This document shows, piece by piece, positions 1-60,894 of a DNA stretch of 60,894 bases. The notes beneath the pieces were generated by a model. It saw only the letters and a program-made list of their open reading frames with translations. It had not been told where the DNA came from and ran no database searches. The DNA is from a virus: positions 1 through 60,894 of IMG/VR virus record IMGVR_UViG_3300035725_000002; one strand, written 5' to 3'. Made by a program: the position numbers and the translations under genes. The stretch's first letter is position 1. Every line of letters begins with the position of its first letter.

Positions 1-127
1 GGCATCATCGCTGGATCGCAGAGCGGTAAGACATCTTTCGCACCTCATTGGTTGATGCGAGAGATACATAGACGCGGCAACGGCGATTATCTGTACGTCT
101 CATCAACCTTCACACTGCTACAAAAGA
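1..127. repeat. Direct terminal repeat, left copy
   Basis: These 127 bases are identical to 60768-60894. A repeat of exactly 127 bases at both contig ends is the signature of a circular de Bruijn graph path assembled with k=127, and the terminase frame reads straight through it. It marks a circular or circularly permuted molecule rather than proven physical ends. Confidence 0.95.
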
Positions 128-1491
128 AGGCGATACCGGAGCTTAGAGAAGTCTTTGAGCATCGCGGCAAGCTTGGAAAGTATAAGAAGGCTGATCAGAC
201 GTTCGTATTCAACGAAGCGGGGATGCGTTGGATACACAGTGAGTGTAACATAGATGATTGCCGGTGCCACGAATCCGGTAATCACGGTTACGATGCCGAT
301 AAGCCTACCATCATCTTCTTTGGTCACGCGAACAACGCTGAGTCATTAGAATCGGCAACCGCTAAAGCCGCCGTGCTTGATGAAGCGGGCCAGGAAGATT
401 TCAAACTTGAGTCCTGGGAAGCGATCCAACGCCGGTTAGCGCTGCATGAAGGCCGTGCGCTGATCCCTACGACACCGTACAACTTCGGCTGGCTTAAAAC
501 AGAGATCTATGATCGTTGGATGGAAGGCGATCCAGATTATGATGTGATCAACTTCTCATCAGGGATGAATCCGGCGTTTCCACAGGCTGAGATCGCGCGT
601 ATGAAGCGCACGATGCCTAAGTGGAAGTTTGAAATGTTTATCATGGGCCTGTTCAGCAAGCCAGCCGGTTTGATCTATGACTGCTTTGATAATCTTGAGA
701 ACGTCTATGATGACACACCAGGTAAGCATCATCGCTTAGTCATTCCGAACACCTGGAAGCGTATAATAGGGATCGACTTTGGTGGCATCAATACAGCGGC
801 GGTTAAGATCGCTATACATCCAACGTTACCGATCTTCTATCTGTACGAAGAGTATTACCCGCGCGTGCATCGATCAACGGCTGAGCACGCGTGTTGGATC
901 ATGCAGCATGAGCCATCGGTACAGATTGACTGGCGCGTGAGCAAAATGAAGCCGGTGCCAACGTTGACATACAACAAGTCAATGTTTACAATCATCGCCG
1001 GTTCACTGAGTGAACGTCAATGGCGAACAGAGATCGCATCATCTGGCCTTGAGGTTCATCCCACCTTGCTAAAAGATGTTGAGCTTGGTATTGATCGAGT
1101 CTACAATACCGTTCAACAGCGCTGGTTTAAGCTCTTTAAGTCATGCCGGTACGCGTTAAGTGAGTTTGGATCGTATTCGCGTGAGATTGATGGTGATGGC
1201 ACACCGATCCCTGGAACGATTGTTAATAAGGCGAAGTATCATTGCCTTGACGCGATACGCTATGCGGTATCGTCTATCGCTGATCCTAATCCGTCTGAAG
1301 AATGGACGGAAGAAGATATGCGATCTTTCCAACCTGACGTTGATGCAGAGATCGCTGAAATGCTTGAAATGTTAGATGATGATGTGAACCTTGATTCACC
1401 GCGCGTGCGACGATTGCTTGAGCGCCAGGAAGCATTGATGCACCGGCCTACGGGCCGTCATCGGATTATTGATGTAGAACCGGAAATGTGA
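1..1491 (+). CDS. terL: Terminase large subunit (5' end lies at the other end of the contig)
   Basis: ATP-driven DNA packaging motor and headful or site nuclease that docks on the portal. The frame is open from base 1; joined through the 127-base terminal overlap to the copy starting at 60630 it makes about 542 aa. Visible: Walker A GSQSGKTS at nt 13-36, Walker B AVLDEAG near nt 370-390, a TTP coupling-motif candidate near nt 470, and an RNase H-like nuclease domain with GIDFGG near nt 766-783 and a late CLDAIRYA acid motif near nt 1243-1266. Both ATPase and nuclease motifs look intact. It is followed 4 bases later by a small membrane protein and then the portal gene, the usual packaging order. 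The family is certain; the packaging mechanism (cos or pac) cannot be told. Confidence 0.95.
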   Translation, partial: GIIAGSQSGKTSFAPHWLMREIHRRGNGDYLYVSSTFTLLQKKAIPELREVFEHRGKLGKYKKADQTFVFNEAGMRWIHSECNIDDCRCHESGNHGYDADKPTIIFFGHANNAESLESATAKAAVLDEAGQEDFKLESWEAIQRRLALHEGRALIPTTPYNFGWLKTEIYDRWMEGDPDYDVINFSSGMNPAFPQAEIARMKRTMPKWKFEMFIMGLFSKPAGLIYDCFDNLENVYDDTPGKHHRLVIPNTWKRIIGIDFGGINTAAVKIAIHPTLPIFYLYEEYYPRVHRSTAEHACWIMQHEPSVQIDWRVSKMKPVPTLTYNKSMFTIIAGSLSERQWRTEIASSGLEVHPTLLKDVELGIDRVYNTVQQRWFKLFKSCRYALSEFGSYSREIDGDGTPIPGTIVNKAKYHCLDAIRYAVSSIADPNPSEEWTEEDMRSFQPDVDAEIAEMLEMLDDDVNLDSPRVRRLLERQEALMHRPTGRHRIIDVEPEM

Positions 1492-1495
1492 AGCC

Positions 1496-1792
1496 ATGAC
1501 AGAAACTAGCGTTATCATTCAAGCTATGGCGTTGACGATGTTTGTCAAGGTGCTGGTTGACGCAATGAAGATCTCGCCGATCCCTTCACCAGCCGCCGTC
1601 ATCCCTATCGTTACTCTGGTGCTGTCATTGGTACTGGCAGTGCTCTATGATGTTGCTAACAGCGTGTCATTAACGCGTCAAGCACTCGCACAATCTGTGT
1701 TCGTTGCGATCCTGGCGTTCGGTGGCGCGGTTGGTGTGACTGAGCTTCAGAAGCGATCTAACATCGCTCAAACATCTAAGGATGCAAGCTAA
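1496..1792 (+). CDS. Small membrane protein (holin candidate)
   Basis: 98 aa, function not recognised. It has two clear hydrophobic segments (about residues 32-54 and 66-84) preceded by a weaker amphipathic N-terminal helix, and a polar lysine-containing C-terminus. Small multi-helix proteins in phage late operons are often holins, but this one sits between the large terminase and the portal, where a head-assembly or lysis role are both possible. Its TAA stop overlaps the portal ATG by one base (TAATG), so the two are translationally coupled. A second two-helix candidate lies at 60388-60573. Confidence 0.6.
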   Translation: MTETSVIIQAMALTMFVKVLVDAMKISPIPSPAAVIPIVTLVLSLVLAVLYDVANSVSLTRQALAQSVFVAILAFGGAVGVTELQKRSNIAQTSKDAS

Positions 1793-3378
1793 TGGATCTC
1801 CATTCAAGACACAACGCGTTTCTTAATCCTTTGGCGCTGATCTCACGGATCTTTTCGCCGGACATCAACATCAGCGGTTCTAATCGGCCTAACGCGATCT
1901 TGCCGGTTGATCGTCGCCAGGTGTACAAGCTGTTGGATGCCTACTACAACAACACGCAGTACAATCGTGAGATCTGGCACGGTTCGCTTGACTACATCAA
2001 CCGTGAGCTTGGCGAAGCTGCGGCCCGCGATCTCGCTGGCATCTTCAATCCAATTGAGCGCGGCACAGAGTTGTACGCGCAAAACATCTTCGCTGGCAGC
2101 TTCGGCGATGAGATTGTTGTCGATGATGTCGTTGGCCCTAAGAATAAGCCGCGTCCGATCAATCAGAAGATCATCGATCCCCTTGAACAGATCTGGGATT
2201 GGTCTAACTTCAACTCAGGCGAAAAGGAACGTTACCCGCGCATCGGATCACTCTTCGGCACTGTGGGGATCAGAGTCGTTGCGAGAGTAGGCAAGAAATT
2301 CCCGAACGATGATCCAAAGGAACGGATCGTTTATATTCAGTTTGAGCATCCATCCATCATTGAAGATTACGTTAAGAATCAGCAACAAGAGATCACGCAG
2401 ATCTTGACGATTCACTTTGAGCTTGAAGGTGACATTGATATCAACACGTCTCAGACGCGGCAATTCAACACCTACAAAACGTTGATGACTGAAACGCAGT
2501 TTGAGACGCTGAGAAACAATGAACCGTTCAACGAAGTGGTTGATGACATTGACTATGAGTTTGCGACAACGGCGAACACGTTAGGTAAGGTGCCGTACGT
2601 GCTCAACTTCCACCGCAAGCTTGAAGGGCCGTGGGGTGCCTGGTGGTTCATGGGATCAGAGAATCCTATTGACCGGCTTAACTCACTCATCGCGCACATC
2701 AACCGTCAGATCATCCGACACGTCAAAGTTAAATGGGTGATGGCTTCAAAGGGCAATCCACCAAGAGAGTTTAATTTCAGTGATACCTCTGTGCTGTTCA
2801 TCAAACTGTTGCCGGAACAGACAGGTAATGACACGTTCATCAAGCCGCTCGTTGCTGACTTGAATCTAGGCGATGCGATCTCTGAAGCGAAGTTTATGCT
2901 TGCTGAGTTGCGTGATCGGATGCCTGAGTTGAAAGCAATTGACGGTGACTTTCTTTCAAACACTACTGGTCAGACTGTGGCTCAGTTGCGCATACCGGCG
3001 ATTGATCGATTGAAGGTTGCGCGATCTAACTACGAGTCGAATCTGATCAAAGCGCAGAAGTTGGCGCTTGCTTATGGCGTGCTACTTGGCATCTGGGATG
3101 TTGGCACCGGTGCTGGCACTATTGAAGCTGTCAATGAAGCGAGTGAGAAAAGACTGTTTGATCACAAGTTTATCAAACGCGAGTATCTGACTGTCACTGA
3201 ATCTGAGCGCTTACAGAATCAGTTACTTGAAATGCAGATCGCTGAAGCTGGCAACGTTGCCGGAGCAACAAGCAATGGCACCGGAGCTAACAACAAAGGC
3301 CCGCGCAATCTTCCTGATGGCCGTGGTAGCATCGGACAGTTGCCAGGATCGAATCAGAATCCAACTGCTACACCGTAA
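1792..3378 (+). CDS. Portal protein
   Basis: 528 aa. The portal forms the dodecameric ring at the capsid vertex through which the terminase pumps DNA and to which the neck attaches. Support is positional and by size: directly after the large terminase and directly before a gpF-like minor head protein and scaffold. The sequence is long and mixed alpha/beta, with a helical stretch around residues 365-450 resembling the portal stem and wing, and a Gly/Asn/Pro-rich disordered tail after about residue 480. No catalytic motif is expected. The ATG overlaps the upstream stop. Confidence 0.85.
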   Translation: MDLHSRHNAFLNPLALISRIFSPDINISGSNRPNAILPVDRRQVYKLLDAYYNNTQYNREIWHGSLDYINRELGEAAARDLAGIFNPIERGTELYAQNIFAGSFGDEIVVDDVVGPKNKPRPINQKIIDPLEQIWDWSNFNSGEKERYPRIGSLFGTVGIRVVARVGKKFPNDDPKERIVYIQFEHPSIIEDYVKNQQQEITQILTIHFELEGDIDINTSQTRQFNTYKTLMTETQFETLRNNEPFNEVVDDIDYEFATTANTLGKVPYVLNFHRKLEGPWGAWWFMGSENPIDRLNSLIAHINRQIIRHVKVKWVMASKGNPPREFNFSDTSVLFIKLLPEQTGNDTFIKPLVADLNLGDAISEAKFMLAELRDRMPELKAIDGDFLSNTTGQTVAQLRIPAIDRLKVARSNYESNLIKAQKLALAYGVLLGIWDVGTGAGTIEAVNEASEKRLFDHKFIKREYLTVTESERLQNQLLEMQIAEAGNVAGATSNGTGANNKGPRNLPDGRGSIGQLPGSNQNPTATP

Positions 3379-3387
3379 CTAAGTTGA

Positions 3388-4065
3388 ATGCCTGATGATA
3401 ATACTAAACGGCATGATCGCCAGATTGATGCACTCATTACTTCTGGTCTGATCGCTCTAAAGAGATCTCTGCAAGTGGCGTTTATACTTCGCTTGCTGCA
3501 ACTCACTACGCATCAGATTATTGTTGAATCAGATCGGCGAAGAGTGTTAGCCATTCTTCAAGCTGAGTTGCGAGATCGTATTGATTACACAGGGCCGGTA
3601 TATCAAGCGGTGATCAATTCAATCTCAAAGGCTGGCCCTGACATCATTGATTACGAAGTAACAGTGCCGGATGATCATGGTTTAGTTCTCACCTCAAGAC
3701 TTGAGCGCGCGAAAAATCAACTGATCGGACAGATCAACACAACACTGATAACAGGTGTTTCTAAGGAAGCTTCGCGCAGCGATGTTTCAACAGAAATGTT
3801 CAAGATCCTTTCGCTTCACAGTGGCTTCAAGCGTGTGATGGCTTACGACACGGCTAGAGCTTACAATCTTCAATTGCTGTCTGTACTGCTTGGATCGAAC
3901 GTTGATTATGTGCGCATTCAGTTGTCGGAAGAGCACGATCATCCTGATATCTGTGATAAGTTAGTTGGTGTCTTTCCGATGTCGGAAGTCACCGGCGAAC
4001 CTTTCCGGCCTATTCCACCTTTCCATCCGTTTTGCAAATGTTATGTGCTTCCCTTCCGATCCTGA
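3388..4065 (+). CDS. Minor head protein, Mu gpF / SPP1 gp7-like
   Basis: 225 aa. It resembles the head morphogenesis family found next to the portal: a helical N-terminal half and a C-terminal domain ending in PPFHPFCKC, equivalent to the HPNCRC-type motif of Mu gpF-like proteins. These proteins are packaged in low copy and assist capsid assembly or DNA ejection. The gene starts 9 bases after the portal stop. It is on the short side for the family, so the N-terminal portal-interacting part may be reduced. Confidence 0.75.
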   Translation: MPDDNTKRHDRQIDALITSGLIALKRSLQVAFILRLLQLTTHQIIVESDRRRVLAILQAELRDRIDYTGPVYQAVINSISKAGPDIIDYEVTVPDDHGLVLTSRLERAKNQLIGQINTTLITGVSKEASRSDVSTEMFKILSLHSGFKRVMAYDTARAYNLQLLSVLLGSNVDYVRIQLSEEHDHPDICDKLVGVFPMSEVTGEPFRPIPPFHPFCKCYVLPFRS

Positions 4066-4083
4066 GATTTCTGGATCTTCTGG

Positions 4084-4112
4084 TTGACAATTCGCTAGTG
4101 CCTGGTTTAGAC
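4084..4112 (+). promoter_or_regulatory. Candidate sigma-70 promoter ahead of scaffold and capsid genes
   Basis: TTGACA at 4084-4089, a 17-base spacer and TTAGAC at 4107-4112, in the only 76-base gap in this part of the late operon. The -35 lies inside GGTTGACAA, a 9-mer also found at 22688, 22711 and 44758. The -10 is a modest match. It would give extra transcription of the highly expressed scaffold-decoration-capsid block. Confidence 0.5.
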
Positions 4113-4141
4113 TCCGCCACTGTGAGGGAATGACGTAAGTT

Positions 4142-4813
4142 ATGCCAGCACCAACCACACCGCAAAACCAGCAACCAACCAATACACCTGGCACCGCACC
4201 AGGGAGCGATGAACCGAATGATAATCCGTCAGGCAATGAGCCAGCGGGAGATCCACCGGCATCATCGACAACTGCGGGTGCTGATGACGGCGCGGGTACG
4301 CAAAGGGCAAGAGGCAAAAAGCCTGATGGTATTACGCCGGAAGTACAAGCTTACATTGACTCTGAAGCACGCAAGGTAAGATTAGCGGCTGAAGAGGAAG
4401 GTAGGCGAAAAGGACGCGAAGCACTTCAAGCGGAGTTAGAAGATCAGAACGCTACGGACACTGAGCGATTGACGAAAGTAACAGCTAAGGTCACTCGCCT
4501 TGAACAAGAGTTAGCGGACGCGAAGAATAATCACGCTCGTTTACTCATGGCGCTCAAAGTCGGACTACCGAAGCCTGAAGTTAACTTCAAGCGATTAATC
4601 ATCACTTCTGATGACGCAGCGCTTGAAGCTGACGCTCTTGAACTAAAAGAGAGTCTTGGCGTTCAGCCTAATGGTAATCAGCAACCTGTACACACACCAC
4701 GCGGGCCAAACGGCGGAAGATCAACACAACAGCCTACTCGCTCTGAGGAAGAGCAAGAGACGGTAACTAAGGTCACTGCGCAAGCAATTGATCCGATGTA
4801 TCGTAACTTGTAA
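4142..4813 (+). CDS. Capsid scaffolding protein
   Basis: 223 aa. The first 50 residues are Pro/Thr/Asn/Gly-rich and disordered; residues about 60-130 are a highly charged heptad-rich helix (E/K/R/A-rich, coiled coil); the tail is again Gln/Gly/Thr-rich. This architecture and the place immediately before the decoration and major capsid genes are typical of siphovirus scaffold proteins, which fill the procapsid and leave before packaging. No protease was found, so scaffold exit may be by release rather than cleavage, or may use a protease I did not recognise. Confidence 0.75.
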   Translation: MPAPTTPQNQQPTNTPGTAPGSDEPNDNPSGNEPAGDPPASSTTAGADDGAGTQRARGKKPDGITPEVQAYIDSEARKVRLAAEEEGRRKGREALQAELEDQNATDTERLTKVTAKVTRLEQELADAKNNHARLLMALKVGLPKPEVNFKRLIITSDDAALEADALELKESLGVQPNGNQQPVHTPRGPNGGRSTQQPTRSEEEQETVTKVTAQAIDPMYRNL

Positions 4814-4848
4814 ACATTAACCTTTCTTAGAATAAGGGAGAAGAGATT

Positions 4849-5469
4849 ATGACATTAGTTGCTCTGAGCACTAGTGCGATTGCGTCTCTTTCTTCACTTG
4901 AGCCGCCATCCGGTCATCGTCTTAGCGGACTAACAGCCGGAGAAGATATCTTTGCAGGTGCAGCGTGCCGTATTGATGATGATGGAACAGTGTATCTGTC
5001 ATCTGCAAACGCGGCTGATGCAAATGCGGATGTCCACGGTTTTTCCTGGCGCGCGGTGAAGAGTGGTGGCCCGATCACGCTTGGTTTTGATGAGCGTATT
5101 ATGTACGGTGATTCTCTAACACCAGGTGCAGCTTTGTATCTGTCTGCGGACGTTACGAAGAAAGGCCGTCTTGACACGGCACCTGGAACGGGATCGCCTG
5201 TACCGTGCGCTTTCGTTATGAACGAAGGTCAACGCATCGTTTGTCTACGCAACGTTGGTATGTACGCCGTTGGTGCTGGTGCTGAAGCTGCGGCGTTCTT
5301 TGGTAATGTTCCACAAGCCGCAGAACCTAATCTTGGTGCCACTGTTGGTGTTGACGTTGCAGCGTCAACCGGCACTCAGGTTGCGACAAAAACGGAGTTG
5401 GATACCACCAACACTAAAGTTAACAATTTGCTCGCTAAGCTTCGCACAGCGGGCATCATCGCGCCATAA
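4849..5469 (+). CDS. Capsid decoration / head fibre-like protein
   Basis: 206 aa. The body is small-residue-rich beta structure (GEDIFAGAACRIDDDGTVYL and similar stretches), like DUF2190-type decoration proteins that bind the outer capsid surface. The last 40 residues (a TKTELDTTNTKVNNLLAKLR-like helix) form a short coiled coil, which suggests a trimer. A strong Shine-Dalgarno (AAGGGAGAAG) precedes the ATG. Lying between scaffold and major capsid protein is the usual place for this function. Confidence 0.7.
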   Translation: MTLVALSTSAIASLSSLEPPSGHRLSGLTAGEDIFAGAACRIDDDGTVYLSSANAADANADVHGFSWRAVKSGGPITLGFDERIMYGDSLTPGAALYLSADVTKKGRLDTAPGTGSPVPCAFVMNEGQRIVCLRNVGMYAVGAGAEAAAFFGNVPQAAEPNLGATVGVDVAASTGTQVATKTELDTTNTKVNNLLAKLRTAGIIAP

Positions 5470-5513
5470 GCGCAGTGACTAACCCAAAGACTACTTAGAA
5501 AGGATATCCGATT

Positions 5514-6626
5514 ATGCCAACACGTTTTGTCGATCTAGCAAACGTCGCTCAATACGGAACCCTTGATGTCTTTGCCAGTCTTGCTGCGCAGACCCGCGAT
5601 CAAACGATTGCGCAGTATGGTGAAGATCGAGTGTTCGAGACGATTAGAGAAGGATTCGAGATCCACAATCGTCTGGTGCGCCAGCTAATGTCTGAGCGCG
5701 TTCAATTCTCAACTGATCGGCTGTTCCGCTACGGCGGTGATCCACAGTCGAACATGCAGCGTCTTGATGAATACGGTTCGCCTGACGCACAGCGCCGGAT
5801 CACCGGTGCAACTTTGGGCCTTCCTCTTGACTACTTCGGTATCGCTGTTCAATGGACTCGCAAGTTCATGCAGAACAACACCGTTGAAGATCTCTTGAAG
5901 GAAGCAACAGCCGCGCGTCAAGCGCATATCCGTCGCGTTCGTCATGAAATTCTCAACGCGATCTTTACACCAACGAACAACCTGGCTTATGAGGATGTGT
6001 TGGTTGATTACCTGAACTATCCGGTTCGCGCATTGCTCAATGCGGATGGTTCGCCAATTCCACCTAATCCGTACACAGGTGCGACGTTCGATCCGAACAC
6101 GCACACTCACTATCTTTATGGCACGGCCATCAATGACACCAACGTTGCTCTGTTGATCAAGACAGTGCAAGAGCATGGCGTCGATGGCACGCTGCGCTTA
6201 GAGATTAGCGAAACTGATGAGCCAGCGGTACGCGCGCTGAACGGTTTCGTTGAAGCTGTGCCGGTCAACGTCGAACAAGCCTACGGCTTCTCAGCAAGCT
6301 TTACCGCTCAGGGCCGTGCGCAAGTGGTCAACACCAGTGACCGTTTCATCGGCGTGTACGGTGCTGCTAACGTGTGGGTGAAGAATTGGCAAATTCCTGG
6401 CTACATGATCTGTTGGGATGACGGATCGCGTCCGATTGCGATTCGTACCCGCAAAAACAATCCGAGTGGTTGGGAGTTGGCTGTTGCCTACGAGAATGAA
6501 GTGTTTCCGCTCAGAGCACGTGTGCTTGACTCGGAATTCAGCGCCGGTGTGTTGGTTCGTCATAAGATGGCCGTGTTGTACATCAACGGTGCTGCGGTCG
6601 CTTACGTCAAGCCTACCATTCCGTAA
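5514..6626 (+). CDS. Major capsid protein
   Basis: 370 aa. By size, position after scaffold and decoration genes, strong ribosome binding site (AGAAAGGAT) and the hairpin that follows, this is the major capsid subunit, presumably HK97 fold. A long N-terminal helix region (residues about 30-70), the central spine-like helix (about 105-150, EDLLKEATAARQAHIRRVRH) and beta-rich C-terminal half are compatible with that fold. The codons are regular, as expected for an abundant protein. No N-terminal delta-domain protease cleavage site could be assigned. Confidence 0.85.
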   Translation: MPTRFVDLANVAQYGTLDVFASLAAQTRDQTIAQYGEDRVFETIREGFEIHNRLVRQLMSERVQFSTDRLFRYGGDPQSNMQRLDEYGSPDAQRRITGATLGLPLDYFGIAVQWTRKFMQNNTVEDLLKEATAARQAHIRRVRHEILNAIFTPTNNLAYEDVLVDYLNYPVRALLNADGSPIPPNPYTGATFDPNTHTHYLYGTAINDTNVALLIKTVQEHGVDGTLRLEISETDEPAVRALNGFVEAVPVNVEQAYGFSASFTAQGRAQVVNTSDRFIGVYGAANVWVKNWQIPGYMICWDDGSRPIAIRTRKNNPSGWELAVAYENEVFPLRARVLDSEFSAGVLVRHKMAVLYINGAAVAYVKPTIP

Positions 6627-6667
6627 TTGAAGCTCTGCGCGGTATGGCAAGGGCCGTGCAGCTTGGG

Positions 6668-6718
6668 AAGCGGCGGTTGATTACCAGAGAATTGATCGCC
6701 GCTTGCCAGTTTATTATT
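6668..6718 (+). terminator. Hairpin with T-rich tail after the capsid gene
   Basis: Arms AAGCGGCG (6668-6675) and CGCCGCTT (6697-6704) are perfectly complementary. The next seven positions (6676-6682 with 6690-6696) also pair if G-T wobbles are allowed, leaving a 7-base loop. The tail GCCAGTTTATTATT is T-rich but interrupted, so it is probably a partial terminator or an mRNA-stabilising hairpin that sets capsid mRNA above downstream neck mRNA. Confidence 0.7.
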
Positions 6719-6734
6719 AAGGGAGAACGAGATC

Positions 6735-7217
6735 ATGGCGAAAGATGACAATAAGAAAGCCGGTAACGGTGAAGGTGCTGGTACTGGTGCCGGTGCATCA
6801 ATGGATGTGACGGCGAGTAATCCAAGCACTATCAATGCGCCAGAGCGCACTGGTGGTGTGATGGATTCGTCAACTACCACAGCGGCACGTGAACCGAAGT
6901 TAGATTCAAAACCGCTTGGTTCGCAGCCGCCAAGCTCAAGAGCCGAAGAGGAAGTTAACGCGGCTGTTGAAGCTGCGATGCACGAAGAGTACGTGCAAAC
7001 GGAAGCGCAGCGGCGCGTTGCGGCGGCAAGAGCGCAAAGGCTCATGGATAGCGTCAACACAGAGAATCCGTACGGTCTGGCAGAAGGTCAAAAGCCGGTC
7101 TACCAGGTTGGTGCTTGGCTGGTTGATCCTGACGGTAATCGCGTGCAGAAAGTCTCTGATCTTCGGCCACCGTCTGAAGTGATCGTTGATCCTGCAACGT
7201 CGATGAAACAGATGTAA
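6735..7217 (+). CDS. Structural-region protein of unknown function
   Basis: 160 aa, not recognised. The N-terminal 70 residues are Gly/Ala/Ser/Thr-rich and probably disordered; residues 75-105 are an Ala/Glu/Arg helix; the C-terminus has a short ordered module (YQVGAWLVDPDGNRV). A strong AAGGGAG ribosome site precedes the start. Placed between the major capsid protein and the neck genes, it may be a minor head or internal protein. Confidence 0.7.
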   Translation: MAKDDNKKAGNGEGAGTGAGASMDVTASNPSTINAPERTGGVMDSSTTTAAREPKLDSKPLGSQPPSSRAEEEVNAAVEAAMHEEYVQTEAQRRVAAARAQRLMDSVNTENPYGLAEGQKPVYQVGAWLVDPDGNRVQKVSDLRPPSEVIVDPATSMKQM

Positions 7218-7224
7218 TCGAATC

Positions 7225-7677
7225 ATGCCAAAGCTGATCGATGAAATACTGGCTCAAACTGACGGCACTATTATTAAGCCGGAAGAGAGAGGCTATGTGC
7301 GGATGGTCTTGGGTATTGCGGAAGATGCAACGAGTACGCTGTACGGGACTAGCGAAACTCGGTTTGACGCGATGGCTTCAAACGTATTCTTCAACAAGTC
7401 CATCCGCACCATGATCGATAAGTACGGCAAGCTTGGTGATGATATCATCGCATTGCAAGGTGTGAAGAATTATGCTTCAAGTGATCAAAGACTGCGGATT
7501 GCGTACATCATGCAAAACTTAGTCTTTCCGCCGTCGAAGCAAGCACCTCTGGAAGATATCTTGACTGTGCTCGCCGAACGTGAGCAAGGTGGTCAGTTGT
7601 TACAGAACATTCCGGTTCGTTATGGTGAGTTTGCCGGAGTCTTTGATAGCGACGATGAGTTTGGTTTGTGTCCCTAA
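7225..7677 (+). CDS. Head-tail connector candidate
   Basis: 150 aa, mostly helical, with no recognised motif. Position (first ordered gene after the capsid region, followed by four small neck-like genes) and size fit a head-completion or adaptor protein that docks on the portal ring. Its TAA overlaps the next ATG by one base. The assignment is by gene order only. Confidence 0.6.
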   Translation: MPKLIDEILAQTDGTIIKPEERGYVRMVLGIAEDATSTLYGTSETRFDAMASNVFFNKSIRTMIDKYGKLGDDIIALQGVKNYASSDQRLRIAYIMQNLVFPPSKQAPLEDILTVLAEREQGGQLLQNIPVRYGEFAGVFDSDDEFGLCP

Positions 7678-8051
7678 TGCCTGATTGGACTATAGAGGAT
7701 CGGATCGATTATGACACAGATCGAATAGTCTACTTCGGATCTGATGCTTCAGTCATCTTGTATGATGAAGCCGGAGCGGAGTTGATTGAGATCCTTCAAA
7801 ACTGGTTTATCTATAAGAATCATAACTATGCGGCTAACGCGTTCAATTACAATCTCAAGATCGCAGAGAGCGATGTCAAGTACGATACGCCGATGGCCGC
7901 AGTCAAAACGATTCGTTATAGGATCGATGGAGTGTTGTCAGACACGTACACTCATAATGGTGTTGAAGCACCTGACTTCGGTGGTAAGCGAACCTGGATC
8001 ATCAGCGTGAACAAGCCGAAGTTTCGTAATAACTATTTCATGGCATCGTGA
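7677..8051 (+). CDS. Neck / head closure protein candidate
   Basis: 124 aa from the ATG at 7677, which overlaps the previous stop (TAATG); an upstream in-frame GTG at 7668 is less likely. The protein looks beta-rich (DTDRIVYFGSDASVILYDE and following), as head-closure (SPP1 gp16-like) proteins are. Function is inferred from neighbours. The stop overlaps the next start (TGATG). Confidence 0.6.
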   Translation: MPDWTIEDRIDYDTDRIVYFGSDASVILYDEAGAELIEILQNWFIYKNHNYAANAFNYNLKIAESDVKYDTPMAAVKTIRYRIDGVLSDTYTHNGVEAPDFGGKRTWIISVNKPKFRNNYFMAS

Positions 8052-8104
8052 TGACGAAGAAAAAGAAAGCGAAGAAGCGAAAGAGCCGCAAGAAGAAGTA
8101 TTGA
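8051..8104 (+). CDS. 17-residue polybasic micro-protein
   Basis: ATG at 8051 overlaps the upstream TGA (TGATG), and the TGA at 8102-8104 is one base before the ATG of the next gene at 8106. The peptide has 12 Lys/Arg of 17 residues (MTKKKKAKKRKSRKKKY). The tight stop/start coupling on both sides makes translation plausible. It might bind DNA or another virion surface, or be a translational relay with no product of its own. Too short for domain evidence. Confidence 0.45.
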   Translation: MTKKKKAKKRKSRKKKY

Positions 8105-8105
8105 A

Positions 8106-8753
8106 ATGCCGTTCGATCAAAACATCAGCATTGAGCTAACAGGTGGCGCTCATGCGATTCAGATCGAACCTGTCTTGATCTTACGAAGAAATGATGCTTT
8201 TGAGAACGCACCTGATGTTGTCGCACAGCAAGCGGCGTTGTTCTTTGAAACTATTAAAGACGAGATCGCTGAATCAGCGCGTACCAAAATGCGTGAATGG
8301 CGCGGTGATGAGAAGCGTGATATCCAGGCCACGGTGTTTCCAGGGATCTACAATCAAACGAGTTTGATCGTTGGTGGTGATCTGGTTCAAACATACGTTG
8401 ATGAGTTTGGCCTTGAAGCACGCAAATGCTTTCCGCCGTGGCGAGAGGGAACGTTACTCTTCCAATGGGTGATCGATAAGCTGGCACCGCAGCCATTGCC
8501 GGTGCAGCATCCACGCGTTGAAGAGAGTAAGCGATTACTCAACGCTCAGTTGAGCGCATCATTCGCTGTAGCGGTGGCCATCAATCAAAGAGGATTACCA
8601 GCACCGGCTGATTATCTTCATGAGCCATTCGCAGCGACGTTTGAAGAGTTTTTGCCGCGCGTAACTGAAGGATTGATCAAGGCCGGTATCAGGGCCGCAT
8701 CGATCATCAATACCAGTGACGCTGGTTCGGCTGAGTTTATTGTTCACAGTTAG
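8106..8753 (+). CDS. Tail completion / neck protein candidate (HK97 gp10-like position)
   Basis: 215 aa, not confidently recognised. The N-terminal part contains a helix of DEIAESARTKMREW type seen in HK97 gp10-like minor tail proteins, followed by an RDIQ...GDLVQTYVDEFG segment; the C-terminal 80 residues look like an added helical domain. Gene order (after head closure, before the tail terminator and tube) supports a head-tail joining role. Confidence 0.6.
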   Translation: MPFDQNISIELTGGAHAIQIEPVLILRRNDAFENAPDVVAQQAALFFETIKDEIAESARTKMREWRGDEKRDIQATVFPGIYNQTSLIVGGDLVQTYVDEFGLEARKCFPPWREGTLLFQWVIDKLAPQPLPVQHPRVEESKRLLNAQLSASFAVAVAINQRGLPAPADYLHEPFAATFEEFLPRVTEGLIKAGIRAASIINTSDAGSAEFIVHS

Positions 8754-8758
8754 GATCT

Positions 8759-9313
8759 ATGGCGCTACCGAACGATTACGATTCGCCGTTAGGTGAAGAG
8801 GAAGCAGAGCTAGAGATCAGGAAAGCGATTGTTGAATGCTTCCTGTCTGTGGCCGGTAATCCACGGTTCGGCTTTGACTCTGATCATGCGCATACACGGT
8901 TGCGGTATCCTGACAAAAACTCAACCTGGGAATTTGTTGCTAGTATTGTTGATCCTGACACCGCATCGGCTGATCCAACGGAACAGACGCGCCTGGTACG
9001 ATATTTCGCAGTTGCGCTTGTGGGTGTCGCACGAACGTTGAAAGAATTGACACTGCGGTACGCGATCAAGATCTCGTTTGGATTCAAAGATGTTTATGCA
9101 AGCAATGTGAATCTCAATTCAAGTGATGAGTTGACAGCTTGCTTGATGCAGTACCAAAAGTTTCTGGCCAACAACTTGAATCTTGGCCTTGATGATCGCG
9201 TGTCGCATCAGTATTTGACAACAACCAACGTGCGGTTTGTGTTGAAGGACGCACAAGGTAGCGCGGTTCAAGTTTCGGACAACACATTGAATGTTATCTT
9301 AGAGGTGTGCTAA
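8759..9313 (+). CDS. Tail terminator candidate
   Basis: 184 aa, unrecognised by motif. It lies in the place where siphoviruses encode the tail terminator that caps the tail tube, immediately before the tube gene region. Mixed alpha/beta composition. The stop overlaps the next ATG by one base (CTAATGG), indicating coupled translation. Confidence 0.55.
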   Translation: MALPNDYDSPLGEEEAELEIRKAIVECFLSVAGNPRFGFDSDHAHTRLRYPDKNSTWEFVASIVDPDTASADPTEQTRLVRYFAVALVGVARTLKELTLRYAIKISFGFKDVYASNVNLNSSDELTACLMQYQKFLANNLNLGLDDRVSHQYLTTTNVRFVLKDAQGSAVQVSDNTLNVILEVC

Positions 9314-9609
9314 TGGCTGAAGAGAAAGACAATGAACAGGTTGAGAAGAAAGACGCGGCTGACTCTGGCTTTGATGACGCGCCTACCGTGAAACTTGCTG
9401 CGAAAGCAACAGCGCCAACGTACGCTGAGCCTGACCAGCCTGATGTTGAGATCCATATCGGCGAAGAAGCTATTGTCTTTGTGCCGTCACTGGATCAACA
9501 GCAAGCCGGTTTCAAGCCGTACAGTAAGGTTGGTGAGAAGCGCGTTGATGCAACGGCTGTGCTGTTGACGCAGTATCCAGGGATCTATAAGAAGATCGCT
9601 GATAAATAA
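9313..9609 (+). CDS. Small acidic protein before the tail tube
   Basis: 98 aa from ATG 9313 (an in-frame GTG at 9307 is less likely because the ATG overlaps the previous stop). The first 45 residues are Glu/Asp/Lys-rich and disordered; the rest is a compact segment (VEIHIGEEAIVFVPS ... ATAVLLTQYPGIYKKI). No function recognised. It could be a tail tube chaperone or minor tail component. Confidence 0.6.
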   Translation: MAEEKDNEQVEKKDAADSGFDDAPTVKLAAKATAPTYAEPDQPDVEIHIGEEAIVFVPSLDQQQAGFKPYSKVGEKRVDATAVLLTQYPGIYKKIADK

Positions 9610-9623
9610 CTGAGAGGTGAATC

Positions 9624-10955
9624 ATGCCGTCACGCAGAAGAGCGGAATTAGTTCTGGCGTTACCTAATCACAGTCAGCGTCAAGCGGACTTTGAAACGCC
9701 GATTGTTGAGTCTGTGATCATTAAAGCTTGGGCCATGACAAGTGATAGTTATCCAGGAATTGATCGAGAGATTGATCGTCTGCTTAACTGTACGCTTGAA
9801 CGTCTGGTGCAAAAAGAGTTGTTGCGCCGGATCATGCGCTTCAATTTTGACTTTGAAGCGAATGGTCAGTTACTTGCTCAATTGCTTGCGTATAAGATGG
9901 GAGTTGCGGCGGCACCAACAGGTACGCAAGCGAACCAGGTTCAGACGTTCACGATGACGGCTACCAGCGGCACCTGGCGTGCGGGGATCACTATTGGACA
10001 ATACATCAAGTACACGCCTTATCTTCCTTTCGATGTGACAGCCGCGAACCTCAAAGCTGCACTTGAGAATCTGACGGCGATTGGACGCGGTAATACAACG
10101 GTCACGCTGTTGGCTGGTGTCTATACCGTCACGCACGTCAATAACCTGGCCCGCGCAGAAATGCCGGTTTACGTTACTGACGGTGTACTGTTGGCTGGTG
10201 GCACCGTTGTTGCGGCTGAGACAGTGCCAGGTGTACAGAAGAGTCATGCACTGAGTGAGATCACCACGTTTCAGCAACCGGAGTTTGGTTTCGTTGTTGG
10301 CTACCGCAACTCTACTCGCCGTCCGCGCAGATACGATTCAGTTGTTGTTGATAGTCTGCGGATTAGTGGTGCGCACGCACAGCCGCGATTGACGGCGAAT
10401 ACGTTGGTGATCGGAAGCGGGAACCTGAATGATGTCACTGGCGCTTATACCATTCCGGCTTGTACGATCTACAGGCCGATCCGCTTCAAGGATTGCGTCA
10501 TCACGATTGATGGCGTCAATTACTCTAATCAGCCGGTTACGGGTAATCCCTGGCGCAACTTCGATCTGACGATGAATTCAAACACCATCACAGATGATGA
10601 CGCGTATCCAGGTATTGATGAAGATGTTCATCGGCTTGAACGTGCTGATGAACGGCCCTGGTCACTGAACGTTGGTATTCTTGGTGAAAAGGGTGATGAT
10701 ATCTACGCACTGGCTGAAGAGAGTGCAGAGGTGGCCGTATCGTTGCAGTTGGGCCGCTCAAATGAATGCGTCATCTTCAATGTGCCGAAAGCATCAGTGA
10801 CTTTGCGCACGCCGGAAACGCAGTTTGACGGCACCGCGAAGCGTTCAATGATTCTGATCAACATCGAACCTGAAGAGATACCAGGTGATGCGACAACGCC
10901 GTACACAGTGACGGCAAAGTTTGATGAAACGGCCACGCTGTTAGCGGTTGCGTGA
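9624..10955 (+). CDS. Major tail (tube) protein
   Basis: 443 aa. It precedes the tail assembly chaperone and tape measure, the canonical place of the tube subunit, and has a strong GAGGTGAATC ribosome site. The outer parts (residues about 1-90 and 200-440) form the expected beta-rich body, while residues about 95-195 (TFTMTATSGTWRAGITIGQY and after) look like an inserted beta domain exposed on the tail surface. No sheath gene follows, so the tail should be non-contractile. Confidence 0.75.
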   Translation: MPSRRRAELVLALPNHSQRQADFETPIVESVIIKAWAMTSDSYPGIDREIDRLLNCTLERLVQKELLRRIMRFNFDFEANGQLLAQLLAYKMGVAAAPTGTQANQVQTFTMTATSGTWRAGITIGQYIKYTPYLPFDVTAANLKAALENLTAIGRGNTTVTLLAGVYTVTHVNNLARAEMPVYVTDGVLLAGGTVVAAETVPGVQKSHALSEITTFQQPEFGFVVGYRNSTRRPRRYDSVVVDSLRISGAHAQPRLTANTLVIGSGNLNDVTGAYTIPACTIYRPIRFKDCVITIDGVNYSNQPVTGNPWRNFDLTMNSNTITDDDAYPGIDEDVHRLERADERPWSLNVGILGEKGDDIYALAEESAEVAVSLQLGRSNECVIFNVPKASVTLRTPETQFDGTAKRSMILINIEPEEIPGDATTPYTVTAKFDETATLLAVA

Positions 10956-10991
10956 TCGTCTGTTAGTTGAATCGCTTTTTACCCTGACACC

Positions 10992-11035
10992 CAAGCGCAG
11001 GGACTTCTTGAGAGATCAAGTCGTTCTTGCGCTTG
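10992..11035 (+). terminator. Hairpin after the tail tube gene
   Basis: An 8-base perfect stem, CAAGCGCA (10992-10999) with TGCGCTTG (11028-11035), encloses a second small stem (GACTT...AAGTC around a GAGA loop). No T run follows, so it is more likely an mRNA 3'-end stabiliser or a weak attenuator than an efficient intrinsic terminator. It occupies the 108-base gap before the tail chaperone gene, mirroring the hairpin after the capsid gene. Confidence 0.55.
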
Positions 11036-11063
11036 TGTGCATTAACCGAAAGGAAACCTTGCT

Positions 11064-11522
11064 ATGGCTATGCCAGAAAGTACCAAGACTGATGATCCGG
11101 TTGAAGTCAAAACGAATGGCTTTGATCGCAGTCAGCTTACGAACATTGTGAAGGTTGAGGTGAGATTGCCGGTATTGTATCCGTCAACGATTCTGAAACC
11201 GTTCACGGTGTACATGCGCCTTCAAATGATTAAAGAGGCTGAGGAAGCGCAATCACAGTTTCTTGCCTTGTCTGATGATGAAATGAAGGCGGCAACACAC
11301 GAGTACGATGCAAAGATGATCTCTTTGCTGTCTACTCAAGCGCCGGAAGGATTCGCAGACTTCCCAGAGATTGACAACGATCCGAAAGCGTTGCAGCAAG
11401 CGATCTATGATTACCTATTCTATCCAGATGGTAACGATGATCAGCGTCAAGCAATGGCTTTCATCTGCCGGACACTCGCAAGCCGTTATCGGCGCGCGGT
11501 CAATCCGGTAGACTATCTTTGA
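11064..11522 (+). CDS. Tail assembly chaperone (short, unshifted product)
   Basis: 152 aa. Located between tail tube and tape measure, it is the gpG-type chaperone that coats the tape measure during tail assembly. A KPFTVYMRLQMIKEAEEAQ segment and helical remainder are typical. The frame ends in TAT-CTT-TGA (11514-11522), the same nine bases as the +1 shift site of E. coli prfB, and the +1 frame is open from there to 11949. Most copies should stop here and a fraction should extend. A second in-frame start a few codons in (ATGCCAGAAAG) is possible. Confidence 0.8.
   Translation: MAMPESTKTDDPVEVKTNGFDRSQLTNIVKVEVRLPVLYPSTILKPFTVYMRLQMIKEAEEAQSQFLALSDDEMKAATHEYDAKMISLLSTQAPEGFADFPEIDNDPKALQQAIYDYLFYPDGNDDQRQAMAFICRTLASRYRRAVNPVDYL
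11514..11522 (+). promoter_or_regulatory. Programmed +1 ribosomal frameshift site (prfB-like TAT CTT TGA)
   Basis: In the zero frame the ribosome meets CTT with TGA in the A site; sliding the peptidyl-tRNA from CTT to TTT places GAA (11521) in the A site and opens the downstream frame. The nonamer equals the bacterial RF2 shift site. The strong upstream Shine-Dalgarno spur of prfB (AGGGGG) is not present; only a weak GGTAGA lies at the right place. Most lambda-like tail chaperones use -1 shifts; +1 cases are known in SPP1- and PSA-type phages. Confidence 0.75.
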
Positions 11523-11949
11523 ACTCTTTAGAATAGTCTGTGCGCGAACGATTGATCATACTTACGCTCTGGAAGAGTTAGACGGCACCTATGACAACTG
11601 TGGAACACAATTCTGTGATCGGCCTGAAGCTGATGTTGAGCGCGGTTGTCCTGAATGCCTGGTAACTACGATGGTGCGGGAGTTGAAGGATGATTGTCTG
11701 CAAGAGTTTGAAGATCTTGCGGTGTCGAAAGATGTTAAGCTTAGTAGCTGGCCCTGGACATTTGAACGTATTCAACAGGATGTTGCAATTATTAGTAACA
11801 TTGACGCTTCTGTTAATAATCAAGGTTACAATCCTGGTTGGACAGTACGTGTAAAAAACTTAGTGAGTATCTTGCGTGATCAGCGTTACAAAGCACAACG
11901 CGCACGTATGAAAGAGATCACTGATCGTGGCAGACGAAACACAGAATAG
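11521..11949 (+). CDS. C-terminal extension of the tail assembly chaperone, reached by +1 frameshift
   Basis: About 142 codons in the +1 frame, open from the shift site to TAG at 11949; the fusion from 11064 would be about 294 aa. The first possible ATG in this frame is only at 11671 and has no good ribosome site, while the upstream 50 codons look coding, including a Cys cluster (DNCGTQFCD ... GCPECL) that could bind zinc. This is the T domain that contacts the tape measure. It overlaps the tape measure start (GTG 11927) by 23 bases. Confidence 0.8.
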   Translation, partial: ELFRIVCARTIDHTYALEELDGTYDNCGTQFCDRPEADVERGCPECLVTTMVRELKDDCLQEFEDLAVSKDVKLSSWPWTFERIQQDVAIISNIDASVNNQGYNPGWTVRVKNLVSILRDQRYKAQRARMKEITDRGRRNTE

Positions 11950-14686
11950 AGCGGAGCTTGAATACACTGCGCGGGTAAACCGTGAATCGTTTGCGCGTGC
12001 GCGCGAAGAGGTTCGCCGTGAGACTGAGCAAGCTGTAAGTCAGTCACGTCAGGCCGCGTCTACTAATGCCGGTGGTACTGATCCAGAGCTTGAGGCTATT
12101 CGCCGTGAACGTGCGGAGCGCACACGTCTCATTCAAGAGCGTAATGCTGCGCGCATCGCTGAACAGAATCAAGCACGCTTTGTTAGTGATGAAGAGTTTC
12201 GGATAATGTCACGGTTGAATGCTGCGCGCAATCGTGCTGATGAGCAAGAGATCAAAGACAAGCGCCGTGTTCGTGATGAAGTTGTTAAGCTGGCCAGTGA
12301 TAAGGCAAAAGCTGAAGAGCAAGCTTATCGGAGTGGTGCTAATCAGCCGTTGCTCTATCCTGGTTCTGGCGCTGCAAACTTCAATCTGTCTGGTGGTTAT
12401 AAGAGTAATGTTCTAGCGAGTCTGAGTCCTGAAGAATACCAGGCATTCAAAGCGTCACAAGGTGGTGGCGCTGGTGGCGGTGGCGGTGGCGGTGGCTTGT
12501 CTGGTGGTTATAATCGCTTCGCACAGCGCAGAGTGATTGCCGAAGCTGGTTATCTCTTGGGTGTGCCGGAGCTTGGTCAAGTAGGATCACTGGCCGCTTA
12601 CGGGCCTGAGTTTGCTGCGGCTGGTGCTGGCATTGCTGGTGCCGGTGCGTTAGTTGAATCTGTCAAGCTGTATAAAGAGCAACAAGATGAGTTACATAAA
12701 CTCACAACTGTTCTGCATGATACTGATCAAGCGTTTTCTCAAACCTACGCATCAGCGGAGATCTTTGCAACAACACTTGGCTTGTCAAGAGTTGAATCAG
12801 AGAAACTTGCAGAATCGTTAGCTCAGTTGAATCTCAAGGCCGGTCTGAATCTAGGGCCAGCACAAGCTGCACAACTCGGAACCGTATTCGCCGCTCACGG
12901 CCTTAGTCCTGAAGAGCAAGCATCAACACTCAAGCAGATTTCTCAAGACGCGAGCAAAGCGTTTGAGGATCTTACTGGTCTGCGCGCTGATGTGACTTTA
13001 GACAACTACGCGCGAAGTATCGGTAAGACAACCTCAGAACTAACACGAATGGAAAAGCAACAAGTGTTAGTTAATGAGTTGCTGCATCGAAGCGGTGAGT
13101 ACACCGGCGAAGCTGAAGCGCGGTTGAAGAGTTTTAGCGGTCAGTGGGAACGGTTTGTTTCAACACTGAAAGATGTTGGTGGTTCAGTTGGTCAGCAAGC
13201 GCTTTACTTTTTTAATTCGTTAGCTGAATTATCGCCTAACGCTTCAACAATCCCTAACACAAGCGATGCTTTTGGCGGCTACGCTTACCGAACAACTGTT
13301 GCTGAGTTTGATGCACAGCAAGCGGCTGAGAATCGTCGCGCGATTCAGCGAAACAAAGACAAGCAAGCTGTAGATGAGCGCGTACGTCAGCAACAGATCG
13401 CTGATCAACAGGAACGTGCCGCACTTCAGTATCGTGACTACTTCTCTGATCGTCAAAGAGAGAATATCGCGGCTGGTCGCTTTTCGGAATCCGCGCAGTT
13501 TAAGTCTGTGGTTGAACAGCGTGATCTGTTTGAAAGAGGTAAAGGCGCGTTGTCAACTGATGACGCGAAAAAGTTTGGTGATCAATTTGATGATGTCATT
13601 ACTTCCACAATGCAGAACGCGAAAGAGAAAGTATTCTCTTTCAGCAAAACGTTTCGTGATCAGTTTGGTGAGCTTGCAACGCTGGCATTAGGTGAGAAAG
13701 AGAATCCTTACGTTAAGATCTTTTCAGATGGTGAGCTTGCAGCCGCGCGTGCGCGTGAACAGTTTGGTCTGGCCGGTGATGAGGTTGTTAATAGCATCGT
13801 AGCCGCTCAGAAGGCGATGCAGAATACTGAAGTGTATGAGCTTCGTCTTAAGGACAATCTTAGCGCGGTCAAACTTGAATTTCAGGCAGCGGAGTTAGCG
13901 AAGCCATTCACTGAGCTTACGCGCGAAATGAAGAATACAATCGCTGTATTCAATCTTGAATTGAAGTCAGCGGTTGAAGGCCCGAAGCTGTTGTTTCAGG
14001 CCAGACAACTTGAGACAGGTGGTTACGCATCGGCACCTAACATCACTGGTGGCCCGTTAGGTGGCTTCAGCGGTCAGACGCTTGAGACTCTTCGCCGATT
14101 GCGTATTCAATACGGATTACAAGAAGGGATCGGTGGTGAAGAGCTTAATCACCTGATCAATCAACAGTACATTCAACTCTATCAAGGCTTGTCACCTGGT
14201 CAACGTAGAGACGTGTTTCAGTTTGGCACTTCGCGTCTTGACTTCGCTAATGCCTTTCGCGGTGAAGAGCGCTATGGCAGAGATCAGATTGAACGTCAGT
14301 TGCAGCGTAACATAGCAAACTCTGCTAATGTGCGTTTGGCTCAAACACAACTGCAAGAGTTATCCAGGCTTAGTGAAGGACAAGACAAAGATGTAACACG
14401 CAGAGCTTTCCTTGATATCACCGGCACTCTTTCACGCGAAGAGTTGACACCGGATCTGATCAAAGGAAGAGCTTCAGCTTTGCAGGAAGAGGCACGCTTT
14501 CAACGCGGACGTGAAGAGCGGGCCAGGAAAGCTGTTGAGGATACAGCAAAGTTTCAGAACGCCGTAGCCGCACAGCTTCAACAGATCGTATCGGCGATCA
14601 GTGCTCGCAACGATAAGGTGATCGTTGAGGTGCTTGATCGTACTGACACCGCGAAAGTTTCAACGCTTGGTCAAGGATTTCAATAA
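11927..14686 (+). CDS. Tail tape measure protein
   Basis: 919 aa from a GTG. It sets tail length and is ejected with DNA. The protein is almost wholly helical and charged (Arg/Glu/Ala/Gln), with a Gly run at residues about 177-191, a hydrophobic Ala/Gly segment at about 222-245 that may insert in the membrane, and long coiled coils. At about 0.15 nm per residue it predicts a tail of very roughly 140 nm. It is moderate in length for a siphovirus and contains no recognised peptidase or lytic transglycosylase domain. Its stop overlaps the next ATG (TAATGG). Confidence 0.85.
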   Translation: MADETQNRAELEYTARVNRESFARAREEVRRETEQAVSQSRQAASTNAGGTDPELEAIRRERAERTRLIQERNAARIAEQNQARFVSDEEFRIMSRLNAARNRADEQEIKDKRRVRDEVVKLASDKAKAEEQAYRSGANQPLLYPGSGAANFNLSGGYKSNVLASLSPEEYQAFKASQGGGAGGGGGGGGLSGGYNRFAQRRVIAEAGYLLGVPELGQVGSLAAYGPEFAAAGAGIAGAGALVESVKLYKEQQDELHKLTTVLHDTDQAFSQTYASAEIFATTLGLSRVESEKLAESLAQLNLKAGLNLGPAQAAQLGTVFAAHGLSPEEQASTLKQISQDASKAFEDLTGLRADVTLDNYARSIGKTTSELTRMEKQQVLVNELLHRSGEYTGEAEARLKSFSGQWERFVSTLKDVGGSVGQQALYFFNSLAELSPNASTIPNTSDAFGGYAYRTTVAEFDAQQAAENRRAIQRNKDKQAVDERVRQQQIADQQERAALQYRDYFSDRQRENIAAGRFSESAQFKSVVEQRDLFERGKGALSTDDAKKFGDQFDDVITSTMQNAKEKVFSFSKTFRDQFGELATLALGEKENPYVKIFSDGELAAARAREQFGLAGDEVVNSIVAAQKAMQNTEVYELRLKDNLSAVKLEFQAAELAKPFTELTREMKNTIAVFNLELKSAVEGPKLLFQARQLETGGYASAPNITGGPLGGFSGQTLETLRRLRIQYGLQEGIGGEELNHLINQQYIQLYQGLSPGQRRDVFQFGTSRLDFANAFRGEERYGRDQIERQLQRNIANSANVRLAQTQLQELSRLSEGQDKDVTRRAFLDITGTLSREELTPDLIKGRASALQEEARFQRGREERARKAVEDTAKFQNAVAAQLQQIVSAISARNDKVIVEVLDRTDTAKVSTLGQGFQ

Positions 14687-15123
14687 TGGCTGGTAGATGG
14701 GCCGTAGGATCGATTGCTGGTGTAAGCCTGGTTGACTCAGGTGCTCGCCAGATGCGTGTTGATGTCGTTGATGGCGAAGGCTTGAAGTCTGCGTTTGTCG
14801 GATCGTCTGTGCAAGCTCTTGATTTTACGATTCACACTCAGCTTGCTAGTCATGGTGTCAAAGGTGTTCACTTCGGAGCGCACATTGCGCTGTTGCCGAT
14901 TGACAAGCTTAATAGCATTGTTGCCGCGATTGAAGCGGCTGCGGGAAGTAACGCAACGTTCAATGTCACGCTGGCTGATTCAACTGGAAGTGATAAGGTT
15001 GATAACCTCAACGTGAATTGTGTTGTAGACTATCAGGCGAATAACGGAAAAGCTTTTCAACGCGGAGCACTGAGTAACGTCTATGTGAAAGACGTTGTGT
15101 TTCGCTTTATCGTTGTAAGTTGA
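14686..15123 (+). CDS. Tail protein of unknown function
   Basis: 145 aa, beta-rich with many small residues, no recognised domain. It begins on the last base of the tape measure stop and precedes tail fibre-type genes, so a distal-tail role is likely. Alternating hydrophobic strands (VSLVDSGARQMRVDVVDGEG) suggest a compact beta sandwich, possibly a distal tail or tip ring subunit. Confidence 0.6.
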   Translation: MAGRWAVGSIAGVSLVDSGARQMRVDVVDGEGLKSAFVGSSVQALDFTIHTQLASHGVKGVHFGAHIALLPIDKLNSIVAAIEAAAGSNATFNVTLADSTGSDKVDNLNVNCVVDYQANNGKAFQRGALSNVYVKDVVFRFIVVS

Positions 15124-15135
15124 TGGAGATCAATT

Positions 15136-15540
15136 ATGTCACGTACAAACTATGAACGTAACCGTGTGTTAGATGTTCGCTACGGCGGATCGGCGAGTTA
15201 CACAAAGCCAGGCACCGTCTACATCGCACTGTTTACGTCGATGCCTACCGTGTTAGGCAATGACGGCACTGAGGTATCAGGCGGATCATACGCACGCGTT
15301 GCCGTCACGAACAACGCAACCAACTTTCCTAACGCAAGCGCCGGAGCTAAGTCAAACGCCAACGACATCACATTTCCAGGCGCAACCGCGTCCTGGGGAT
15401 CGATTGTTGGTGTGGGTATCTATGATGCAGCGACGGTTGGCAACTTGCAAGACTTTCAAACGCTGGTTACGCCTAAGACTGTTGGCAACGGTGACGTGTT
15501 TTCACTGTCAGCCGGTCAATTGACGCTTCAATCAGCATAG
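15136..15540 (+). CDS. Tail fibre-type beta protein
   Basis: 134 aa. It matches a small phage tail protein type that reads NxVLDxxYGG near the start, a YIALFTS strand and the EVSGGSYARVAVT segment (residues about 48-60), all visible here. These proteins occur with tail tip and fibre genes and have a jelly-roll-like fold. A ribosome site (GGAGATC) lies 13 bases after the previous stop. Whether it is a receptor-binding or scaffold part of the tip is not clear. Confidence 0.65.
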   Translation: MSRTNYERNRVLDVRYGGSASYTKPGTVYIALFTSMPTVLGNDGTEVSGGSYARVAVTNNATNFPNASAGAKSNANDITFPGATASWGSIVGVGIYDAATVGNLQDFQTLVTPKTVGNGDVFSLSAGQLTLQSA

Positions 15541-15547
15541 GTGAGCT

Positions 15548-17374
15548 ATGGCCAGACAATTTGCGGTTAGTGGTTTGCGTCCGGTGCTTACCGGTGCGCA
15601 ATCGAAAGTGATTGAGTTTCCGGCACCAATGAATTGCCGGATAACTCAAATACTACTTCGCATTGCTGAAGCAAACGCAGCGGGTGATGCTGTGTTCGAT
15701 GTGAACATTGACGATGTATCAGTGTACGCATCACCAACGGATCGTGCGAAGATTGTAGCTGGTCAAACATCAGGCACCTCTGTAATTGATACTGAGGTGT
15801 CACTGAATCAGATGATTACTGTTGATCTTGATTCAGCGCCGTTAGGTGGTATCAGTGGTTTGTACGTGATCGTGCAGCTTGAAGATGCTCCCACAGTATC
15901 GCAGTACATTAAGAATCTTTATCAGCAAGCCGTGCGTCGAGATCCTACCGGCACTGAATTAACGAATGGTTCTAACTCGTTGAATTCTGGTTGCGGTGCC
16001 GGAACAACTCTTGCGGCGATTACAACTCTGGCTACAACGATCTTTACTTCAAGTGAATACACTACAACTTACGGTGCTACTAACGCTGAGTACGTTGAAG
16101 ATCTGTACCAGGCATTTTTAGCACGTCCGTCTGATGCTGGTGGTAAGTCTTTTTGGGTAGCTCAGCTTGTTGGTGGTATGACGCGTGCTGATCTGCGCGT
16201 AGCTTTTATAGGAAGCTTAGAGCACGTGAATCAACGTGTCGTTGGCTGGTGTCCTAACACGTTGCCGCTTACTAATGCGATTGATATTCAAGGTACACGT
16301 GTTGACGGTACTCCACCAACTGATAAGCAGTTTCTTCAGTACGATGTGGCTACCGGCAAAGCTCTTTGGACTTCGCTTGATTATCTTTCGAGCGTGTTTG
16401 ATTTTAAGGCTTCTGTGCGAGCGGCAACAACCGGCACACTCGCAGCTTACTCAGCGAGTGGTGGCGCACTAACAGCAACGTCTAACGGCGCACTCGCTGC
16501 GCAAGATGGTGTGACGCTGGTTGCCAATGATCGTCTGCTTGTTAAGAATGAGTCAGGCGGCAATCAAAAGTATAATGGTATCTACATCGTTACTCAGGTT
16601 GGTGATGGATCACATCCTTACATCTTGACGCGAGCGGCTGATGCTAATACATCAGCGAAAGTTACAGCGGGAATCTTTGTTCCGATCACTGAAGGCACGG
16701 CTAATGGTGATACGGTTTACTGGCTGACAACGAATGATCCGATCACACTTGATACCACGGCATTAACTTTCTCACAGTTTGGATCAAGCGGATCACCAAC
16801 GGGATCAGCCGGTGGTGATCTGACTGGTACTTATCCTAATCCAACAATAGCGAATGACGCTGTTACTTATGCGAAGATGCAGAACGTATCTGCAACTGCG
16901 CGTATACTAGGCCGTGTAACTTCTGGTGCTGGTGATGTTGAAGAATTAACACGGTCTGATGTTCTCAGTATCGTCTTTAGTGGATGCAGAGTTTCACAGA
17001 CAGGTACAGGTGGTAGTGGGATTGCTAACAATACGCCTGTTAACATTGCGTTTGGAAGTGAGGAATTTGACACTGATAGCTATCATGATAACGCTACGAA
17101 CAACTCACGCTTAACTATTCCGGTTACAGGGTATTATCGCGTTGATCTGTGCATTCACTTTACAAGCGGCCCTACAACCGGATCGCGTTTTCTGACACTT
17201 CTAGCGAATGGTGCCGTGTTGCAATTTTGTTCCGGTGCCGGTACTAATCAAGGAATGAGTCTGAGTATCATGAAGCACTTTGCAGTGAGTGACTATGTGG
17301 AAATGCAGGTGTTTCAAGACTCAGGTGGATTAGCGAATTATGATGCCTTCTTCAGTATTCATAGAGTAGGTTAA
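15548..17374 (+). CDS. Tail fibre / receptor-binding protein with DUF4214 and C1q-like parts
   Basis: 608 aa, modular. Residues about 1-115 are a beta domain; about 118-230 is DUF4214-like (repeated LYQQAVRRDPTG / LYQAFLARPSDAGG helices with SxEY and SLEH ends); about 285-400 is the common fibre domain (DGVTLVANDRLLVKNESG); about 405-470 carries the GGDLTGTYPNPTIANDAV collagen-like linker; the last 125 residues resemble a trimeric C1q/TNF-type jelly roll, probably the host-binding tip. DUF4214 in bacteria is linked to S-layer and secreted proteins and may have been acquired from a host surface protein. Confidence 0.8.
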   Translation: MARQFAVSGLRPVLTGAQSKVIEFPAPMNCRITQILLRIAEANAAGDAVFDVNIDDVSVYASPTDRAKIVAGQTSGTSVIDTEVSLNQMITVDLDSAPLGGISGLYVIVQLEDAPTVSQYIKNLYQQAVRRDPTGTELTNGSNSLNSGCGAGTTLAAITTLATTIFTSSEYTTTYGATNAEYVEDLYQAFLARPSDAGGKSFWVAQLVGGMTRADLRVAFIGSLEHVNQRVVGWCPNTLPLTNAIDIQGTRVDGTPPTDKQFLQYDVATGKALWTSLDYLSSVFDFKASVRAATTGTLAAYSASGGALTATSNGALAAQDGVTLVANDRLLVKNESGGNQKYNGIYIVTQVGDGSHPYILTRAADANTSAKVTAGIFVPITEGTANGDTVYWLTTNDPITLDTTALTFSQFGSSGSPTGSAGGDLTGTYPNPTIANDAVTYAKMQNVSATARILGRVTSGAGDVEELTRSDVLSIVFSGCRVSQTGTGGSGIANNTPVNIAFGSEEFDTDSYHDNATNNSRLTIPVTGYYRVDLCIHFTSGPTTGSRFLTLLANGAVLQFCSGAGTNQGMSLSIMKHFAVSDYVEMQVFQDSGGLANYDAFFSIHRVG

Positions 17375-17380
17375 CTCAAG

Positions 17381-19603
17381 TTGCCGATCATCATACCAGT
17401 ACATGATGCGTACACGCCAGAGATCACTGTTGAGATCATTTTTCTTGACACTGATGATCTTGTTGTTGATAGCGATGTGTTGCTTCATGCGCCGGTTCAC
17501 TTTGCTGACACCGATACGCTGGTTGTCTCTTCAAAGATCAGTACACCGGTTCACTTTGTTGACACTGATACTATTCAAGCTGTTGGAAGGCTCAATGCAG
17601 AAGCGAACCGGTTTGGTGAGGTTCACTTTGAGGATTCAGACTCGATTGAGCTTGGTGAATCAACCAACCACGTTCTAGGTTACGTCACTCTATTAGACAC
17701 TGATCAGATCGTTGCTGATAGTAATCTTGAAGTCGTTGACAGTTTCGGTTTTACGATCTTTGTTGATATCACTGATGCCGCTACTGAAAGCGCTTTACAT
17801 CCTTCTAACAACATTCGTCGCTATAGTGGTCGCCTGGTAGTCGATGGTAGTGATGTTCCGATCATTCGCGCGCAGCTATCGGCACCATCTGACAAGCTTG
17901 GTACAGCATTGACAGTCATCCTGGCTGATCAGAATCTTAGCGCCATTACTATTGACTCGCTTATCAACTTTGATATTGCGATCTGGCTGACTGGTGGCGG
18001 TGGTTCGTGGCAATGGATCAATCTGATTACAGGCGGCAAGCTGTCTCAGCGCTCAGCGCGTTACGTGAACGAAGAAGGATTGCCGAAAGATGCTATTGAG
18101 ATCTCAATAGTTGACATCGTTGGTGATCGATGGAACCGTGCGCCACGCAGACAAGTTTACTTGTACGATTCTCAGAAGATTGATCCACCTACTAACGAAG
18201 CGATTCTTTCACAGACGATCTATTCTGATACTGGTCACGTTATTACGCCGCTCTTTGTGCCGATCTCTGGGATGAAACTAAGAGACGTGTTGCACTACGC
18301 TTATATCACTGGCTGCGGCTTTGATAACGTCATTACGAACATTCCTAACTTTCCAGTCGAGCAAGCATCTTTTACGGTGACTGGTGGTTATGACGCTGGT
18401 GTACGAAGTTATCTGGAATTGTTCTCACCGGTGGTGTTCGCATCGAATAATGATCTTTGGATCATCGATCCCGATCAGCCGCTACCGGCTGGTATTTCTT
18501 CTGTGGATTTCGTTGCAGCATTCTCAGCTAGTATTGATGACACATTGCCCGCGCATGAGCCTGTCAATGGTATCTTGGTTCGTGTTAACGATGCTTTAGC
18601 TGGCACTGAATTCTTTACTGAACGGCTTGAGACTTCCACAGTGAGTAACGGCGTGTTCGGTACACCTGGTTACACTGAGGTTGACACTGAGCGACGTATT
18701 AGAGAGTTTCGCATCTTTGCTAATCCAACTGCGATTGTTCGTGAAGAAGTTGCGTTTGAGCAAACACGTACGCTTGACTACACCTTTGCTGTCACCAGCA
18801 TTGAGACGCGCACAGATCATATTGATTCACTTCTTCGGCCAACTGGTTACACGTTATCTGTCAGTCAGTTGTTGCCGGATGTTGGTGATCCTGATCTCAA
18901 TCCTCTGTTGCAAGAGGTGACGCACGAAGAGCAATTAATAACTTATGTTCCTGATCCGTTTCATGTGCAATCAGACATTCAGTCACGAATTGAAACGCGG
19001 ACTGAAGGATTGATCTTGGTTGATTCTAATACGCAGTATCTTGGTGAGGATTATAAGATCCCTTATGTCGATGCTCATAAGTCTGGCTACATTCAGCACG
19101 ATGGAATGTCAACGCAGTTTGGGCCGGTGCGTACTGTGATCGAGCAATTGTCATTCAATGGTGGTCAGGTTAAGTATGAGACACGGGTAATGAATCATCT
19201 GGCGAATGTGCCGGATAAAATTACTATCAAGACATTGCCTGGTAGCTCACGCATTGATCGAAAGATTAGCGGACACGAAAAGTATGTGTTGTTGACGGTG
19301 CCTGGTACTGACGCTGTTAGTCGCAGAGTTGCGGAGTTTGACGGATCTCAGTTGCCTTATAATACTGCACTGGCCCTGGCTCAAAGGAAGCTGACTAATC
19401 TTAATAATCCACCAAAAGAATTAGCAGTGAACATGGCTTATGTTAATCCGTCACTTCGCAGAGGTGCTGTGATTCATGTTCAGGGCCGTTCAAGTTATCT
19501 GGGTAATTACATTCTTAAAGGTTATACGATCACGATTGAAGCTGTTGATCTAAAGAATTACCACGCGTCAATGAATTTTGAAGCAAGGGAATTACGATCA
19601 TGA
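17381..19603 (+). CDS. Large tail tip / hub protein with N-terminal DTD repeats
   Basis: 740 aa from a TTG at 17381 (GAGTAGG ribosome site upstream; a later ATG would remove part of the repeats). Five short repeats with a hydrophobic residue then D-T/S-D (DTD at residues 23-25, 43-45, 61-63 and 106-108; DSD at 85-87) occupy the N-terminus; the remainder is beta-rich and may be the tail hub or tail-associated protein that closes the tube. No peptidoglycan hydrolase motif is visible. The D-x-D spacing could bind calcium. Confidence 0.65.
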   Translation: MPIIIPVHDAYTPEITVEIIFLDTDDLVVDSDVLLHAPVHFADTDTLVVSSKISTPVHFVDTDTIQAVGRLNAEANRFGEVHFEDSDSIELGESTNHVLGYVTLLDTDQIVADSNLEVVDSFGFTIFVDITDAATESALHPSNNIRRYSGRLVVDGSDVPIIRAQLSAPSDKLGTALTVILADQNLSAITIDSLINFDIAIWLTGGGGSWQWINLITGGKLSQRSARYVNEEGLPKDAIEISIVDIVGDRWNRAPRRQVYLYDSQKIDPPTNEAILSQTIYSDTGHVITPLFVPISGMKLRDVLHYAYITGCGFDNVITNIPNFPVEQASFTVTGGYDAGVRSYLELFSPVVFASNNDLWIIDPDQPLPAGISSVDFVAAFSASIDDTLPAHEPVNGILVRVNDALAGTEFFTERLETSTVSNGVFGTPGYTEVDTERRIREFRIFANPTAIVREEVAFEQTRTLDYTFAVTSIETRTDHIDSLLRPTGYTLSVSQLLPDVGDPDLNPLLQEVTHEEQLITYVPDPFHVQSDIQSRIETRTEGLILVDSNTQYLGEDYKIPYVDAHKSGYIQHDGMSTQFGPVRTVIEQLSFNGGQVKYETRVMNHLANVPDKITIKTLPGSSRIDRKISGHEKYVLLTVPGTDAVSRRVAEFDGSQLPYNTALALAQRKLTNLNNPPKELAVNMAYVNPSLRRGAVIHVQGRSSYLGNYILKGYTITIEAVDLKNYHASMNFEARELRS

Positions 19604-19809
19604 TAATGACATACGACGAGATTGTTGCAAAGTTTGTTCAGGTCAACGGTGGACAGCCGTTAAACGGAAATACCATGAGGATAAGTTTTGATGAGGACAA
19701 TGTTGAATTGTTTCATCTGTCTGATGGTTCGTTTCCTTTGTATCATGTTGATGGTTGGCTGTGTGAACCGAACGGAAAGAAGGTAGGCTTTGTCGCTGGC
19801 GATCACTGA
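19600..19809 (+). CDS. Small hypothetical protein, tail region
   Basis: 69 aa, overlapping the previous stop by 4 bases. Acidic, with an FDEDNVELFHLSDGSFPLYHVDGW core that looks like a small beta fold. No family recognised. It is in the same tightly packed operon, so probably a minor tail or assembly protein. Confidence 0.55.
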   Translation: MIMTYDEIVAKFVQVNGGQPLNGNTMRISFDEDNVELFHLSDGSFPLYHVDGWLCEPNGKKVGFVAGDH

Positions 19810-20110
19810 CATTGATGATGTTCCGATCACGTATATCTCAATGAGCTTACCAGAGCTTATAGATAGTGCTGTGTTCGTGATTAAGGTGCCGTGTCAGGCA
19901 AACTCACATCTGGCTTCAGAAGTGAATGCGAGTGCTGTAGTCAAAGCGCGATTGAATGGCACCAGTGATCCGTTTGTTGATATCGCAGCTTTGCCAATTG
20001 ATCTTAATCCTTATGCCGGTACGACAAAGTTGTTTGATGTGAAAGTACACGCGAATGATATTACTGGCCTGGTTCGTGCTGCATTGCCAGTACGTGTTGT
20101 GTTTGTATGA
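19790..20110 (+). CDS. Hypothetical protein, tail region
   Basis: 106 aa from a TTG at 19790 with AGAAGG upstream, overlapping the previous gene by 20 bases; the first ATG in frame is at 19841. Beta-rich (ITYISMSLPELIDSAVFVIKV). Its stop overlaps the next start (ATGA). No function recognised; the start is uncertain. Confidence 0.5.
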   Translation: MSLAITDIDDVPITYISMSLPELIDSAVFVIKVPCQANSHLASEVNASAVVKARLNGTSDPFVDIAALPIDLNPYAGTTKLFDVKVHANDITGLVRAALPVRVVFV

Positions 20111-21306
20111 GCCGTAAGCAATTCATCGTTAAGAGAGGTGGTAAGCTCACTGTTGGTTTGCCGGTCGCGTCTGCGGCTGACGCAGCTAAGCAACTGGCCG
20201 GTGCCTTATCACAGCAACCAGGTGGAGTGTTACCAACTGAAGAGCTAGATGATCTCTACGTCTTTCGTAAAGGTGGCATTAGGTTCTATGATCTGGGAAC
20301 ACGTAAGAATGAAGATGGATCTTTCAGAGACACGATTACAACTCTGATAATTGAACCAACTGGTTCTGGTGCCGGTAGTGATTACTATCACTGGTATCAT
20401 AACTCGTTGCTTGATGACTTTGATCCTGATACGTGCTTGCAGATCCCGCAGGGTGCAGAGTTTCTATACTTTGATGCTTCGTTCGTTACTCAGGATGGTG
20501 ACGCGAATCGTCATCTAATTGGTAACGTAGATAAGCGGCCTTATGTTAATGATCTTGCCAGTGGCGTGAATGTTGAAGAGACGATCTGGAAGAGTGGTAA
20601 ACTCAAGTTTGCAGCGCCGGACTCTGATACTCCGCATCGCTACTTAAGCATTGAATCAGCCTTTTATTATAACTCGTTCTGTACTCAAGATGACGATGCG
20701 ACTTTTTTAGATAGTCCTTTTTTCAAAGTTACAACTGAGCCGGTTTGGACAGCCGATCCAGTGTCGTACATTCCAACCGGCAAGGATCGTGTTTACCTGA
20801 CACCTGTACGAACATTGCGCTCAACTGGCTTCTTTCCTAATCATGTTTACTTAGGTAGGCGAATGCCGATACTTCCAAACTTTGAGCCTCAACACGATCC
20901 GATGATCTTTCGGAACGAGACTATAGAATTCTTTGTTGGCGGTGGCCTGTTTGGTGATATGCTTACCAGAATGACGGCTAGCAGTTCTCTGTGGAGTGCG
21001 GTGCTCGATCACTACACCACAGTCTTTCTTGAGAGTGGTATTGACGCGAAAGGCGTTTTTGGTGACGGTGATTCAAGTGGTGAACCAACTGCGTTCTTTG
21101 TTAGTTGGACAGCTTTTACATTGATGAACGAGCTTAACAACGGACTTGATCCGATGGTGGCACCATCATACCTGGTTGCGATTATTGTTCAGGGAGATCA
21201 ACGTTTGTACGTTTGGCGTAACTATGTTATCAACATTCTTGGTAACATGATCACTCCATCGTTTCCGTTATTTGAACGCCGATGGTCGCGCATCTATAAG
21301 CCTTAA
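20107..21306 (+). CDS. Large hypothetical virion protein
   Basis: 399 aa, not recognised. It is rich in aromatic residues (many Tyr, Phe, Trp), with segments such as SDYYHWYHNSLLDDFDPDTC and FFVGGGLFGDMLTRM and no signal peptide or transmembrane helix. Position after the hub and before the small membrane gene suggests a minor tail protein or tip subunit. It could carry the missing host-wall hydrolase activity, but I see no catalytic motif. Confidence 0.6.
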   Translation: MSRKQFIVKRGGKLTVGLPVASAADAAKQLAGALSQQPGGVLPTEELDDLYVFRKGGIRFYDLGTRKNEDGSFRDTITTLIIEPTGSGAGSDYYHWYHNSLLDDFDPDTCLQIPQGAEFLYFDASFVTQDGDANRHLIGNVDKRPYVNDLASGVNVEETIWKSGKLKFAAPDSDTPHRYLSIESAFYYNSFCTQDDDATFLDSPFFKVTTEPVWTADPVSYIPTGKDRVYLTPVRTLRSTGFFPNHVYLGRRMPILPNFEPQHDPMIFRNETIEFFVGGGLFGDMLTRMTASSSLWSAVLDHYTTVFLESGIDAKGVFGDGDSSGEPTAFFVSWTAFTLMNELNNGLDPMVAPSYLVAIIVQGDQRLYVWRNYVINILGNMITPSFPLFERRWSRIYKP

Positions 21307-21311
21307 ATACG

Positions 21312-21653
21312 ATGCAGTTATTAAGCTTCAGAACAGGTGAAGATCTTTGGATCGTCATTCGCATTGACGAAGAGTCTGCGATCAAGTTTCCGGCTACCTG
21401 GTGGGATGCTTTCAAAGAGCACTGGCTTTGGTGGTTTCCAGGTATTGAGATCACTTACTCAAAGCCTTATCGTCGATGGCACATGCAAGGATTGTATTCT
21501 GATGAACAGAAGGCTTGCGAAAGTTGTCAGGATGAAAATTGGTTTTACTTTCCTTTCATGCTGAATGTTGCTTACCCGCTTGAACGTGTTGAGGTGCAAG
21601 CGGTTTTTCCCTTGAGGGATAATGCTAGATACTCATTACGGAAGCTTTGGTAA
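21312..21653 (+). CDS. Hypothetical Trp-rich protein
   Basis: 113 aa with 9 Trp, several in a WWDAFKEHWLWWFPG cluster (residues about 30-44), and a CESC pair later. No family recognised. The aromatic cluster is unusual and could be a membrane-interface or carbohydrate-binding surface. It overlaps the next gene by 32 bases in another frame. Confidence 0.5.
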   Translation: MQLLSFRTGEDLWIVIRIDEESAIKFPATWWDAFKEHWLWWFPGIEITYSKPYRRWHMQGLYSDEQKACESCQDENWFYFPFMLNVAYPLERVEVQAVFPLRDNARYSLRKLW

Positions 21654-22050
21654 TCTGATCATCTACCTCTTTAGCGGTGGACTTGATCTCAGTAACGTTT
21701 GGAATGATGTCATTATCATCGTTGCCATTGTTGGCGCATTCGTCATTCTACGTTCGGGTATTGGTCAGAAGCTTGCTGAAGCTCTTGGTGGCTTAGCTAC
21801 AGCCAGGAAAGAAGCGGTTGATGAAAAAGATGCTGAGATCGCAAAGATGAAAGTTGAATTGCGGCGAACAACACAAGAGCTTCGTCAGGCTAGAGAGTTT
21901 GGTGATGAGGATCGAGTTATCATTCGCGGCCTTAGAAATAGATGCCACCGTTATTTGATCGAGATAAATCAACATCGTTTAGGCAAGAGCATTCCACCGA
22001 TACTAGCAGGAAGTGAAGATGATGACAGAAACTTACCCACTGTACTTTAG
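21622..22050 (+). CDS. Membrane-anchored coiled-coil protein
   Basis: 142 aa. One strong transmembrane segment (VIIIVAIVGAFVILRSGIG, residues about 30-48) is followed by a charged heptad helix (residues about 60-110, DAEIAKMKVELRRTTQELRQ). The start has a GAGGGATA ribosome site. The single anchor plus coiled coil resembles inner-membrane spanins or tail-operon membrane proteins; a lysis role is possible but no partner lipoprotein lies next to it. Confidence 0.55.
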   Translation: MLDTHYGSFGNLIIYLFSGGLDLSNVWNDVIIIVAIVGAFVILRSGIGQKLAEALGGLATARKEAVDEKDAEIAKMKVELRRTTQELRQAREFGDEDRVIIRGLRNRCHRYLIEINQHRLGKSIPPILAGSEDDDRNLPTVL

Positions 22051-22627
22051 TGGTAGTAACACAAAGAGCTTTTCTGATGGTAGCGTTGAAGATGTGCATG
22101 ACGCTACTGAGGTGCCGGACACTTCTAGTGATAGGCGCATTAAAGTTCTGTTCGCTGATGATGATCCCGATACTTTAGATCTTCTAGGATTAGCGGCACG
22201 GCGTATCGGTAACTTTGATTTTCGTCTGGCGAGCGACGGCGCTCAAGTTGCACACTTTCTTGAGACAGAACAGTTTGACGTACTGTGTCTTGATGCGCAG
22301 ATGCCGATTGCCTACGGCACCACCATTGCACGAATGGTGCGGGATCGTGATATCAGTATGCCGATCATCTTTTTCACTGGCCGGTCAGGTAGAGAGGTGC
22401 GTTTGGCAACTGAAGAGGTTGGTGCTACACTGGTCACTAAGCCAGCATCACCAGGGCATTTAATGACAATGATTGCAAAGCTCGCAAGTGAACGGATCAG
22501 CTACCACGGCCCTGACCGGCGCGTGCTCTCAGTGAACCTCAGTGAGCAACGCCGTCGCGCCACGGATCAGCCTTTTGAGTTGCCTGAGTCTTTGTGCTTT
22601 GCTGCGAAGAAGCATAGACGGCCCTAA
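22019..22627 (+). CDS. Response-regulator receiver (CheY-like) protein
   Basis: 202 aa from ATG 22019 (AGGA ribosome site; in-frame GTG 22013 possible). Residues about 41-155 are a complete REC domain: acid pocket DDD (47-49), phospho-acceptor Asp92 in LCLDAQMP, Thr120 in IFFTGR and Lys141 in VTKPAS, with spacing like CheY. No DNA-binding or enzymatic output domain follows; the C-terminus is a basic Arg/Lys tail of about 45 residues. No histidine kinase is encoded by the phage, so it would have to take phosphate from a host kinase, or act as a sink. It is the last gene of the late operon, before the early promoter region. Confidence 0.85.
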   Translation: MMTETYPLYFSGSNTKSFSDGSVEDVHDATEVPDTSSDRRIKVLFADDDPDTLDLLGLAARRIGNFDFRLASDGAQVAHFLETEQFDVLCLDAQMPIAYGTTIARMVRDRDISMPIIFFTGRSGREVRLATEEVGATLVTKPASPGHLMTMIAKLASERISYHGPDRRVLSVNLSEQRRRATDQPFELPESLCFAAKKHRRP

Positions 22628-22651
22628 CAATCCTCTTTCCAGAAACCAGGC

Positions 22652-22697
22652 CGGTACAGGCCAATTTTCTCCATGCAGTAATTAGGCGGTTGACAAA
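22652..22697 (+). repeat. Intergenic element, copy 1 (CGGTACAGG ... GGCGGTTGACAA)
   Basis: About 45 bases starting CGGTACAGG and ending GGCGGTTGACAA, matching 44722-44766 over the full length without gaps at roughly 80 percent by eye. A second GGTTGACAA follows 23 bases further on and acts as the -35 of the early promoter. It is likely a regulator-binding or transcription-control site. Confidence 0.6.
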
Positions 22698-22712
22698 CCT
22701 CTGTTTCAGTGG

Positions 22713-22742
22713 TTGACAAACGCCTTTTCTGTCTGCTAGTAT
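22713..22742 (+). promoter_or_regulatory. Early promoter for the replication operon
   Basis: TTGACA 22713-22718, 18-base spacer, TAGTAT 22737-22742, upstream of the helicase gene at 22789. The sequence after the -10 (TAGTATCCGCT) is also found at the 44316-44344 promoter, which suggests a shared early promoter type. It lies in the 161-base gap after the receiver gene. Confidence 0.7.
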
Positions 22743-22788
22743 CCGCTCCGCTTCCAAGCCTTGCTGACTTGCGAACGCTCACATAATC

Positions 22789-24465
22789 ATGATCGATGTA
22801 ACGATGCAGCCTGGCGCTAGTCATTTCTCGTTGCGAGCGCCAAGTGAGCTACACATACCGTTAGTTGAGATCGGCGGATCTCACTTCGCATCATTCGCCG
22901 ATGTGTACAGTTATCCGGCCACCGTCTTTTGTGCTCAAGCAATCCGCAATCTTAGCATCAATCAAAACATACAACTCAATAGCGATGAATCATTCAAAGA
23001 GGTATTGAAGCGCTTTGATCTCATCAAGCCTTTGCGTGATCGTACTAAGGACGCAAGTAAGCTCGATCAACCATTGATCCGCGCAGCCGATTCATGGGAG
23101 TGGCAACTACAGGCTTACCATGTTGGTTTGAATCTGGATGCTGTGATGTGGTGGATGGGAGTAGGCACCGGCAAGAGTAAAGTGACGATTGATATGATTC
23201 AGAATGCTGGTCACTTGAAGATCGTCATGGGAATGCCTAATCACATTCTTAAAGATCCTGAGTGTTGGGATCGTCAGTTTGAGTTGTACGCAAAAACTGA
23301 TTACATGCTTGAGGTACTAGATCACGGTTCAACGAAAGCGAATCTTGAGCGTGTCATGATTCAGACTCGCCGGATGGCCGGTAGCAAGGTGCCTCTGATC
23401 TTCGCCGTCAACTATGAAAGCATCTGGCGTAAAGGATTAGACGAAGCTTTACTCAAGTGGCAACCTGATCTTTTGGTGATGGAAGAGAGTCACAAGATCA
23501 AGGCACCAGGCGGCAAGGCGTCTCGCTACATTGGTCGCTTAGGGATGCGAAGCAAACAGCGATGCGGTCTGACAGGTACGCTGATGCCTAACTCACAGCT
23601 TGATGTGTATGGTCAGTTTCGCGCACTTGATCCTGGCATCTTCGGTACATCGTTTAGCCGGTTTCGTGATGAGTACGCGCACGTCTATGATCATAACGGC
23701 GTGCCGATCATTCAGTATTACAAGAATCAGAAACAACTCGCAGAGAAGATTGCACCGATCACGGTACAAGTTGAATCCAAAGTCTTAAAGCTTCCAGAAC
23801 CGATCCACGATTCGCGTATGTTCGATCTCACACCATCGGAGCGCAAGATCTATGATGAGATCGAACAAGAGTATTGCACTGAAACTGAGCAAGGTTATCT
23901 GACAGTAACCAACGGTCTGACAAAGATCCTCAGACTTCAACAACTCACAGGCGGCTGGTTGCCTCTGCGCGAAGATAACATTGAAGCTGAGCTAAAGCGC
24001 ATCGGAAAGTCAAAGCAAGATCTACTGCGCGATCTACTTGAAGATATACCGTCTGATGAGCCGGTTGTTATCTTCGCTCGCTTCACTGCGGATCTTGATT
24101 CAGTTAAAGAGGTAGCCGCAGAGCTTAAGCGTCCGTACGGCGAGATCAGCGGACGCGCCTACGATAAGGGACTGTGGGATCAAGGTAAGGTGATCAACTT
24201 AGGGATCAACGTCAAGTCTGGTGAAGGCATTGACACCTTGAAGAAAGCACGATACGGCATCTTTTATTCTGTGGGATACTCGAACGGTGAATTTGAGCAA
24301 TGCGTAGGCCGGTTGAGACGGCCAGGTATGCGTGACTTCTGTTACTTCTATCATCTGGTTGCAAGGAACACTGTTGACATCGCTGTGTACAAAGCATTGA
24401 AAGCGAAACAGAGCATTCGTGATCAGGTGATTGGTTATTTACGCGAGCACGCAAAGGCAGCATGA
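22789..24465 (+). CDS. SF2 DNA helicase (SNF2-like)
   Basis: 558 aa. Motif I GVGTGKS near residue 125, motif II as MEESH near 228 (in place of DEAH), motif III LTGT near 260, and motif VI QCVGRLRRPGM near 505 identify a two-lobed SF2 ATPase of the phage SNF2/UvsW-like type. The N-terminal 100 residues are an extra domain. It is the first gene of the early operon and probably remodels replication or recombination intermediates. The Asp of the Walker B box is Glu, which is tolerated in some SF2 members. Confidence 0.85.
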   Translation: MIDVTMQPGASHFSLRAPSELHIPLVEIGGSHFASFADVYSYPATVFCAQAIRNLSINQNIQLNSDESFKEVLKRFDLIKPLRDRTKDASKLDQPLIRAADSWEWQLQAYHVGLNLDAVMWWMGVGTGKSKVTIDMIQNAGHLKIVMGMPNHILKDPECWDRQFELYAKTDYMLEVLDHGSTKANLERVMIQTRRMAGSKVPLIFAVNYESIWRKGLDEALLKWQPDLLVMEESHKIKAPGGKASRYIGRLGMRSKQRCGLTGTLMPNSQLDVYGQFRALDPGIFGTSFSRFRDEYAHVYDHNGVPIIQYYKNQKQLAEKIAPITVQVESKVLKLPEPIHDSRMFDLTPSERKIYDEIEQEYCTETEQGYLTVTNGLTKILRLQQLTGGWLPLREDNIEAELKRIGKSKQDLLRDLLEDIPSDEPVVIFARFTADLDSVKEVAAELKRPYGEISGRAYDKGLWDQGKVINLGINVKSGEGIDTLKKARYGIFYSVGYSNGEFEQCVGRLRRPGMRDFCYFYHLVARNTVDIAVYKALKAKQSIRDQVIGYLREHAKAA

Positions 24466-24665
24466 CGCATCAGGATGAGATCGAAGTCGCTGAGCGATCA
24501 ATCTCTCTGCTTGAAAGCATTGAGAAAATGATGAGAGCGGAGATCAAAACAAAGTACAAGTGTCTCAACATTGACTTTCATAAGATCTCATTGATACAGG
24601 GTGCCATCATTTCACAGAAGCGACGGTTATCCTATCACCGGTTTCAGATTCTATTAGGAAGATAA
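24462..24665 (+). CDS. Small helical hypothetical protein
   Basis: 67 aa, overlapping the helicase stop (ATGA). Mostly one or two charged helices with Lys-rich middle (MRAEIKTKYKC). No function recognised. Coupled to the helicase and probably a partner or early host-takeover protein. Confidence 0.5.
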   Translation: MTHQDEIEVAERSISLLESIEKMMRAEIKTKYKCLNIDFHKISLIQGAIISQKRRLSYHRFQILLGR

Positions 24666-24670
24666 AAAGA

Positions 24671-24991
24671 ATGCCAATGGCACCAGCTACACTACTGATT
24701 GATGATACTGAGTTGACAGATCAGATTAAGCAGAATCCTCTGTACATCTGGCGAAGCGGCAAAGGCTACGCGCTTCGTAATGTAGCTGCACGTTTGGGTA
24801 AGTCACAAACATCAGTTTCAAAGTGGGAAGATGGTTCAGCTTATCCCACAGATCATCACATGACACTGATCGCTAAGATGATGAAGGTTGAGTTAAGCGA
24901 TCTTATCGGTCAATGGCGAACCTGGTATCAGATTAAACATCCACCGGAGCAAACACATGGCAAGCAAGAAGAGCACAAAGACAAAAAGTAA
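24671..24991 (+). CDS. XRE-family helix-turn-helix regulator
   Basis: 106 aa. Residues about 35-85 form a Cro/CI-type HTH: ALRNVAARLGKSQTSVSKWEDGSAYP is the helix-turn-helix core, followed by the usual dimer helices (HMTLIAKMMKVELSDLI). It is too short to carry an autoproteolytic CI domain. It presumably binds operators of the early region; the GGTTGACAA elements are candidates. Its end overlaps the next gene by 35 bases. Confidence 0.85.
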   Translation: MPMAPATLLIDDTELTDQIKQNPLYIWRSGKGYALRNVAARLGKSQTSVSKWEDGSAYPTDHHMTLIAKMMKVELSDLIGQWRTWYQIKHPPEQTHGKQEEHKDKK

Positions 24992-25556
24992 GAAGGCACT
25001 GAAGCCGCCTGACGCTGAAGAGATTGCAAGTCAGAAACAAACTGGCTTGGATCGTGCAACGCTTCTACAATTCGCTATCCTTGATACGCGTAAGGAAGCA
25101 TTGAAGAAAGAGTTGAAAGACGTTGAGGCTGCGCACAAAGTGATACAAGAAGTGATCCTTGAGAAATTCGCTAGTATGGGATTCGATCAAGTGCGCTTCT
25201 TAGGTCACACTGTTTACATCTTCAAACAGTTATGGGCCAGGCCCAAAGATGAAACGGTGCCGCGTCCGGCGTTGGTGGCCGCGCTCAAAGCTCACGGTTT
25301 CAAGGAATACATCAAGGAAGATTTCAACGTGCAGTCTGTGTCAGGACGGCTGCGAGAGTTAGAGAAGCAGTACCGTGAAATGCACTCGCAACAACCGAAG
25401 GAAGGTCGCAAGCCATTCTCGTTGGCTGATTACCTTCCTCAACCTTTAGTGAAGGTGCTTAAGCTTGATCCTGACTACAGCATCCGCATTCAAGGCACAA
25501 TCCCTATGGACGATCTATTACAACTACAGGAAGAGGTGAATGATGGCAACAAGTAG
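24957..25556 (+). CDS. Hypothetical early protein
   Basis: 199 aa. Lys-rich N-terminal 20 residues, then a long helix (residues about 45-75, RKEALKKELKDVEAAHKVIQ) and a globular part with GHTVYIFKQLWARP. The helix plus compact domain recalls Gam-like or nuclease-inhibitor phage proteins, but I cannot assign it. It lies between a regulator and a Cys-motif replication protein, so a DNA-associated role is likely. Confidence 0.55.
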   Translation: MASKKSTKTKSKKALKPPDAEEIASQKQTGLDRATLLQFAILDTRKEALKKELKDVEAAHKVIQEVILEKFASMGFDQVRFLGHTVYIFKQLWARPKDETVPRPALVAALKAHGFKEYIKEDFNVQSVSGRLRELEKQYREMHSQQPKEGRKPFSLADYLPQPLVKVLKLDPDYSIRIQGTIPMDDLLQLQEEVNDGNK

Positions 25557-26379
25557 GAAAGGCGCGCAACAACAAGCGCCAGACAATAAGAATGAAGCGC
25601 TGACAGCACCAGGCAAAGCGGCATTGCGTAAGCTATCGCATGAAGCGGTGCCGGTCGCTCTGGCTAGTGACTCGATTGATGGCATGATGCAGATCATGAA
25701 AGAGAATCTTGGGCCAGCCGGTCAGTTGAGTGTTACCGATCTAACGCGGATCACTATTCCGGCTGGTGGTGGTACGGCCTGGCAACTGCCTAATCCTATC
25801 GCCGGAAGCAAACCGAAGAATGTTGACACTTTGGATGTGGTGATCGTCGCGTTCAAGGATCAGAAAGCATTCTGGAAAGAGAGCGTTGATGACACAGGCG
25901 GTGGCACACCACCGGATTGCAGATCGCTTGATATGATTCACGGCGTTGGCGATCCAGGCGGCTTCTGTAATGGTGGCGTTGACTCGCAACCTGAGCCGTG
26001 CGCGTTCAATGTGTTCGGTAGCGCGAACGAAGGTGAAGGCGCGGGTAAAGCGTGCAAAGATCTTCGGTTTCTTTTCTTCCTTGAAGGAAAGTCACGATTG
26101 CCGAAGCTTCTAGTTGTGCCGCCAACGTCGCTGAAGGCTATGAAGAAATACTTTATCAGCCTGGCTGAAAATGAGATTCCGCATTACGGCGTTGTCACGC
26201 GACTTGAGTTGGAAGCAGACAAGAATGCGAACAACGTCAAGTATTCCAAGATCGTGCCGTCTGCGATTGCGGAGTTGTCTGAGGAAGAGAAAGCGACGGC
26301 GCAACTGTTCAAACAGCACATTGAGCCGATGATCGGCAACATGGCTGTGCAAGCGGCGAGTCAAGTAAAAGAAACGTAG
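25543..26379 (+). CDS. Phage protein with Cys motif, possible ssDNA-binding or replication accessory
   Basis: 278 aa from the second of two adjacent ATGs (better spaced from AGAGG). A Cys/Gly cluster in residues about 120-185 (PPDCRSLD, GGFC, PCAFNVFGS, GKACKDLRFLFF) looks like a structural zinc site and is common in phage proteins encoded next to replication genes, often annotated as ssDNA-binding. The acidic C-terminal 40 residues fit that idea. The N-terminus MATSRKG is shared with the unrelated-looking protein at 41227. Confidence 0.6.
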   Translation: MATSRKGAQQQAPDNKNEALTAPGKAALRKLSHEAVPVALASDSIDGMMQIMKENLGPAGQLSVTDLTRITIPAGGGTAWQLPNPIAGSKPKNVDTLDVVIVAFKDQKAFWKESVDDTGGGTPPDCRSLDMIHGVGDPGGFCNGGVDSQPEPCAFNVFGSANEGEGAGKACKDLRFLFFLEGKSRLPKLLVVPPTSLKAMKKYFISLAENEIPHYGVVTRLELEADKNANNVKYSKIVPSAIAELSEEEKATAQLFKQHIEPMIGNMAVQAASQVKET

Positions 26380-26453
26380 TTCAGTCCCGATCTTGAGTTG
26401 AGCATGTAAGCCTTGCCAACACTTACACTGATCGCGCATCGGGAGTTGACAAC

Positions 26454-28271
26454 ATGGCCCGTTCGTTTCTTGGCTTATTATTTGATTCAAAGCCAAAAGA
26501 CTCTCATATTCTGATATGGACTAAAGAGAACGCGCAGAAGCGCTCTGCTTGGTATCAGAACATTGAGACAGCTACGAAGTACGCTCATAAGGTAGGAAGC
26601 AAGGCGGATACTTACTTTGGTATCGGCCTTGCTTCTCAGCCTCTTGAATCGTACCAAAGAGTACCAGCTAATGAAGTGGCTGGTCTGCCTGGCCTGTGGT
26701 TAGATATTGACTACAAGACGCCAGGCGTACATAAGAAGAGTAATCTTCCGATTGATGAGAAGGAAGCTCTTTGGTTGATTGAACAGATGCCGCTTGAGCC
26801 ATCGATCCTGGTTCACAGTGGTCACGGCTTTCAAGCTTATTGGCTGTTCCCTGAAGTCATCAAGTTAGAGTCAGGTGAGCAACGGATCTACTTATCTGAT
26901 CTTAGTGAGCGATGGCAATACTACGGCAAGGCTGTTGCGGCAACGAAAGGTTGGGATGTTGATTCAACGTTCGATCTGGCCCGCGTCTTTCGGGTGCCGG
27001 AAACGTTCAACCTGAAGGACAAAGACAAACCGATAAAGGTAACGCTTAGAGGTGTCACAGATGAGCGATACACGGTTGATAAGATTGAAGCTGTCCTTGA
27101 AAGACAGAGCGTTGCAGTTGGCGCACCGTTGGCTGATGTCAGCGACAAGCGGTCTGATAAGCGTAAGCTGGCTGATGAAGTTACATTTAAGCTTGATCCT
27201 GATGCACAGCCACCAAAGGCGAAGTTTAATGCTCTGTACAGCAATGAACCAAAGTTTGCTGCGTCATGGGAACATCAGCGCACAGACTTCAAAGATGACT
27301 CACCATCTAGCTACGATTGCAGTCTTGCGACGTTCGCATATCACGCCGGATGGAATGATCAAGATATTGTTAGTTTACTCATCGCGCACAGACGTAAATA
27401 CAACTTCGATCTTAAGATTGACCGCAAGCCGCATGGTGATTACTATCGTCGCACGTTAGCAGAAGCAAAGTACACTGGTGATATTCCGAGTAACAAGAAG
27501 AGCGCTAAGCCGAAAAAGATAACCTCAACTGATAAGTCTGAAGTCAGAGAAAAGAAAACAGCACGTGAGATCAAAGAGGATGAAGCGCCACCGGAAGAGG
27601 AAGCGAGCGATAACAAAGAGAGTAACTTGGCAGTCGTATCAGACGCCTTACAAGTTGACGTTGTTCGTATCGTTAAATACTTGTCCGATCCACCTCAGTA
27701 TGTCATCTGTCTTGGAAGCGGTAGAGAGATTGAAGTAAAGCCGATGGTTCTTATGAGTCAGCAAGCGATGCGTACGACAATGGCTATTGCCGTCAATAAG
27801 CGTATCCCCAAGATCAAGCCTAAGATGTGGGATCACCTGTCTGACTGTATGTTTGCGGCCCTGGATGAAGTTGAGCCAAGCGATGAAACAACGCATCTGG
27901 GTGCTATCGCTCACTACCTGTACAAGTTTCTCAAACTCAATTACCGGCCTGAACAGATCGAACAGCATGATCGTGCGCTGCGTGATCAGCCAGCGAAGCT
28001 TGCGGGTAAGTGTTGCTTTGATCTTGACGCGCTCTTACGCTTCGTCTCAACTGAGTTTAGTCAACGGTTGGACAAAGCAACGGTCACACAACGTTTGATG
28101 CGGCTAGGCTGCGTGTATGAGAAGCGATCTCTTCGCAAGGGTGAGCAAGTTACCAGCCGCAAGTTTTGGGTAGTGCCGGATGAATTTATCAGCAACCGTC
28201 AATTGCTGGTCAACACAGAGAAGTCAATTCTTGAAGATGAGCGCGAAGAAGAAAGGATGAGTGTTAATTGA
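26454..28271 (+). CDS. Primase-polymerase (AEP superfamily)
   Basis: 605 aa. The N-terminal half is an archaeo-eukaryotic primase fold: catalytic DxD in LWLDIDYK (residues about 82-88), the SGHGFQAYWLF strand near 122-132, and the FDLARVFRVPETFN motif near 175-188. The middle is Lys/Glu-rich and disordered (about 345-390), and the C-terminus (about 515-595) looks like a winged-helix domain. It makes primers and possibly extends them. No separate DnaG-like primase is present. A GGGAG ribosome site precedes the ATG. Confidence 0.8.
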   Translation: MARSFLGLLFDSKPKDSHILIWTKENAQKRSAWYQNIETATKYAHKVGSKADTYFGIGLASQPLESYQRVPANEVAGLPGLWLDIDYKTPGVHKKSNLPIDEKEALWLIEQMPLEPSILVHSGHGFQAYWLFPEVIKLESGEQRIYLSDLSERWQYYGKAVAATKGWDVDSTFDLARVFRVPETFNLKDKDKPIKVTLRGVTDERYTVDKIEAVLERQSVAVGAPLADVSDKRSDKRKLADEVTFKLDPDAQPPKAKFNALYSNEPKFAASWEHQRTDFKDDSPSSYDCSLATFAYHAGWNDQDIVSLLIAHRRKYNFDLKIDRKPHGDYYRRTLAEAKYTGDIPSNKKSAKPKKITSTDKSEVREKKTAREIKEDEAPPEEEASDNKESNLAVVSDALQVDVVRIVKYLSDPPQYVICLGSGREIEVKPMVLMSQQAMRTTMAIAVNKRIPKIKPKMWDHLSDCMFAALDEVEPSDETTHLGAIAHYLYKFLKLNYRPEQIEQHDRALRDQPAKLAGKCCFDLDALLRFVSTEFSQRLDKATVTQRLMRLGCVYEKRSLRKGEQVTSRKFWVVPDEFISNRQLLVNTEKSILEDEREEERMSVN

Positions 28272-28534
28272 CTTACACATCAACGTACTCAACGCTTGAG
28301 ATCAAGCAATCGTCATTCGATGATATCAAGCAACGTCTTGAGAAGGCCGGAGTGCTCAAGGATTACTTTGACAATGATCGTCAGCACGGTGATATGATCT
28401 TGTTCGGCACCGTTGGTCTGGTGGTTGATAAGACAACGCGCACTACGATGAAAGCGTGCTGTAATTTTCACGGCACCGGTGGGCCAGCTAACCGGCCTTG
28501 TACGGTCAACACGTACCGGCCAGGTTTGAGGTGA
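28268..28534 (+). CDS. Small hypothetical protein
   Basis: 88 aa from a TTG whose bases overlap the primase stop (TTGA); there is no in-frame ATG early in the frame. Compact alpha/beta with two Cys pairs late (CCNFH, PCTV). No function recognised; the start codon is inferred from coupling. Confidence 0.5.
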   Translation: MTYTSTYSTLEIKQSSFDDIKQRLEKAGVLKDYFDNDRQHGDMILFGTVGLVVDKTTRTTMKACCNFHGTGGPANRPCTVNTYRPGLR

Positions 28535-28538
28535 AGCG

Positions 28539-28802
28539 ATGATTGATCGTAAACATAACTTTGGCCAGGCGCACGCAGCGTTGATGAAAGAGTATCAGGC
28601 AGCGCACCAGGCGTTGAAAGCTCTTCATGCTGATGAGACATTCTTGAATGACTCTGCGCAAGAGTACCGGCAAGCAACTGAGAAACTGAGTGAGATCGCA
28701 CGTGACATCTTCAAGCTCAAGAATGCCTGGATGACGGCGTTAGCATTGTTGGAAGTCAAACCAGAAGAGGAAAGACAGAAGAAAGGATCAACTGATGCCT
28801 AG
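28539..28802 (+). CDS. Small helical hypothetical protein
   Basis: 87 aa, nearly all charged helix (Ala/Glu/Lys/Gln). Ribosome site GAGGTGAAGCG precedes the ATG. No family recognised. Likely a small coiled-coil partner in the replication operon. Confidence 0.5.
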   Translation: MIDRKHNFGQAHAALMKEYQAAHQALKALHADETFLNDSAQEYRQATEKLSEIARDIFKLKNAWMTALALLEVKPEEERQKKGSTDA

Positions 28803-29022
28803 ACCGGAAGATCTCGCTTACCTTCAAACGATCCCTGATGATGAGCCGGTGTTTATTGTTCGCGCTCAAGACAAGTTTGCAATGGATACCGTTGCAGATT
28901 GGATTAGACGCGCAAAACAATTCGCCGTCAATGAAGTTAAGATTGCGCGTGTTATGAAACATCTTGACGCGATCTCAGCATTCTGGGGTGCTAATCCTGG
29001 CCGCGTCAAACTACCAGACTAA
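28795..29022 (+). CDS. Small hypothetical protein
   Basis: 75 aa, overlapping the previous gene by 8 bases. Its core EPVFIVRAQDKFAMDTVADW ... AISAFWGANPGRVKLPD is a frequent type of small phage early protein without known role. No catalytic motif. Confidence 0.55.
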   Translation: MPRPEDLAYLQTIPDDEPVFIVRAQDKFAMDTVADWIRRAKQFAVNEVKIARVMKHLDAISAFWGANPGRVKLPD

Positions 29023-29033
29023 AGAGGTGAGCG

Positions 29034-29177
29034 ATGCTAGATGAGAAGCCGGAACCGATCAATCACTGTCCTGATGGCCGGTGTCAAAACGGATGGCACT
29101 TCTATGAAGAGATCCGTAAAGGCGAGTATGCAATTATGTGTCAGTGCGGTGAGAAGCGACGTAGCGTGATGGAATGA
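29034..29177 (+). CDS. 47-residue zinc-binding micro-protein
   Basis: ATG 29034 with AGAGGTGAGC ribosome site; TGA at 29177 overlaps the polymerase ATG (ATGA). Four Cys in HCPDGRC (residues 11-17) and MCQCG (35-39) form a likely zinc ribbon, followed by a basic end. Coupling to the DNA polymerase suggests a replication accessory, but this is only positional. Confidence 0.65.
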   Translation: MLDEKPEPINHCPDGRCQNGWHFYEEIRKGEYAIMCQCGEKRRSVME

Positions 29178-30997
29178 ACCTGGCTGATGTTCCGTTCGAT
29201 TACTTCACTGAGAATGACGCAGCCGAAGCCGCGTTAGCTACGCTCTTTCAACAGAAGGTACTTGGACTTGACACAGAGACAACGGCGCTCGATCCGATAC
29301 ATGGCGATCTTCGCCTAGTTCAGCTTGCAACGGAAGAGCAAGCATTCATCTTTGACACGCGCTATCTTAACAAGCGCATCAATTCAATGATCGGAACACT
29401 TCTCAAGAAAGAGAAGCCGATCAAGATCATTCACAACGCCAAGTTTGATCTAAAATTCACTTACCGCAACTTAGGCGTGAAGTTGTTCGGTACGATCTTT
29501 GACACTATGTTAGCGGCGATGGTGGTAAGCCAGGCGCATGTTAGCTGTGATGCGATCTTTACTGAATCGTTCAGCTTAGAGGGTGTTGCGGCCACGTACT
29601 GCGACATTCACTTAGAACAGAAGAAAAAGCTTCAGGTGTCCGATTGGACTAAAGCTGTTCTGGATGACGATCAGTTGCAGTATGCAGCGCGCGATGCACT
29701 GATACTCTTACCGATCCGTAAAAAGCTCATTGAACGTATCAAAGAGTACCGGCTGATCGAAGCGGCCAAACTTGAGTTTGAATCTGTGGAGTGCATAGCG
29801 CAGATCGAGTTGAACGGATTCAAACTGAACATGATGCGCTGGCTTGAGCAATGTGATCGCATGGTAGTTAAGCGTGACGATCTCATGCACGATCTTTGGA
29901 ACATCCTGGCACCAGGTGTTGATCCACAGCCAGCGCTATTTGAGGGTGCGCCGGTTGAGCCGCCGATCAACTTAAATTCGCGGCCACAGTTGATTGAAGC
30001 GCTAGAGAAGAGCGGCGTTGAGCTACCACAGGTTGACGGTAAGACATCAACTATAAAGCATAAGCTCAAGGGCATCGCTTACAAGTATCCGGTAGTTGAT
30101 AAGGTGATCACCTATCGTGAGCATCAGAAGGCTTGCACATCGTACGGCCCTAACTGGATGCGATACGTTGACAAGCTCACTGGCCGGATTCATGCGAGCG
30201 CACGGCAACTGGCAGCGGACACGTCGCGTATGGCGTTCAGTGATCCGAACCTTCAGCAAGTGCCGAAAGAGGATGGTTATCGCACTTGCTTTGAGGCTGA
30301 AGATGGTTGGTCACTTGTTTGGGCCGATTATTCGCTGATGGAGTTGCGGATCGCCGCTTACTTGAGCGGTGATGAGTTGTTGATCGAAGCGTTTGAGTCC
30401 GGCCAGGATTTTCACAAGTACACAGCTTCTCTGATCTTTGAAGTCCCGTATGAGCAAGTCACGGCTGAGCAACGCAATCCGTCTAAGAATATGAATTACT
30501 TGATCGTGTATGGCGGTGGCCCGCACAAGCTGGCAGAGACAATGAAGATCTCAGTCGAGCACGCGCAAGAGATCATTGATATGTATCTCAAGAAGTTTGT
30601 GAAGCTTGCGGCCTGGTTGGAAGAGGCTGCGGCAAAGGCAGTGAGAGATCGGATCACATTCACGATCTCAGGTCGTCAGTTTAAGTTTATCTATGATCAT
30701 CGTGATCATAAAGCCGCGTCAGCCGTTAGTCGAAAGGGAAAGAATACGCCGGTGCAAGGATCATCGTGCGACATTCTTAAGCGTGCGCTGCGGTTGCTCT
30801 GGCTAGAGATCGCAGAGCTTGAAAGCATCAAGATCGTTCACGTCAATCACGATGAGATCATACTTGAAGTGAAAAAGAGACTGGTAGCCAAAGCCAAGCG
30901 CATTCTACACAAAGCGATGATGACAGCATGGACTGAAATGATCGCAACGGTGCCGATGACATTGGATGTTCATACCGGAGCACGATGGCACAAGTAA
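29174..30997 (+). CDS. polA: Family A DNA polymerase with 3'-5' exonuclease
   Basis: 607 aa replicative polymerase. N-terminal proofreading domain: GLDTETTALD (Exo I, about residue 33), IIHNAKFDLKF (Exo II, about 94) and a later YAARDALIL (Exo III, about 172). Polymerase domain: motif A DYSLMELRI with Asp385, motif B RNPSKNMNYLIVYGG with Tyr442 at the place of E. coli Phe762, and motif C HVNHDEIIL near 556-564. There is no 5'-3' exonuclease domain. Tyr at the 762 site is usually seen in virulent phages (T7-like). All catalytic residues are present. Confidence 0.93.
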   Translation: MNLADVPFDYFTENDAAEAALATLFQQKVLGLDTETTALDPIHGDLRLVQLATEEQAFIFDTRYLNKRINSMIGTLLKKEKPIKIIHNAKFDLKFTYRNLGVKLFGTIFDTMLAAMVVSQAHVSCDAIFTESFSLEGVAATYCDIHLEQKKKLQVSDWTKAVLDDDQLQYAARDALILLPIRKKLIERIKEYRLIEAAKLEFESVECIAQIELNGFKLNMMRWLEQCDRMVVKRDDLMHDLWNILAPGVDPQPALFEGAPVEPPINLNSRPQLIEALEKSGVELPQVDGKTSTIKHKLKGIAYKYPVVDKVITYREHQKACTSYGPNWMRYVDKLTGRIHASARQLAADTSRMAFSDPNLQQVPKEDGYRTCFEAEDGWSLVWADYSLMELRIAAYLSGDELLIEAFESGQDFHKYTASLIFEVPYEQVTAEQRNPSKNMNYLIVYGGGPHKLAETMKISVEHAQEIIDMYLKKFVKLAAWLEEAAAKAVRDRITFTISGRQFKFIYDHRDHKAASAVSRKGKNTPVQGSSCDILKRALRLLWLEIAELESIKIVHVNHDEIILEVKKRLVAKAKRILHKAMMTAWTEMIATVPMTLDVHTGARWHK

Positions 30998-31203
30998 AGA
31001 GAAAGAAACTATTCACGATGGTCTGTCAGTCATGCCAAGCTGAGCATGATTACTATAATCCAAAGCAGTTTAGCTCATGGATCAGACGGCATCGAAAGAA
31101 AGATCATCCGAAGCTGCGCGGTAAGATGAGCTTCAAACCAAAGCTTGCACCTGGTGTATTGTTCACGTCAGCTTCGATGATGTTAGGTAGGGTGACTGGA
31201 TGA
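30985..31203 (+). CDS. Small zinc-finger protein
   Basis: 72 aa starting inside the polymerase end. A CQSCQ pair and a later HRKKDH give a C2H2-like zinc site (residues about 14-41) in a very basic context, suggesting nucleic-acid binding. No family named. Ends overlapping the next ATG. Confidence 0.6.
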   Translation: MAQVKRKKLFTMVCQSCQAEHDYYNPKQFSSWIRRHRKKDHPKLRGKMSFKPKLAPGVLFTSASMMLGRVTG

Positions 31204-31427
31204 GTGTGAAAAAGATTCAACATCAAATTGGATACGCTATCTCTGCTATTCACGAAGCGCAAATAGAATGGAAGAATACACCGGCGCATTACAAGTACCT
31301 GGAAGTCTCACAGTTGATGATTCAGGTTGATGCTATGATGATCCAGCTTAAGGTACTAGAAATGAATGCGCGCGACACATTGAATACGGTGCTTCAACGA
31401 GAGAAGAAAGCGAGACGGAAGAAATGA
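31200..31427 (+). CDS. Small helical hypothetical protein
   Basis: 75 aa, coupled through ATGA overlaps on both sides. Helical, Met-rich middle (QLMIQVDAMMIQLKVLEM) and basic C-terminus (KKARRKK). No recognised function. Confidence 0.5.
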   Translation: MSVKKIQHQIGYAISAIHEAQIEWKNTPAHYKYLEVSQLMIQVDAMMIQLKVLEMNARDTLNTVLQREKKARRKK

Positions 31428-31666
31428 ACGGCGATGACATCATAAATACTAACGACACGATGCCTGTTTTTCCTATTGGAATGCGTCTCTATCGGCGTAT
31501 ACTCTGCGTGCTTGGTTATCATGTATGGGAAACCAGGCAGACGGCACCAGGGCATTGTTTTGGCGTACAGACTGCGGAAGGTGAGCGTAAAGGTAAGTTT
31601 GGTCTGCATGACGAGTCACCGTTACCGTTACGCGATCAGTGCGGTCACTGCTTTACATTGAGGTAA
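31424..31666 (+). CDS. Small hypothetical protein with Cys/His residues
   Basis: 80 aa. Cys and His (CVLGYHVW, GHCFG, CGHCF) could form one zinc site. The RRILCVLGYHVWETRQ segment resembles small host-derived zinc-type proteins but I cannot assign it. Coupled upstream by ATGA overlap. Confidence 0.5.
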   Translation: MNGDDIINTNDTMPVFPIGMRLYRRILCVLGYHVWETRQTAPGHCFGVQTAEGERKGKFGLHDESPLPLRDQCGHCFTLR

Positions 31667-31669
31667 ATA

Positions 31670-31960
31670 ATGTCAGAACACTTGAAAGCGAACGTCTATT
31701 GTGCTTCGCCGATCCATAATGATGATCAAGTGCCGGTTGGCACGATTACCATTATTGAGCCGATGCCGCACGAAGAGACTGAAGAGGCATTGAAGCAAAC
31801 CTATGCTTACGATGCTAGTGAGATCTTGCGCGTGCTAAGAGGCACCTTGCCACAAGGTACGCTTGATCATTTACTGATCCAACTGCTTGAGGATAAGGCA
31901 TCGCTGTTGCGAGTTGTCGCACCTCAGCGCAGATGGATCGCAGAACGAAAGGACAGCTAA
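31670..31960 (+). CDS. Small hypothetical protein
   Basis: 96 aa beginning 3 bases after the previous stop. Acidic N-terminal half, helical C-terminal half (DASEILRVLRGTLPQGTLDHLL). No function recognised; next to the MazG-like gene. Confidence 0.5.
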   Translation: MSEHLKANVYCASPIHNDDQVPVGTITIIEPMPHEETEEALKQTYAYDASEILRVLRGTLPQGTLDHLLIQLLEDKASLLRVVAPQRRWIAERKDS

Positions 31961-31961
31961 A

Positions 31962-32531
31962 ATGAGTTACCTTGATGAAGAAACGCGATTGAATCATCAT
32001 TCAAGCGGTGGTGTTACTGGCATCGCTAGTGAGGAACAGCGACAACAGAATGTTGTTGTGCGCAAACCAGCTTCAGGCATGACGATGATTGAAGCTAATG
32101 GTACGATCATGCCTGACGGACGCGAAGCGTTTTTGAAGCGGCTGCGGGCCGTCAATGTTGTTCGCGCGCGGGAAGGCTTTCATACTTATGACAACGTAAG
32201 CATTCTTTACTTCACTACAGCGCTGGCCGGTGAAGCTGGTGAGCTTGGTGAGATCATCGATCTGATGTGCGTTCAGAATTTGCTGAATGCTAAGATCGGA
32301 AGTCTCTGCAACCTCATTAAGAAAGTTGAACGTCATCGCGTTGGTGGCCCTGATCACGGTAACACCACCAAGATGAAAGACATTACACCAGCGAAGATTC
32401 GTGATGAGATCGGCGGCATCATGACGTACCTGGATCTCACAGCCGCGTTGTTAGGTGTTGACATTGAAGAGGCAACAACGGAAACCTTCAATGATGTTTC
32501 AGTGAAGGTTGGATCGGAGTATCGGCTATGA
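31962..32531 (+). CDS. MazG-like nucleotide pyrophosphohydrolase
   Basis: 189 aa from ATG 31962, directly after the previous stop. Residues about 85-189 show the all-alpha MazG pattern: acidic AGEAGELGEIIDL helix, an RDEIGGIMTYLDL helix and the FNDVSVKVGSEYRL end. Such enzymes hydrolyse dNTPs/NTPs to monophosphates and in phages are thought to lower alarmone or balance pools. It is coupled to a Nudix hydrolase. The N-terminal 70 residues are extra and not assigned. Confidence 0.7.
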   Translation: MSYLDEETRLNHHSSGGVTGIASEEQRQQNVVVRKPASGMTMIEANGTIMPDGREAFLKRLRAVNVVRAREGFHTYDNVSILYFTTALAGEAGELGEIIDLMCVQNLLNAKIGSLCNLIKKVERHRVGGPDHGNTTKMKDITPAKIRDEIGGIMTYLDLTAALLGVDIEEATTETFNDVSVKVGSEYRL

Positions 32532-33001
32532 GCGGCGGCAAACCAAGTATCTCACCAGGTAAAGAGTATGTGTGCGGATTCTTGTTTGATGCGATTGAGT
32601 CCGGCGCTGTGGTGCTACTCACAGAAAAAGTGCGTCCTATCTGGCAAGCTGGCAAGCTTAATGGTATTGGTGGTGCCGTTGAACCTGGTGAGACAATCGC
32701 TGAAGCAATGACGCGTGAGTTTCACGAAGAGACAGGCGTGCGCTTTGATCGTTGGCGTTACTTCTGTAAGTTGCGTGTTGTTAATAAGTGGACAGTGCAT
32801 TTCTTCTGCGGTACAAGCTCACTTATCAATGACTGTAAAACCAAGACAGATGAAGCTCTGGTTAAAGTAACTGTGCAGGGTGATGATCTTCTCTACAATA
32901 CAGATCTCTTTGTTACGGATCTTCGTTGGCTCATTCCTATGGCGTTCGGAATGGACACTGAAGATTGCAAGTACCTGGAAGTCATCAGAGTTGGTGGTTG
33001 A
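32528..33001 (+). CDS. Nudix hydrolase
   Basis: 157 aa. A perfect Nudix box (GX5EX7REUXEEXGU) runs over residues 49-71: GAVEPGE, then REFHEETGV. It hydrolyses a nucleoside diphosphate linked to another moiety; candidates are NADH, ADP-ribose, oxidised dNTPs or capped RNA, and the substrate cannot be read from the sequence. ATGA overlap with the MazG-like gene links both to nucleotide-pool clean-up. Confidence 0.85.
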   Translation: MSGGKPSISPGKEYVCGFLFDAIESGAVVLLTEKVRPIWQAGKLNGIGGAVEPGETIAEAMTREFHEETGVRFDRWRYFCKLRVVNKWTVHFFCGTSSLINDCKTKTDEALVKVTVQGDDLLYNTDLFVTDLRWLIPMAFGMDTEDCKYLEVIRVGG

Positions 33002-33002
33002 T

Positions 33003-33278
33003 ATGTTCAAGCGTCTTTGTGTTCCCGATCCGATCCGTGAGATCACCGGCGTCAATATCAAAGGCTGGCCGATCATCATTAGTCACGGCATACATCTTGG
33101 CTCAATGGCGATCCATCCTGATCATCCGATGAATGTAACCAGGAAGCATGAGGTTCACATGGCACGGCGATCTTATGATGAGCTTGTTGTTAATATGTTC
33201 GCCTGGCCGATTCTTGAACGTGAGGTGATGAGACTCAATGCGTTTATTAAGGCAACAGAACCAGACAGAGATAATTGA
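33003..33278 (+). CDS. Hypothetical protein
   Basis: 91 aa from ATG 33003, one base after the Nudix stop. It contains an ISHGIHLGSMAIHPDHPMNV segment rich in His. No family recognised; the His cluster may bind metal. The last 41 bases overlap the next gene. Confidence 0.5.
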   Translation: MFKRLCVPDPIREITGVNIKGWPIIISHGIHLGSMAIHPDHPMNVTRKHEVHMARRSYDELVVNMFAWPILEREVMRLNAFIKATEPDRDN

Positions 33279-33579
33279 GACACCAGGCCGTGATGCGTTG
33301 TGGCTGTGGTTTCAGTTATCGTACGCAGCTTATCTTACGATCCCGCGTGTACTGATGCACGATATGCCGGATGAGTGGCAAGGCAAGATGGCTGAGTTGT
33401 TGAACGAGTACAGCGAAGCTTATCCTAACTGGCCGGACATCGGATCAAGGGTGCTGGTGACTGATGCCAGAGGCAAGCTGATCCATACACCTGACTGGTT
33501 GCTTAACTATCGTCATCCAAACCGGACGGCAATTGATGAGTTAAAGAAGAAACGAGACTATGGCCAAAAGCAGTCATAA
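33238..33579 (+). CDS. Hypothetical protein
   Basis: 113 aa from ATG 33238 with GAGG ten bases upstream; a TTG at 33298 would remove the long overlap. Aromatic N-terminal part (LWLWFQLSYAAYLTI) and a beta-like later part (GSRVLVTDARGKLIHTPDW). Unknown function. Confidence 0.45.
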   Translation: MRLLRQQNQTEIIETPGRDALWLWFQLSYAAYLTIPRVLMHDMPDEWQGKMAELLNEYSEAYPNWPDIGSRVLVTDARGKLIHTPDWLLNYRHPNRTAIDELKKKRDYGQKQS

Positions 33580-33724
33580 CCATCGTTGCCGATGTCCTTG
33601 TTGTCGTGAGTATAGTATTCACGCTCAGATTAACTTTGGTGCCGTTACTGGTTACTATTGTTGTAAGTGTAGTTTTCGCGCATGGCTGCGCAGAGCGCGC
33701 ACAACGTTTGCAAAGTGGCGGTGA
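33560..33724 (+). CDS. 54-residue zinc-ribbon micro-protein
   Basis: ATG 33560 overlaps the previous gene by 20 bases and its TGA overlaps the next ATG (TGATG). Cys residues at 10, 12, 14, 15 and 34, 35, 37 (CRCPCC ... YYCCKC) form a two-knuckle zinc ribbon, with an Arg-rich C-terminus (RAWLRRARTTFAKWR). A small nucleic-acid-binding zinc ribbon next to a nuclease is plausible. Confidence 0.65.
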   Translation: MAKSSHNHRCRCPCCREYSIHAQINFGAVTGYYCCKCSFRAWLRRARTTFAKWR

Positions 33725-33993
33725 TGTCTAAGAAAGACGCAATAGGCACAATCTATCTCTTACACTTCTCTGAGAAGCTTCACCATGCTCAGCACTATCT
33801 GGGATGGACAGAGAACCTTGATCAGCGCATTGATACGCACCGCGCGGGCAATGGTAGCCGGTTGGCCGCAGCAATCAAAGATAAAGGCATCAGCTTCACT
33901 GTAGTACGAACCTGGCAAGGTACTAAGACTGATGAGCGTCGATTAAAGAAGCGAAAGAATCATCCTAAGCTTTGTCCAACGTGTAAGGCATGA
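33724..33993 (+). CDS. GIY-YIG-type nuclease-like protein
   Basis: 89 aa from ATG 33724. GTIYLLHFS and QHYLGWTENLDQRIDTHRAG match the IYLL ... YIG-T ... RxxxH core of the short URI/GIY-YIG nuclease domain; a later TDERRLKKRKN stretch may hold the catalytic Glu. It ends with a CPTC zinc knuckle. It is a single domain, unlike homing endonucleases. Role in host DNA breakdown or phage recombination is unknown. Confidence 0.7.
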   Translation: MSKKDAIGTIYLLHFSEKLHHAQHYLGWTENLDQRIDTHRAGNGSRLAAAIKDKGISFTVVRTWQGTKTDERRLKKRKNHPKLCPTCKA

Positions 33994-34214
33994 GCATACC
34001 ACCAATTAACATCTTTATGCCTGGTAGTGAGGTGCTAGTTGATAACCGATTAACGGCAACCGTTATCTCATCTAAGATCCTCATAGGAAATGTAATCGTG
34101 TATGAATGCGTTTGGTGGGATGATAATACCAGGCACAGTGAATGGCTTGAAGCCTTTGAGGTAACATCGAACGGTGAAGAGACACGTAAGCTTAGATTGA
34201 ATCCAACACTATGA
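33990..34214 (+). CDS. Small hypothetical protein
   Basis: 74 aa with ATGA overlaps on both sides. It looks like a small beta barrel (SEVLVDNRLTATVISSKIL ... VIVYECVWWDD), similar to proteins with a WD/PWWP-like or SH3-like shape, but not assigned. Coupled to the UvrD-like helicase. Confidence 0.5.
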   Translation: MSIPPINIFMPGSEVLVDNRLTATVISSKILIGNVIVYECVWWDDNTRHSEWLEAFEVTSNGEETRKLRLNPTL

Positions 34215-35974
34215 GCGAACAGATTGAAGATCCGCAAGGCAAGCTTATTGATATCATTCGTCAACCGGATGACATCGTAGAGATCCGCGTGTTCGGGCCA
34301 CCAGGCACCGGCAAGACAACCACGCTCAGCAAGTGGATCACGCAAGCCGCACACAAGTACGGATCAAATAAGATTGTTGTTGCTTCGTTTACTAAGACAG
34401 CCGCAGCGGAGTTGGTTGGCCGTGATCTACCGCTCAGGCCCGATCAGATCGGCACCGTTCACGCTCACTGTTTTCGTGCGCTTGGTTCACCTGAAGTGTG
34501 TGAGGTGCCAGAGAAGATCAAGCAATGGAATGATCACATCGCAGGGATCGATGACTCGTTTATTATGTCGGAAGGATCAAGAGACGCTGATGATCCTTAC
34601 TCATCACAATCACAAGAGGCTAAAGGTGACAAGGTTCTAGCGCTGTACAACACGATGCGCGCTCGCATGTTGCCGCCTGAATCATTCTTGCGTGATGACA
34701 TTCGCCGCTTCGCAGAGTTGTGGGAAGAATGGAAGCGAGACATCAATGCTATTGATTTCACAGATATGATCTCAATGGCGTACAGAAACGTTGAGATCAT
34801 GCCTGGTGATCCGATGATCGGATTCTTTGATGAGGTGCAGGATTGTTCAAAGCTTGAGCTTGCGCTGATTCGTAAATGGGCCAGGCCGATGAAGTACATT
34901 GTGATTGCTGGCGATGACGATCAAGCTTTGTATAACTGGCGCGGTGCCTCATCTGATGCGTTTCTCAATCCACCGCTACCAGCATCACAGAAACGGATAC
35001 TCAATCAATCATACCGCGTACCGCGCGCAGTGCATGAGTTATCGCAGCAATGGATCAAACAGATCACTAAGCGCGAACCGAAGGAATACAAACCACAGGA
35101 TCGCTTAGGTGAAGTCCGGCGCATCAATGCACGGTTCAAGCATCCTGGCGAATGTGAAGCGATGGTTGATGATGCTGAACAATACTTGATCCGTAAGACT
35201 GAATCAGGTAGGCCGTGGCGCGTGATGTTTCTGACATCATGCAACTACCAGCTTAACACGCTGAAGAAAGTGCTTCGCGGCATGGGGATGATCTTTTTCA
35301 ATCCGTATCGCATCAATCGCGGTGACTGGAATCCTCTAGGCAAGAAGAGCACGGCTGATAAAGTTTTGGCGTTTGCTGGCCCTGTAATGCGCTCAGATGC
35401 GCCGGAAGCAGATACAGAGGCTAACCGGTGGCGGCTGCGCAAGATGGCCAATGATGGCCGCAAAATGCAAGCCTGGCTTGATAGACCACTGTGGACAAAG
35501 ACAGAGCTAAATAAATGGTTGGAGATCTGCAAGACTTCAACGTTTCTTAACTCTGGAAGTCTCACTAAGCTTGGTCAGATGTTCAAGCAGGAAGTCACCG
35601 GACGCGATCTATTACCGCACTTCCAGAACAGTGAGGATCTTGTACTGGCTGGTAGCGGATCACTGCACTGGCTGCGCGAACGGATCAAAGCGAATCTGGA
35701 TAACCATGTTGCCTATCTCTTTGAGATCATTCGCAAGCATGGTCTGGAAGGATTCACAGAGTTGAAGCCACAGATCATCATCGGAACCATTCACAGTGTG
35801 AAAGGTGGCGAAGCCGAAGTTGTCTATCTCTGTCCTGATCTCTCTGTGCAAGGGCAAGAGACATTCAACCAAGATCCTGATGAGATCATTCGTCAATTCT
35901 ATGTTGGCATGACTCGTTGTAAAGAGGTGTTAGTGATCTGCGGTGCTACAAGTAACATGGCGGTGAGAATATGA
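34211..35974 (+). CDS. UvrD/Rep-like SF1 helicase
   Basis: 587 aa. Walker A GPPGTGKTTTL near residue 33, motif II FDEVQDCSKLEL near 205, motif III AGDDDQALYNWRGA near 230-245, motif V GTIHSVKGGEAEVVY near 520 and motif VI VGMTRCKEVL near 565 give a complete superfamily 1A translocase. The 2B region is shorter than in UvrD. It probably unwinds DNA at phage forks and would complement the SF2 helicase at 22789. Confidence 0.9.
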   Translation: MSEQIEDPQGKLIDIIRQPDDIVEIRVFGPPGTGKTTTLSKWITQAAHKYGSNKIVVASFTKTAAAELVGRDLPLRPDQIGTVHAHCFRALGSPEVCEVPEKIKQWNDHIAGIDDSFIMSEGSRDADDPYSSQSQEAKGDKVLALYNTMRARMLPPESFLRDDIRRFAELWEEWKRDINAIDFTDMISMAYRNVEIMPGDPMIGFFDEVQDCSKLELALIRKWARPMKYIVIAGDDDQALYNWRGASSDAFLNPPLPASQKRILNQSYRVPRAVHELSQQWIKQITKREPKEYKPQDRLGEVRRINARFKHPGECEAMVDDAEQYLIRKTESGRPWRVMFLTSCNYQLNTLKKVLRGMGMIFFNPYRINRGDWNPLGKKSTADKVLAFAGPVMRSDAPEADTEANRWRLRKMANDGRKMQAWLDRPLWTKTELNKWLEICKTSTFLNSGSLTKLGQMFKQEVTGRDLLPHFQNSEDLVLAGSGSLHWLRERIKANLDNHVAYLFEIIRKHGLEGFTELKPQIIIGTIHSVKGGEAEVVYLCPDLSVQGQETFNQDPDEIIRQFYVGMTRCKEVLVICGATSNMAVRI

Positions 35975-36333
35975 GCGATCAATTTCAACGTCCGTACAAG
36001 GCTGTTCGCGGTGAGAACCTTTCTTATGTTGAAGGGTCAGGCCATCATCGATCAGACTTTGAAGATGCTGAGTACGGTGATGAAGAGAAGTCGATGCACT
36101 TTGCTAAGACTGAAGCTGGCATTTTGAATCGTGCTTACAATGAAGGCATGAAAAGCAGAAAGCCGCCACTTGGTGTGATACCTAAACATCTTTGGAAAGA
36201 GCAACGTGCTAAGGATCTTTCAAGAGCTATCAATCAATACATTGATGGCGGCTTTATTGGTGATGGCTTCTATCAACAAGTCAGTGAATGGATTGTTGAG
36301 CTTAGCGATCTGTGGCAAGGATTGAAACCATGA
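35971..36333 (+). CDS. Hypothetical protein
   Basis: 120 aa with ATGA overlaps. Acidic N-terminal 50 residues, then a helical, basic segment (KHLWKEQRAKDLSRAINQY). No family recognised. It is a common-looking small early protein between helicase and SLOG genes. Confidence 0.5.
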   Translation: MSDQFQRPYKAVRGENLSYVEGSGHHRSDFEDAEYGDEEKSMHFAKTEAGILNRAYNEGMKSRKPPLGVIPKHLWKEQRAKDLSRAINQYIDGGFIGDGFYQQVSEWIVELSDLWQGLKP

Positions 36334-36752
36334 GCGAACATAGAAAGATTGGATTCACCGGCACTCAGCTTGGAATGACAGATAAGCAATGTTTTGGAGT
36401 TGTAGCGTTGCTTGAGCTATTCAACTACGGTGAGCACGATGATCCGATTGATGAAGTGCATCACGGTATGTGCATCGGCGCTGATGCTCAATTCCATGAC
36501 ATTGTGCGCGGTATCGATCCACAGATTAAGATCATCGGGCATCCGATTGACAGCATTAAACAAGCTAAGCTTGAATGCGACATCGTACGGCCTGTGAAAA
36601 GGCCGCTTGCGCGCAACCGCGATATCGTTATTGAGTGTGATCTGATCATTGCTACACCGCACACTGCGCAAGAAGTGCAGCGCTCAGGAACCTGGTCAAC
36701 GGTTCGTTACGCGCGTCAACGAAATAAAGATGTGAGGATCTTTGAACCGTAA
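36330..36752 (+). CDS. SLOG/DprA-like Rossmann protein
   Basis: 140 aa from ATG 36330 (overlaps previous stop). GFTGTQLGMT at the N-terminus, HHGMCIGADAQFHDIVRG, IIGHP, and the SGTWSTVRYARQRNK helix near the end match the SLOG superfamily (LOG/DprA/YspA-type nucleotide-binding fold). Such proteins bind nucleotides or NAD derivatives or phosphoribosylated cytokinin-like compounds. A catalytic LOG PGGxGTxxE signature is not present, so ligand binding is more likely than LOG chemistry. Confidence 0.7.
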   Translation: MSEHRKIGFTGTQLGMTDKQCFGVVALLELFNYGEHDDPIDEVHHGMCIGADAQFHDIVRGIDPQIKIIGHPIDSIKQAKLECDIVRPVKRPLARNRDIVIECDLIIATPHTAQEVQRSGTWSTVRYARQRNKDVRIFEP

Positions 36753-37186
36753 TGCTTCCCTACAAACCTGAACATATCGCAGATCTTAAACGACGCTTTC
36801 CGATGGCGTTGCAGATGGTGGTTGATTGCACGGTTGAGCCGGTTACTTATGTGCCTGGTAAAAAACCTGAACACATCTTTGATTGTGTTGATGGTATCCG
36901 AGTGATCGCCAGCCGTGATAAGATGAGAACTAAAGGCGGTGGTGAAGCGATCTTTTATCACTTCAGTACATCAGCGATGTACGGCACCGTCTTATCATCA
37001 AAGGTACGTGCTGGCCGGATTAAAGGCGATCAATTTAAGCGTATGTCTGAGCTTCGCTTTCAAGAGCTAACCGGCTTAAGAATCCGGCCAGCGGATCATT
37101 TCACTGTGACTAAAGCGGAATGCTTTCACTGGTTCTGGAAAGAAACTTATCCTGACTCTGTTGATGCTGAAAGGAACCTGGCATGA
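36752..37186 (+). CDS. Hypothetical protein
   Basis: 144 aa, starting on the last base of the previous stop. Alpha/beta with a CVDGIRVIASRDKMRTKGGG loop and a C-terminal HWFWKETYPDS. No recognised family or catalytic motif. Confidence 0.55.
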   Translation: MLPYKPEHIADLKRRFPMALQMVVDCTVEPVTYVPGKKPEHIFDCVDGIRVIASRDKMRTKGGGEAIFYHFSTSAMYGTVLSSKVRAGRIKGDQFKRMSELRFQELTGLRIRPADHFTVTKAECFHWFWKETYPDSVDAERNLA

Positions 37187-37431
37187 GTGGATTTCATGAA
37201 GCTTATGAAGCTGAGCAACACTTAGCAATCATGATTAGCAGTGAAGTAGAAGCTTTCATGATGCTGCATGAGCAAGCTGATCATAATGGCGCGATCTGTA
37301 TGGATGAGCGAATCAATACGCTCGCTTGGATTGCGCATCGCTGCGGGATCAAGTCTGATCAGGTTGGTCAGATCGTTACTCGATTAGCGGAGTGGGAAGA
37401 GCACCACAAAGAGAATCATGCCGGACACTGA
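37183..37431 (+). CDS. Small acidic hypothetical protein
   Basis: 82 aa, Glu/His-rich (EEHHKENHAGH at the end), helical. Coupled by ATGA overlap. Unknown function. The terminal His cluster may bind metal. Confidence 0.5.
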   Translation: MSGFHEAYEAEQHLAIMISSEVEAFMMLHEQADHNGAICMDERINTLAWIAHRCGIKSDQVGQIVTRLAEWEEHHKENHAGH

Positions 37432-37603
37432 TAAGACTTACTTGGGTGATGGTGTCTATGCTTACCTTGATGAGCTTGGTCAGGTAGTGCTCATTACCAG
37501 CAACGGAATTGTAGTAACTAACACCGTCGTTTTAGAGAACGAAGTGATCGGTAACTTTCTCACTTATCTTAACTACATCAAGAAGGTATGCAATGATAGC
37601 TGA
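37418..37603 (+). CDS. Conserved-type small phage protein
   Basis: 61 aa: TYLGDGVYAYLDELGQVVLIT ... NTVVLENEVIGNFLTYLNYIKK. This YLGDGVYAxxD...L.NxVxLE pattern is a widespread small phage protein of unknown role, expected to form a small beta hairpin plus helix. Overlaps both neighbours. Confidence 0.6.
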   Translation: MPDTDKTYLGDGVYAYLDELGQVVLITSNGIVVTNTVVLENEVIGNFLTYLNYIKKVCNDS

Positions 37604-38390
37604 TCCCCTTAATCCACCGCTCAAGTGGGCCGGTGGTAAACGCTGGCTGGTGCCGGTGCTCACTGAGATCTACAACGATCATCGTAACCGGCGATACGTT
37701 GAACCGTTCTGCGGTGGTCTGGCTATCGCTCTGGGATTGCGGCCACGCATCGCCTATCTCAATGACATCAATCCGCACCTGATTAACTTCTATCGCCAGG
37801 TGAAGCTGCACGGTCTGGCCCTGCATGGCCGGACAACTAACGTGATCATGAAGTACGATTCAGAGTTGTACTATCGGAACCGTGATCGTTTCAATAAGAT
37901 CAAGGATCGATCTGACTGTGCCAGAGAAGCCGCAGAGTTGTTCTACTATCTGAATCGCACATGCTTCAATGGTCTGTGCCGGTTCAACTCTAAAGGCGGC
38001 TTCAATGTACCGTTCGGCCAGTACACAACAGTCAACTACGCTGACGGCTTTATAGAGCACCAGAAAGCTTTCAAGTCCTGGTCATTCACTGACAATGACT
38101 TTGATCGAATGACGATTGAAGAGGATGATTTTATCTACGCTGATCCGCCGTACGATGTTGAATTCACAACCTATTCAGCCGGTGGCTTCAGTTGGGATGA
38201 TCAGTTGCGGCTACATAACTGGCTGTTAAAGCATCGTGGGCCAGTGGTGGTATCTAACCAGGCTACACCGCGCGTGTTAGAGCTTTATAAGCCAGACTTT
38301 CAAGTTGAAACGATGTCAGCGCCACGGCGCATCAGCCGCACCGGAGATCGCACGCCAGCGCTAGAAATGCTGGCAACCAGGAACCTATGA
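37593..38390 (+). CDS. dam: DNA adenine methyltransferase (D12 class, Dam-like)
   Basis: 265 aa. Motif I for AdoMet is PLKWAGGKRWL (residues about 8-18), with YVEPFCGGLAI (about 36-46) and NDINPHL (about 54-60), and the catalytic DPPYD near residue 185. D12 class enzymes usually modify GATC. GATC is strongly over-represented in this genome, so methylation of very many sites is likely. It could protect against host restriction, or mark phage DNA. It overlaps its neighbours in the compact operon. Confidence 0.88.
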   Translation: MIADPLNPPLKWAGGKRWLVPVLTEIYNDHRNRRYVEPFCGGLAIALGLRPRIAYLNDINPHLINFYRQVKLHGLALHGRTTNVIMKYDSELYYRNRDRFNKIKDRSDCAREAAELFYYLNRTCFNGLCRFNSKGGFNVPFGQYTTVNYADGFIEHQKAFKSWSFTDNDFDRMTIEEDDFIYADPPYDVEFTTYSAGGFSWDDQLRLHNWLLKHRGPVVVSNQATPRVLELYKPDFQVETMSAPRRISRTGDRTPALEMLATRNL

Positions 38391-38611
38391 GCTACTATAC
38401 GAAAGTCTATCGCTGTGGTCTGTGCGCCAGGCTGGTAATCACAGACACCGTTGTTGAAGAATCGATCATCAATGATACGATGTCGATCATGTGCCAGTTT
38501 GCTATTAACCAACCAAAGATCGAACCGGATAGCAAGCTGGTTATCCATCGCTGCGAAGATGGCGGCATTGGTCTACTGAAGTTTGTCGGACTACAGAAAC
38601 AACACTCATGA
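38387..38611 (+). CDS. Small Cys/His protein
   Basis: 74 aa beginning MSYYTKVYRCGLC with a CxxC knuckle (residues 10-13) and later HRC, perhaps one zinc site. Coupled to the Dam gene by ATGA overlap. No function recognised. Confidence 0.5.
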   Translation: MSYYTKVYRCGLCARLVITDTVVEESIINDTMSIMCQFAINQPKIEPDSKLVIHRCEDGGIGLLKFVGLQKQHS

Positions 38612-38874
38612 GCTACTGCGTCAAAAACAACGAATCGTATCTGCACATCTTTCAGATCAAAAATCTGATCTTCTGTTATGAGTGTATCCTGACTGAGCAT
38701 CAAACCTCAGTTGTCTTTGATGATCGTGACAAGCTGATTGACCACGTACTTAGTCACGCGTTGAAAGATCATAAAATACCTAAAGGTTTGCATAGCACGA
38801 TCCTTGAAGAGATCAATCAAGTAGGCCAGGCCATCACCGGCAAAGAGGAATGGATAAATGAGCGATCTAGATAG
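38608..38874 (+). CDS. Small hypothetical protein
   Basis: 88 aa, ATGA-coupled. Starts MSYCVKNNESYLHIFQIKNL with Cys in the early and middle part (CYECIL) and ends in a charged helix. Resembles its upstream neighbour in start and Cys use but is not clearly a duplicate. Confidence 0.5.
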   Translation: MSYCVKNNESYLHIFQIKNLIFCYECILTEHQTSVVFDDRDKLIDHVLSHALKDHKIPKGLHSTILEEINQVGQAITGKEEWINERSR

Positions 38875-39196
38875 CACAACCAGTCTGCGCAGTAAGATCC
38901 TACCGCCACCAGCTTTACTCAAAGATGAGTTAGCTAGCTGTTTCGGTAAGCGCGAAATGGAAATGGCTGCGAAAGTCATCATTGCTAAGTGTGTTGAAGC
39001 TGGCACCTGGCTGACAGAGTTGGATCGCACAATGTTTGTTGGCATCGATCCAAGCGACTACACACTTGACGGTTGGGATGATCTGATCGAACACGAATGG
39101 CTGGCACCGGCCTATGGAGATCGTTGGCGTGTTGTTGATGAGTTTGTTGATCGCTTAATGAAGAAAAGGCCGGACGCGTTTAAGACTGATGCCTAG
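38858..39196 (+). CDS. Hypothetical protein
   Basis: 112 aa overlapping the previous gene by 17 bases. Helical with acidic and aromatic patches (GIDPSDYTLDGWDDLIEHEW). Unknown function. Confidence 0.5.
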   Translation: MSDLDSTTSLRSKILPPPALLKDELASCFGKREMEMAAKVIIAKCVEAGTWLTELDRTMFVGIDPSDYTLDGWDDLIEHEWLAPAYGDRWRVVDEFVDRLMKKRPDAFKTDA

Positions 39197-39416
39197 AGCT
39201 ACGCGCACATACTCATGTATGGAACCTGGATGCTTTCACGGTGCGACGTGGCATCGGCTTAACACCAGCAAGCCGAAAGGATTCAAGCGCACGTACTGCA
39301 CAAAAGCTGGCTGCAATTGTACTCAGTACATCAAACCTGAGAAGAGCGATCAGGAAACACTCAGGCCGGTTCAGCATTTACTGTTTTACAACAAGGCGGA
39401 TCGATGGCAGATCTGA
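39189..39416 (+). CDS. Small zinc-binding protein
   Basis: 75 aa. Cys pairs (SCMEPGCFHGATWH, YCTKAGCNC) suggest a zinc finger with five Cys and two His in residues 9-45. Its end overlaps the ZZ-like gene at 39404 by 13 bases. No family named. Confidence 0.55.
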   Translation: MPRATRTYSCMEPGCFHGATWHRLNTSKPKGFKRTYCTKAGCNCTQYIKPEKSDQETLRPVQHLLFYNKADRWQI

Positions 39417-39565
39417 ATGATTATTGTCAGTGTTGTTCTAAGCGGTTGGCATCTGACTGGATGCGTTACCGTTGCGCTGAGTGTCCAAGTCACGAAACTT
39501 GTCCTGTATGTCTCAAGTGTCCTGAACACTGCGCAGGACACGCTGAGCTTGATGAGAATGGCTAG
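39404..39565 (+). CDS. ZZ-type zinc finger micro-protein (53 aa)
   Basis: ATG 39404 with AAGG seven bases upstream; TAG 39563-39565 overlaps the start of the Topo VI-A-like gene. Cys/His ligands: C8, C11, C24, C27, C33, C36 and H42/H46 with C39 and C43. The spacing and the stretch RYRCAECPSHETCPVC follow the ZZ finger pattern RYKCxxCPDYDLCxxC. ZZ fingers are mainly eukaryotic peptide or ubiquitin-related readers; in phages the class is rarely reported. The alternative frame through the same bases (39417 upward) codes for a poor hydrophobic extension and is rejected. Confidence 0.65.
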   Translation: MADLNDYCQCCSKRLASDWMRYRCAECPSHETCPVCLKCPEHCAGHAELDENG

Positions 39566-40571
39566 GATAGCGTACATCAACAAGAATTTCTATGCTAACT
39601 CACGTTGGCTGATCCAAGAGTCCAACACGATACTAGAACACTACTCTGATCTTGGTCTGGTGATGACGTTGCGCCAGCTTTATTATCAGCTTGTTCGATC
39701 AAACAAGATCCCAAACAACATAAAGTCATACAACAATCTAGGCAATGTGATCGGTGATGCGCGCCTGGCTGGTGAGATCGATTGGAATCACATCTTAGAT
39801 CGTGGCCGCAATCTGCGCGGTGTCTATCACTTCAACTCACCTCTGGAAGTCATTCAAGACGGCGTAAGCCGTTACCGGATCGATATGTGGGAAAATCAGA
39901 ACGTGCGGCCTGAGATCTGGATCGAGAAAGACGCGTTGTCAGGTGTGTTTGAAGATGTCTGCGCAGAGCTTGATGTTGATCTGCTTGCTTGCAAAGGTTA
40001 TCTGAGCTTGTCTGAGTCCCACAAGGCAGCGATGCGTTTACAGAGGATTGTTGATCGGGAAGATAAGATGCCGATCATTTTTCACTTCGGCGATCATGAT
40101 AGCTCTGGTCTGGATATGACGCGCGACATCAAAGCTAAGTTTGATCTCTTCGCACCTGAGTACAGTATAGACGTGCAACGCATTGCGCTCACGATGGCAC
40201 AGATCAAGGCTCATGGATTGCCGCCACAGTTTGCTAAGCAGACTGATCCACGCGCACCAGCCTATACTGCGCAGTTTGGCAATGAGAGTTGGGAATTAGA
40301 CGCTTTAGATCCAGAGACGCTTACTAACCTGGTGCGGAGCACTGTTGAAGGCGTGCGTGATGAACAGAAATGGAATGAAGCCTTGCAGCGTGAGAAGGAA
40401 GAAACTGATGCGCTGGCCGGTGTAGAGAAGCACTGGAAAAAAGTTGTGCCTTACGTTCACAAGTTAGAGAATCCAAAGCCGCGCAAACCGCGAAAAAAGA
40501 AAGCGAGTAAGAAGAGTGGTAAACGGAGAAAAGTGGTTCCCAAGAAGAGCCGATCCACTAAGCGCGTTTGA
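39552..40571 (+). CDS. Topo VI-A / Spo11-like protein (Topo mini-A type)
   Basis: 339 aa from ATG 39552 (or 39558). N-terminal winged-helix-like part has LRQLYYQLV near residue 40, with YY at the place of the Topo VI A catalytic tyrosine; TOPRIM domain with Glu in WIEKDALSG near 127 and DxD in FGDHDSSGLDM near 180. The C-terminal 40 residues are Lys/Arg-rich. The B-subunit ATPase is not encoded, as in the B-less Topo mini-A proteins described in mobile elements. It may cut DNA or relieve supercoiling. Confidence 0.75.
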   Translation: MRMARIAYINKNFYANSRWLIQESNTILEHYSDLGLVMTLRQLYYQLVRSNKIPNNIKSYNNLGNVIGDARLAGEIDWNHILDRGRNLRGVYHFNSPLEVIQDGVSRYRIDMWENQNVRPEIWIEKDALSGVFEDVCAELDVDLLACKGYLSLSESHKAAMRLQRIVDREDKMPIIFHFGDHDSSGLDMTRDIKAKFDLFAPEYSIDVQRIALTMAQIKAHGLPPQFAKQTDPRAPAYTAQFGNESWELDALDPETLTNLVRSTVEGVRDEQKWNEALQREKEETDALAGVEKHWKKVVPYVHKLENPKPRKPRKKKASKKSGKRRKVVPKKSRSTKRV

Positions 40572-40941
40572 TGGTTGGGGTGTCGCAACTGGTGACGATC
40601 CTTCAGTCTGGATCATTCCGGCGAGTCCTAACCTGGATCAACAAGACGCTGGTTTGATCTGTGCGGGCCATAACAACGCGTTGCAGGGTGAGCGGTTTAT
40701 TTCAGTTGGTGCCGTCATCAATGAAGGCTTACAGCCGTTCGTTGAAATGACACTCGGATCTGAATCCGTTCAGATGACGATCCCACAGGCGCGGGTACAG
40801 CTTCGTGTCCTTCAGGAAGAAACTGAGGCTGCGATCTCAGAAGCGATCTTGCTCATGTTTATAGAAACGCAGCTAGGTTACGATTATGCGGTGCAAGCGC
40901 TCACGCTGTTTCGCGCGTACCGGAAAGAATTCAATAAGTGA
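40516..40941 (+). CDS. Hypothetical protein overlapping the Topo-like gene
   Basis: 141 aa from GTG 40516, 56 bases before the Topo-like gene ends, in another frame. No later in-frame ATG exists near the start of the ordered part (AFDGWGVATGDDPSVW), so the GTG or a frameshift from the upstream gene must be used. Alpha/beta, unknown function. Confidence 0.45.
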   Translation: MVNGEKWFPRRADPLSAFDGWGVATGDDPSVWIIPASPNLDQQDAGLICAGHNNALQGERFISVGAVINEGLQPFVEMTLGSESVQMTIPQARVQLRVLQEETEAAISEAILLMFIETQLGYDYAVQALTLFRAYRKEFNK

Positions 40942-41135
40942 CTGATACACTGATCCAGACGCATGAAACTATTCGCCGGTATGTATTCACGCCGTGCCGT
41001 GAGGATCGGCATGAAGAGTGTCCAACCTGGCAAGCTGGTTATGTTGACGGGATCGAACGAAGAGCCGGTGAACAGTGCGCCTGTACCTGTGGTCATCACA
41101 AGAAACCGCCGATTATGGAACCGGCTGACAATTAG
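40938..41135 (+). CDS. Small zinc-binding protein
   Basis: 65 aa from a GTG overlapping the previous stop (GTGA). TPCREDRHEECPTW (residues 18-31) and CACTCGHH (47-54) give six Cys and two to three His, a probable zinc site. No function recognised. Last gene before the internal promoter at 41147. Confidence 0.55.
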   Translation: MTDTLIQTHETIRRYVFTPCREDRHEECPTWQAGYVDGIERRAGEQCACTCGHHKKPPIMEPADN

Positions 41136-41146
41136 CTCTTTTGTAG

Positions 41147-41175
41147 TTGCATAAGGCAACCGGCTATGGTATAAG
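41147..41175 (+). promoter_or_regulatory. Sigma-70 promoter for the basic protein gene
   Basis: TTGCAT 41147-41152, 17-base spacer, TATAAG 41170-41175, about 50 bases before the ATG at 41227. With the strong terminator at 41601 it defines a one-gene transcription unit inside the early region. Confidence 0.65.
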
Positions 41176-41226
41176 ACAATCGTTCTGAAACACGGCCCTA
41201 GCATACTAAAGAAAGGATAACGCATC

Positions 41227-41580
41227 ATGGCAACATCAAGAAAAGGTGGTCAAGGCGGTGGTAAGAGTGGCAAGGCCACGAAGCCGAAGTCTTTGATGTC
41301 ACCGAAAAACATGGCGCTGTACGCACTGAACGACATTCTGACCGTTCACGCTGATGACGCTGAGCCGTCAGCCGAAGTGGTCGCCGGTCGCAAGGTGCTC
41401 GCTGATCTGAAGTTTGAACAGCGTCCGTCACGCGCGCAAGAGCTTCAAGCCATCGAAGATGAGATCAAGGGGATCGATGCTTCGCAACCTGGCGCAGCCG
41501 CGCGCATGGTTGAAATGGGTAAGCGCTTGAGCGCCGTTCAACGCGGTCAAGTGAAAGCGAAGAAAGCTGCGGCTGCGTAG
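41227..41580 (+). CDS. Small Lys/Ala-rich protein with its own promoter and terminator
   Basis: 117 aa. Gly/Lys-rich N-terminus (MATSRKGGQGGGKSGKATK), a helical middle and a KAKKAAAA end, very basic at both ends, suggesting DNA association. Ribosome site AAAGGATAA is strong. Shares MATSRKG with the protein at 25543. Flanked by a promoter (41147) and a perfect 13-base stem terminator, it is likely expressed at a high level. Function not recognised; a DNA-coating or host-takeover protein would fit. Confidence 0.6.
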   Translation: MATSRKGGQGGGKSGKATKPKSLMSPKNMALYALNDILTVHADDAEPSAEVVAGRKVLADLKFEQRPSRAQELQAIEDEIKGIDASQPGAAARMVEMGKRLSAVQRGQVKAKKAAAA

Positions 41581-41600
41581 CTTCATCGCTGTAACACAGT

Positions 41601-41648
41601 CAGGTGTGAGATCACAGGAACGGGCCGATCTCACACCTGGCATTTTTC
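41601..41648 (+). terminator. Rho-independent terminator
   Basis: Perfect 13-base arms CAGGTGTGAGATC (41601-41613) and GATCTCACACCTG (41627-41639), 13-base loop, followed by GCATTTTTCTT. A classical intrinsic terminator after the basic protein gene. Confidence 0.9.
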
Positions 41649-41663
41649 TTTCCTTCCTTGCTA

Positions 41664-41987
41664 ATGCAACAACTCGATTCATTCACCGATCCAAACCTGG
41701 TGGCTGCGGTCAAGCGCTACAAACTGCACGGCCCTGACCGAGTAGTAATTGATGAGTCTGGCGAATCTACGTCACCTCTGCGAGCTAAGAATAATCACGG
41801 CATCGGCTACAGCGTGACGTTCATCCGTAAAGATGGATGGATGTTGGCCGCGCTCACTCAGTTTGAAATGAAAGCTTTCTGGATGTGGCCCGAAGAATGG
41901 ATCGCATTCATCCGCGTGCCTGATGTTGAGCCGCAGATGATGATGCACTGGCATGGTGCCAACACCGCACAGGTAATCAGTGAGTAA
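41664..41987 (+). CDS. Hypothetical protein
   Basis: 107 aa from ATG 41664; the region before it is pyrimidine-rich (terminator tail), so no Shine-Dalgarno is visible and initiation may be weak. GIGYSVTFIRKDGWMLAALTQFEMKAFWMWPEEWIAFIRVP is a Trp/Phe-rich core. Unknown function. Confidence 0.5.
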   Translation: MQQLDSFTDPNLVAAVKRYKLHGPDRVVIDESGESTSPLRAKNNHGIGYSVTFIRKDGWMLAALTQFEMKAFWMWPEEWIAFIRVPDVEPQMMMHWHGANTAQVISE

Positions 41988-42309
41988 GCGCGAACGGAAC
42001 ATTGATCAACAGATCCGTAACTGGCTGAAGCACCGGCCAGATCTTATGGGTAAGAAGCTGCACGGATCGATGTTTTCTCTGAACGAGTCAGACTGGATCT
42101 TTTGTGTGCTTGGTCGCACGGTGATCATTGAAATGAAAGTACCAGGTAAGGAAGCGCGCAAAGGCCAAGAGCTACGCCAGCGTGAATGGCAAGTTGCCGG
42201 AGCACGCGTAGCTGTCTGCGACAACATTCAGAATGTGCAAGAGATCATTACTGAGGAAGAGACGCGGATGCGTCGATTGCTTGAGTACGAAGCTGCGGGG
42301 TATATATGA
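41980..42309 (+). CDS. VRR-NUC-type nuclease
   Basis: 109 aa from a GTG overlapping the previous stop. Pattern G...SLNESDWIFCVLGRTVIIEMKVPGKEARKGQELRQREW, with acid D38-like, E-x-K (IEMKVPG) and downstream Q, is that of the VRR-NUC / PD-(D/E)xK fold. It may act as a Holliday-junction or other structure-specific nuclease, and would be a possible partner for RuvB at 48568, since no RuvC was recognised. Confidence 0.72.
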   Translation: MSKRERNIDQQIRNWLKHRPDLMGKKLHGSMFSLNESDWIFCVLGRTVIIEMKVPGKEARKGQELRQREWQVAGARVAVCDNIQNVQEIITEEETRMRRLLEYEAAGYI

Positions 42310-42506
42310 GCCATAATGAGATCTCACAGATCATCAGAGACAGGGTGAAGATGGAGATTGGCACTGATCTTAATGTCATGCCGTCAGCTAGTGAGTTTGT
42401 CAAAGATGCCGATAACGTGATCTATCGCGCGTCTCATTACTGCGATACGATCATCACTGATGCCGTCAACGAAGTCGTAGCTAATTGGAAGCGAAAAGAG
42501 GTGTAA
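42306..42506 (+). CDS. Small helical hypothetical protein
   Basis: 66 aa coupled by ATGA overlap to the nuclease. Helical, charged, no recognised family. Confidence 0.45.
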   Translation: MSHNEISQIIRDRVKMEIGTDLNVMPSASEFVKDADNVIYRASHYCDTIITDAVNEVVANWKRKEV

Positions 42507-42509
42507 CTA

Positions 42510-42758
42510 ATGCCGCTCACTGCAACAACGATTGACTTCCAGGCTGACTGGAAAAGCTTATGGTCTGCGGAAGAGGCTGAGATCGAATTGACCGGCTTCA
42601 AGTTTCATGGCCCTGGCTGGTATCTGGAAAAGACAGGATCGATCCTGGTTTTACCGGCCCGCGAACCGGACAAGTTTTGGTTTATGGTTTACAATGAGCG
42701 CGACGGTCGCGCAGCGTTCAAAGACATCGTTGATGCGCCGGTCAACACACATATCTGA
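42510..42758 (+). CDS. Small hypothetical protein
   Basis: 82 aa, GAGGTGTAA ribosome site. Compact beta-like core (GFKFHGPGWYLEKTGSILVL). No family recognised. Confidence 0.5.
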   Translation: MPLTATTIDFQADWKSLWSAEEAEIELTGFKFHGPGWYLEKTGSILVLPAREPDKFWFMVYNERDGRAAFKDIVDAPVNTHI

Positions 42759-42772
42759 GTTAAGGATCAATC

Positions 42773-42952
42773 ATGACACGCTATCCGATCATCTTCGATC
42801 ACAAGAAACCAAAGGTGTGCTTCAACTGTAACGCTGATCGCAAGTACATTGTGCTCTGCGGTGACTGTTGGCGCATTGGTGTTACCGGTATTGCTGTTGG
42901 TGGCGTGCTCATTGGTGCCGTCATCGGCATAGTCAAATTCTTCGTGAGGTGA
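42773..42952 (+). CDS. 59-residue zinc ribbon plus transmembrane protein
   Basis: ATG 42773, AAGGATCA ribosome site, TGA 42950-42952. Cys at positions 16, 19, 29 and 32 (VCFNC ... LCGDC) form a four-Cys ribbon in the first 33 residues, followed by a Gly/Val/Ile-rich transmembrane segment (residues about 35-54) and a basic end. A small membrane-tethered zinc ribbon is unusual; function unknown. Confidence 0.6.
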   Translation: MTRYPIIFDHKKPKVCFNCNADRKYIVLCGDCWRIGVTGIAVGGVLIGAVIGIVKFFVR

Positions 42953-42964
42953 ACAGAATGCGTC

Positions 42965-43228
42965 ATGTATCATATCGGCGTCGTTGGATCAGACAACAGC
43001 TATCACTGCTACACAGAGTTAGCAGACGCAGAATTATGTATTACAAGATTTCTTAACATCTGGCACCAGCTAGGCTATGCCATCGAACGGCCCTTAGAAT
43101 TCCCTGATGCCGTAGTAAAAGAATGGTTAGCCTATGACGGTGTACAGTGCGTGAGACAGATGATGCTGGTGATCGAAGATGACGAAGCAGAGACGATACG
43201 CGATCTTGATGCCACCGGCGCACGGTAA
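42965..43228 (+). CDS. Small hypothetical protein
   Basis: 87 aa from ATG 42965 (an ATG at 42958 in another frame is a short basic shadow). Mixed alpha/beta with IEDDEAETIRDLDATGAR at the end. Unknown; overlaps the next gene. Confidence 0.5.
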   Translation: MYHIGVVGSDNSYHCYTELADAELCITRFLNIWHQLGYAIERPLEFPDAVVKEWLAYDGVQCVRQMMLVIEDDEAETIRDLDATGAR

Positions 43229-43517
43229 GTCAACGCTGTTACCATTCCTGTTAGCTCAAGGTAAACTTATGGTAGTAATTGACGATCAAACTTACCGCGA
43301 TCTACTTGACTGGTTCATGTGCTCTGATCCCTGGCCGGTGACTATTACTAAGGCACCAGGTGATCCGAACAGAGGATCAACAACTGATCAAGGCAACCAT
43401 GAGCGCATCACCTTATTCATGGATGAGCAAGCCAGAGCGCGCGGCTATGCGAGTTGGGTAGAAGCCTTCCACGGCTTCAAGCCGGTCAGTGAGATAAGCT
43501 TAGCGTCTGATGAATAG
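43179..43517 (+). CDS. Small P-loop-like protein
   Basis: 112 aa from ATG 43179, or 102 aa from ATG 43209. MPPAHGKSTLLPFL just after the second start resembles a Walker A loop lacking the first Gly/Ala; a LMVVIDDQTYR segment may be the Walker B strand. It may be a minimal NTPase or kinase, or a coincidental match. It overlaps the previous gene by 50 bases from the first start. Confidence 0.45.
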   Translation: MTKQRRYAILMPPAHGKSTLLPFLLAQGKLMVVIDDQTYRDLLDWFMCSDPWPVTITKAPGDPNRGSTTDQGNHERITLFMDEQARARGYASWVEAFHGFKPVSEISLASDE

Positions 43518-43875
43518 TCAAAGGTACATCGCCGGTGAAGATCTCAAAGCTGGTCAGATTGTTTACATCAGTGAGGCTGACGGCTTAATCTATGCCGATC
43601 CTAATGATCGTGATGGTAGAGTCTTGTTCACGATTGATCAGGATGTTAAGAAAGGTGAAGTGATTACTATGCCTCTACAGCTTGGCGCACTAGATCGTAA
43701 AGAGTGGGCCGTGATCCATGATACCGGTGCCTCATGCGATCTAACATACCAGGAAGCGCAACAGATGTGTACGGCGCTGCGCGCACGTGACATCAATAGC
43801 GCCACCATCGTAACGAACCGTGTAGGCAAGCTGGCCAACGATAAAGGCTATCTGCGCACGTCGGAGCAAAACTAA
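43510..43875 (+). CDS. Hypothetical protein
   Basis: 121 aa, overlapping both neighbours slightly. The N-terminus IAGEDLKAGQIVYIS is of the decoration-protein/DUF2190 beta type, and the second half is a YQEAQQMCTALRARD helix with a TIVTN strand, typical of small phage proteins. Unknown function. Confidence 0.5.
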   Translation: MNSQRYIAGEDLKAGQIVYISEADGLIYADPNDRDGRVLFTIDQDVKKGEVITMPLQLGALDRKEWAVIHDTGASCDLTYQEAQQMCTALRARDINSATIVTNRVGKLANDKGYLRTSEQN

Positions 43876-44132
43876 TGAGTATTGAACAATCTGAAGTCTA
43901 TAGCCGCGTAGCTCAGGCAAAGGTTGATCGCAAGTGGTTGCTGGTACGCGTCTTTACACAATCAATCATCGTGGCCGGTACAGTTGCGGCTGTCTCATTG
44001 TTAGTTACTGCCTTCCTGGTGGTCAAAGTCTTTCACCTGGAACATCTGATCCCTATGGCCCTGGTCTGCGTAGGCATCACCATGAGCTTTACTGTGATCG
44101 GCATGATTCTGCTTAATCTGTGGAATCAATGA
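43875..44132 (+). CDS. Two-helix membrane protein
   Basis: 85 aa with two transmembrane segments (residues about 28-50 and 60-82) after a short polar N-terminus. Starts within the previous stop (TAATG). Could be a host-membrane modifying early protein; a holin role is less likely in an early operon. Confidence 0.6.
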   Translation: MSIEQSEVYSRVAQAKVDRKWLLVRVFTQSIIVAGTVAAVSLLVTAFLVVKVFHLEHLIPMALVCVGITMSFTVIGMILLNLWNQ

Positions 44133-44335
44133 TGCGGACACGCGAACAGATCCGCGAGCACTGCATCAAGCTTCTACGCGAAGAGCACGATGTACATGAT
44201 CGAGCATTCAAGCTATTCATGGTTGATGTAGAGTTACAGTTAGATCAAAGAGATCTACTTGAAATGATTGCAGAGAAGCTGGCACCGGAAGAGTACGCGG
44301 CCCTGAAGAATCGAGTTGACAGCCGGAAGCGCTGA
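44129..44335 (+). CDS. Small helical hypothetical protein
   Basis: 68 aa from ATG 44129 (overlaps stop; ATG 44132 equally possible). Acidic helix-rich. The promoter at 44316 lies inside its 3' end. Confidence 0.45.
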   Translation: MMRTREQIREHCIKLLREEHDVHDRAFKLFMVDVELQLDQRDLLEMIAEKLAPEEYAALKNRVDSRKR

Positions 44336-44344
44336 TGATAGTAT
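44316..44344 (+). promoter_or_regulatory. Sigma-70 promoter for the 65-codon gene
   Basis: TTGACA 44316-44321, 17-base spacer, TAGTAT 44339-44344: a close match to consensus. TAGTATCCGCT repeats the 22737 promoter. It drives the gene at 44391. Confidence 0.75.
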
Positions 44345-44390
44345 CCGCTTCGTCAGTCTGACATTTCACCAATTTGAAAGGATCGATTCT

Positions 44391-44588
44391 ATGAGTACCA
44401 AAATCATCGTTAAGGTAGAGAACGGCAAGATCACTCAGATCCATGCCACCGGCAAGAAAGATGAAGCAACGTCAGCCGTCAGCGCCGTCAAGAGCGCTTG
44501 CGATGCGTTCCTGGCAACACCGAACCAGGATGGCGTGCTCGTTTCCGACATCGCCACGCTCGATCCAGGCGTGCTCGTTTCGGACTAG
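44391..44588 (+). CDS. Small protein from its own promoter
   Basis: 65 aa with AAAGGATCG ribosome site. Small Ala/Val/Ser/Lys-rich protein ending in two GVLVSD repeats (encoded by two nearly identical 18-base units). Own strong promoter and following hairpins suggest high expression. Unknown function. Confidence 0.6.
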   Translation: MSTKIIVKVENGKITQIHATGKKDEATSAVSAVKSACDAFLATPNQDGVLVSDIATLDPGVLVSD

Positions 44589-44644
44589 CGCCCGCAAGGG
44601 TGAACCGGCTGCAATCCCAACTCGCAGCCGGTTTACCTGGCGCT
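44587..44644 (+). terminator. Nested hairpin after the 65-codon gene
   Basis: Inner arms AACCGGCTGC (44603-44612) and GCAGCCGGTT (44624-44633) pair over 10 bases; outer arms AGCGCC (44587-44592) and GGCGCT (44639-44644) pair over 6. Only TTTA follows the inner stem, so termination strength is uncertain, but it ends the rightward genes and faces the leftward block. Confidence 0.65.
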
Positions 44645-44721
44645 AAAGCCGCTTCGCCAGAAGCCGCGCAACTAGGCCGAAACCGGCCATCCTAATCATC
44701 CAACCACAATCAAACAAACGC

Positions 44722-44766
44722 GGTACAGGTCAAATTTCTGCAAGGGTAATTTTGGCGGTTGACAAT
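44722..44766 (+). repeat. Intergenic element, copy 2 (CGGTACAGG ... GGCGGTTGACAA)
   Basis: Second copy of the 22652-22697 element, ungapped. Here no -10 follows the TTGACA at the right distance and no rightward gene is downstream, so it is not an ordinary promoter. It sits between convergent operons. Confidence 0.6.
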
Positions 44767-44796
44767 CCCTGGCCCTGGTGCCGGAGATCGGGCCGG

Positions 44797-45054
44797 TCAA
44801 GCTTCGTATTTACGGATTGATGAGCCGGTGAGCGTATCGATCCCTTCAGCGGAGTACAATACGCCACCGGCTGCATTGATCTGATCAAGGTTGCCCGCAT
44901 TGATGAGGACGCGGGCCAGTTGCAGTGCGGTAGTCAGTTGGTAACGAAACTGATAGCCAAGCGTGATCATGTAGTCAGCTTTTGGCGTTGTAGTCTTGAG
45001 TCCGATCACCAGGTGGTAACGGCGCTCAGGTTTATCTTTAAGCAGTCTAATCAT
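44797..45054 (-). CDS. Hypothetical protein, last gene of the leftward block
   Basis: 85 aa from the ATG whose bases overlap the upstream gene's stop (an earlier start at 45081 overlaps more). Beta strand pattern and a helix (YQFRYQLTTALQLARVLINAG). Unknown function. It ends 30 bases past the element at 44722. Confidence 0.5.
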   Translation of the reverse strand: MIRLLKDKPERRYHLVIGLKTTTPKADYMITLGYQFRYQLTTALQLARVLINAGNLDQINAAGGVLYSAEGIDTLTGSSIRKYEA

Positions 45055-45244
45055 CTGATTCGATCCATCGTTCGCACGCATCGTTGGTTAGAGACTGCAT
45101 CTGAGTTTCAGTAAGCTCACAGTCACATTCTTGATCTTCAAGCCTGGCGTGATAATCCTGATCGTCAGGATCGTACTCCACAGAGAAACGCAAGGCTTCG
45201 TCAGCGGTGCATTCAGGACAATCAAGATTGATTATTCTTGGCAT
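45047..45244 (-). CDS. Small zinc-binding protein
   Basis: 65 aa. CPEC at residues 9-12 and a later ECDC make a likely zinc site in an acidic protein. No family recognised. Confidence 0.55.
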   Translation of the reverse strand: MPRIINLDCPECTADEALRFSVEYDPDDQDYHARLEDQECDCELTETQMQSLTNDACERWIESDD

Positions 45245-45465
45245 TGCTTCACTCCATTCAGATAGCGTTTGTCTGTCATAAAGATCCGTTCATCAGTCCT
45301 GATTAAGCCTTTCCTACGGCGCTTCATTACCTGACCATAGGACATTTCACGCTGTTTGCCGGTGCGGTGATTGATCACGGTGAAGAGTCTAACACTGTAG
45401 GGCCAGCGTGCCGTAAACTGTACACGCGGCTTCTTAGATGTAAGTGTGTAGATGTCAGGCTTCAT
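45232..45465 (-). CDS. Small basic hypothetical protein
   Basis: 77 aa, basic (QREMSYGQVMKRRRKG), overlaps both neighbours. Unknown. Confidence 0.5.
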   Translation of the reverse strand: MKPDIYTLTSKKPRVQFTARWPYSVRLFTVINHRTGKQREMSYGQVMKRRRKGLIRTDERIFMTDKRYLNGVKQCQE

Positions 45466-45934
45466 CTAACCTTTCAACGGTAGGCTGGCCGTGCTTGTTT
45501 CGGCCAACGTCATACGCGGCCTGGCAATGGTCACTAATCGCTTGCATGAGTCCTTGAGAAGTTGACCGGCCTTGTATGTAGTCCATCACCATGCTCATAA
45601 TATCTGTCTTAGTGACGGTCTGCACCTGGTGCCAGTCTGTGTCGTTCATTTCAGCATTGGTGCGCGGATTGTAGCACTCAATAAACTTCATCATCGCGTC
45701 ATGCTGTGTCATCTGATCGTAGATAAATATGCGTTGAGGTGCGCCGGTGCCAGCACCTACAAGCATCTGGTGATAGATGTTATAGATCACTTCGCGTGAG
45801 ATCTCATCGATCCGCTTGCCTGATTTTGCTACGCGCCAGATCTCCGCACTGTCCGGTACTGTCAGCCGTTCACCGTCAGCAATGCCGCCGATGAACAGTG
45901 TACGCTTGCCACTGGTTCTAGTTGTTGTGCTCAT
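45455..45934 (-). CDS. Hypothetical protein
   Basis: 159 aa. N-terminal FIGGIADGERLTV strand-loop is a common start of small phage and plasmid proteins; the middle has a YDQMTQHDAMMKFIECYNPR helix. Unknown function. Confidence 0.55.
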   Translation of the reverse strand: MSTTTRTSGKRTLFIGGIADGERLTVPDSAEIWRVAKSGKRIDEISREVIYNIYHQMLVGAGTGAPQRIFIYDQMTQHDAMMKFIECYNPRTNAEMNDTDWHQVQTVTKTDIMSMVMDYIQGRSTSQGLMQAISDHCQAAYDVGRNKHGQPTVERLDEA

Positions 45935-46479
45935 CCTCTAAACGTTCCTTCCTCAAGCCTGGCGATCAGTATGCCGCCACGGTTTGCAACGTTGTGAGAC
46001 TCACACATTGCGCACATGAAGTACATGCACCGGTCACGGTTACTAACCAGCGCTACAGCCGGACGCGCGCAAGGAATGTACGTTGCACGGCTGAGCGTTG
46101 ATGCTTCCTGGCAGACGATCAGCTTCAGGATCGGCGCTGGTAGCTTGATGTGCTTCACCTCTTCCTCTAGCGCCGGTGCCGTCAGCCGCTTCATTTCTTC
46201 GCGTACGTTGATCTCTGCGCGCAGAAGCTTTGTCAGCTTGTCGTTCGCTTGTTCCCAGGGTAAGCGCTCGCATCCTTCAACAAACACGTAGCGATTGACG
46301 CCTACCGGATTATCGGACAGCTTCATATCAACTGACCGGCTGTTGCGCTCAATCACCGCGTAACGGCGCTCAGAGACGGCGATAAACGCGTACACTGACA
46401 GCTTTGCACGTTCCATACCGATCTGAACTAGCCGATTCTGTTCCTGGCGCTCTTTGCTCATTGCGTCTAATATGCTCAT
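45931..46479 (-). CDS. Hypothetical protein with Cys cluster
   Basis: 182 aa. The C-terminal part (CARPAVALVSNRDRC, FMCAMCESHNVANRGG) is a zinc-type segment. N-terminal two thirds are alpha/beta. Unknown function; coupled to neighbours by 4-base overlaps. Confidence 0.55.
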   Translation of the reverse strand: MSILDAMSKERQEQNRLVQIGMERAKLSVYAFIAVSERRYAVIERNSRSVDMKLSDNPVGVNRYVFVEGCERLPWEQANDKLTKLLRAEINVREEMKRLTAPALEEEVKHIKLPAPILKLIVCQEASTLSRATYIPCARPAVALVSNRDRCMYFMCAMCESHNVANRGGILIARLEEGTFRG

Positions 46480-46751
46480 AGTTTGCCTTCCTGTTGTAAC
46501 AACTCTCTTAGCTTCATTGCGCGCTCTTCAACGTGTTCAAAACGCCAGTCAGTAAAGCGGCGTTCATTGATTAGCCGATAGTCGCGGCCAGTCTCTTTGC
46601 GATAGTGATCACGCTCACACTCTGCACAGCAATACAACTGTGCTTCGTACAAAGGCTGAAACTGGCCCGTAGATAAGCCTTCAGCTTTGCCGTGCTGACA
46701 ATTAGGATTGATGCACGTACGCACCGGATTACGAAACTGTGAACGCTTCAT
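46476..46751 (-). CDS. Small zinc-binding protein
   Basis: 91 aa from the ATG overlapping the upstream stop (a longer frame to 46850 is not supported). CINPNCQHG and YCCAECERDHYRK resemble a treble-clef zinc knuckle. Helical C-terminus. Unknown. Confidence 0.6.
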   Translation of the reverse strand: MKRSQFRNPVRTCINPNCQHGKAEGLSTGQFQPLYEAQLYCCAECERDHYRKETGRDYRLINERRFTDWRFEHVEERAMKLRELLQQEGKL

Positions 46752-46954
46752 TGTACGATCCTCACTGGTACAGCAAATTGCGGTATAGGAAGGTGCCAGC
46801 CGATGAATACCAGAGCTAGGAAAAACGGCACGTGCCAGAGTATGATCCAACGTTGCTTGATCCGTGGTGGTTGCGTCATTGTTAGAATAACGAAGTCAAA
46901 GATCAGTGTTACGACGATCACAGTAATTGCGATGGTTGCTGTACCTGGATTCAT
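46748..46954 (-). CDS. Two-helix membrane protein
   Basis: 68 aa with two transmembrane segments (residues about 5-26 and 37-57). Coupled to neighbours. Unknown role in the host membrane. Confidence 0.6.
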   Translation of the reverse strand: MNPGTATIAITVIVVTLIFDFVILTMTQPPRIKQRWIILWHVPFFLALVFIGWHLPIPQFAVPVRIVQ

Positions 46955-47460
46955 TTCATACCTTCAATCTGATCGAGTAGTCGTTGCTTCATTTCTTCAA
47001 GCGAGCTTTCATCAGCTACTACGATCACACCGGCACACCGTTTCTTCTTGTCCCTGGTCACGTCGCGCGCTTCTACACCGGCCAGGCGCGCGATCTCGTT
47101 CTCAATCTGTGGGATCATCTGCGCATAGTTGTCAGTGGTGATCGATTGTAGCCAGGTAAGATCGTCCGGTGACAGCTTGTACCAGTCATCAACGATGAGC
47201 TTGGCCCGCAGCTTCATTTTCAAAGCTGAGTATAGTAGCTCTGTGCGATTGTCAGATCTGATTGTGTGTATCACGCGGTAGTGAGCGAATGGATACACGT
47301 GCGCGAAACCGGCCCGCGTGTGTAACGGATCAGAGCTTGGCCCGATCCAGTAACGTTTGTGCTCTGGTGGTATCGCTTCCAACACCGCAGCGCGCATCAA
47401 CTCAATCTGTACTGGTGCGGTGATCGTAGATGTTTCGATGATGGCAAGGTATGTGCTCAT
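46951..47460 (-). CDS. Hypothetical protein
   Basis: 169 aa. N-terminal strands, then charged helices ending in EEMKQRLLDQIEG. No recognised family. Coupled to the Fis-type gene by 4-base overlap. Confidence 0.5.
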   Translation of the reverse strand: MSTYLAIIETSTITAPVQIELMRAAVLEAIPPEHKRYWIGPSSDPLHTRAGFAHVYPFAHYRVIHTIRSDNRTELLYSALKMKLRAKLIVDDWYKLSPDDLTWLQSITTDNYAQMIPQIENEIARLAGVEARDVTRDKKKRCAGVIVVADESSLEEMKQRLLDQIEGMK

Positions 47461-47726
47461 TGTTTCTTTCCTGAGTGATCGATCAGATGCCGGTAACGCT
47501 TCTTAATTGGTTTGCGATCTATCTTGAGCGCGGCCAGGCGCGCGATGAATGTCTGATGCTTCATTCCTAATCGCCTGGCTGCGGTGCTCAGGTTGCCGTC
47601 AGCTTCATTTAAGGCCCGCTCGCAAACGGTGCGCTGTATTAGCTTCATTGCTTCATCAAACGAGTATTGCCCGCTTATGACGCTCTGTGCTACCTGGTTG
47701 AGTGCTTCATTGTCCACGGCGCTCAT
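47457..47726 (-). CDS. Fis-type helix-turn-helix protein
   Basis: 89 aa. Residues about 35-75 (ERALNEADGNLSTAARRLGMKHQTFIARL) are the HTH_8 of Fis and NtrC C-terminal domains: helix, then AARRLGM-type turn and recognition helix. No AAA+ part is present. It may bend DNA or regulate; the palindromes near 56-58 kb are candidate targets. Basic C-terminus. Confidence 0.8.
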   Translation of the reverse strand: MSAVDNEALNQVAQSVISGQYSFDEAMKLIQRTVCERALNEADGNLSTAARRLGMKHQTFIARLAALKIDRKPIKKRYRHLIDHSGKKQ

Positions 47727-47943
47727 CCTCTACGATCTGCGCGACGTTGCGCCGGTCAGCGTACTTCGCGGCCAGTAGCCGATCAATCTCATCGGCCCGC
47801 GTCATCCAGAAGTTACTAACGCCTGGTAACGCTTGCACGTTCAGGTATAGCTTATCAGCTTCGTCACGCGGCACCGGCTGCGATGTAAACTCAACGTTGC
47901 TGATGTAAACGATAACGCAAAACAGGATCTCTTTGTCGCTCAT
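47707..47943 (-). CDS. Small hypothetical protein
   Basis: 78 aa, overlaps the Fis-type gene by 20 bases. Starts with a hydrophobic strand (EILFCVIVYISNVEF), then helical acidic part. Unknown. Confidence 0.5.
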   Translation of the reverse strand: MSDKEILFCVIVYISNVEFTSQPVPRDEADKLYLNVQALPGVSNFWMTRADEIDRLLAAKYADRRNVAQIVEDERRGQ

Positions 47944-47955
47944 AGTTTCACCTGG

Positions 47956-48168
47956 TTAGGATTCAATGATGCCCTGGTCAGATTCAACGCTTGTTACTTC
48001 AGACTCAAGCGCATGATAACAGAATGCGTTATAGAGATCACCGATCTCAAGCGTTGATCCTGGTTTGAGAAGTCTGGTGATGTCCTCATCGCTGGCACCT
48101 GTGTTGCGCAAAGCTTGTGCGATCTCTTCGCGCGGTGCTTTGATCGTTACTTCAAATGTGATTGTCAT
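47956..48168 (-). CDS. Small hypothetical protein
   Basis: 70 aa (ITFEVTIKAPREEIAQALRN ...), a small alpha/beta protein of unknown role. The 138-base gap upstream (48169-48306) has TTGACA in the leftward direction but no good -10 at the right distance. Confidence 0.5.
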   Translation of the reverse strand: MTITFEVTIKAPREEIAQALRNTGASDEDITRLLKPGSTLEIGDLYNAFCYHALESEVTSVESDQGIIES

Positions 48169-48306
48169 TATGATCCCTTTTCAAAGTGCGCCGGACTACA
48201 GTATGCGCTTGACACTATGCCCCACCTTGCGGCGAAACAACGAGACGCTAACTCGTTCCTCTGCTTTCCGGCTAGTCCGCTAGTGTTTGCAACCAAAAGC
48301 GGAATG

Positions 48307-48564
48307 TCAAATAACGCTGCGCAAGATCAATTCGCGGTTAATTCGATCCGTTTGATCTTCAATGAATCGTTCGCCGTCACGCTCACCTAAGCGCATGATG
48401 ATGTCCTGGCAAAGCTCTTTAGACAATGCCGGATGCTCGCCAACGTCAACAGTCAGGTTGATGGTTGAATCATTGACTTGCTCAACGATACCTGGAAAGT
48501 GAAACGTCATTCTCTGCTTGCCTATGCGCGGCTTATCACCGCTTACTGCATTGTGATCCTTCAT
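48307..48564 (-). CDS. Small hypothetical protein
   Basis: 85 aa, beta-alpha (RMTFHFPGIVEQVNDSTINLTV). AAAGGGATAA ribosome site. Directly after RuvB in the leftward operon. Unknown. Confidence 0.5.
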   Translation of the reverse strand: MKDHNAVSGDKPRIGKQRMTFHFPGIVEQVNDSTINLTVDVGEHPALSKELCQDIIMRLGERDGERFIEDQTDRINRELILRSVI

Positions 48565-48567
48565 AAG

Positions 48568-49506
48568 TTATCCCTTTCGTAGTTGTACGTGCTTGAAAGC
48601 CTTTTCTGTGGCCACGCGGCCACGTGGTGTGCGGTCAATGAATCCGATCCTTAACAAGTAAGGTTCGATCACCTCTTCTAAACTGTCCTTCTCTTCGTTG
48701 AGTACCGATGTCAGCGTTACCAGGCCCACCGGCCCACCGTTGTACTTGTTGACTAGCAGATCCAGGTACGCGCAGTCAATGCGATCCAGGCCCAACGAAT
48801 CAACGCCGTTGAAGTCAAGCGCTTTCTCTGCTAGCCACCGGTCGATCACCTCACCAGGACAATGCACGGCTGCGAAGTCACCCACACGCCTTAGAAGCCG
48901 GTTAGCCACGCGCGGTGTGCCGCGTGAGCGCTTGGCGATCTCACTGGCTGCATCGTAGCCGATCATCAGCTTGAGCACATCGGCGCTACGCTGCACGATC
49001 TTTGTGATCATCGTATCGCTGTAGAATTCCAGATGTCCGACAATGCCGAAACGATCCCGCAACGGCTTACTGACTAAGCCTGGCCGTGTAGTGGCACCAA
49101 CCAGAGTATAACGCGGCAACTCGATTGACACCTGAGATCCTGAGTACGTCTTAACAGTGGTGGTATAATCTTCCATCGCTGTGTATAACGTCTCTTCGAT
49201 CACTGGTGCCAGCCGGTGAAGCTCATCAATGAATAGTACATCGCCTTCATTGAGAGTCTTGAGCACGCGCGCCAGATCGTCAGCCGTCTTGATTGACGGT
49301 GCGAAAGCTTGCTTGATCTCTGCGTGCATTTCATTAGCGATGATACCGGCCAGCGTTGTTTTGCCTAGTCCTGGTGGCCCGATCAGAAGCACATGATCGA
49401 GCACTGCGCGACGTTGCATTGCGGCCCGTATGCTGAGCGCAAGGTTATTGCGTACAGCATCCTGGCCCTGGTACTCGTTCAAGCTCTGTGGTCTGATCTC
49501 AGTCAT
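48568..49506 (-). CDS. ruvB: RuvB Holliday junction branch-migration ATPase
   Basis: 312 aa, nearly the size of bacterial RuvB (about 335). Walker A GPPGLGKT (43-50), Walker B DELHR (94-98), sensor 1 GATTRPGL (137-144), LRDRFG (149-154) and, near the end, the RTPRGR wing of the winged-helix domain are all intact. RuvB drives branch migration with RuvA and RuvC. No RuvA or RuvC is recognised in the window, so it may use host RuvA, or act with another phage protein. The presence of a full RuvB in a phage is uncommon. Confidence 0.93.
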   Translation of the reverse strand: MTEIRPQSLNEYQGQDAVRNNLALSIRAAMQRRAVLDHVLLIGPPGLGKTTLAGIIANEMHAEIKQAFAPSIKTADDLARVLKTLNEGDVLFIDELHRLAPVIEETLYTAMEDYTTTVKTYSGSQVSIELPRYTLVGATTRPGLVSKPLRDRFGIVGHLEFYSDTMITKIVQRSADVLKLMIGYDAASEIAKRSRGTPRVANRLLRRVGDFAAVHCPGEVIDRWLAEKALDFNGVDSLGLDRIDCAYLDLLVNKYNGGPVGLVTLTSVLNEEKDSLEEVIEPYLLRIGFIDRTPRGRVATEKAFKHVQLRKG

Positions 49507-49694
49507 TGCTTCACCGTAGGGATCAAGTCTGATACCTTGACGCGCAGCGCTTTGCTGTTGTTGTCTTTCTTATCTAGCCGTTTATAGATTCTGTTGATTC
49601 TAACCACCGCAGAGATCGGACTACACGCGATCATTTCAACGTACCGGCCCGCATCGCCTGGATGCTTGAAGCGATAGGTTCTCACCGCCTTCAT
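49503..49694 (-). CDS. Small basic hypothetical protein
   Basis: 63 aa, basic, coupled by 4-base overlap to RuvB's start. Could assist RuvB or be unrelated. No family recognised. Confidence 0.5.
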   Translation of the reverse strand: MKAVRTYRFKHPGDAGRYVEMIACSPISAVVRINRIYKRLDKKDNNSKALRVKVSDLIPTVKQ

Positions 49695-50029
49695 TGCTTC
49701 TGATCCTTCCCGTTGCTCATTGCGCCAGCGACGGTGTTAGCCAGCCGGTTTGATTGCTCAAGCATGATGGTATAGAGCTTCAGCTTAGGCTGATCAGCTT
49801 CGCTCACTGGCCCGCACATCGCTTGCACGTTTGGCGTTAGTGTGCCTCTGGTGCCAAGCGGCCCGTACATTGACGCTTTCCAATTGGTATAGGTGCCATC
49901 GCCGTGATCTTCAAGAAACAAGATCTGATCGTGCTGGTCACTCTTCACTATGCACCAGGTGCGATCAAGCCACGGCTTATCTTGTGGATCTTGTCCGGTG
50001 ATATCTTCGCTGGTTAGCTTCTCAGTCAT
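49691..50029 (-). CDS. Hypothetical protein
   Basis: 112 aa. LDRTWCIVKSDQHDQILFLEDHGDGTYTNW-type beta core (first 60 residues) and helix. No recognised family. Confidence 0.5.
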   Translation of the reverse strand: MTEKLTSEDITGQDPQDKPWLDRTWCIVKSDQHDQILFLEDHGDGTYTNWKASMYGPLGTRGTLTPNVQAMCGPVSEADQPKLKLYTIMLEQSNRLANTVAGAMSNGKDQKQ

Positions 50030-50396
50030 TGTACACCTCTTCTATGATCTGACAGGTGGTCACATCGTAAATAAAGATCCAGCCGATCTGATTGCTCATC
50101 CATTTAGTACGATCACGCTTCAATGTCCGGCCACGTTCGCGCGCCTGGTGTAAGCTTGACTGATACAAACCAGGATAGAAACCAACTTCGGCACCGTGGG
50201 GATCATAGTCGCATTCAGCGATCACGCTGTAGCCTGTCTCACCGGCTAGGTGGCGCTGTTGTACCATGCGCGCAGACTTTTCGATCAGTTGGCGGTTTGC
50301 CCTGATTGAGTTTCGATTGAGTATAGCGCAAAGCTCACAGGCTGCACCTAACTCATGATCGAGATCCGGTCTGTCTGATCCGTGTGTGATCTTCAT
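50022..50396 (-). CDS. Hypothetical protein
   Basis: 124 aa, alpha/beta, with basic middle (RERGRTLKRDRTKW). Unknown function. Next to the ComM-like gene. Confidence 0.5.
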   Translation of the reverse strand: MKITHGSDRPDLDHELGAACELCAILNRNSIRANRQLIEKSARMVQQRHLAGETGYSVIAECDYDPHGAEVGFYPGLYQSSLHQARERGRTLKRDRTKWMSNQIGWIFIYDVTTCQIIEEVYND

Positions 50397-50398
50397 TG

Positions 50399-51154
50399 TT
50401 ACACCTCAAACTGTTTCAGCGTTACCTGATACATAATTGCTTCGGCTAGATGCTGCACGCGACACGCAAGCGATCCGTCAAGATCCGCGATAGTCCGCGC
50501 GACACGTTTGATCGCTTCCACCTGATCAACGGTGAAACCGTTACGCGTGATCGCGTGCCGCATCAACTGATCACTGTCTTGATCAAGTATGGCGTCACGA
50601 TTCATACAAGTGTGATCGGCGAAGTCACGCGCACGCTGAGCACGCACCAGCACATCGGCCAATGGTTCGCGGTCTGAATGATTGCCGGTGAGATCCTGAG
50701 CACGCGGTGACGGTACGTCTAGGATGATCTCAGAATGGATCGCCTTGCGATAATCTTTCTTCTGACGGTGCCGCAGCATCGCACCAGGTGAGCACACACA
50801 TTCGCGCATCGGATTATTCCACCAGCCGCAGGGACACGGCTTAACAAACGCCAGCCGGTCAAACATGATCGCGCGGATGTCGTTCTCACCGTTCTCTGGA
50901 TGGCCGATCACCGTGACAGTATAGCCACCTGTGATTGCGATCTCTAGTCCGCGTTTGATTGACGGTGCAAAGATCCGCAACCAGGCGTCAGCATCCGGTG
51001 CTTTTGGCGTGAGCGCTTCGCGTAGCTCTTCAATGTCATAGAGTGACACCAGGTAACAATCCGTTGCGCCGTTAGTGCGCGGATCATCGTGTAGCACCGC
51101 GTTTGTAATAAGGATCGATGCAAGATCCTTGATCGTGTCTGTCTCTTTTCTCAT
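50399..51154 (-). CDS. Degenerate ComM/YifB-like (Mg-chelatase family) protein
   Basis: 251 aa. IKRGLEIAITGGYTVTVIG (66-84) matches the ComM strand before Walker A, but the loop is GHPENGEND (84-92) with Glu90 in place of Lys, and the segment holding Walker B is missing. After the gap the sequence returns to ComM with KPCPCGWWNNP (105-115), ECVCSP, the VPSPRAQDL region and the C-terminal VARTIADL ... HLAEAI (218-239). It is therefore an internally shortened, probably ATPase-dead ComM. ComM is a branch-migration helicase of natural transformation; this form may compete with it or bind its DNA targets. It lies 0.9 kb upstream of RuvB in the same operon. Confidence 0.75.
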   Translation of the reverse strand: MRKETDTIKDLASILITNAVLHDDPRTNGATDCYLVSLYDIEELREALTPKAPDADAWLRIFAPSIKRGLEIAITGGYTVTVIGHPENGENDIRAIMFDRLAFVKPCPCGWWNNPMRECVCSPGAMLRHRQKKDYRKAIHSEIILDVPSPRAQDLTGNHSDREPLADVLVRAQRARDFADHTCMNRDAILDQDSDQLMRHAITRNGFTVDQVEAIKRVARTIADLDGSLACRVQHLAEAIMYQVTLKQFEV

Positions 51155-51375
51155 GATGCGTCGTACACTTTCAAACTATCCCAGGATGGAAGATCAAACT
51201 TGCAATCATCCGATAATTCGCGGTTTCGTTCGCGTCTGAATCGGATCTCATAATCAAAGCACGTGTGACAAAGGATCGCGTTACTATCGCCACCGGTAGG
51301 CAGTACGCGCACCTGGCCGTTGAATTGACGGCACTTGTCATTATCACAGTTTGGATTGTTGTACGGATTATTCAT
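51151..51375 (-). CDS. Small zinc-binding protein (phage type)
   Basis: 74 aa. NCDNDKCRQ (residues 9-17) and ILCHTCFDYE (34-43) form a CxxxxC...CxxC zinc ribbon, with the VLPTGGDSNAILCHTCF signature of a recurrent small phage/plasmid protein of unknown role. Confidence 0.65.
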   Translation of the reverse strand: MNNPYNNPNCDNDKCRQFNGQVRVLPTGGDSNAILCHTCFDYEIRFRRERNRELSDDCKFDLPSWDSLKVYDAS

Positions 51376-51596
51376 TAGTAGATCACCTCACCTGTATCTG
51401 TACAGTCACCGGCTACGGTTTCCCACCGGCCCGATGCTGGATCGTAGTTTTCAATCGTCACGCCACCGGCTACACGACACAGCCAGACGCGTTGACGCTC
51501 TGTCTGGATCTTCAAGCTACAGCACTGTCCGGTGCATAGTGTCGGAAGATCTTCTAACGATGATGGCGAGTATATGTTACTGGCTGGTGTATTCAT
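51375..51596 (-). CDS. Small conserved-type phage/plasmid protein
   Basis: 73 aa. LCTGQCCSLKI, RVWLCRVAGGVTIENYD and GRWETV are hallmarks of a small protein seen in phages and plasmids; function unknown. It has its own promoter (51626-51654). Confidence 0.65.
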   Translation of the reverse strand: MNTPASNIYSPSSLEDLPTLCTGQCCSLKIQTERQRVWLCRVAGGVTIENYDPASGRWETVAGDCTDTGEVIY

Positions 51597-51625
51597 TGTT
51601 ACCTCATTAAACTGTCAACGCGGCC

Positions 51626-51654
51626 ATTATTCCATTTTACAGATTATTTTGCAA
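51626..51654 (-). promoter_or_regulatory. Leftward sigma-70-type promoter
   Basis: On the minus strand TTGCAA (51654-51649), 17-base spacer, AATAAT (51631-51626), placed in the 62-base gap before the 73-codon gene. A second TTGACA is 8 bases further down, after the predicted start point. Confidence 0.6.
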
Positions 51655-51658
51655 TCGA

Positions 51659-52102
51659 TCACCAGGCTGGCCGGTCAGGTTCATCGACTAGATAGATCCA
51701 TCCGTTCTGATCTTCGGCGATTACGCACAGCTTATGCTGAGCACAGAGATCGTTTGCTTCATCTGTGGTCAATGCTATGGCGCGCACCGGATGAGGTTTG
51801 CTGAATGCCTGGATCGATAGCGTCATGAATTCATTATTAAGCCTGATCACCGGCTGTTCACTCTCAAGATAGATCTTCGCGGTGTTACGTGAGCATCCGC
51901 GCGTAGTGATGATGCGATCAATATCAGCTTCATTCTGTGCAAGCTTGATCGCTTCATCGCGCGTCAAACCTTTGGCCACCTCTGAGGTGCTGTCCGGTAT
52001 GCCATCGATCCGGCTGGTGACTCTGTGCAAGCGCTGGTGCCTACCATAAGAGTAGACTTCAAATATAGCGGCGCTGTGTTGTCGCCTGGTGATTAGCTTC
52101 AT
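51659..52102 (-). CDS. Hypothetical protein
   Basis: 147 aa. Two beta-type repeats, with DEAIKLAQNEADI and later ADEAN-type helices. Unknown; small accessory gene. Confidence 0.5.
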   Translation of the reverse strand: MKLITRRQHSAAIFEVYSYGRHQRLHRVTSRIDGIPDSTSEVAKGLTRDEAIKLAQNEADIDRIITTRGCSRNTAKIYLESEQPVIRLNNEFMTLSIQAFSKPHPVRAIALTTDEANDLCAQHKLCVIAEDQNGWIYLVDEPDRPAW

Positions 52103-52142
52103 TGATTGATCCTTTATGCGCGGCCACCTGGCCCGCGCTCAT

Positions 52143-52241
52143 TTAGTACAGCTTCAGCCATAGCACACCGGCCACCAGGATCACGAATAACGCGATCACC
52201 GCAAAGCACACCGTGCGGATCGTTGCCTGTGCGCCGTTCAT
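52143..52241 (-). CDS. 32-residue membrane micro-protein
   Basis: ATG at 52241 overlaps the stop of the upstream gene (ATGA). One transmembrane helix (VCFAVIALFVILVAGVLWL, residues 11-29) with an N-terminal Arg and C-terminal Lys. Too short for a family; coupling makes it credible. Confidence 0.5.
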   Translation of the reverse strand: MNGAQATIRTVCFAVIALFVILVAGVLWLKLY

Positions 52242-52645
52242 GCGGCCACCTCAAACGTGCGCACGATCTTAGCTAGATCGTGATAGTTCACCTCTTCGAT
52301 CAGGTTTGCCGCAATGCCGATCAAAAGATCGGTATCAAAGCCTGTCAGCTTAGCAACACCAGCGCTGATCAGGTGCTCATCGCTAACCTGATCGGCGAGA
52401 TCAGGATTCGTGCAATACTTGCGCGAATACTCTCTGATCACGTTGAGCGCACGCTGTGCCTCTGCGATGGCAAGATCCTTTGTCTCACCGTGCGTCTGTG
52501 CGGTGATCTCACCGTCTCTGTTGTTAGATGCTGCGATCAGATGACCTTGACCTAAGACGCTGAAAGCATAATCACATCTAAATTCATTCTGTAAAGCCTG
52601 GCGCATCGCTTCAATCGCTTGCGCCGTGTCTGGTGTTACTTTCAT
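52238..52645 (-). CDS. Hypothetical protein next to the GGDEF gene
   Basis: 135 aa from the ATG overlapping the GGDEF stop. HGETKDLAIAEAQRALNVIREY and DQVSDEHLISAGVAKL helices. Unknown function, but coupling to the GGDEF protein suggests shared expression. Confidence 0.5.
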   Translation of the reverse strand: MKVTPDTAQAIEAMRQALQNEFRCDYAFSVLGQGHLIAASNNRDGEITAQTHGETKDLAIAEAQRALNVIREYSRKYCTNPDLADQVSDEHLISAGVAKLTGFDTDLLIGIAANLIEEVNYHDLAKIVRTFEVAA

Positions 52646-53145
52646 GATTGATCCCCTTTTCTGGTTTGCTTGCGTGCCTGTAACTGAGCGCACGCGGTGC
52701 CGTATGTTGGCCCGTACGTGCCGGTGAGTGTGACGATCAGATGATCGGCCACCTGGTGCCGTATCCGTTCAATCTGTGAGCGTAGCGCGGCCACCTGGTG
52801 CACCGGCACCAGGATCGCAAACTCATCACCACCGATCCGAAAACACCGCGCGCCTAGTCCGAAGCTGGCCGCAACGTCAACGATCCGCCGTGCTAGCGCT
52901 TGCAATAGCTTGTCACCGGCCACCTGGCCGCGAAGCTTGTTAACCTGGCCGAAGTGATCCGCATCGATCACCAGGATCGCCAACTGTGGATCAGCTTCAG
53001 CACCGGCCCGCGCAAGATCAAACGCGCGTCTATTCGCTAAGCCGGTGAGCGCATCTGTATTAGCCTCACGTTCTAATAGCTTGCGCCGTTCTGCTAACTC
53101 TGGTGCGATAGCATCGGCGATCCTGGTTCTAAGTGAATCAAACAT
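52642..53145 (-). CDS. GGDEF-domain protein (putative diguanylate cyclase)
   Basis: 167 aa. A short helix (1-28) leads into NTDALTGLANRRAFD (29-43), IDADHF with metal Asp61, Asn69, GD (77-78), and an intact RIGGDEF (103-109). The I-site RxxD that gives product inhibition is absent. The domain ends early: the AD.ALY helix typical of the C-terminus is missing. If folded as in PleD it would make c-di-GMP from GTP; the shortened end makes activity uncertain. Phage-borne GGDEF proteins are rare, though SXT-type elements carry diguanylate cyclases. Confidence 0.88.
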   Translation of the reverse strand: MFDSLRTRIADAIAPELAERRKLLEREANTDALTGLANRRAFDLARAGAEADPQLAILVIDADHFGQVNKLRGQVAGDKLLQALARRIVDVAASFGLGARCFRIGGDEFAILVPVHQVAALRSQIERIRHQVADHLIVTLTGTYGPTYGTACAQLQARKQTRKGDQS

Positions 53146-53147
53146 GA

Positions 53148-53402
53148 TCAGATTATGCCGGTAAACTCGTTAGGTGATGGATCATCGTAACTTTCCACCT
53201 GATAAATCATGCGGCCAATATCACGGCCCGCGAATACTTGCGCACGCTTCCACGGCCCGAACCTTACCGCGTTCTGTGCGGTGTCAATAGCTATCGCGCG
53301 CTTACACTTACCATCGGCCAGGCACACAAACTCTGTGCTTTCACTCTCAAGCTGGCCGTCAGCCGGTGCCGGTGCCTTAGTTACCATCACAGTGTGATAC
53401 AT
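53148..53402 (-). CDS. Small hypothetical protein
   Basis: 84 aa, 3 bases from the GGDEF start. Pattern LADGKCKRAIAIDTAQNAVRFGPW. Two Cys. Unknown role. Confidence 0.5.
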   Translation of the reverse strand: MYHTVMVTKAPAPADGQLESESTEFVCLADGKCKRAIAIDTAQNAVRFGPWKRAQVFAGRDIGRMIYQVESYDDPSPNEFTGII

Positions 53403-53418
53403 CGCTTCACCTCATCTG

Positions 53419-53823
53419 TTAGTCATCACCGTAAGCGCTAGCGATCTTCTGGCTGCATTGATCGCAATAGAGATCCTGATTCTCATAGTTGATATCCACA
53501 GCTTGAACGCACCAGCCATCACTGTACTGGTGCCGTACTGAATCGCTCACCAGCCGGAAGTTAGAACGCGCGCACGCGAAGTGCAACGCGGCACCGTCAG
53601 ACGTGATCATATACATCGGATAGCCACCTGGCCAGGCATAGTCACCGGCCCGCAGTGTCGCGCGTAACTGTTGCGTGTTAGTAATCTGGCCGAACGTATA
53701 GTTATACACTGGCCGGATCGGTTTACTGGCCCAACTTTCGCGTCTGGTGTCATGTAGCGCACCATCACTAGCCTGAAAAAAGTGTGCTGGTAAAGCTGTC
53801 TGTCTGGTTGCTTGTTCGCTCAT
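53419..53823 (-). CDS. Conserved-type phage/plasmid protein
   Basis: 134 aa. LRATLRAGDYAWPGGYPMYMITSDGAALHF is a widely found signature; the rest includes CDQC near the end. Function not known. Good AGGTGAAACG ribosome site. Confidence 0.6.
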   Translation of the reverse strand: MSEQATRQTALPAHFFQASDGALHDTRRESWASKPIRPVYNYTFGQITNTQQLRATLRAGDYAWPGGYPMYMITSDGAALHFACARSNFRLVSDSVRHQYSDGWCVQAVDINYENQDLYCDQCSQKIASAYGDD

Positions 53824-53832
53824 CGTTTCACC

Positions 53833-54072
53833 TCATCTGAATGTGTTTGTGATCTCTGTTACTGTTGCCTTAGCCTGGATGTCACGAACCACAGACAAGA
53901 TCCAGCGCTTGCTATCATTGATTGACGGTGCCGCGTTGTCAAAGCCGCTTAAGCGATCACCGGTGAGACTATTGATCGCCGATCCGAAAGTGTGATCGCC
54001 TGTTGCATCTGTGAAGCGCACGAATACATGCGGCTTACTGAGATCCGTTAACGGATGATCTAACACTTTCAT
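53833..54072 (-). CDS. Small hypothetical protein
   Basis: 79 aa, alpha/beta, coupled by 4-base overlap to the next upstream gene. Unknown. Confidence 0.5.
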   Translation of the reverse strand: MKVLDHPLTDLSKPHVFVRFTDATGDHTFGSAINSLTGDRLSGFDNAAPSINDSKRWILSVVRDIQAKATVTEITNTFR

Positions 54073-54599
54073 GATCGCACCTCAGACGCTTTTGCTTCAA
54101 TAGCGCTGGCCGCTTGTGCTGGTGTCATAGGGATCGCGTTAGCTTCAGCTTCAGCCAGGTGCGCGCGGAATGCTACAGAGTACCAGTGATCGGCACCGTC
54201 TCTGATCTCACATCCTATCACCTCAGACAATGCCGATCCGAAGAGATCATAAAAGTATTCTTTTACCTGGTTGCGATCTCTACCAGTGATCCTGGTGTCA
54301 TAACCAAACGCCAGGCTAGGTGTGACGATCAATTGATGATCTGTCCATCCGGCATAGCCACCGGATTGATCCATATGATGATAGCTAAACGTAAAGATCA
54401 AGCGATCAGGCTTTGAGCGCTCAAGATCGATCTTTGTTCCGCAGTCAACGCCAGATCCGCTAGGCATGAATTGATCACACAGCTTTTCTAACGTGTCTGT
54501 GTGCCTGGCGAACCATTCCGCGTTGTTACTCTTCTCACAGTTGGCCCGCGCGATCAAAGCGCTAGCGATGTGCTTATATAGTTGATTCTCGTTATTCAT
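54069..54599 (-). CDS. Conserved-type hypothetical protein
   Basis: 176 aa. ANCEKSNNAEWFARHTDTL, MPSGSGVDCGTKIDL and FSYHHMDQSGGYAGWTDHQL make a recognisable pattern found in phages and plasmids. Its His, Asp and Gly-rich motifs suggest an enzyme, but none is assigned. Confidence 0.55.
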   Translation of the reverse strand: MNNENQLYKHIASALIARANCEKSNNAEWFARHTDTLEKLCDQFMPSGSGVDCGTKIDLERSKPDRLIFTFSYHHMDQSGGYAGWTDHQLIVTPSLAFGYDTRITGRDRNQVKEYFYDLFGSALSEVIGCEIRDGADHWYSVAFRAHLAEAEANAIPMTPAQAASAIEAKASEVRS

Positions 54600-54793
54600 T
54601 CCTTCACCTCAAAAGTTAAGCCAGCCGCTAGCCTCAACGCATGATCGTACTGTGCGCCTAAGATCTGATCGGCTGATCGTTCTAAGAATTCAGCACCGGC
54701 CAGGCTTACTGGTACAAAGCCGGTGATCATACAGTCATCATCGATCCGCACGCATAGATCCGGTGTCATCATCTGATCAACGCGTGCGATCAC
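54596..54793 (-). CDS. Small hypothetical protein
   Basis: 65 aa from a GTG at 54793 (ATGs at residues 8-9 are alternatives). Two Cys and an acidic start. Unknown function. Confidence 0.45.
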   Translation of the reverse strand: MIARVDQMMTPDLCVRIDDDCMITGFVPVSLAGAEFLERSADQILGAQYDHALRLAAGLTFEVKE

Positions 54794-55075
54794 ATCGCCG
54801 CGCGGCCAGGTGATCGCACGGTGATCCGGCCTGGTGCGTGCGGCACCTCAGCGCACCGCGCGCCGCTCATCCGATGCGATCACCTGGCCGGTGCGCTGGT
54901 GCGCATCGCGTGCCGGTGAAGCTGGCCAGGTGCGCGCGGTGCGCTGGTGCCTGGCCGGTAACATTCAGCCGGTGAGCGTCACCGGCTGGCCGGTGTGCGC
55001 TCACCTGGCAATAGGCTAGCCGCTTGATCAAGGATCGGTGTCTGTGTGAAAGCTGGTTGATACTCGTAACGAAAA
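54794..55075. other. GC-rich non-coding region with inverted repeats
   Basis: 282 bases without a convincing gene. It contains many CACCTGG/CCAGGTG and CCGG words and the palindromic CACCGGCTGGCCGGTG near 54980. GATC occurs 10 times in 54661-54840, spanning the end of the neighbouring gene and this region. Similar words are in 57590-57790. Looks like a structured spacer or a protein-binding region; no promoter could be fixed. Confidence 0.5.
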
Positions 55076-56155
55076 CTAGAACGCCATTTCTAACACCTTA
55101 CCAGCCGCGCGATCCAGCGCTGTGCGCTGATCCGCAAACGGGATCGTCTGGCTGTGTCTGGTGACACCTTGAACGAATCCCCAAACGGTACGCGGATCAC
55201 CATCCTGGTGCGGTAACACCGCATCATAACTAGCCTCAAGCGCTTTCCGCGATAAGCCTAGCGAACGTTTGCCGAAGAGAAGATCCAAAACTTGATCTTT
55301 AGTCTCACCGATCCGCATGGTCTGCGATGACGCGATCACTGCCTCATCATCACTGGCTGAGCTTTCCGCGTACTTGCGGATCTCAGCCGCGTAACCTGTC
55401 CACCGTTCGCGCGCATCGCCGATGTGACGGATCTTGATCTCCATCACGTTACTTGCGCCCCAGATGATGTGATTGCCGCACATTTCGCGGTAAAGAAATC
55501 GCGTAAGCTTTAGAGCGCTTGCGCCAACTTCTGAATTCTCAACGATGACACCGCGTTGCAATCCGTCAGGATTGCCAGGTTCGCGGATCATCGCTGATCT
55601 GTTGCGAATGAAAGCAAACATATCGTGATCGGAAGCGTAAAGCGCTGGCCGATCATCGATCACGCGGATATCCGGCCTGGCTGGTTCCCAACCATCGGCC
55701 TGTAGCGGGATCATCCGTTCGATCACCTCATGATTCCAGATCCGCGCGTACTTCTCTGAAGTAATCGCGCGAAGCAACAGCGATCCGTTACTGTGGATCA
55801 GAAGCTTAGCGTTGTCCTGATCACCGTTCGCACCGTCAACGCGAGTTTTGATCCCGTGGTTTAGGTTCTGAACGGCCAGTGTTGGCGGAAGCGCTCGCAA
55901 GTAAGCGGCTGGTGCGTTGACGCGCGCGGCCAGTTGGCCGAAAGCGTAATTAGTCAACGCCGCTTGAGATCCAGTCTGTCCAACTAACATAACATCCTGG
56001 CCCACAGCTTCCACGCGAAGCTGGTTATATGGCACCGTTGCGGTGCGTGCCGTGTCGCGGTACGCTTTGCAAGCATCGCGCATCGCTTCTAAGGTGTCGA
56101 ATTTCTCATCATCCGGCCTTGTGGCCCATTGTCTGTGTGCTTTGAATAATTCCAT
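55076..56155 (-). CDS. DUF932 protein
   Basis: 359 aa. Match to the phage/plasmid DUF932 family by overall order: NYAFGQLAARVNAPAAYLRA near 68-87, QDNAKLLIHSNGSLLLRAIT near 111-131, RIGETKDQVLDLLFGKR near 280-296. The family is common in phages and plasmids; its biochemical role is unknown. It starts the leftward block after the 40-codon gene. Confidence 0.8.
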   Translation of the reverse strand: MELFKAHRQWATRPDDEKFDTLEAMRDACKAYRDTARTATVPYNQLRVEAVGQDVMLVGQTGSQAALTNYAFGQLAARVNAPAAYLRALPPTLAVQNLNHGIKTRVDGANGDQDNAKLLIHSNGSLLLRAITSEKYARIWNHEVIERMIPLQADGWEPARPDIRVIDDRPALYASDHDMFAFIRNRSAMIREPGNPDGLQRGVIVENSEVGASALKLTRFLYREMCGNHIIWGASNVMEIKIRHIGDARERWTGYAAEIRKYAESSASDDEAVIASSQTMRIGETKDQVLDLLFGKRSLGLSRKALEASYDAVLPHQDGDPRTVWGFVQGVTRHSQTIPFADQRTALDRAAGKVLEMAF

Positions 56156-56282
56156 GATCTTGATCCTTTTCTGCCATCGTATCCTGGCCAGTTGGCCAGC
56201 ATCGATCAGCTTCTAAAGCTTACGATCAGCACACCGATCCTTGATCTAACGTCTAACCTATTGCGCACCGCTTGATCCCGTT

Positions 56283-56301
56283 TCACTCACCAGGTGAGTG
56301 A
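56283..56301. repeat. Palindrome, CTCACCAGGTGAG copy 1
   Basis: TCACTCACC A GGTGAGTGA: 9-base arms around one centre base. Related sites are at 57426-57438, 57593-57605, 57628-57640 and 57745-57757, all in the control regions of the leftward and rightward operons. Confidence 0.7.
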
Positions 56302-56366
56302 TTGATCGAAAGCCTACGGTGCTGTGTTTCAAAGATCCGAACGTGAGCGTTAAGCGCACGCGGTGA

Positions 56367-56387
56367 GCAATACCGATCCGGTATTGC
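56367..56387 (-). terminator. Hairpin after the 40-codon gene
   Basis: GCAATACCG (56367-56375) and CGGTATTGC (56379-56387) pair over 9 bases with a 3-base loop, 14 bases downstream of the leftward TAA at 56401. No T run follows; it may be an attenuator before the DUF932 gene. Confidence 0.45.
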
Positions 56388-56400
56388 GCGCCGTCTGTGC

Positions 56401-56523
56401 TTAGGCACCGATCAAGCTGTCAACCAGTTGATCGGCTGAATCCTGATCGCTGGTGCGCACCGTGATGATGTGCGCTTCCGGCTGATCGTTTATGTCGAAT
56501 TCGATGATAATTGTTTTGGCCAT
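56401..56523 (-). CDS. 40-residue small protein
   Basis: ATG at 56523 (CAT on the plus strand), preceded by AAAGGGGATC ribosome site, TAA at 56401. MAKTIIIEFDINDQPEAHII followed by a 20-residue acidic tail; a small beta/helix protein. First gene of the leftward block. Unknown function. Confidence 0.6.
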   Translation of the reverse strand: MAKTIIIEFDINDQPEAHIITVRTSDQDSADQLVDSLIGA

Positions 56524-56721
56524 CTGTTTGATCCCCTTTGCGGCACCTGGTGCCTGGTGATGGTATTAGCATACCGCGTGCCGTGATCGCTGTGCTGGTT
56601 TGTTGAGCGTTTGCGTTGACATCGAATGATCGCGCGTGTAACTGTTGCACGCTTCCGCTAACCTTACACTGTAAATACTGCTAACGCAAGCTGTTTTCCA
56701 GAGTTACCAAAAGATCGTTAA

Positions 56722-56745
56722 TGACAATTTTTGTCACTGTTGACA
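56722..56745. promoter_or_regulatory. Divergent control region: TGACAATTTTTGTCA inverted repeat
   Basis: TGACAA-TTT-TTGTCA at 56722-56736 is a perfect inverted repeat and overlaps a TTGACA (56740-56745) rightward -35 candidate before the small terminase. The 246-base gap 56524-56769 separates divergent operons; another rightward TTGACA/TAACTG pair is at 56616-56644. A repressor or host-factor site is likely. Confidence 0.5.
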
Positions 56746-56769
56746 AGCTGTGATACGCTGGCCGCGTAA

Positions 56770-57441
56770 ATGGCTGAAGCAAAACAAGATCAAGCGATTA
56801 ACGATCAGTCAACCAGCACAGCGATCAGCGATCCGCCGATCCTGGTGCATAAGGTGGGATCGCTACGTGGTAAGCCTAAATATCTGCCAGGCAAAGGATC
56901 GGGAGTTAAAACGAAATTCCGACACAAGATCCGGCTGACGGATGAGCGCAAGCGGCTGATCTTGACGTATCTTAAGCGCGGATCGTTTATAGACACCGCG
57001 TTTGCTGCGGCTGGTGTGCCCGCGTCAGTATATCGCGGCTGGATCGTTACCGCGCGCGAAGCGCTAAGCCTGGCCGAACAAGGCAAGCGGCTAACTTCTC
57101 ACCGTAAAGCGCTTATAGTCTTTATGTCAGATGTTGAAAAGGCGCAAGCTCAATTTGAACAACGGATGATCGATGTGGTAGCCGGTGCCGCGCACGCTGG
57201 TACATACACCGCAGCCTTAGCGATCCTTGAGCGGCGTTATCCTGATCGGTGGGCCAAACGCGAAGATCAAGCGTCAACGCTCAACGTCAATGTAGGCTTT
57301 AGCTTTGTACAGGTGAGCGGTGACACTGGCCAGCAAACGCCAACTGACGCGCGATCAATCAACCAGGCACCTGATCAGCCGGTGCCGATGTCTCACCAGC
57401 TTACAGCGCCAGGATCGGCTGATCTCTCACCTGGTGAGTGA
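56770..57441 (+). CDS. terS: Probable terminase small subunit
   Basis: 223 aa. A HTH-like part (ERKRLILTYLKRGSFIDTAFAAAGVPASVYRGW, residues about 58-92) followed by a helical segment ending in ALAILERRYPDRWAKREDQ (about 155-174), the typical small-terminase layout. It recognises the packaging site and hands DNA to the large subunit. Unusual: a TAA is directly before the ATG, no Shine-Dalgarno is visible, and 3.2 kb separate it from the large subunit. The N-terminal 45 and C-terminal 35 residues are disordered. Confidence 0.65.
   Translation: MAEAKQDQAINDQSTSTAISDPPILVHKVGSLRGKPKYLPGKGSGVKTKFRHKIRLTDERKRLILTYLKRGSFIDTAFAAAGVPASVYRGWIVTAREALSLAEQGKRLTSHRKALIVFMSDVEKAQAQFEQRMIDVVAGAAHAGTYTAALAILERRYPDRWAKREDQASTLNVNVGFSFVQVSGDTGQQTPTDARSINQAPDQPVPMSHQLTAPGSADLSPGE
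57426..57438. repeat. Palindrome, CTCACCTGGTGAG copy 2
   Basis: CTCACC T GGTGAG over the last codons of the small-terminase gene. See copies 1 and 3-5. Confidence 0.6.
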
Positions 57442-57592
57442 TGGCCGATGCGCACCGCTAGATATAGTGTGATCTCACCAGTGAAACAAACATAATCCGC
57501 GCGCACTAATAGAATCAACACTTTACAGACATAATCGCGTCTGATAACAGTTATTATGAAACACTGATCGCTGGTTTGTTGCACGCGTGAAA

Positions 57593-57640
57593 CTCACCAG
57601 GTAAGCGGCACCGGCACCGGCTGATCGCTTACCTGGTGAG
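57593..57640. repeat. Large inverted repeat
   Basis: CTCACCAGGTAAGCG (57593-57607) and CGCTTACCTGGTGAG (57626-57640) are perfect reverse complements, 15 bases, around an 18-base GC-rich loop made of repeated GCACCGGC. Each arm carries a near copy of the palindrome at 56286 (CTCACCAGGTAAG, CTTACCTGGTGAG). Confidence 0.85.
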
Positions 57641-57744
57641 ACGATCACCGCGCGGAGATCTCACCGGCTGGCCGGTACGTCAACCAGGCACCGATCAGCG
57701 CTCACCGGCACCGGCTGATCGATCCTGGCCGGTAAGCGCTAACT

Positions 57745-57757
57745 TTCACCAGGTGAG
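57745..57757. repeat. Palindrome, TTCACCAGGTGAG copy 5
   Basis: TTCACC A GGTGAG: one mismatch from the family consensus, immediately before the GC-rich GCACCGGC run. Confidence 0.55.
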
Positions 57758-57919
57758 CGCACGCGCGGCACCGGCACCGGCTTTTTTCGAGATCCGCGAG
57801 ACGGCACGCCAAACGCCCGTTGTCACAATGACTCTGGCCCAAAACGGCTGTTTAACAAGCGCCAACACTGTAGGCCCGTAGTCCCCTACCGCGAGAGCAT
57901 AGTACGATCTTGTTGTTAG

Positions 57920-57948
57920 TTGACACTTGCCGCACTTTTCGCTATAAC
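57920..57948 (+). promoter_or_regulatory. Strong sigma-70 promoter
   Basis: TTGACA 57920-57925, 17-base spacer, TATAAC 57943-57948. Two overlapping CATACTAC words (57951-57965) lie on the expected start point and their reverse complement GTAGTATG is at 58026-58033, a possible operator pair. It should drive the gene at 58228. Confidence 0.8.
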
Positions 57949-58227
57949 TCCATACTACATACTACAGTGAGTCTCGTTCATCACTTTTGATTCGATGTTT
58001 ATTGACTCTTTCCACATACATCACCGTAGTATGTACGCTTTTCCATACGAAAGCGCGCGGCCCTAAATCGTTTCAAGTTCAGGCTTTAGCTACGAACAAG
58101 ATCGTACTACACCCTATATACGGCTACCTGGCTGTGGGAGCGCAGATCAGCGAAGCGGGGATCGAGCAATCAAGGCACCGGCTGCACGGCTTCAGGTGCG
58201 TTACATCAGCGAAGAAAGGATCACATA

Positions 58228-58911
58228 ATGAGTCCGCTTGAGATCGATTACTCAGTAGATAAGTTTGAGCGTAACTTCTATCATGGATACAAGCACATCG
58301 ACACCAGAGGTAAGCACTGGTCGCCGTTGTTGTCAGAGGACATTGTACTTGCTCTTGATGTAGCTATGAGCACGCAAGGCATCAATGATGTTACCGTGTT
58401 CATGAAGTTGCTGTATCACATCACCGCGCACCAGACATATCACGTTGCCATTGACGAAGAGGCAACGCTGACGTATCACGGCATCGCGCAGATGCTTGAA
58501 CAAGGCCACGGCAATCCGCGCATCAACAAACTCGAAATGCTGTTGAATGCTTTGGGTGCATCACTGGCGATATGTCGCATTGAGGATCGTGAGAATGACA
58601 CACCGCACTTTGAGGTGCCGCGTGCTTGCTTCTATCAACAGTTGGTGAAGAAAGAGCGCTGGCCGTTGAAAACAGTGATTGAGTTGCTGTTTGAGCATGA
58701 GCTACAGTTTCGCGTCTTTGGTTTGCAGGAAGTGACGGACTGCAACACGATGGCACACTCGCTTGATGTGACGTTCACTGACGCGCAGAAAGAGCCAGAG
58801 ATACGCGCGGTGATTAAGGGCATCGTTGATCTGTCAGCGCTGTTGCGATTCTTCAATGTTCGCGCGCTTACGCGATTGGAGATCCAACCGGCACAACAGA
58901 CGGCTGAATAA
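58228..58911 (+). CDS. Putative regulatory protein
   Basis: 227 aa, AAAGGATCACAT ribosome site. The middle part TYHGIAQMLEQGHGNPRINKLEMLLNALGASLAI resembles the HTH core and linker of HigA/XRE proteins, but incomplete; the rest is helical. It is transcribed from the strong promoter at 57920 and lies just before the hydrolase and lysis-like genes. A regulator is likely but not certain. Confidence 0.55.
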   Translation: MSPLEIDYSVDKFERNFYHGYKHIDTRGKHWSPLLSEDIVLALDVAMSTQGINDVTVFMKLLYHITAHQTYHVAIDEEATLTYHGIAQMLEQGHGNPRINKLEMLLNALGASLAICRIEDRENDTPHFEVPRACFYQQLVKKERWPLKTVIELLFEHELQFRVFGLQEVTDCNTMAHSLDVTFTDAQKEPEIRAVIKGIVDLSALLRFFNVRALTRLEIQPAQQTAE

Positions 58912-58924
58912 GCAATCGTGCCTG

Positions 58925-58954
58925 TTGCGCTGAACGTGGCACCTGTGCTATAAG
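58925..58954 (+). promoter_or_regulatory. Promoter candidate before the hydrolase gene
   Basis: TTGCGC 58925-58930, 18-base spacer, TATAAG 58949-58954. The 132-base gap to the ATG at 59044 has another TATAAG at about 58983 without a good -35. Confidence 0.5.
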
Positions 58955-59043
58955 CCGTCTGAACCGCAGGGCCAGGCCGGTGTATAAGGCATGGGGCAAC
59001 CTGTTGTAAAACGCTTGCCTGGTCTTGTGGGACAATCAGAGCG

Positions 59044-59532
59044 ATGTTACTGGTGATCGATATGCAACCACGCTTCCCTGCTACAAGAGCGGTGATGTCT
59101 AACGTTGCGGAAGAGATCAAGCGAGCAATCGCACGCGACGAATGGATCGTATTCATGAAGGTTGGCCCTGGTCGCGTTGCTTACAGGTTGACAAAGTTGG
59201 TGAAAGACTACCGCAAGTCATGGATGCTCACGAAGTATCGTGATGACGGTGCGGCTGACTTATTCATCGCTCTTACCTGGCGATCAAAAGCTTGGAATGC
59301 GATCACTATAGGCCGCGTGCAGACGATTAAGGTGTGCGGCGTGAACACAGCGGCTTGTGTGTACAGCACGGTGAGAAGTCTTGCCTTGCTGAATGTGAAG
59401 ATTAAGGTGCTCGCTTACGCAACCGCTCAATGCCGTGATGGTTACTCGTACGGGTATAACAAAGCGGCCTTCCATCAGTCACTTCAAGCGATGAATCGCT
59501 TATCTAACGTTCAAGTCATCAGAAAGAGGTGA
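59044..59532 (+). CDS. Isochorismatase-fold cysteine hydrolase
   Basis: 162 aa. Catalytic triad by family: Asp6 in LLVIDMQPRF, Lys64 in WMLTKYRD, Cys105 in CGVNTAACVYSTVRSL. The N-terminal VIDMQ and the VNTAACV motif are typical of nicotinamidase/isochorismatase-like enzymes. It is a little shorter than the family. Substrate unknown: nicotinamide, isochorismate-like or other amide/ether. No obvious partner in the operon. Confidence 0.85.
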   Translation: MLLVIDMQPRFPATRAVMSNVAEEIKRAIARDEWIVFMKVGPGRVAYRLTKLVKDYRKSWMLTKYRDDGAADLFIALTWRSKAWNAITIGRVQTIKVCGVNTAACVYSTVRSLALLNVKIKVLAYATAQCRDGYSYGYNKAAFHQSLQAMNRLSNVQVIRKR

Positions 59533-59538
59533 ATAGCT

Positions 59539-60132
59539 ATGAAACTCATTGCTCGCATCATGTGTGCATTCCTGATTCTGTTCTGTGTTGTCATTACTCA
59601 AGTTGCTTGCGCTCAGAAGAAGCTTGATCAGGCAACGAAAGCATCCGGCACCGTTGCTAAGTACACCGGCGAAGTGATCACAGTCGTCGATGTGCTTTGG
59701 ACAACCGGTGTGATCAAGGATATCAAAGTGAAAGATCTGATCGCGCAGCGCTTGAAAGACTTTTCGATTGCTGGCCGTGACTTCAACGCTTTGATCATCA
59801 AGTATTCGCAACAGTACGGCACCAGCGACGTGCCTTCAACGGTCTGGCGTGACATCATCCAACACTTTGATGACTTGTCGAAGATCTTTGTTGATCTGTT
59901 GTCGAGTATTCCGAAGCTGGCCGGATTGCAGGATTCAACCGCTTTCAAGATGATCAGTGCGGCGGTTGTTACGTTGGCAGATCTCTTCCTCAGTGTGTCC
60001 GGCGTGCGCAAGACGATCTTAAAGCGCTTGATGCCTAACTACAGCGAAGTTGCGGGCCGGTTGCAGCGCATCAAGGATTCGATTGACGATCTACCGTCCG
60101 CAATGCAGCTATACAACGCGCAAGCCGTCTGA
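59539..60132 (+). CDS. Secreted protein or lipoprotein
   Basis: 197 aa. Hydrophobic signal peptide (residues 5-22, ARIMCAFLILFCVVITQV) ends in ACA-Q, which may be a signal peptidase I site (A-C-A) or a weak lipobox (VAC). The body is helical with a hydrophobic segment near 130-150. It may be an outer-membrane spanin-like or superinfection-exclusion protein. Good AGAGGTGAATAG ribosome site. Confidence 0.6.
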   Translation: MKLIARIMCAFLILFCVVITQVACAQKKLDQATKASGTVAKYTGEVITVVDVLWTTGVIKDIKVKDLIAQRLKDFSIAGRDFNALIIKYSQQYGTSDVPSTVWRDIIQHFDDLSKIFVDLLSSIPKLAGLQDSTAFKMISAAVVTLADLFLSVSGVRKTILKRLMPNYSEVAGRLQRIKDSIDDLPSAMQLYNAQAV

Positions 60133-60157
60133 CGGCTGCGAGAAAGGTTGATTGATC

Positions 60158-60391
60158 ATGGACTGGAAGAAGTTTATTAAAGAGGTGATCCCTGTTGCCG
60201 CATCAATGACAGGGAACGCAAGCATTGATTCAGCCGCGAAGCTGTTAGAGGACGCGGTTGATGCTCATCTGACGAATCAAGCCGCGATCAGCGGTAAGAC
60301 GCGTGATGAGTTGCTGCAAGACTACCAGGCGCAATGGCAATCGAACGTCGATGATGCCGATGCGCTGTTGAAGAAAGGCCACGAAGAGTGA
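60158..60391 (+). CDS. Small acidic hypothetical protein
   Basis: 77 aa from ATG 60158 (GAAAGG ribosome site; an in-frame TTG at 60152 is less likely). Helical with acidic end (DDADALLKKGHEE). Lies between a secreted protein and a two-helix membrane protein, so possibly part of a lysis or membrane unit. Confidence 0.5.
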   Translation: MDWKKFIKEVIPVAASMTGNASIDSAAKLLEDAVDAHLTNQAAISGKTRDELLQDYQAQWQSNVDDADALLKKGHEE

Positions 60392-60573
60392 TAAGCACCA
60401 TCATCGTTTTACTTCTGGCGTTGATTCTTCTCTGGCAAGTGATCGTTGCGCAGCGCGCGATGCTCAGCAAGCGGGTATTTGACGCTTTAGCGCTGTTGAT
60501 GGTGATCGCGGCCCTGGCTGTGTTTCTAACAGCGCTTGGAGTGTTTCAGGCACTTCAACGCTACATTCACTGA
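60388..60573 (+). CDS. Two-helix membrane protein (holin candidate)
   Basis: 61 aa from a GTG overlapping the previous stop. Two transmembrane segments (residues about 3-22 and 31-53) with basic ends, a class II holin layout. Position before the terminator and large terminase fits a lysis unit, though no endolysin is recognised. Confidence 0.6.
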   Translation: MISTIIVLLLALILLWQVIVAQRAMLSKRVFDALALLMVIAALAVFLTALGVFQALQRYIH

Positions 60574-60581
60574 CTTTCAGG

Positions 60582-60621
60582 CAATAAGAGCGGTTATAGC
60601 GTCTGCAAACCGCTCTTATTG
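60582..60621 (+). terminator. Perfect 14-base hairpin before the large terminase
   Basis: CAATAAGAGCGGTT (60582-60595) and AACCGCTCTTATTG (60608-60621) pair fully with a 12-base loop. The T-rich end is inside the stem (TCTTATTG), with TGTATTA after. It is 8 bases before the terminase ATG, so it may terminate the upstream operon and mask the terminase start. Confidence 0.75.
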
Positions 60622-60629
60622 TGTATTAG

Positions 60630-60894
60630 ATGCTATCTGCTAATGCGATTACCGGCCAGCAACCACCTGTACGGCCTGTGCTCCGCGAATACCTACCTGA
60701 AGGTGGTCTAAAACTCAACTTACATGAAGGCCAACAGCGCGCATGGCTCAGCAAAGCGCGGTTTGTTGGCATCATCGCTGGATCGCAGAGCGGTAAGACA
60801 TCTTTCGCACCTCATTGGTTGATGCGAGAGATACATAGACGCGGCAACGGCGATTATCTGTACGTCTCATCAACCTTCACACTGCTACAAAAGA
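60630..60894 (+). CDS. terL: Terminase large subunit, 5' part (continues at base 1)
   Basis: First 88 codons of the large terminase: 46 codons before the terminal overlap, then the same bases as 1-127, with the Walker A loop at 60780-60803. TAG at 60627-60629 is directly before the ATG, so this is the earliest start. No Shine-Dalgarno is visible. Joined length about 542 aa. Confidence 0.9.
   Translation, partial: MLSANAITGQQPPVRPVLREYLPEGGLKLNLHEGQQRAWLSKARFVGIIAGSQSGKTSFAPHWLMREIHRRGNGDYLYVSSTFTLLQK
60768..60894. repeat. Direct terminal repeat, right copy
   Basis: Exact copy of bases 1-127. Collapse of this overlap gives a unit genome of 60,767 bp. Confidence 0.95.

Follow-up and report, generated by a model that had tools for sequence, protein, structure and literature searches.

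A phage gene predicted to encode a motorless ComM descendant that retains the zinc finger and tail domain

The window analyzed here, a viral record taken at its full length of 60,894 nucleotides (60.9 kb), carries a gene whose sequence marks it as a shrunken descendant of the bacterial branch migrator ComM (YifB), in which the ATPase motor has been lost and the zinc finger and tail domain have been retained. The gene occupies positions 50399..51154 (-), starts with ATG, and encodes a protein of 251 aa, hereafter P0001, the mini-ComM of the window. The record contains genes for a terminase, a major head protein, a tape measure protein, and a family A DNA polymerase; it also encodes helicases of the UvrD and SNF2 types and has a match to the DNA topoisomerase family. 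The P0001 start codon and the stop codon of the ORF upstream share an ATGA overlap, and the downstream ORF begins 2 nt past the P0001 stop, which places the gene inside an operon-like run. Promoter and terminator scans returned site numbers no higher than in shuffles. At window positions 52642-53145 (-), a phage protein with a diguanylate cyclase domain is encoded, its GGDEF motif being intact (PF00990, 3e-20).

Profile searches revealed both the parentage of P0001 and its internal deletion. Pfam assigned Mg_chelatase_C (6e-11) and Mg_chelatase (1e-4) to the protein, both above the gathering score, and the NCBIfam YifB profile TIGR00368 matched it at 5.3e-13 over profile positions 339–498 of 499; at 48.4 bits versus a curated family cut-off of 362, P0001 is not a whole-protein member of this family. 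A TIGR00368 search of the whole record returned exactly two pieces, in one frame and without stops: profile positions 201–224 at 50885-50956, and positions 339–498 at 50429-50863. The ~114 profile positions between them, including both pore loops and the Walker B region, are replaced in P0001 by ~10 residues, and profile positions 1–200, i.e., the Lon domain and linker, found no match in the protein. The N-terminal piece alone is weak (E 0.046), yet it scores better than 2000 of 2000 shuffles of residues 1–100. Consistent with a deletion, the RxLEIA helix and the CPCG motif are 39 residues apart in P0001, versus 144–149 in canonical and phage full-length ComMs. An intact ComM hidden by a frameshift, a concern raised in the initial annotation of this stretch, was not seen: the search of the whole record detected no further ComM part, which argues against this explanation. 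The two in-frame pieces and the lost motifs uphold its description of P0001 as a phage-encoded ComM derivative with an internal deletion and a dead ATPase.

From the N-terminus, P0001 begins with an extension (residues 1–58; 50981..51154 (-)) with no detectable homology and mostly low model confidence. A Lon remnant within residues 1–60 was considered and found no support, given a score no better than shuffles and poor model confidence. A helix, the first AAA+ strand, and a P-loop relic follow (residues 66–90, IKRGLEIAITGGYTVTVIGHPENGE; 50885..50959 (-)), opening with IKRGLEIAITGG (residues 66–77). Here, GHPENGEND (residues 84–92) stands in place of GPPGTGKTM, so that the Walker A lysine is a glutamate. 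The deletion junction (residues 91–98; 50861..50884 (-)) lacks Walker B as well as the pore loops CL1 and H2i. The zinc ribbon KPCPCGWWNNPMRECVCSP (residues 105–123; 50786..50842 (-)) comprises the KPCPCGWW...ECVC segment (residues 105–121) and retains all four ligands, C107, C109, C119, and C121, embedded as a CPCG...CxC ribbon. It leads into a basic helix, PGAMLRHRQKK (residues 123–133; 50756..50788 (-)), delimited by alignment to Legionella ComM. The Mg_chelatase_C lid (PF13335, residues 181–242; 50429..50614 (-)) carries VARTIADL (residues 218–225) and HLAEAI (residues 235–240), with a pLDDT of ~95 over residues 191–240. The motifs quoted in the initial annotation are thus present letter for letter, and the two losses that it had named, the Walker A lysine and the Walker B region, were both found.

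The list of losses is longer than that of the initial annotation. In addition to Walker A and Walker B, P0001 lacks the N-terminal Lon-like domain and, when aligned to Legionella ComM, the sensor-1 asparagine (Asn346, replaced by Lys105), and the arginine finger (Arg381, replaced by His140), the labels ‘sensor 1’ and ‘arginine finger’ being our own reading of the alignment. A sensing role has been proposed for R381, and region 366–373, on the helix after the ribbon, has been proposed as a DNA contact (PMC11612176); of its basic residues, R369 and K373 are kept in P0001 as R128 and K132, and R366 is lost. Since disruption of Walker A abolishes both DNA binding and helicase activity of ComM (PMC11612176), P0001 should not be able to work as ComM does. 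ATP-driven hexameric branch migration by this protein is predicted to be impossible, given the missing Lon ring, P-loop lysine, Walker B, pore loops, and arginine finger. Having lost most of the defining features of ComM and kept the ribbon and lid, P0001 is a ComM derivative rather than a ComM helicase.

AF2 modeling of P0001 from a 32-sequence alignment gave a mean pLDDT of 79.4 and a pTM of 0.74; residues 1–60 were poor, most of the remainder exceeded 75, and many core blocks reached at least 90. A Foldseek search of the model against the PDB placed ComM (8rxd, E 1.7e-4) first, followed by MCM subunits and a second ComM entry, with a magnesium chelatase subunit among further matches. The structural comparison proposed in the initial annotation thus returned a ComM-like fold. 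The ComM of Legionella pneumophila (PDB 8rxd, 8rxk, 8rxs, and 8rxt) is the best PDB match of P0001 in both sequence and fold; P0001 has about half its length and shares ~30% identity with it. According to sequence and model, P0001 retains the first AAA+ helix and strand ahead of the P-loop, the sensor-1 strand, the ribbon with its helix, and the lid as one compact unit, all of these being shared with ComM. Magnesium chelatase ChlI/BchI, RavA, and MCM belong to the same AAA+ branch, the lid family PF13335 being named after ChlI; in contrast to P0001, they are active ATPases without a ribbon at the corresponding place. RadA/Sms, a second bacterial branch migrator, combines a zinc finger with a Lon-like domain, but its RecA-like motor is an unrelated ATPase, and only one relative of P0001 (L107, below) has a KaiC/RadA-type gene nearby.

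A search of viral and genome contigs with P0001 alone identified no close relatives, and relatives were found by stepwise profile scans. These recovered six further ATPase-dead mini-ComMs (153–173 aa) of the same architecture from other phage contigs, a search of other phages having been proposed in the initial annotation: L107, identical to L116 (164 aa, 39-kb contig), L139 (153 aa, 82-kb contig), and L141, L142, L143, and L144 (161–173 aa, 23–61-kb contigs). We defined P0001-type mini-ComMs by the K-PCPCG...CxC ribbon, the lid, 33–51 residues from helix to ribbon, no P-loop lysine, and no Walker B; P0001 fits this definition and is counted among the seven members. The K-PCPCG motif, all four zinc cysteines, and the lid histidine and glutamate are present in 7/7, whereas a usable Walker A lysine, Walker B, or arginine finger is found in none. 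Sensor 1 is a lysine in all seven, versus an asparagine in 28/28 canonical proteins. P0001 and its six relatives form one clade with support of 97/98 under the site-heterogeneous LG+C20 model, or 93/87 with the sensor-1 column removed, and a single change of label was recovered in 98% of bootstrap trees; because of the long branches, the order inside the clade is less sure than the grouping itself. Across the 32-sequence alignment, invariance is confined to the four zinc cysteines, the glycine that follows CPC, and a single glutamate of the lid. The L142 model (161 aa) was more confident (pLDDT 93.2, pTM 0.84), and its helices and strands follow one another as in P0001. Its Foldseek matches in the PDB were weak and comprised general AAA+ proteins, with ComM at rank 10 (E 0.012), and no viral model in BFVD scored below 0.001.

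L141–L144, the only lineage with near relatives, are under purifying selection, with dN/dS of 0.16–0.30 (Nei–Gojobori, dS 0.4–1.0); this ratio applies to L141–L144, as P0001, without near relatives, does not allow its own selection to be measured. Together with the invariant ribbon, these values exclude decay for the family. The occurrence of mini-ComMs in several unrelated phages, with one lineage under selection beside recombination genes, makes them look like a reused part and not a broken gene. The initial annotation had favored a selected new role over decay, and the clade of like phage proteins with its invariant zinc cysteines backs this view.

Five compact phage ComMs are less reduced (L054, L058, L027, L068, and L078), lacking the Lon domain and keeping partial AAA+ cores, with helix-to-ribbon spans of 46, 68, 74, 99, and 131 residues versus ~146. 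A single origin of all twelve compact proteins is compatible with the data (AU p 0.43); the P0001-type seven form one clade, and the other five scatter. Such graded forms show possible intermediate stages in the dismantling of an AAA+ motor. Among seven full-length phage ComM homologs, the Walker A lysine is changed to arginine in two (L056, 4437-5906, and L065, 4437-5900), and the arginine finger is missing in four (L032, L049, L065, and L096); a one-residue Walker A deletion also occurs within this damaged set.

The gene neighborhoods of the P0001 relatives lean toward DNA metabolism. In the window, an intact phage RuvB is encoded at 48568..49506 (-), 0.9 kb from P0001 and on the same strand, with both Walker A and B preserved (TIGR00635, 2.6e-115, equivalog). 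No RuvA was detected in the record with profile TIGR00084, and P0001 itself did not match this profile. The phage relative G001 (IMGVR_UViG_3300005518_000037), 70–80% identical in several head genes, has a syntenic RuvB (73% identical) and no mini-ComM at the corresponding place; the mini-ComM is thus accessory, and RuvB is independent of it. A small Fis-type HTH protein is encoded near RuvB at window positions 47457-47726 (-) (HTH_8, 9e-6), with a similar gene in G001, and the accessory region of G001 near RuvB encodes a low-complexity Ala/Tyr/Asp repeat protein (AAYAADAA...; L006, 3608-4240 (+)). In L142, a PD-(D/E)XK nuclease (7e-4) and RecT (1e-33) lie within ~5 kb downstream of the mini-ComM; the same pair was recognized by eye in L141, L143, and L144, and the gene adjacent to the mini-ComM in L143 has a weak, clamp-like match to DNA polymerase III beta (3e-4). 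RecT was detected in each of the L141–L144 records as well as in G010; the records of L139 and L107, like the window, yielded none. In L107, RadC (8e-36) is next but one to the mini-ComM, followed by a KaiC/RadA-like ATPase. Of the less reduced copies, that of G012 is flanked by a dNMP kinase-like gene and by DNA polymerase A, and a PD-(D/E)XK gene is nearby; that of G011 follows a DNA ligase. As L141–L144 represent one lineage, these associations are leads and not statistics; those with RecT, RuvB, and RadC are each limited to one lineage of the clade, and none is common to all.

Considering these neighborhoods, we infer that a DNA or recombination adaptor is the best fit, and propose, with a probability of roughly 45%, that mini-ComMs are motorless zinc-ribbon/lid adaptors of phage recombination or replication. 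The ribbon and the helix that follows it would bind DNA, possibly branched, or a recombination partner, and the lid would supply a second contact, whereas the work would be done by another protein, either a phage motor or annealase or a host factor. Candidate working partners are RuvB in the window phage, RecT and the nuclease in L141–L144, and possibly the KaiC/RadA-like ATPase in L107. Of the seven clade members, P0001 alone has basic residues at the equivalents of both R369 and K373, and net charge across mini-ComMs ranges from -5 to +5; with the basic residues not kept by relatives, DNA binding by the post-ribbon helix is unsure, being plausible for P0001 and not general to its relatives. 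The true function may instead be to bind a partner. In a bolder and unlikely version of this proposal, the ribbon and lid would act on their own as a recombination mediator, directing a phage motor or annealase (RuvB, or RecT with its nuclease) onto branched DNA, a motorless branch-migration cofactor shaped by stepwise loss of the engine. Mini-ComMs add a candidate accessory gene, one unrecognized by PHROGs, to phage recombination modules. They also offer natural minimal constructs (ribbon, supporting strands, and lid) for probing junction binding, partner recruitment, and inhibition. In the cryo-EM structures of ComM, the zinc finger was too poorly resolved to model (PMC11612176).

We rank inhibition of host ComM as the main rival, though we regard it as unlikely. 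A dominant-negative mini-ComM would bind host ComM or another host ring helicase, its DNA, or its partners and halt branch migration, with protection of phage DNA or reduced uptake and recombination of foreign DNA as the outcome. Its target would be common, as TIGR00368 matched 14/14 control genomes, 8/14 of them over the cut-off; a fragment of lid and ribbon could sit on a partner surface, and the damage in full-length phage ComMs points the same way. However, the ATP-site elements of the ring interface are missing from mini-ComMs, and mixed hexamers, which the initial annotation had suggested, become less likely because these and the pore elements are gone. The clade is also distant from all bacterial ComMs, with P0001 at most 39% identical to any row and on a long branch, a distance that would be surprising had selection favored entry into the ring of one host, and the lineage with close relatives encodes its own recombination genes. 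Zinc ribbons occur widely in diverse processes, and P0001 is encoded among small accessory genes, including the GGDEF-domain gene, so that a zinc protein on a ComM scaffold acting outside recombination, e.g., in transcription or host takeover, can be envisaged. The neighborhoods of the relatives and the retention of the entire C-terminal lid besides the ribbon speak against such a role, which appears rather improbable.

The absence of RuvA and the adjacent RuvB would fit a mini-ComM that stands in for RuvA and targets the phage RuvB to junctions. Yet G001 maintains its RuvB without a mini-ComM, and RuvB was found in 0/10 other searched phage records with a compact or full-length ComM. An obligate pairing is rejected on these grounds, and a specific RuvB partnership seems decidedly improbable. 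Finally, P0001 could be a decaying host-derived gene or an assembly artefact without function, since it has no close relatives of its own and is absent from the syntenic place in G001. Against this stand the single architecture and clade across independent assemblies, the dN/dS of one lineage, the invariant cysteines, the confident fold, the open frame, and the ATGA coupling to the upstream ORF, which leave this explanation very little room.

Among the PHROGs, BFVD, and open-licence literature searched, no described counterpart of the reduced ComM form was found. P0001, L142, and L139 had no PHROG match, and the best match of L107 (E 0.001) was a family of unknown function; the literature search returned no description of a phage ComM derivative or of a phage RuvB. 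Truncated comM adjoining phage DNA, as here, is known from prophage and island insertion sites, e.g., phage WO sr1WO, which sits in the Wolbachia magnesium chelatase gene (PMC9203015). Such fragments are canonical pieces of the chromosome at the edge of a prophage or contig, whereas the P0001 gene lies in the contig interior, in a phage operon, and has an internal deletion. Many viral-contig matches to ComM were set aside as 3′ fragments at contig ends or adjoining recombinases. In the fecal ‘Bacteriophage sp.’ records examined in INPHARED, comM was of the ordinary type, either full-length or cut at an edge, and several of these records showed chromosomal neighbors; the short comM gene of Acinetobacter phage MD-2021a lies at a contig edge, and plasmid matches were ordinary-looking copies. 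In L034/L036 (2351-4495), a serine recombinase ORF continues into the 3′ part of comM as a single open frame, which suggests that a serine-recombinase element inserted there.
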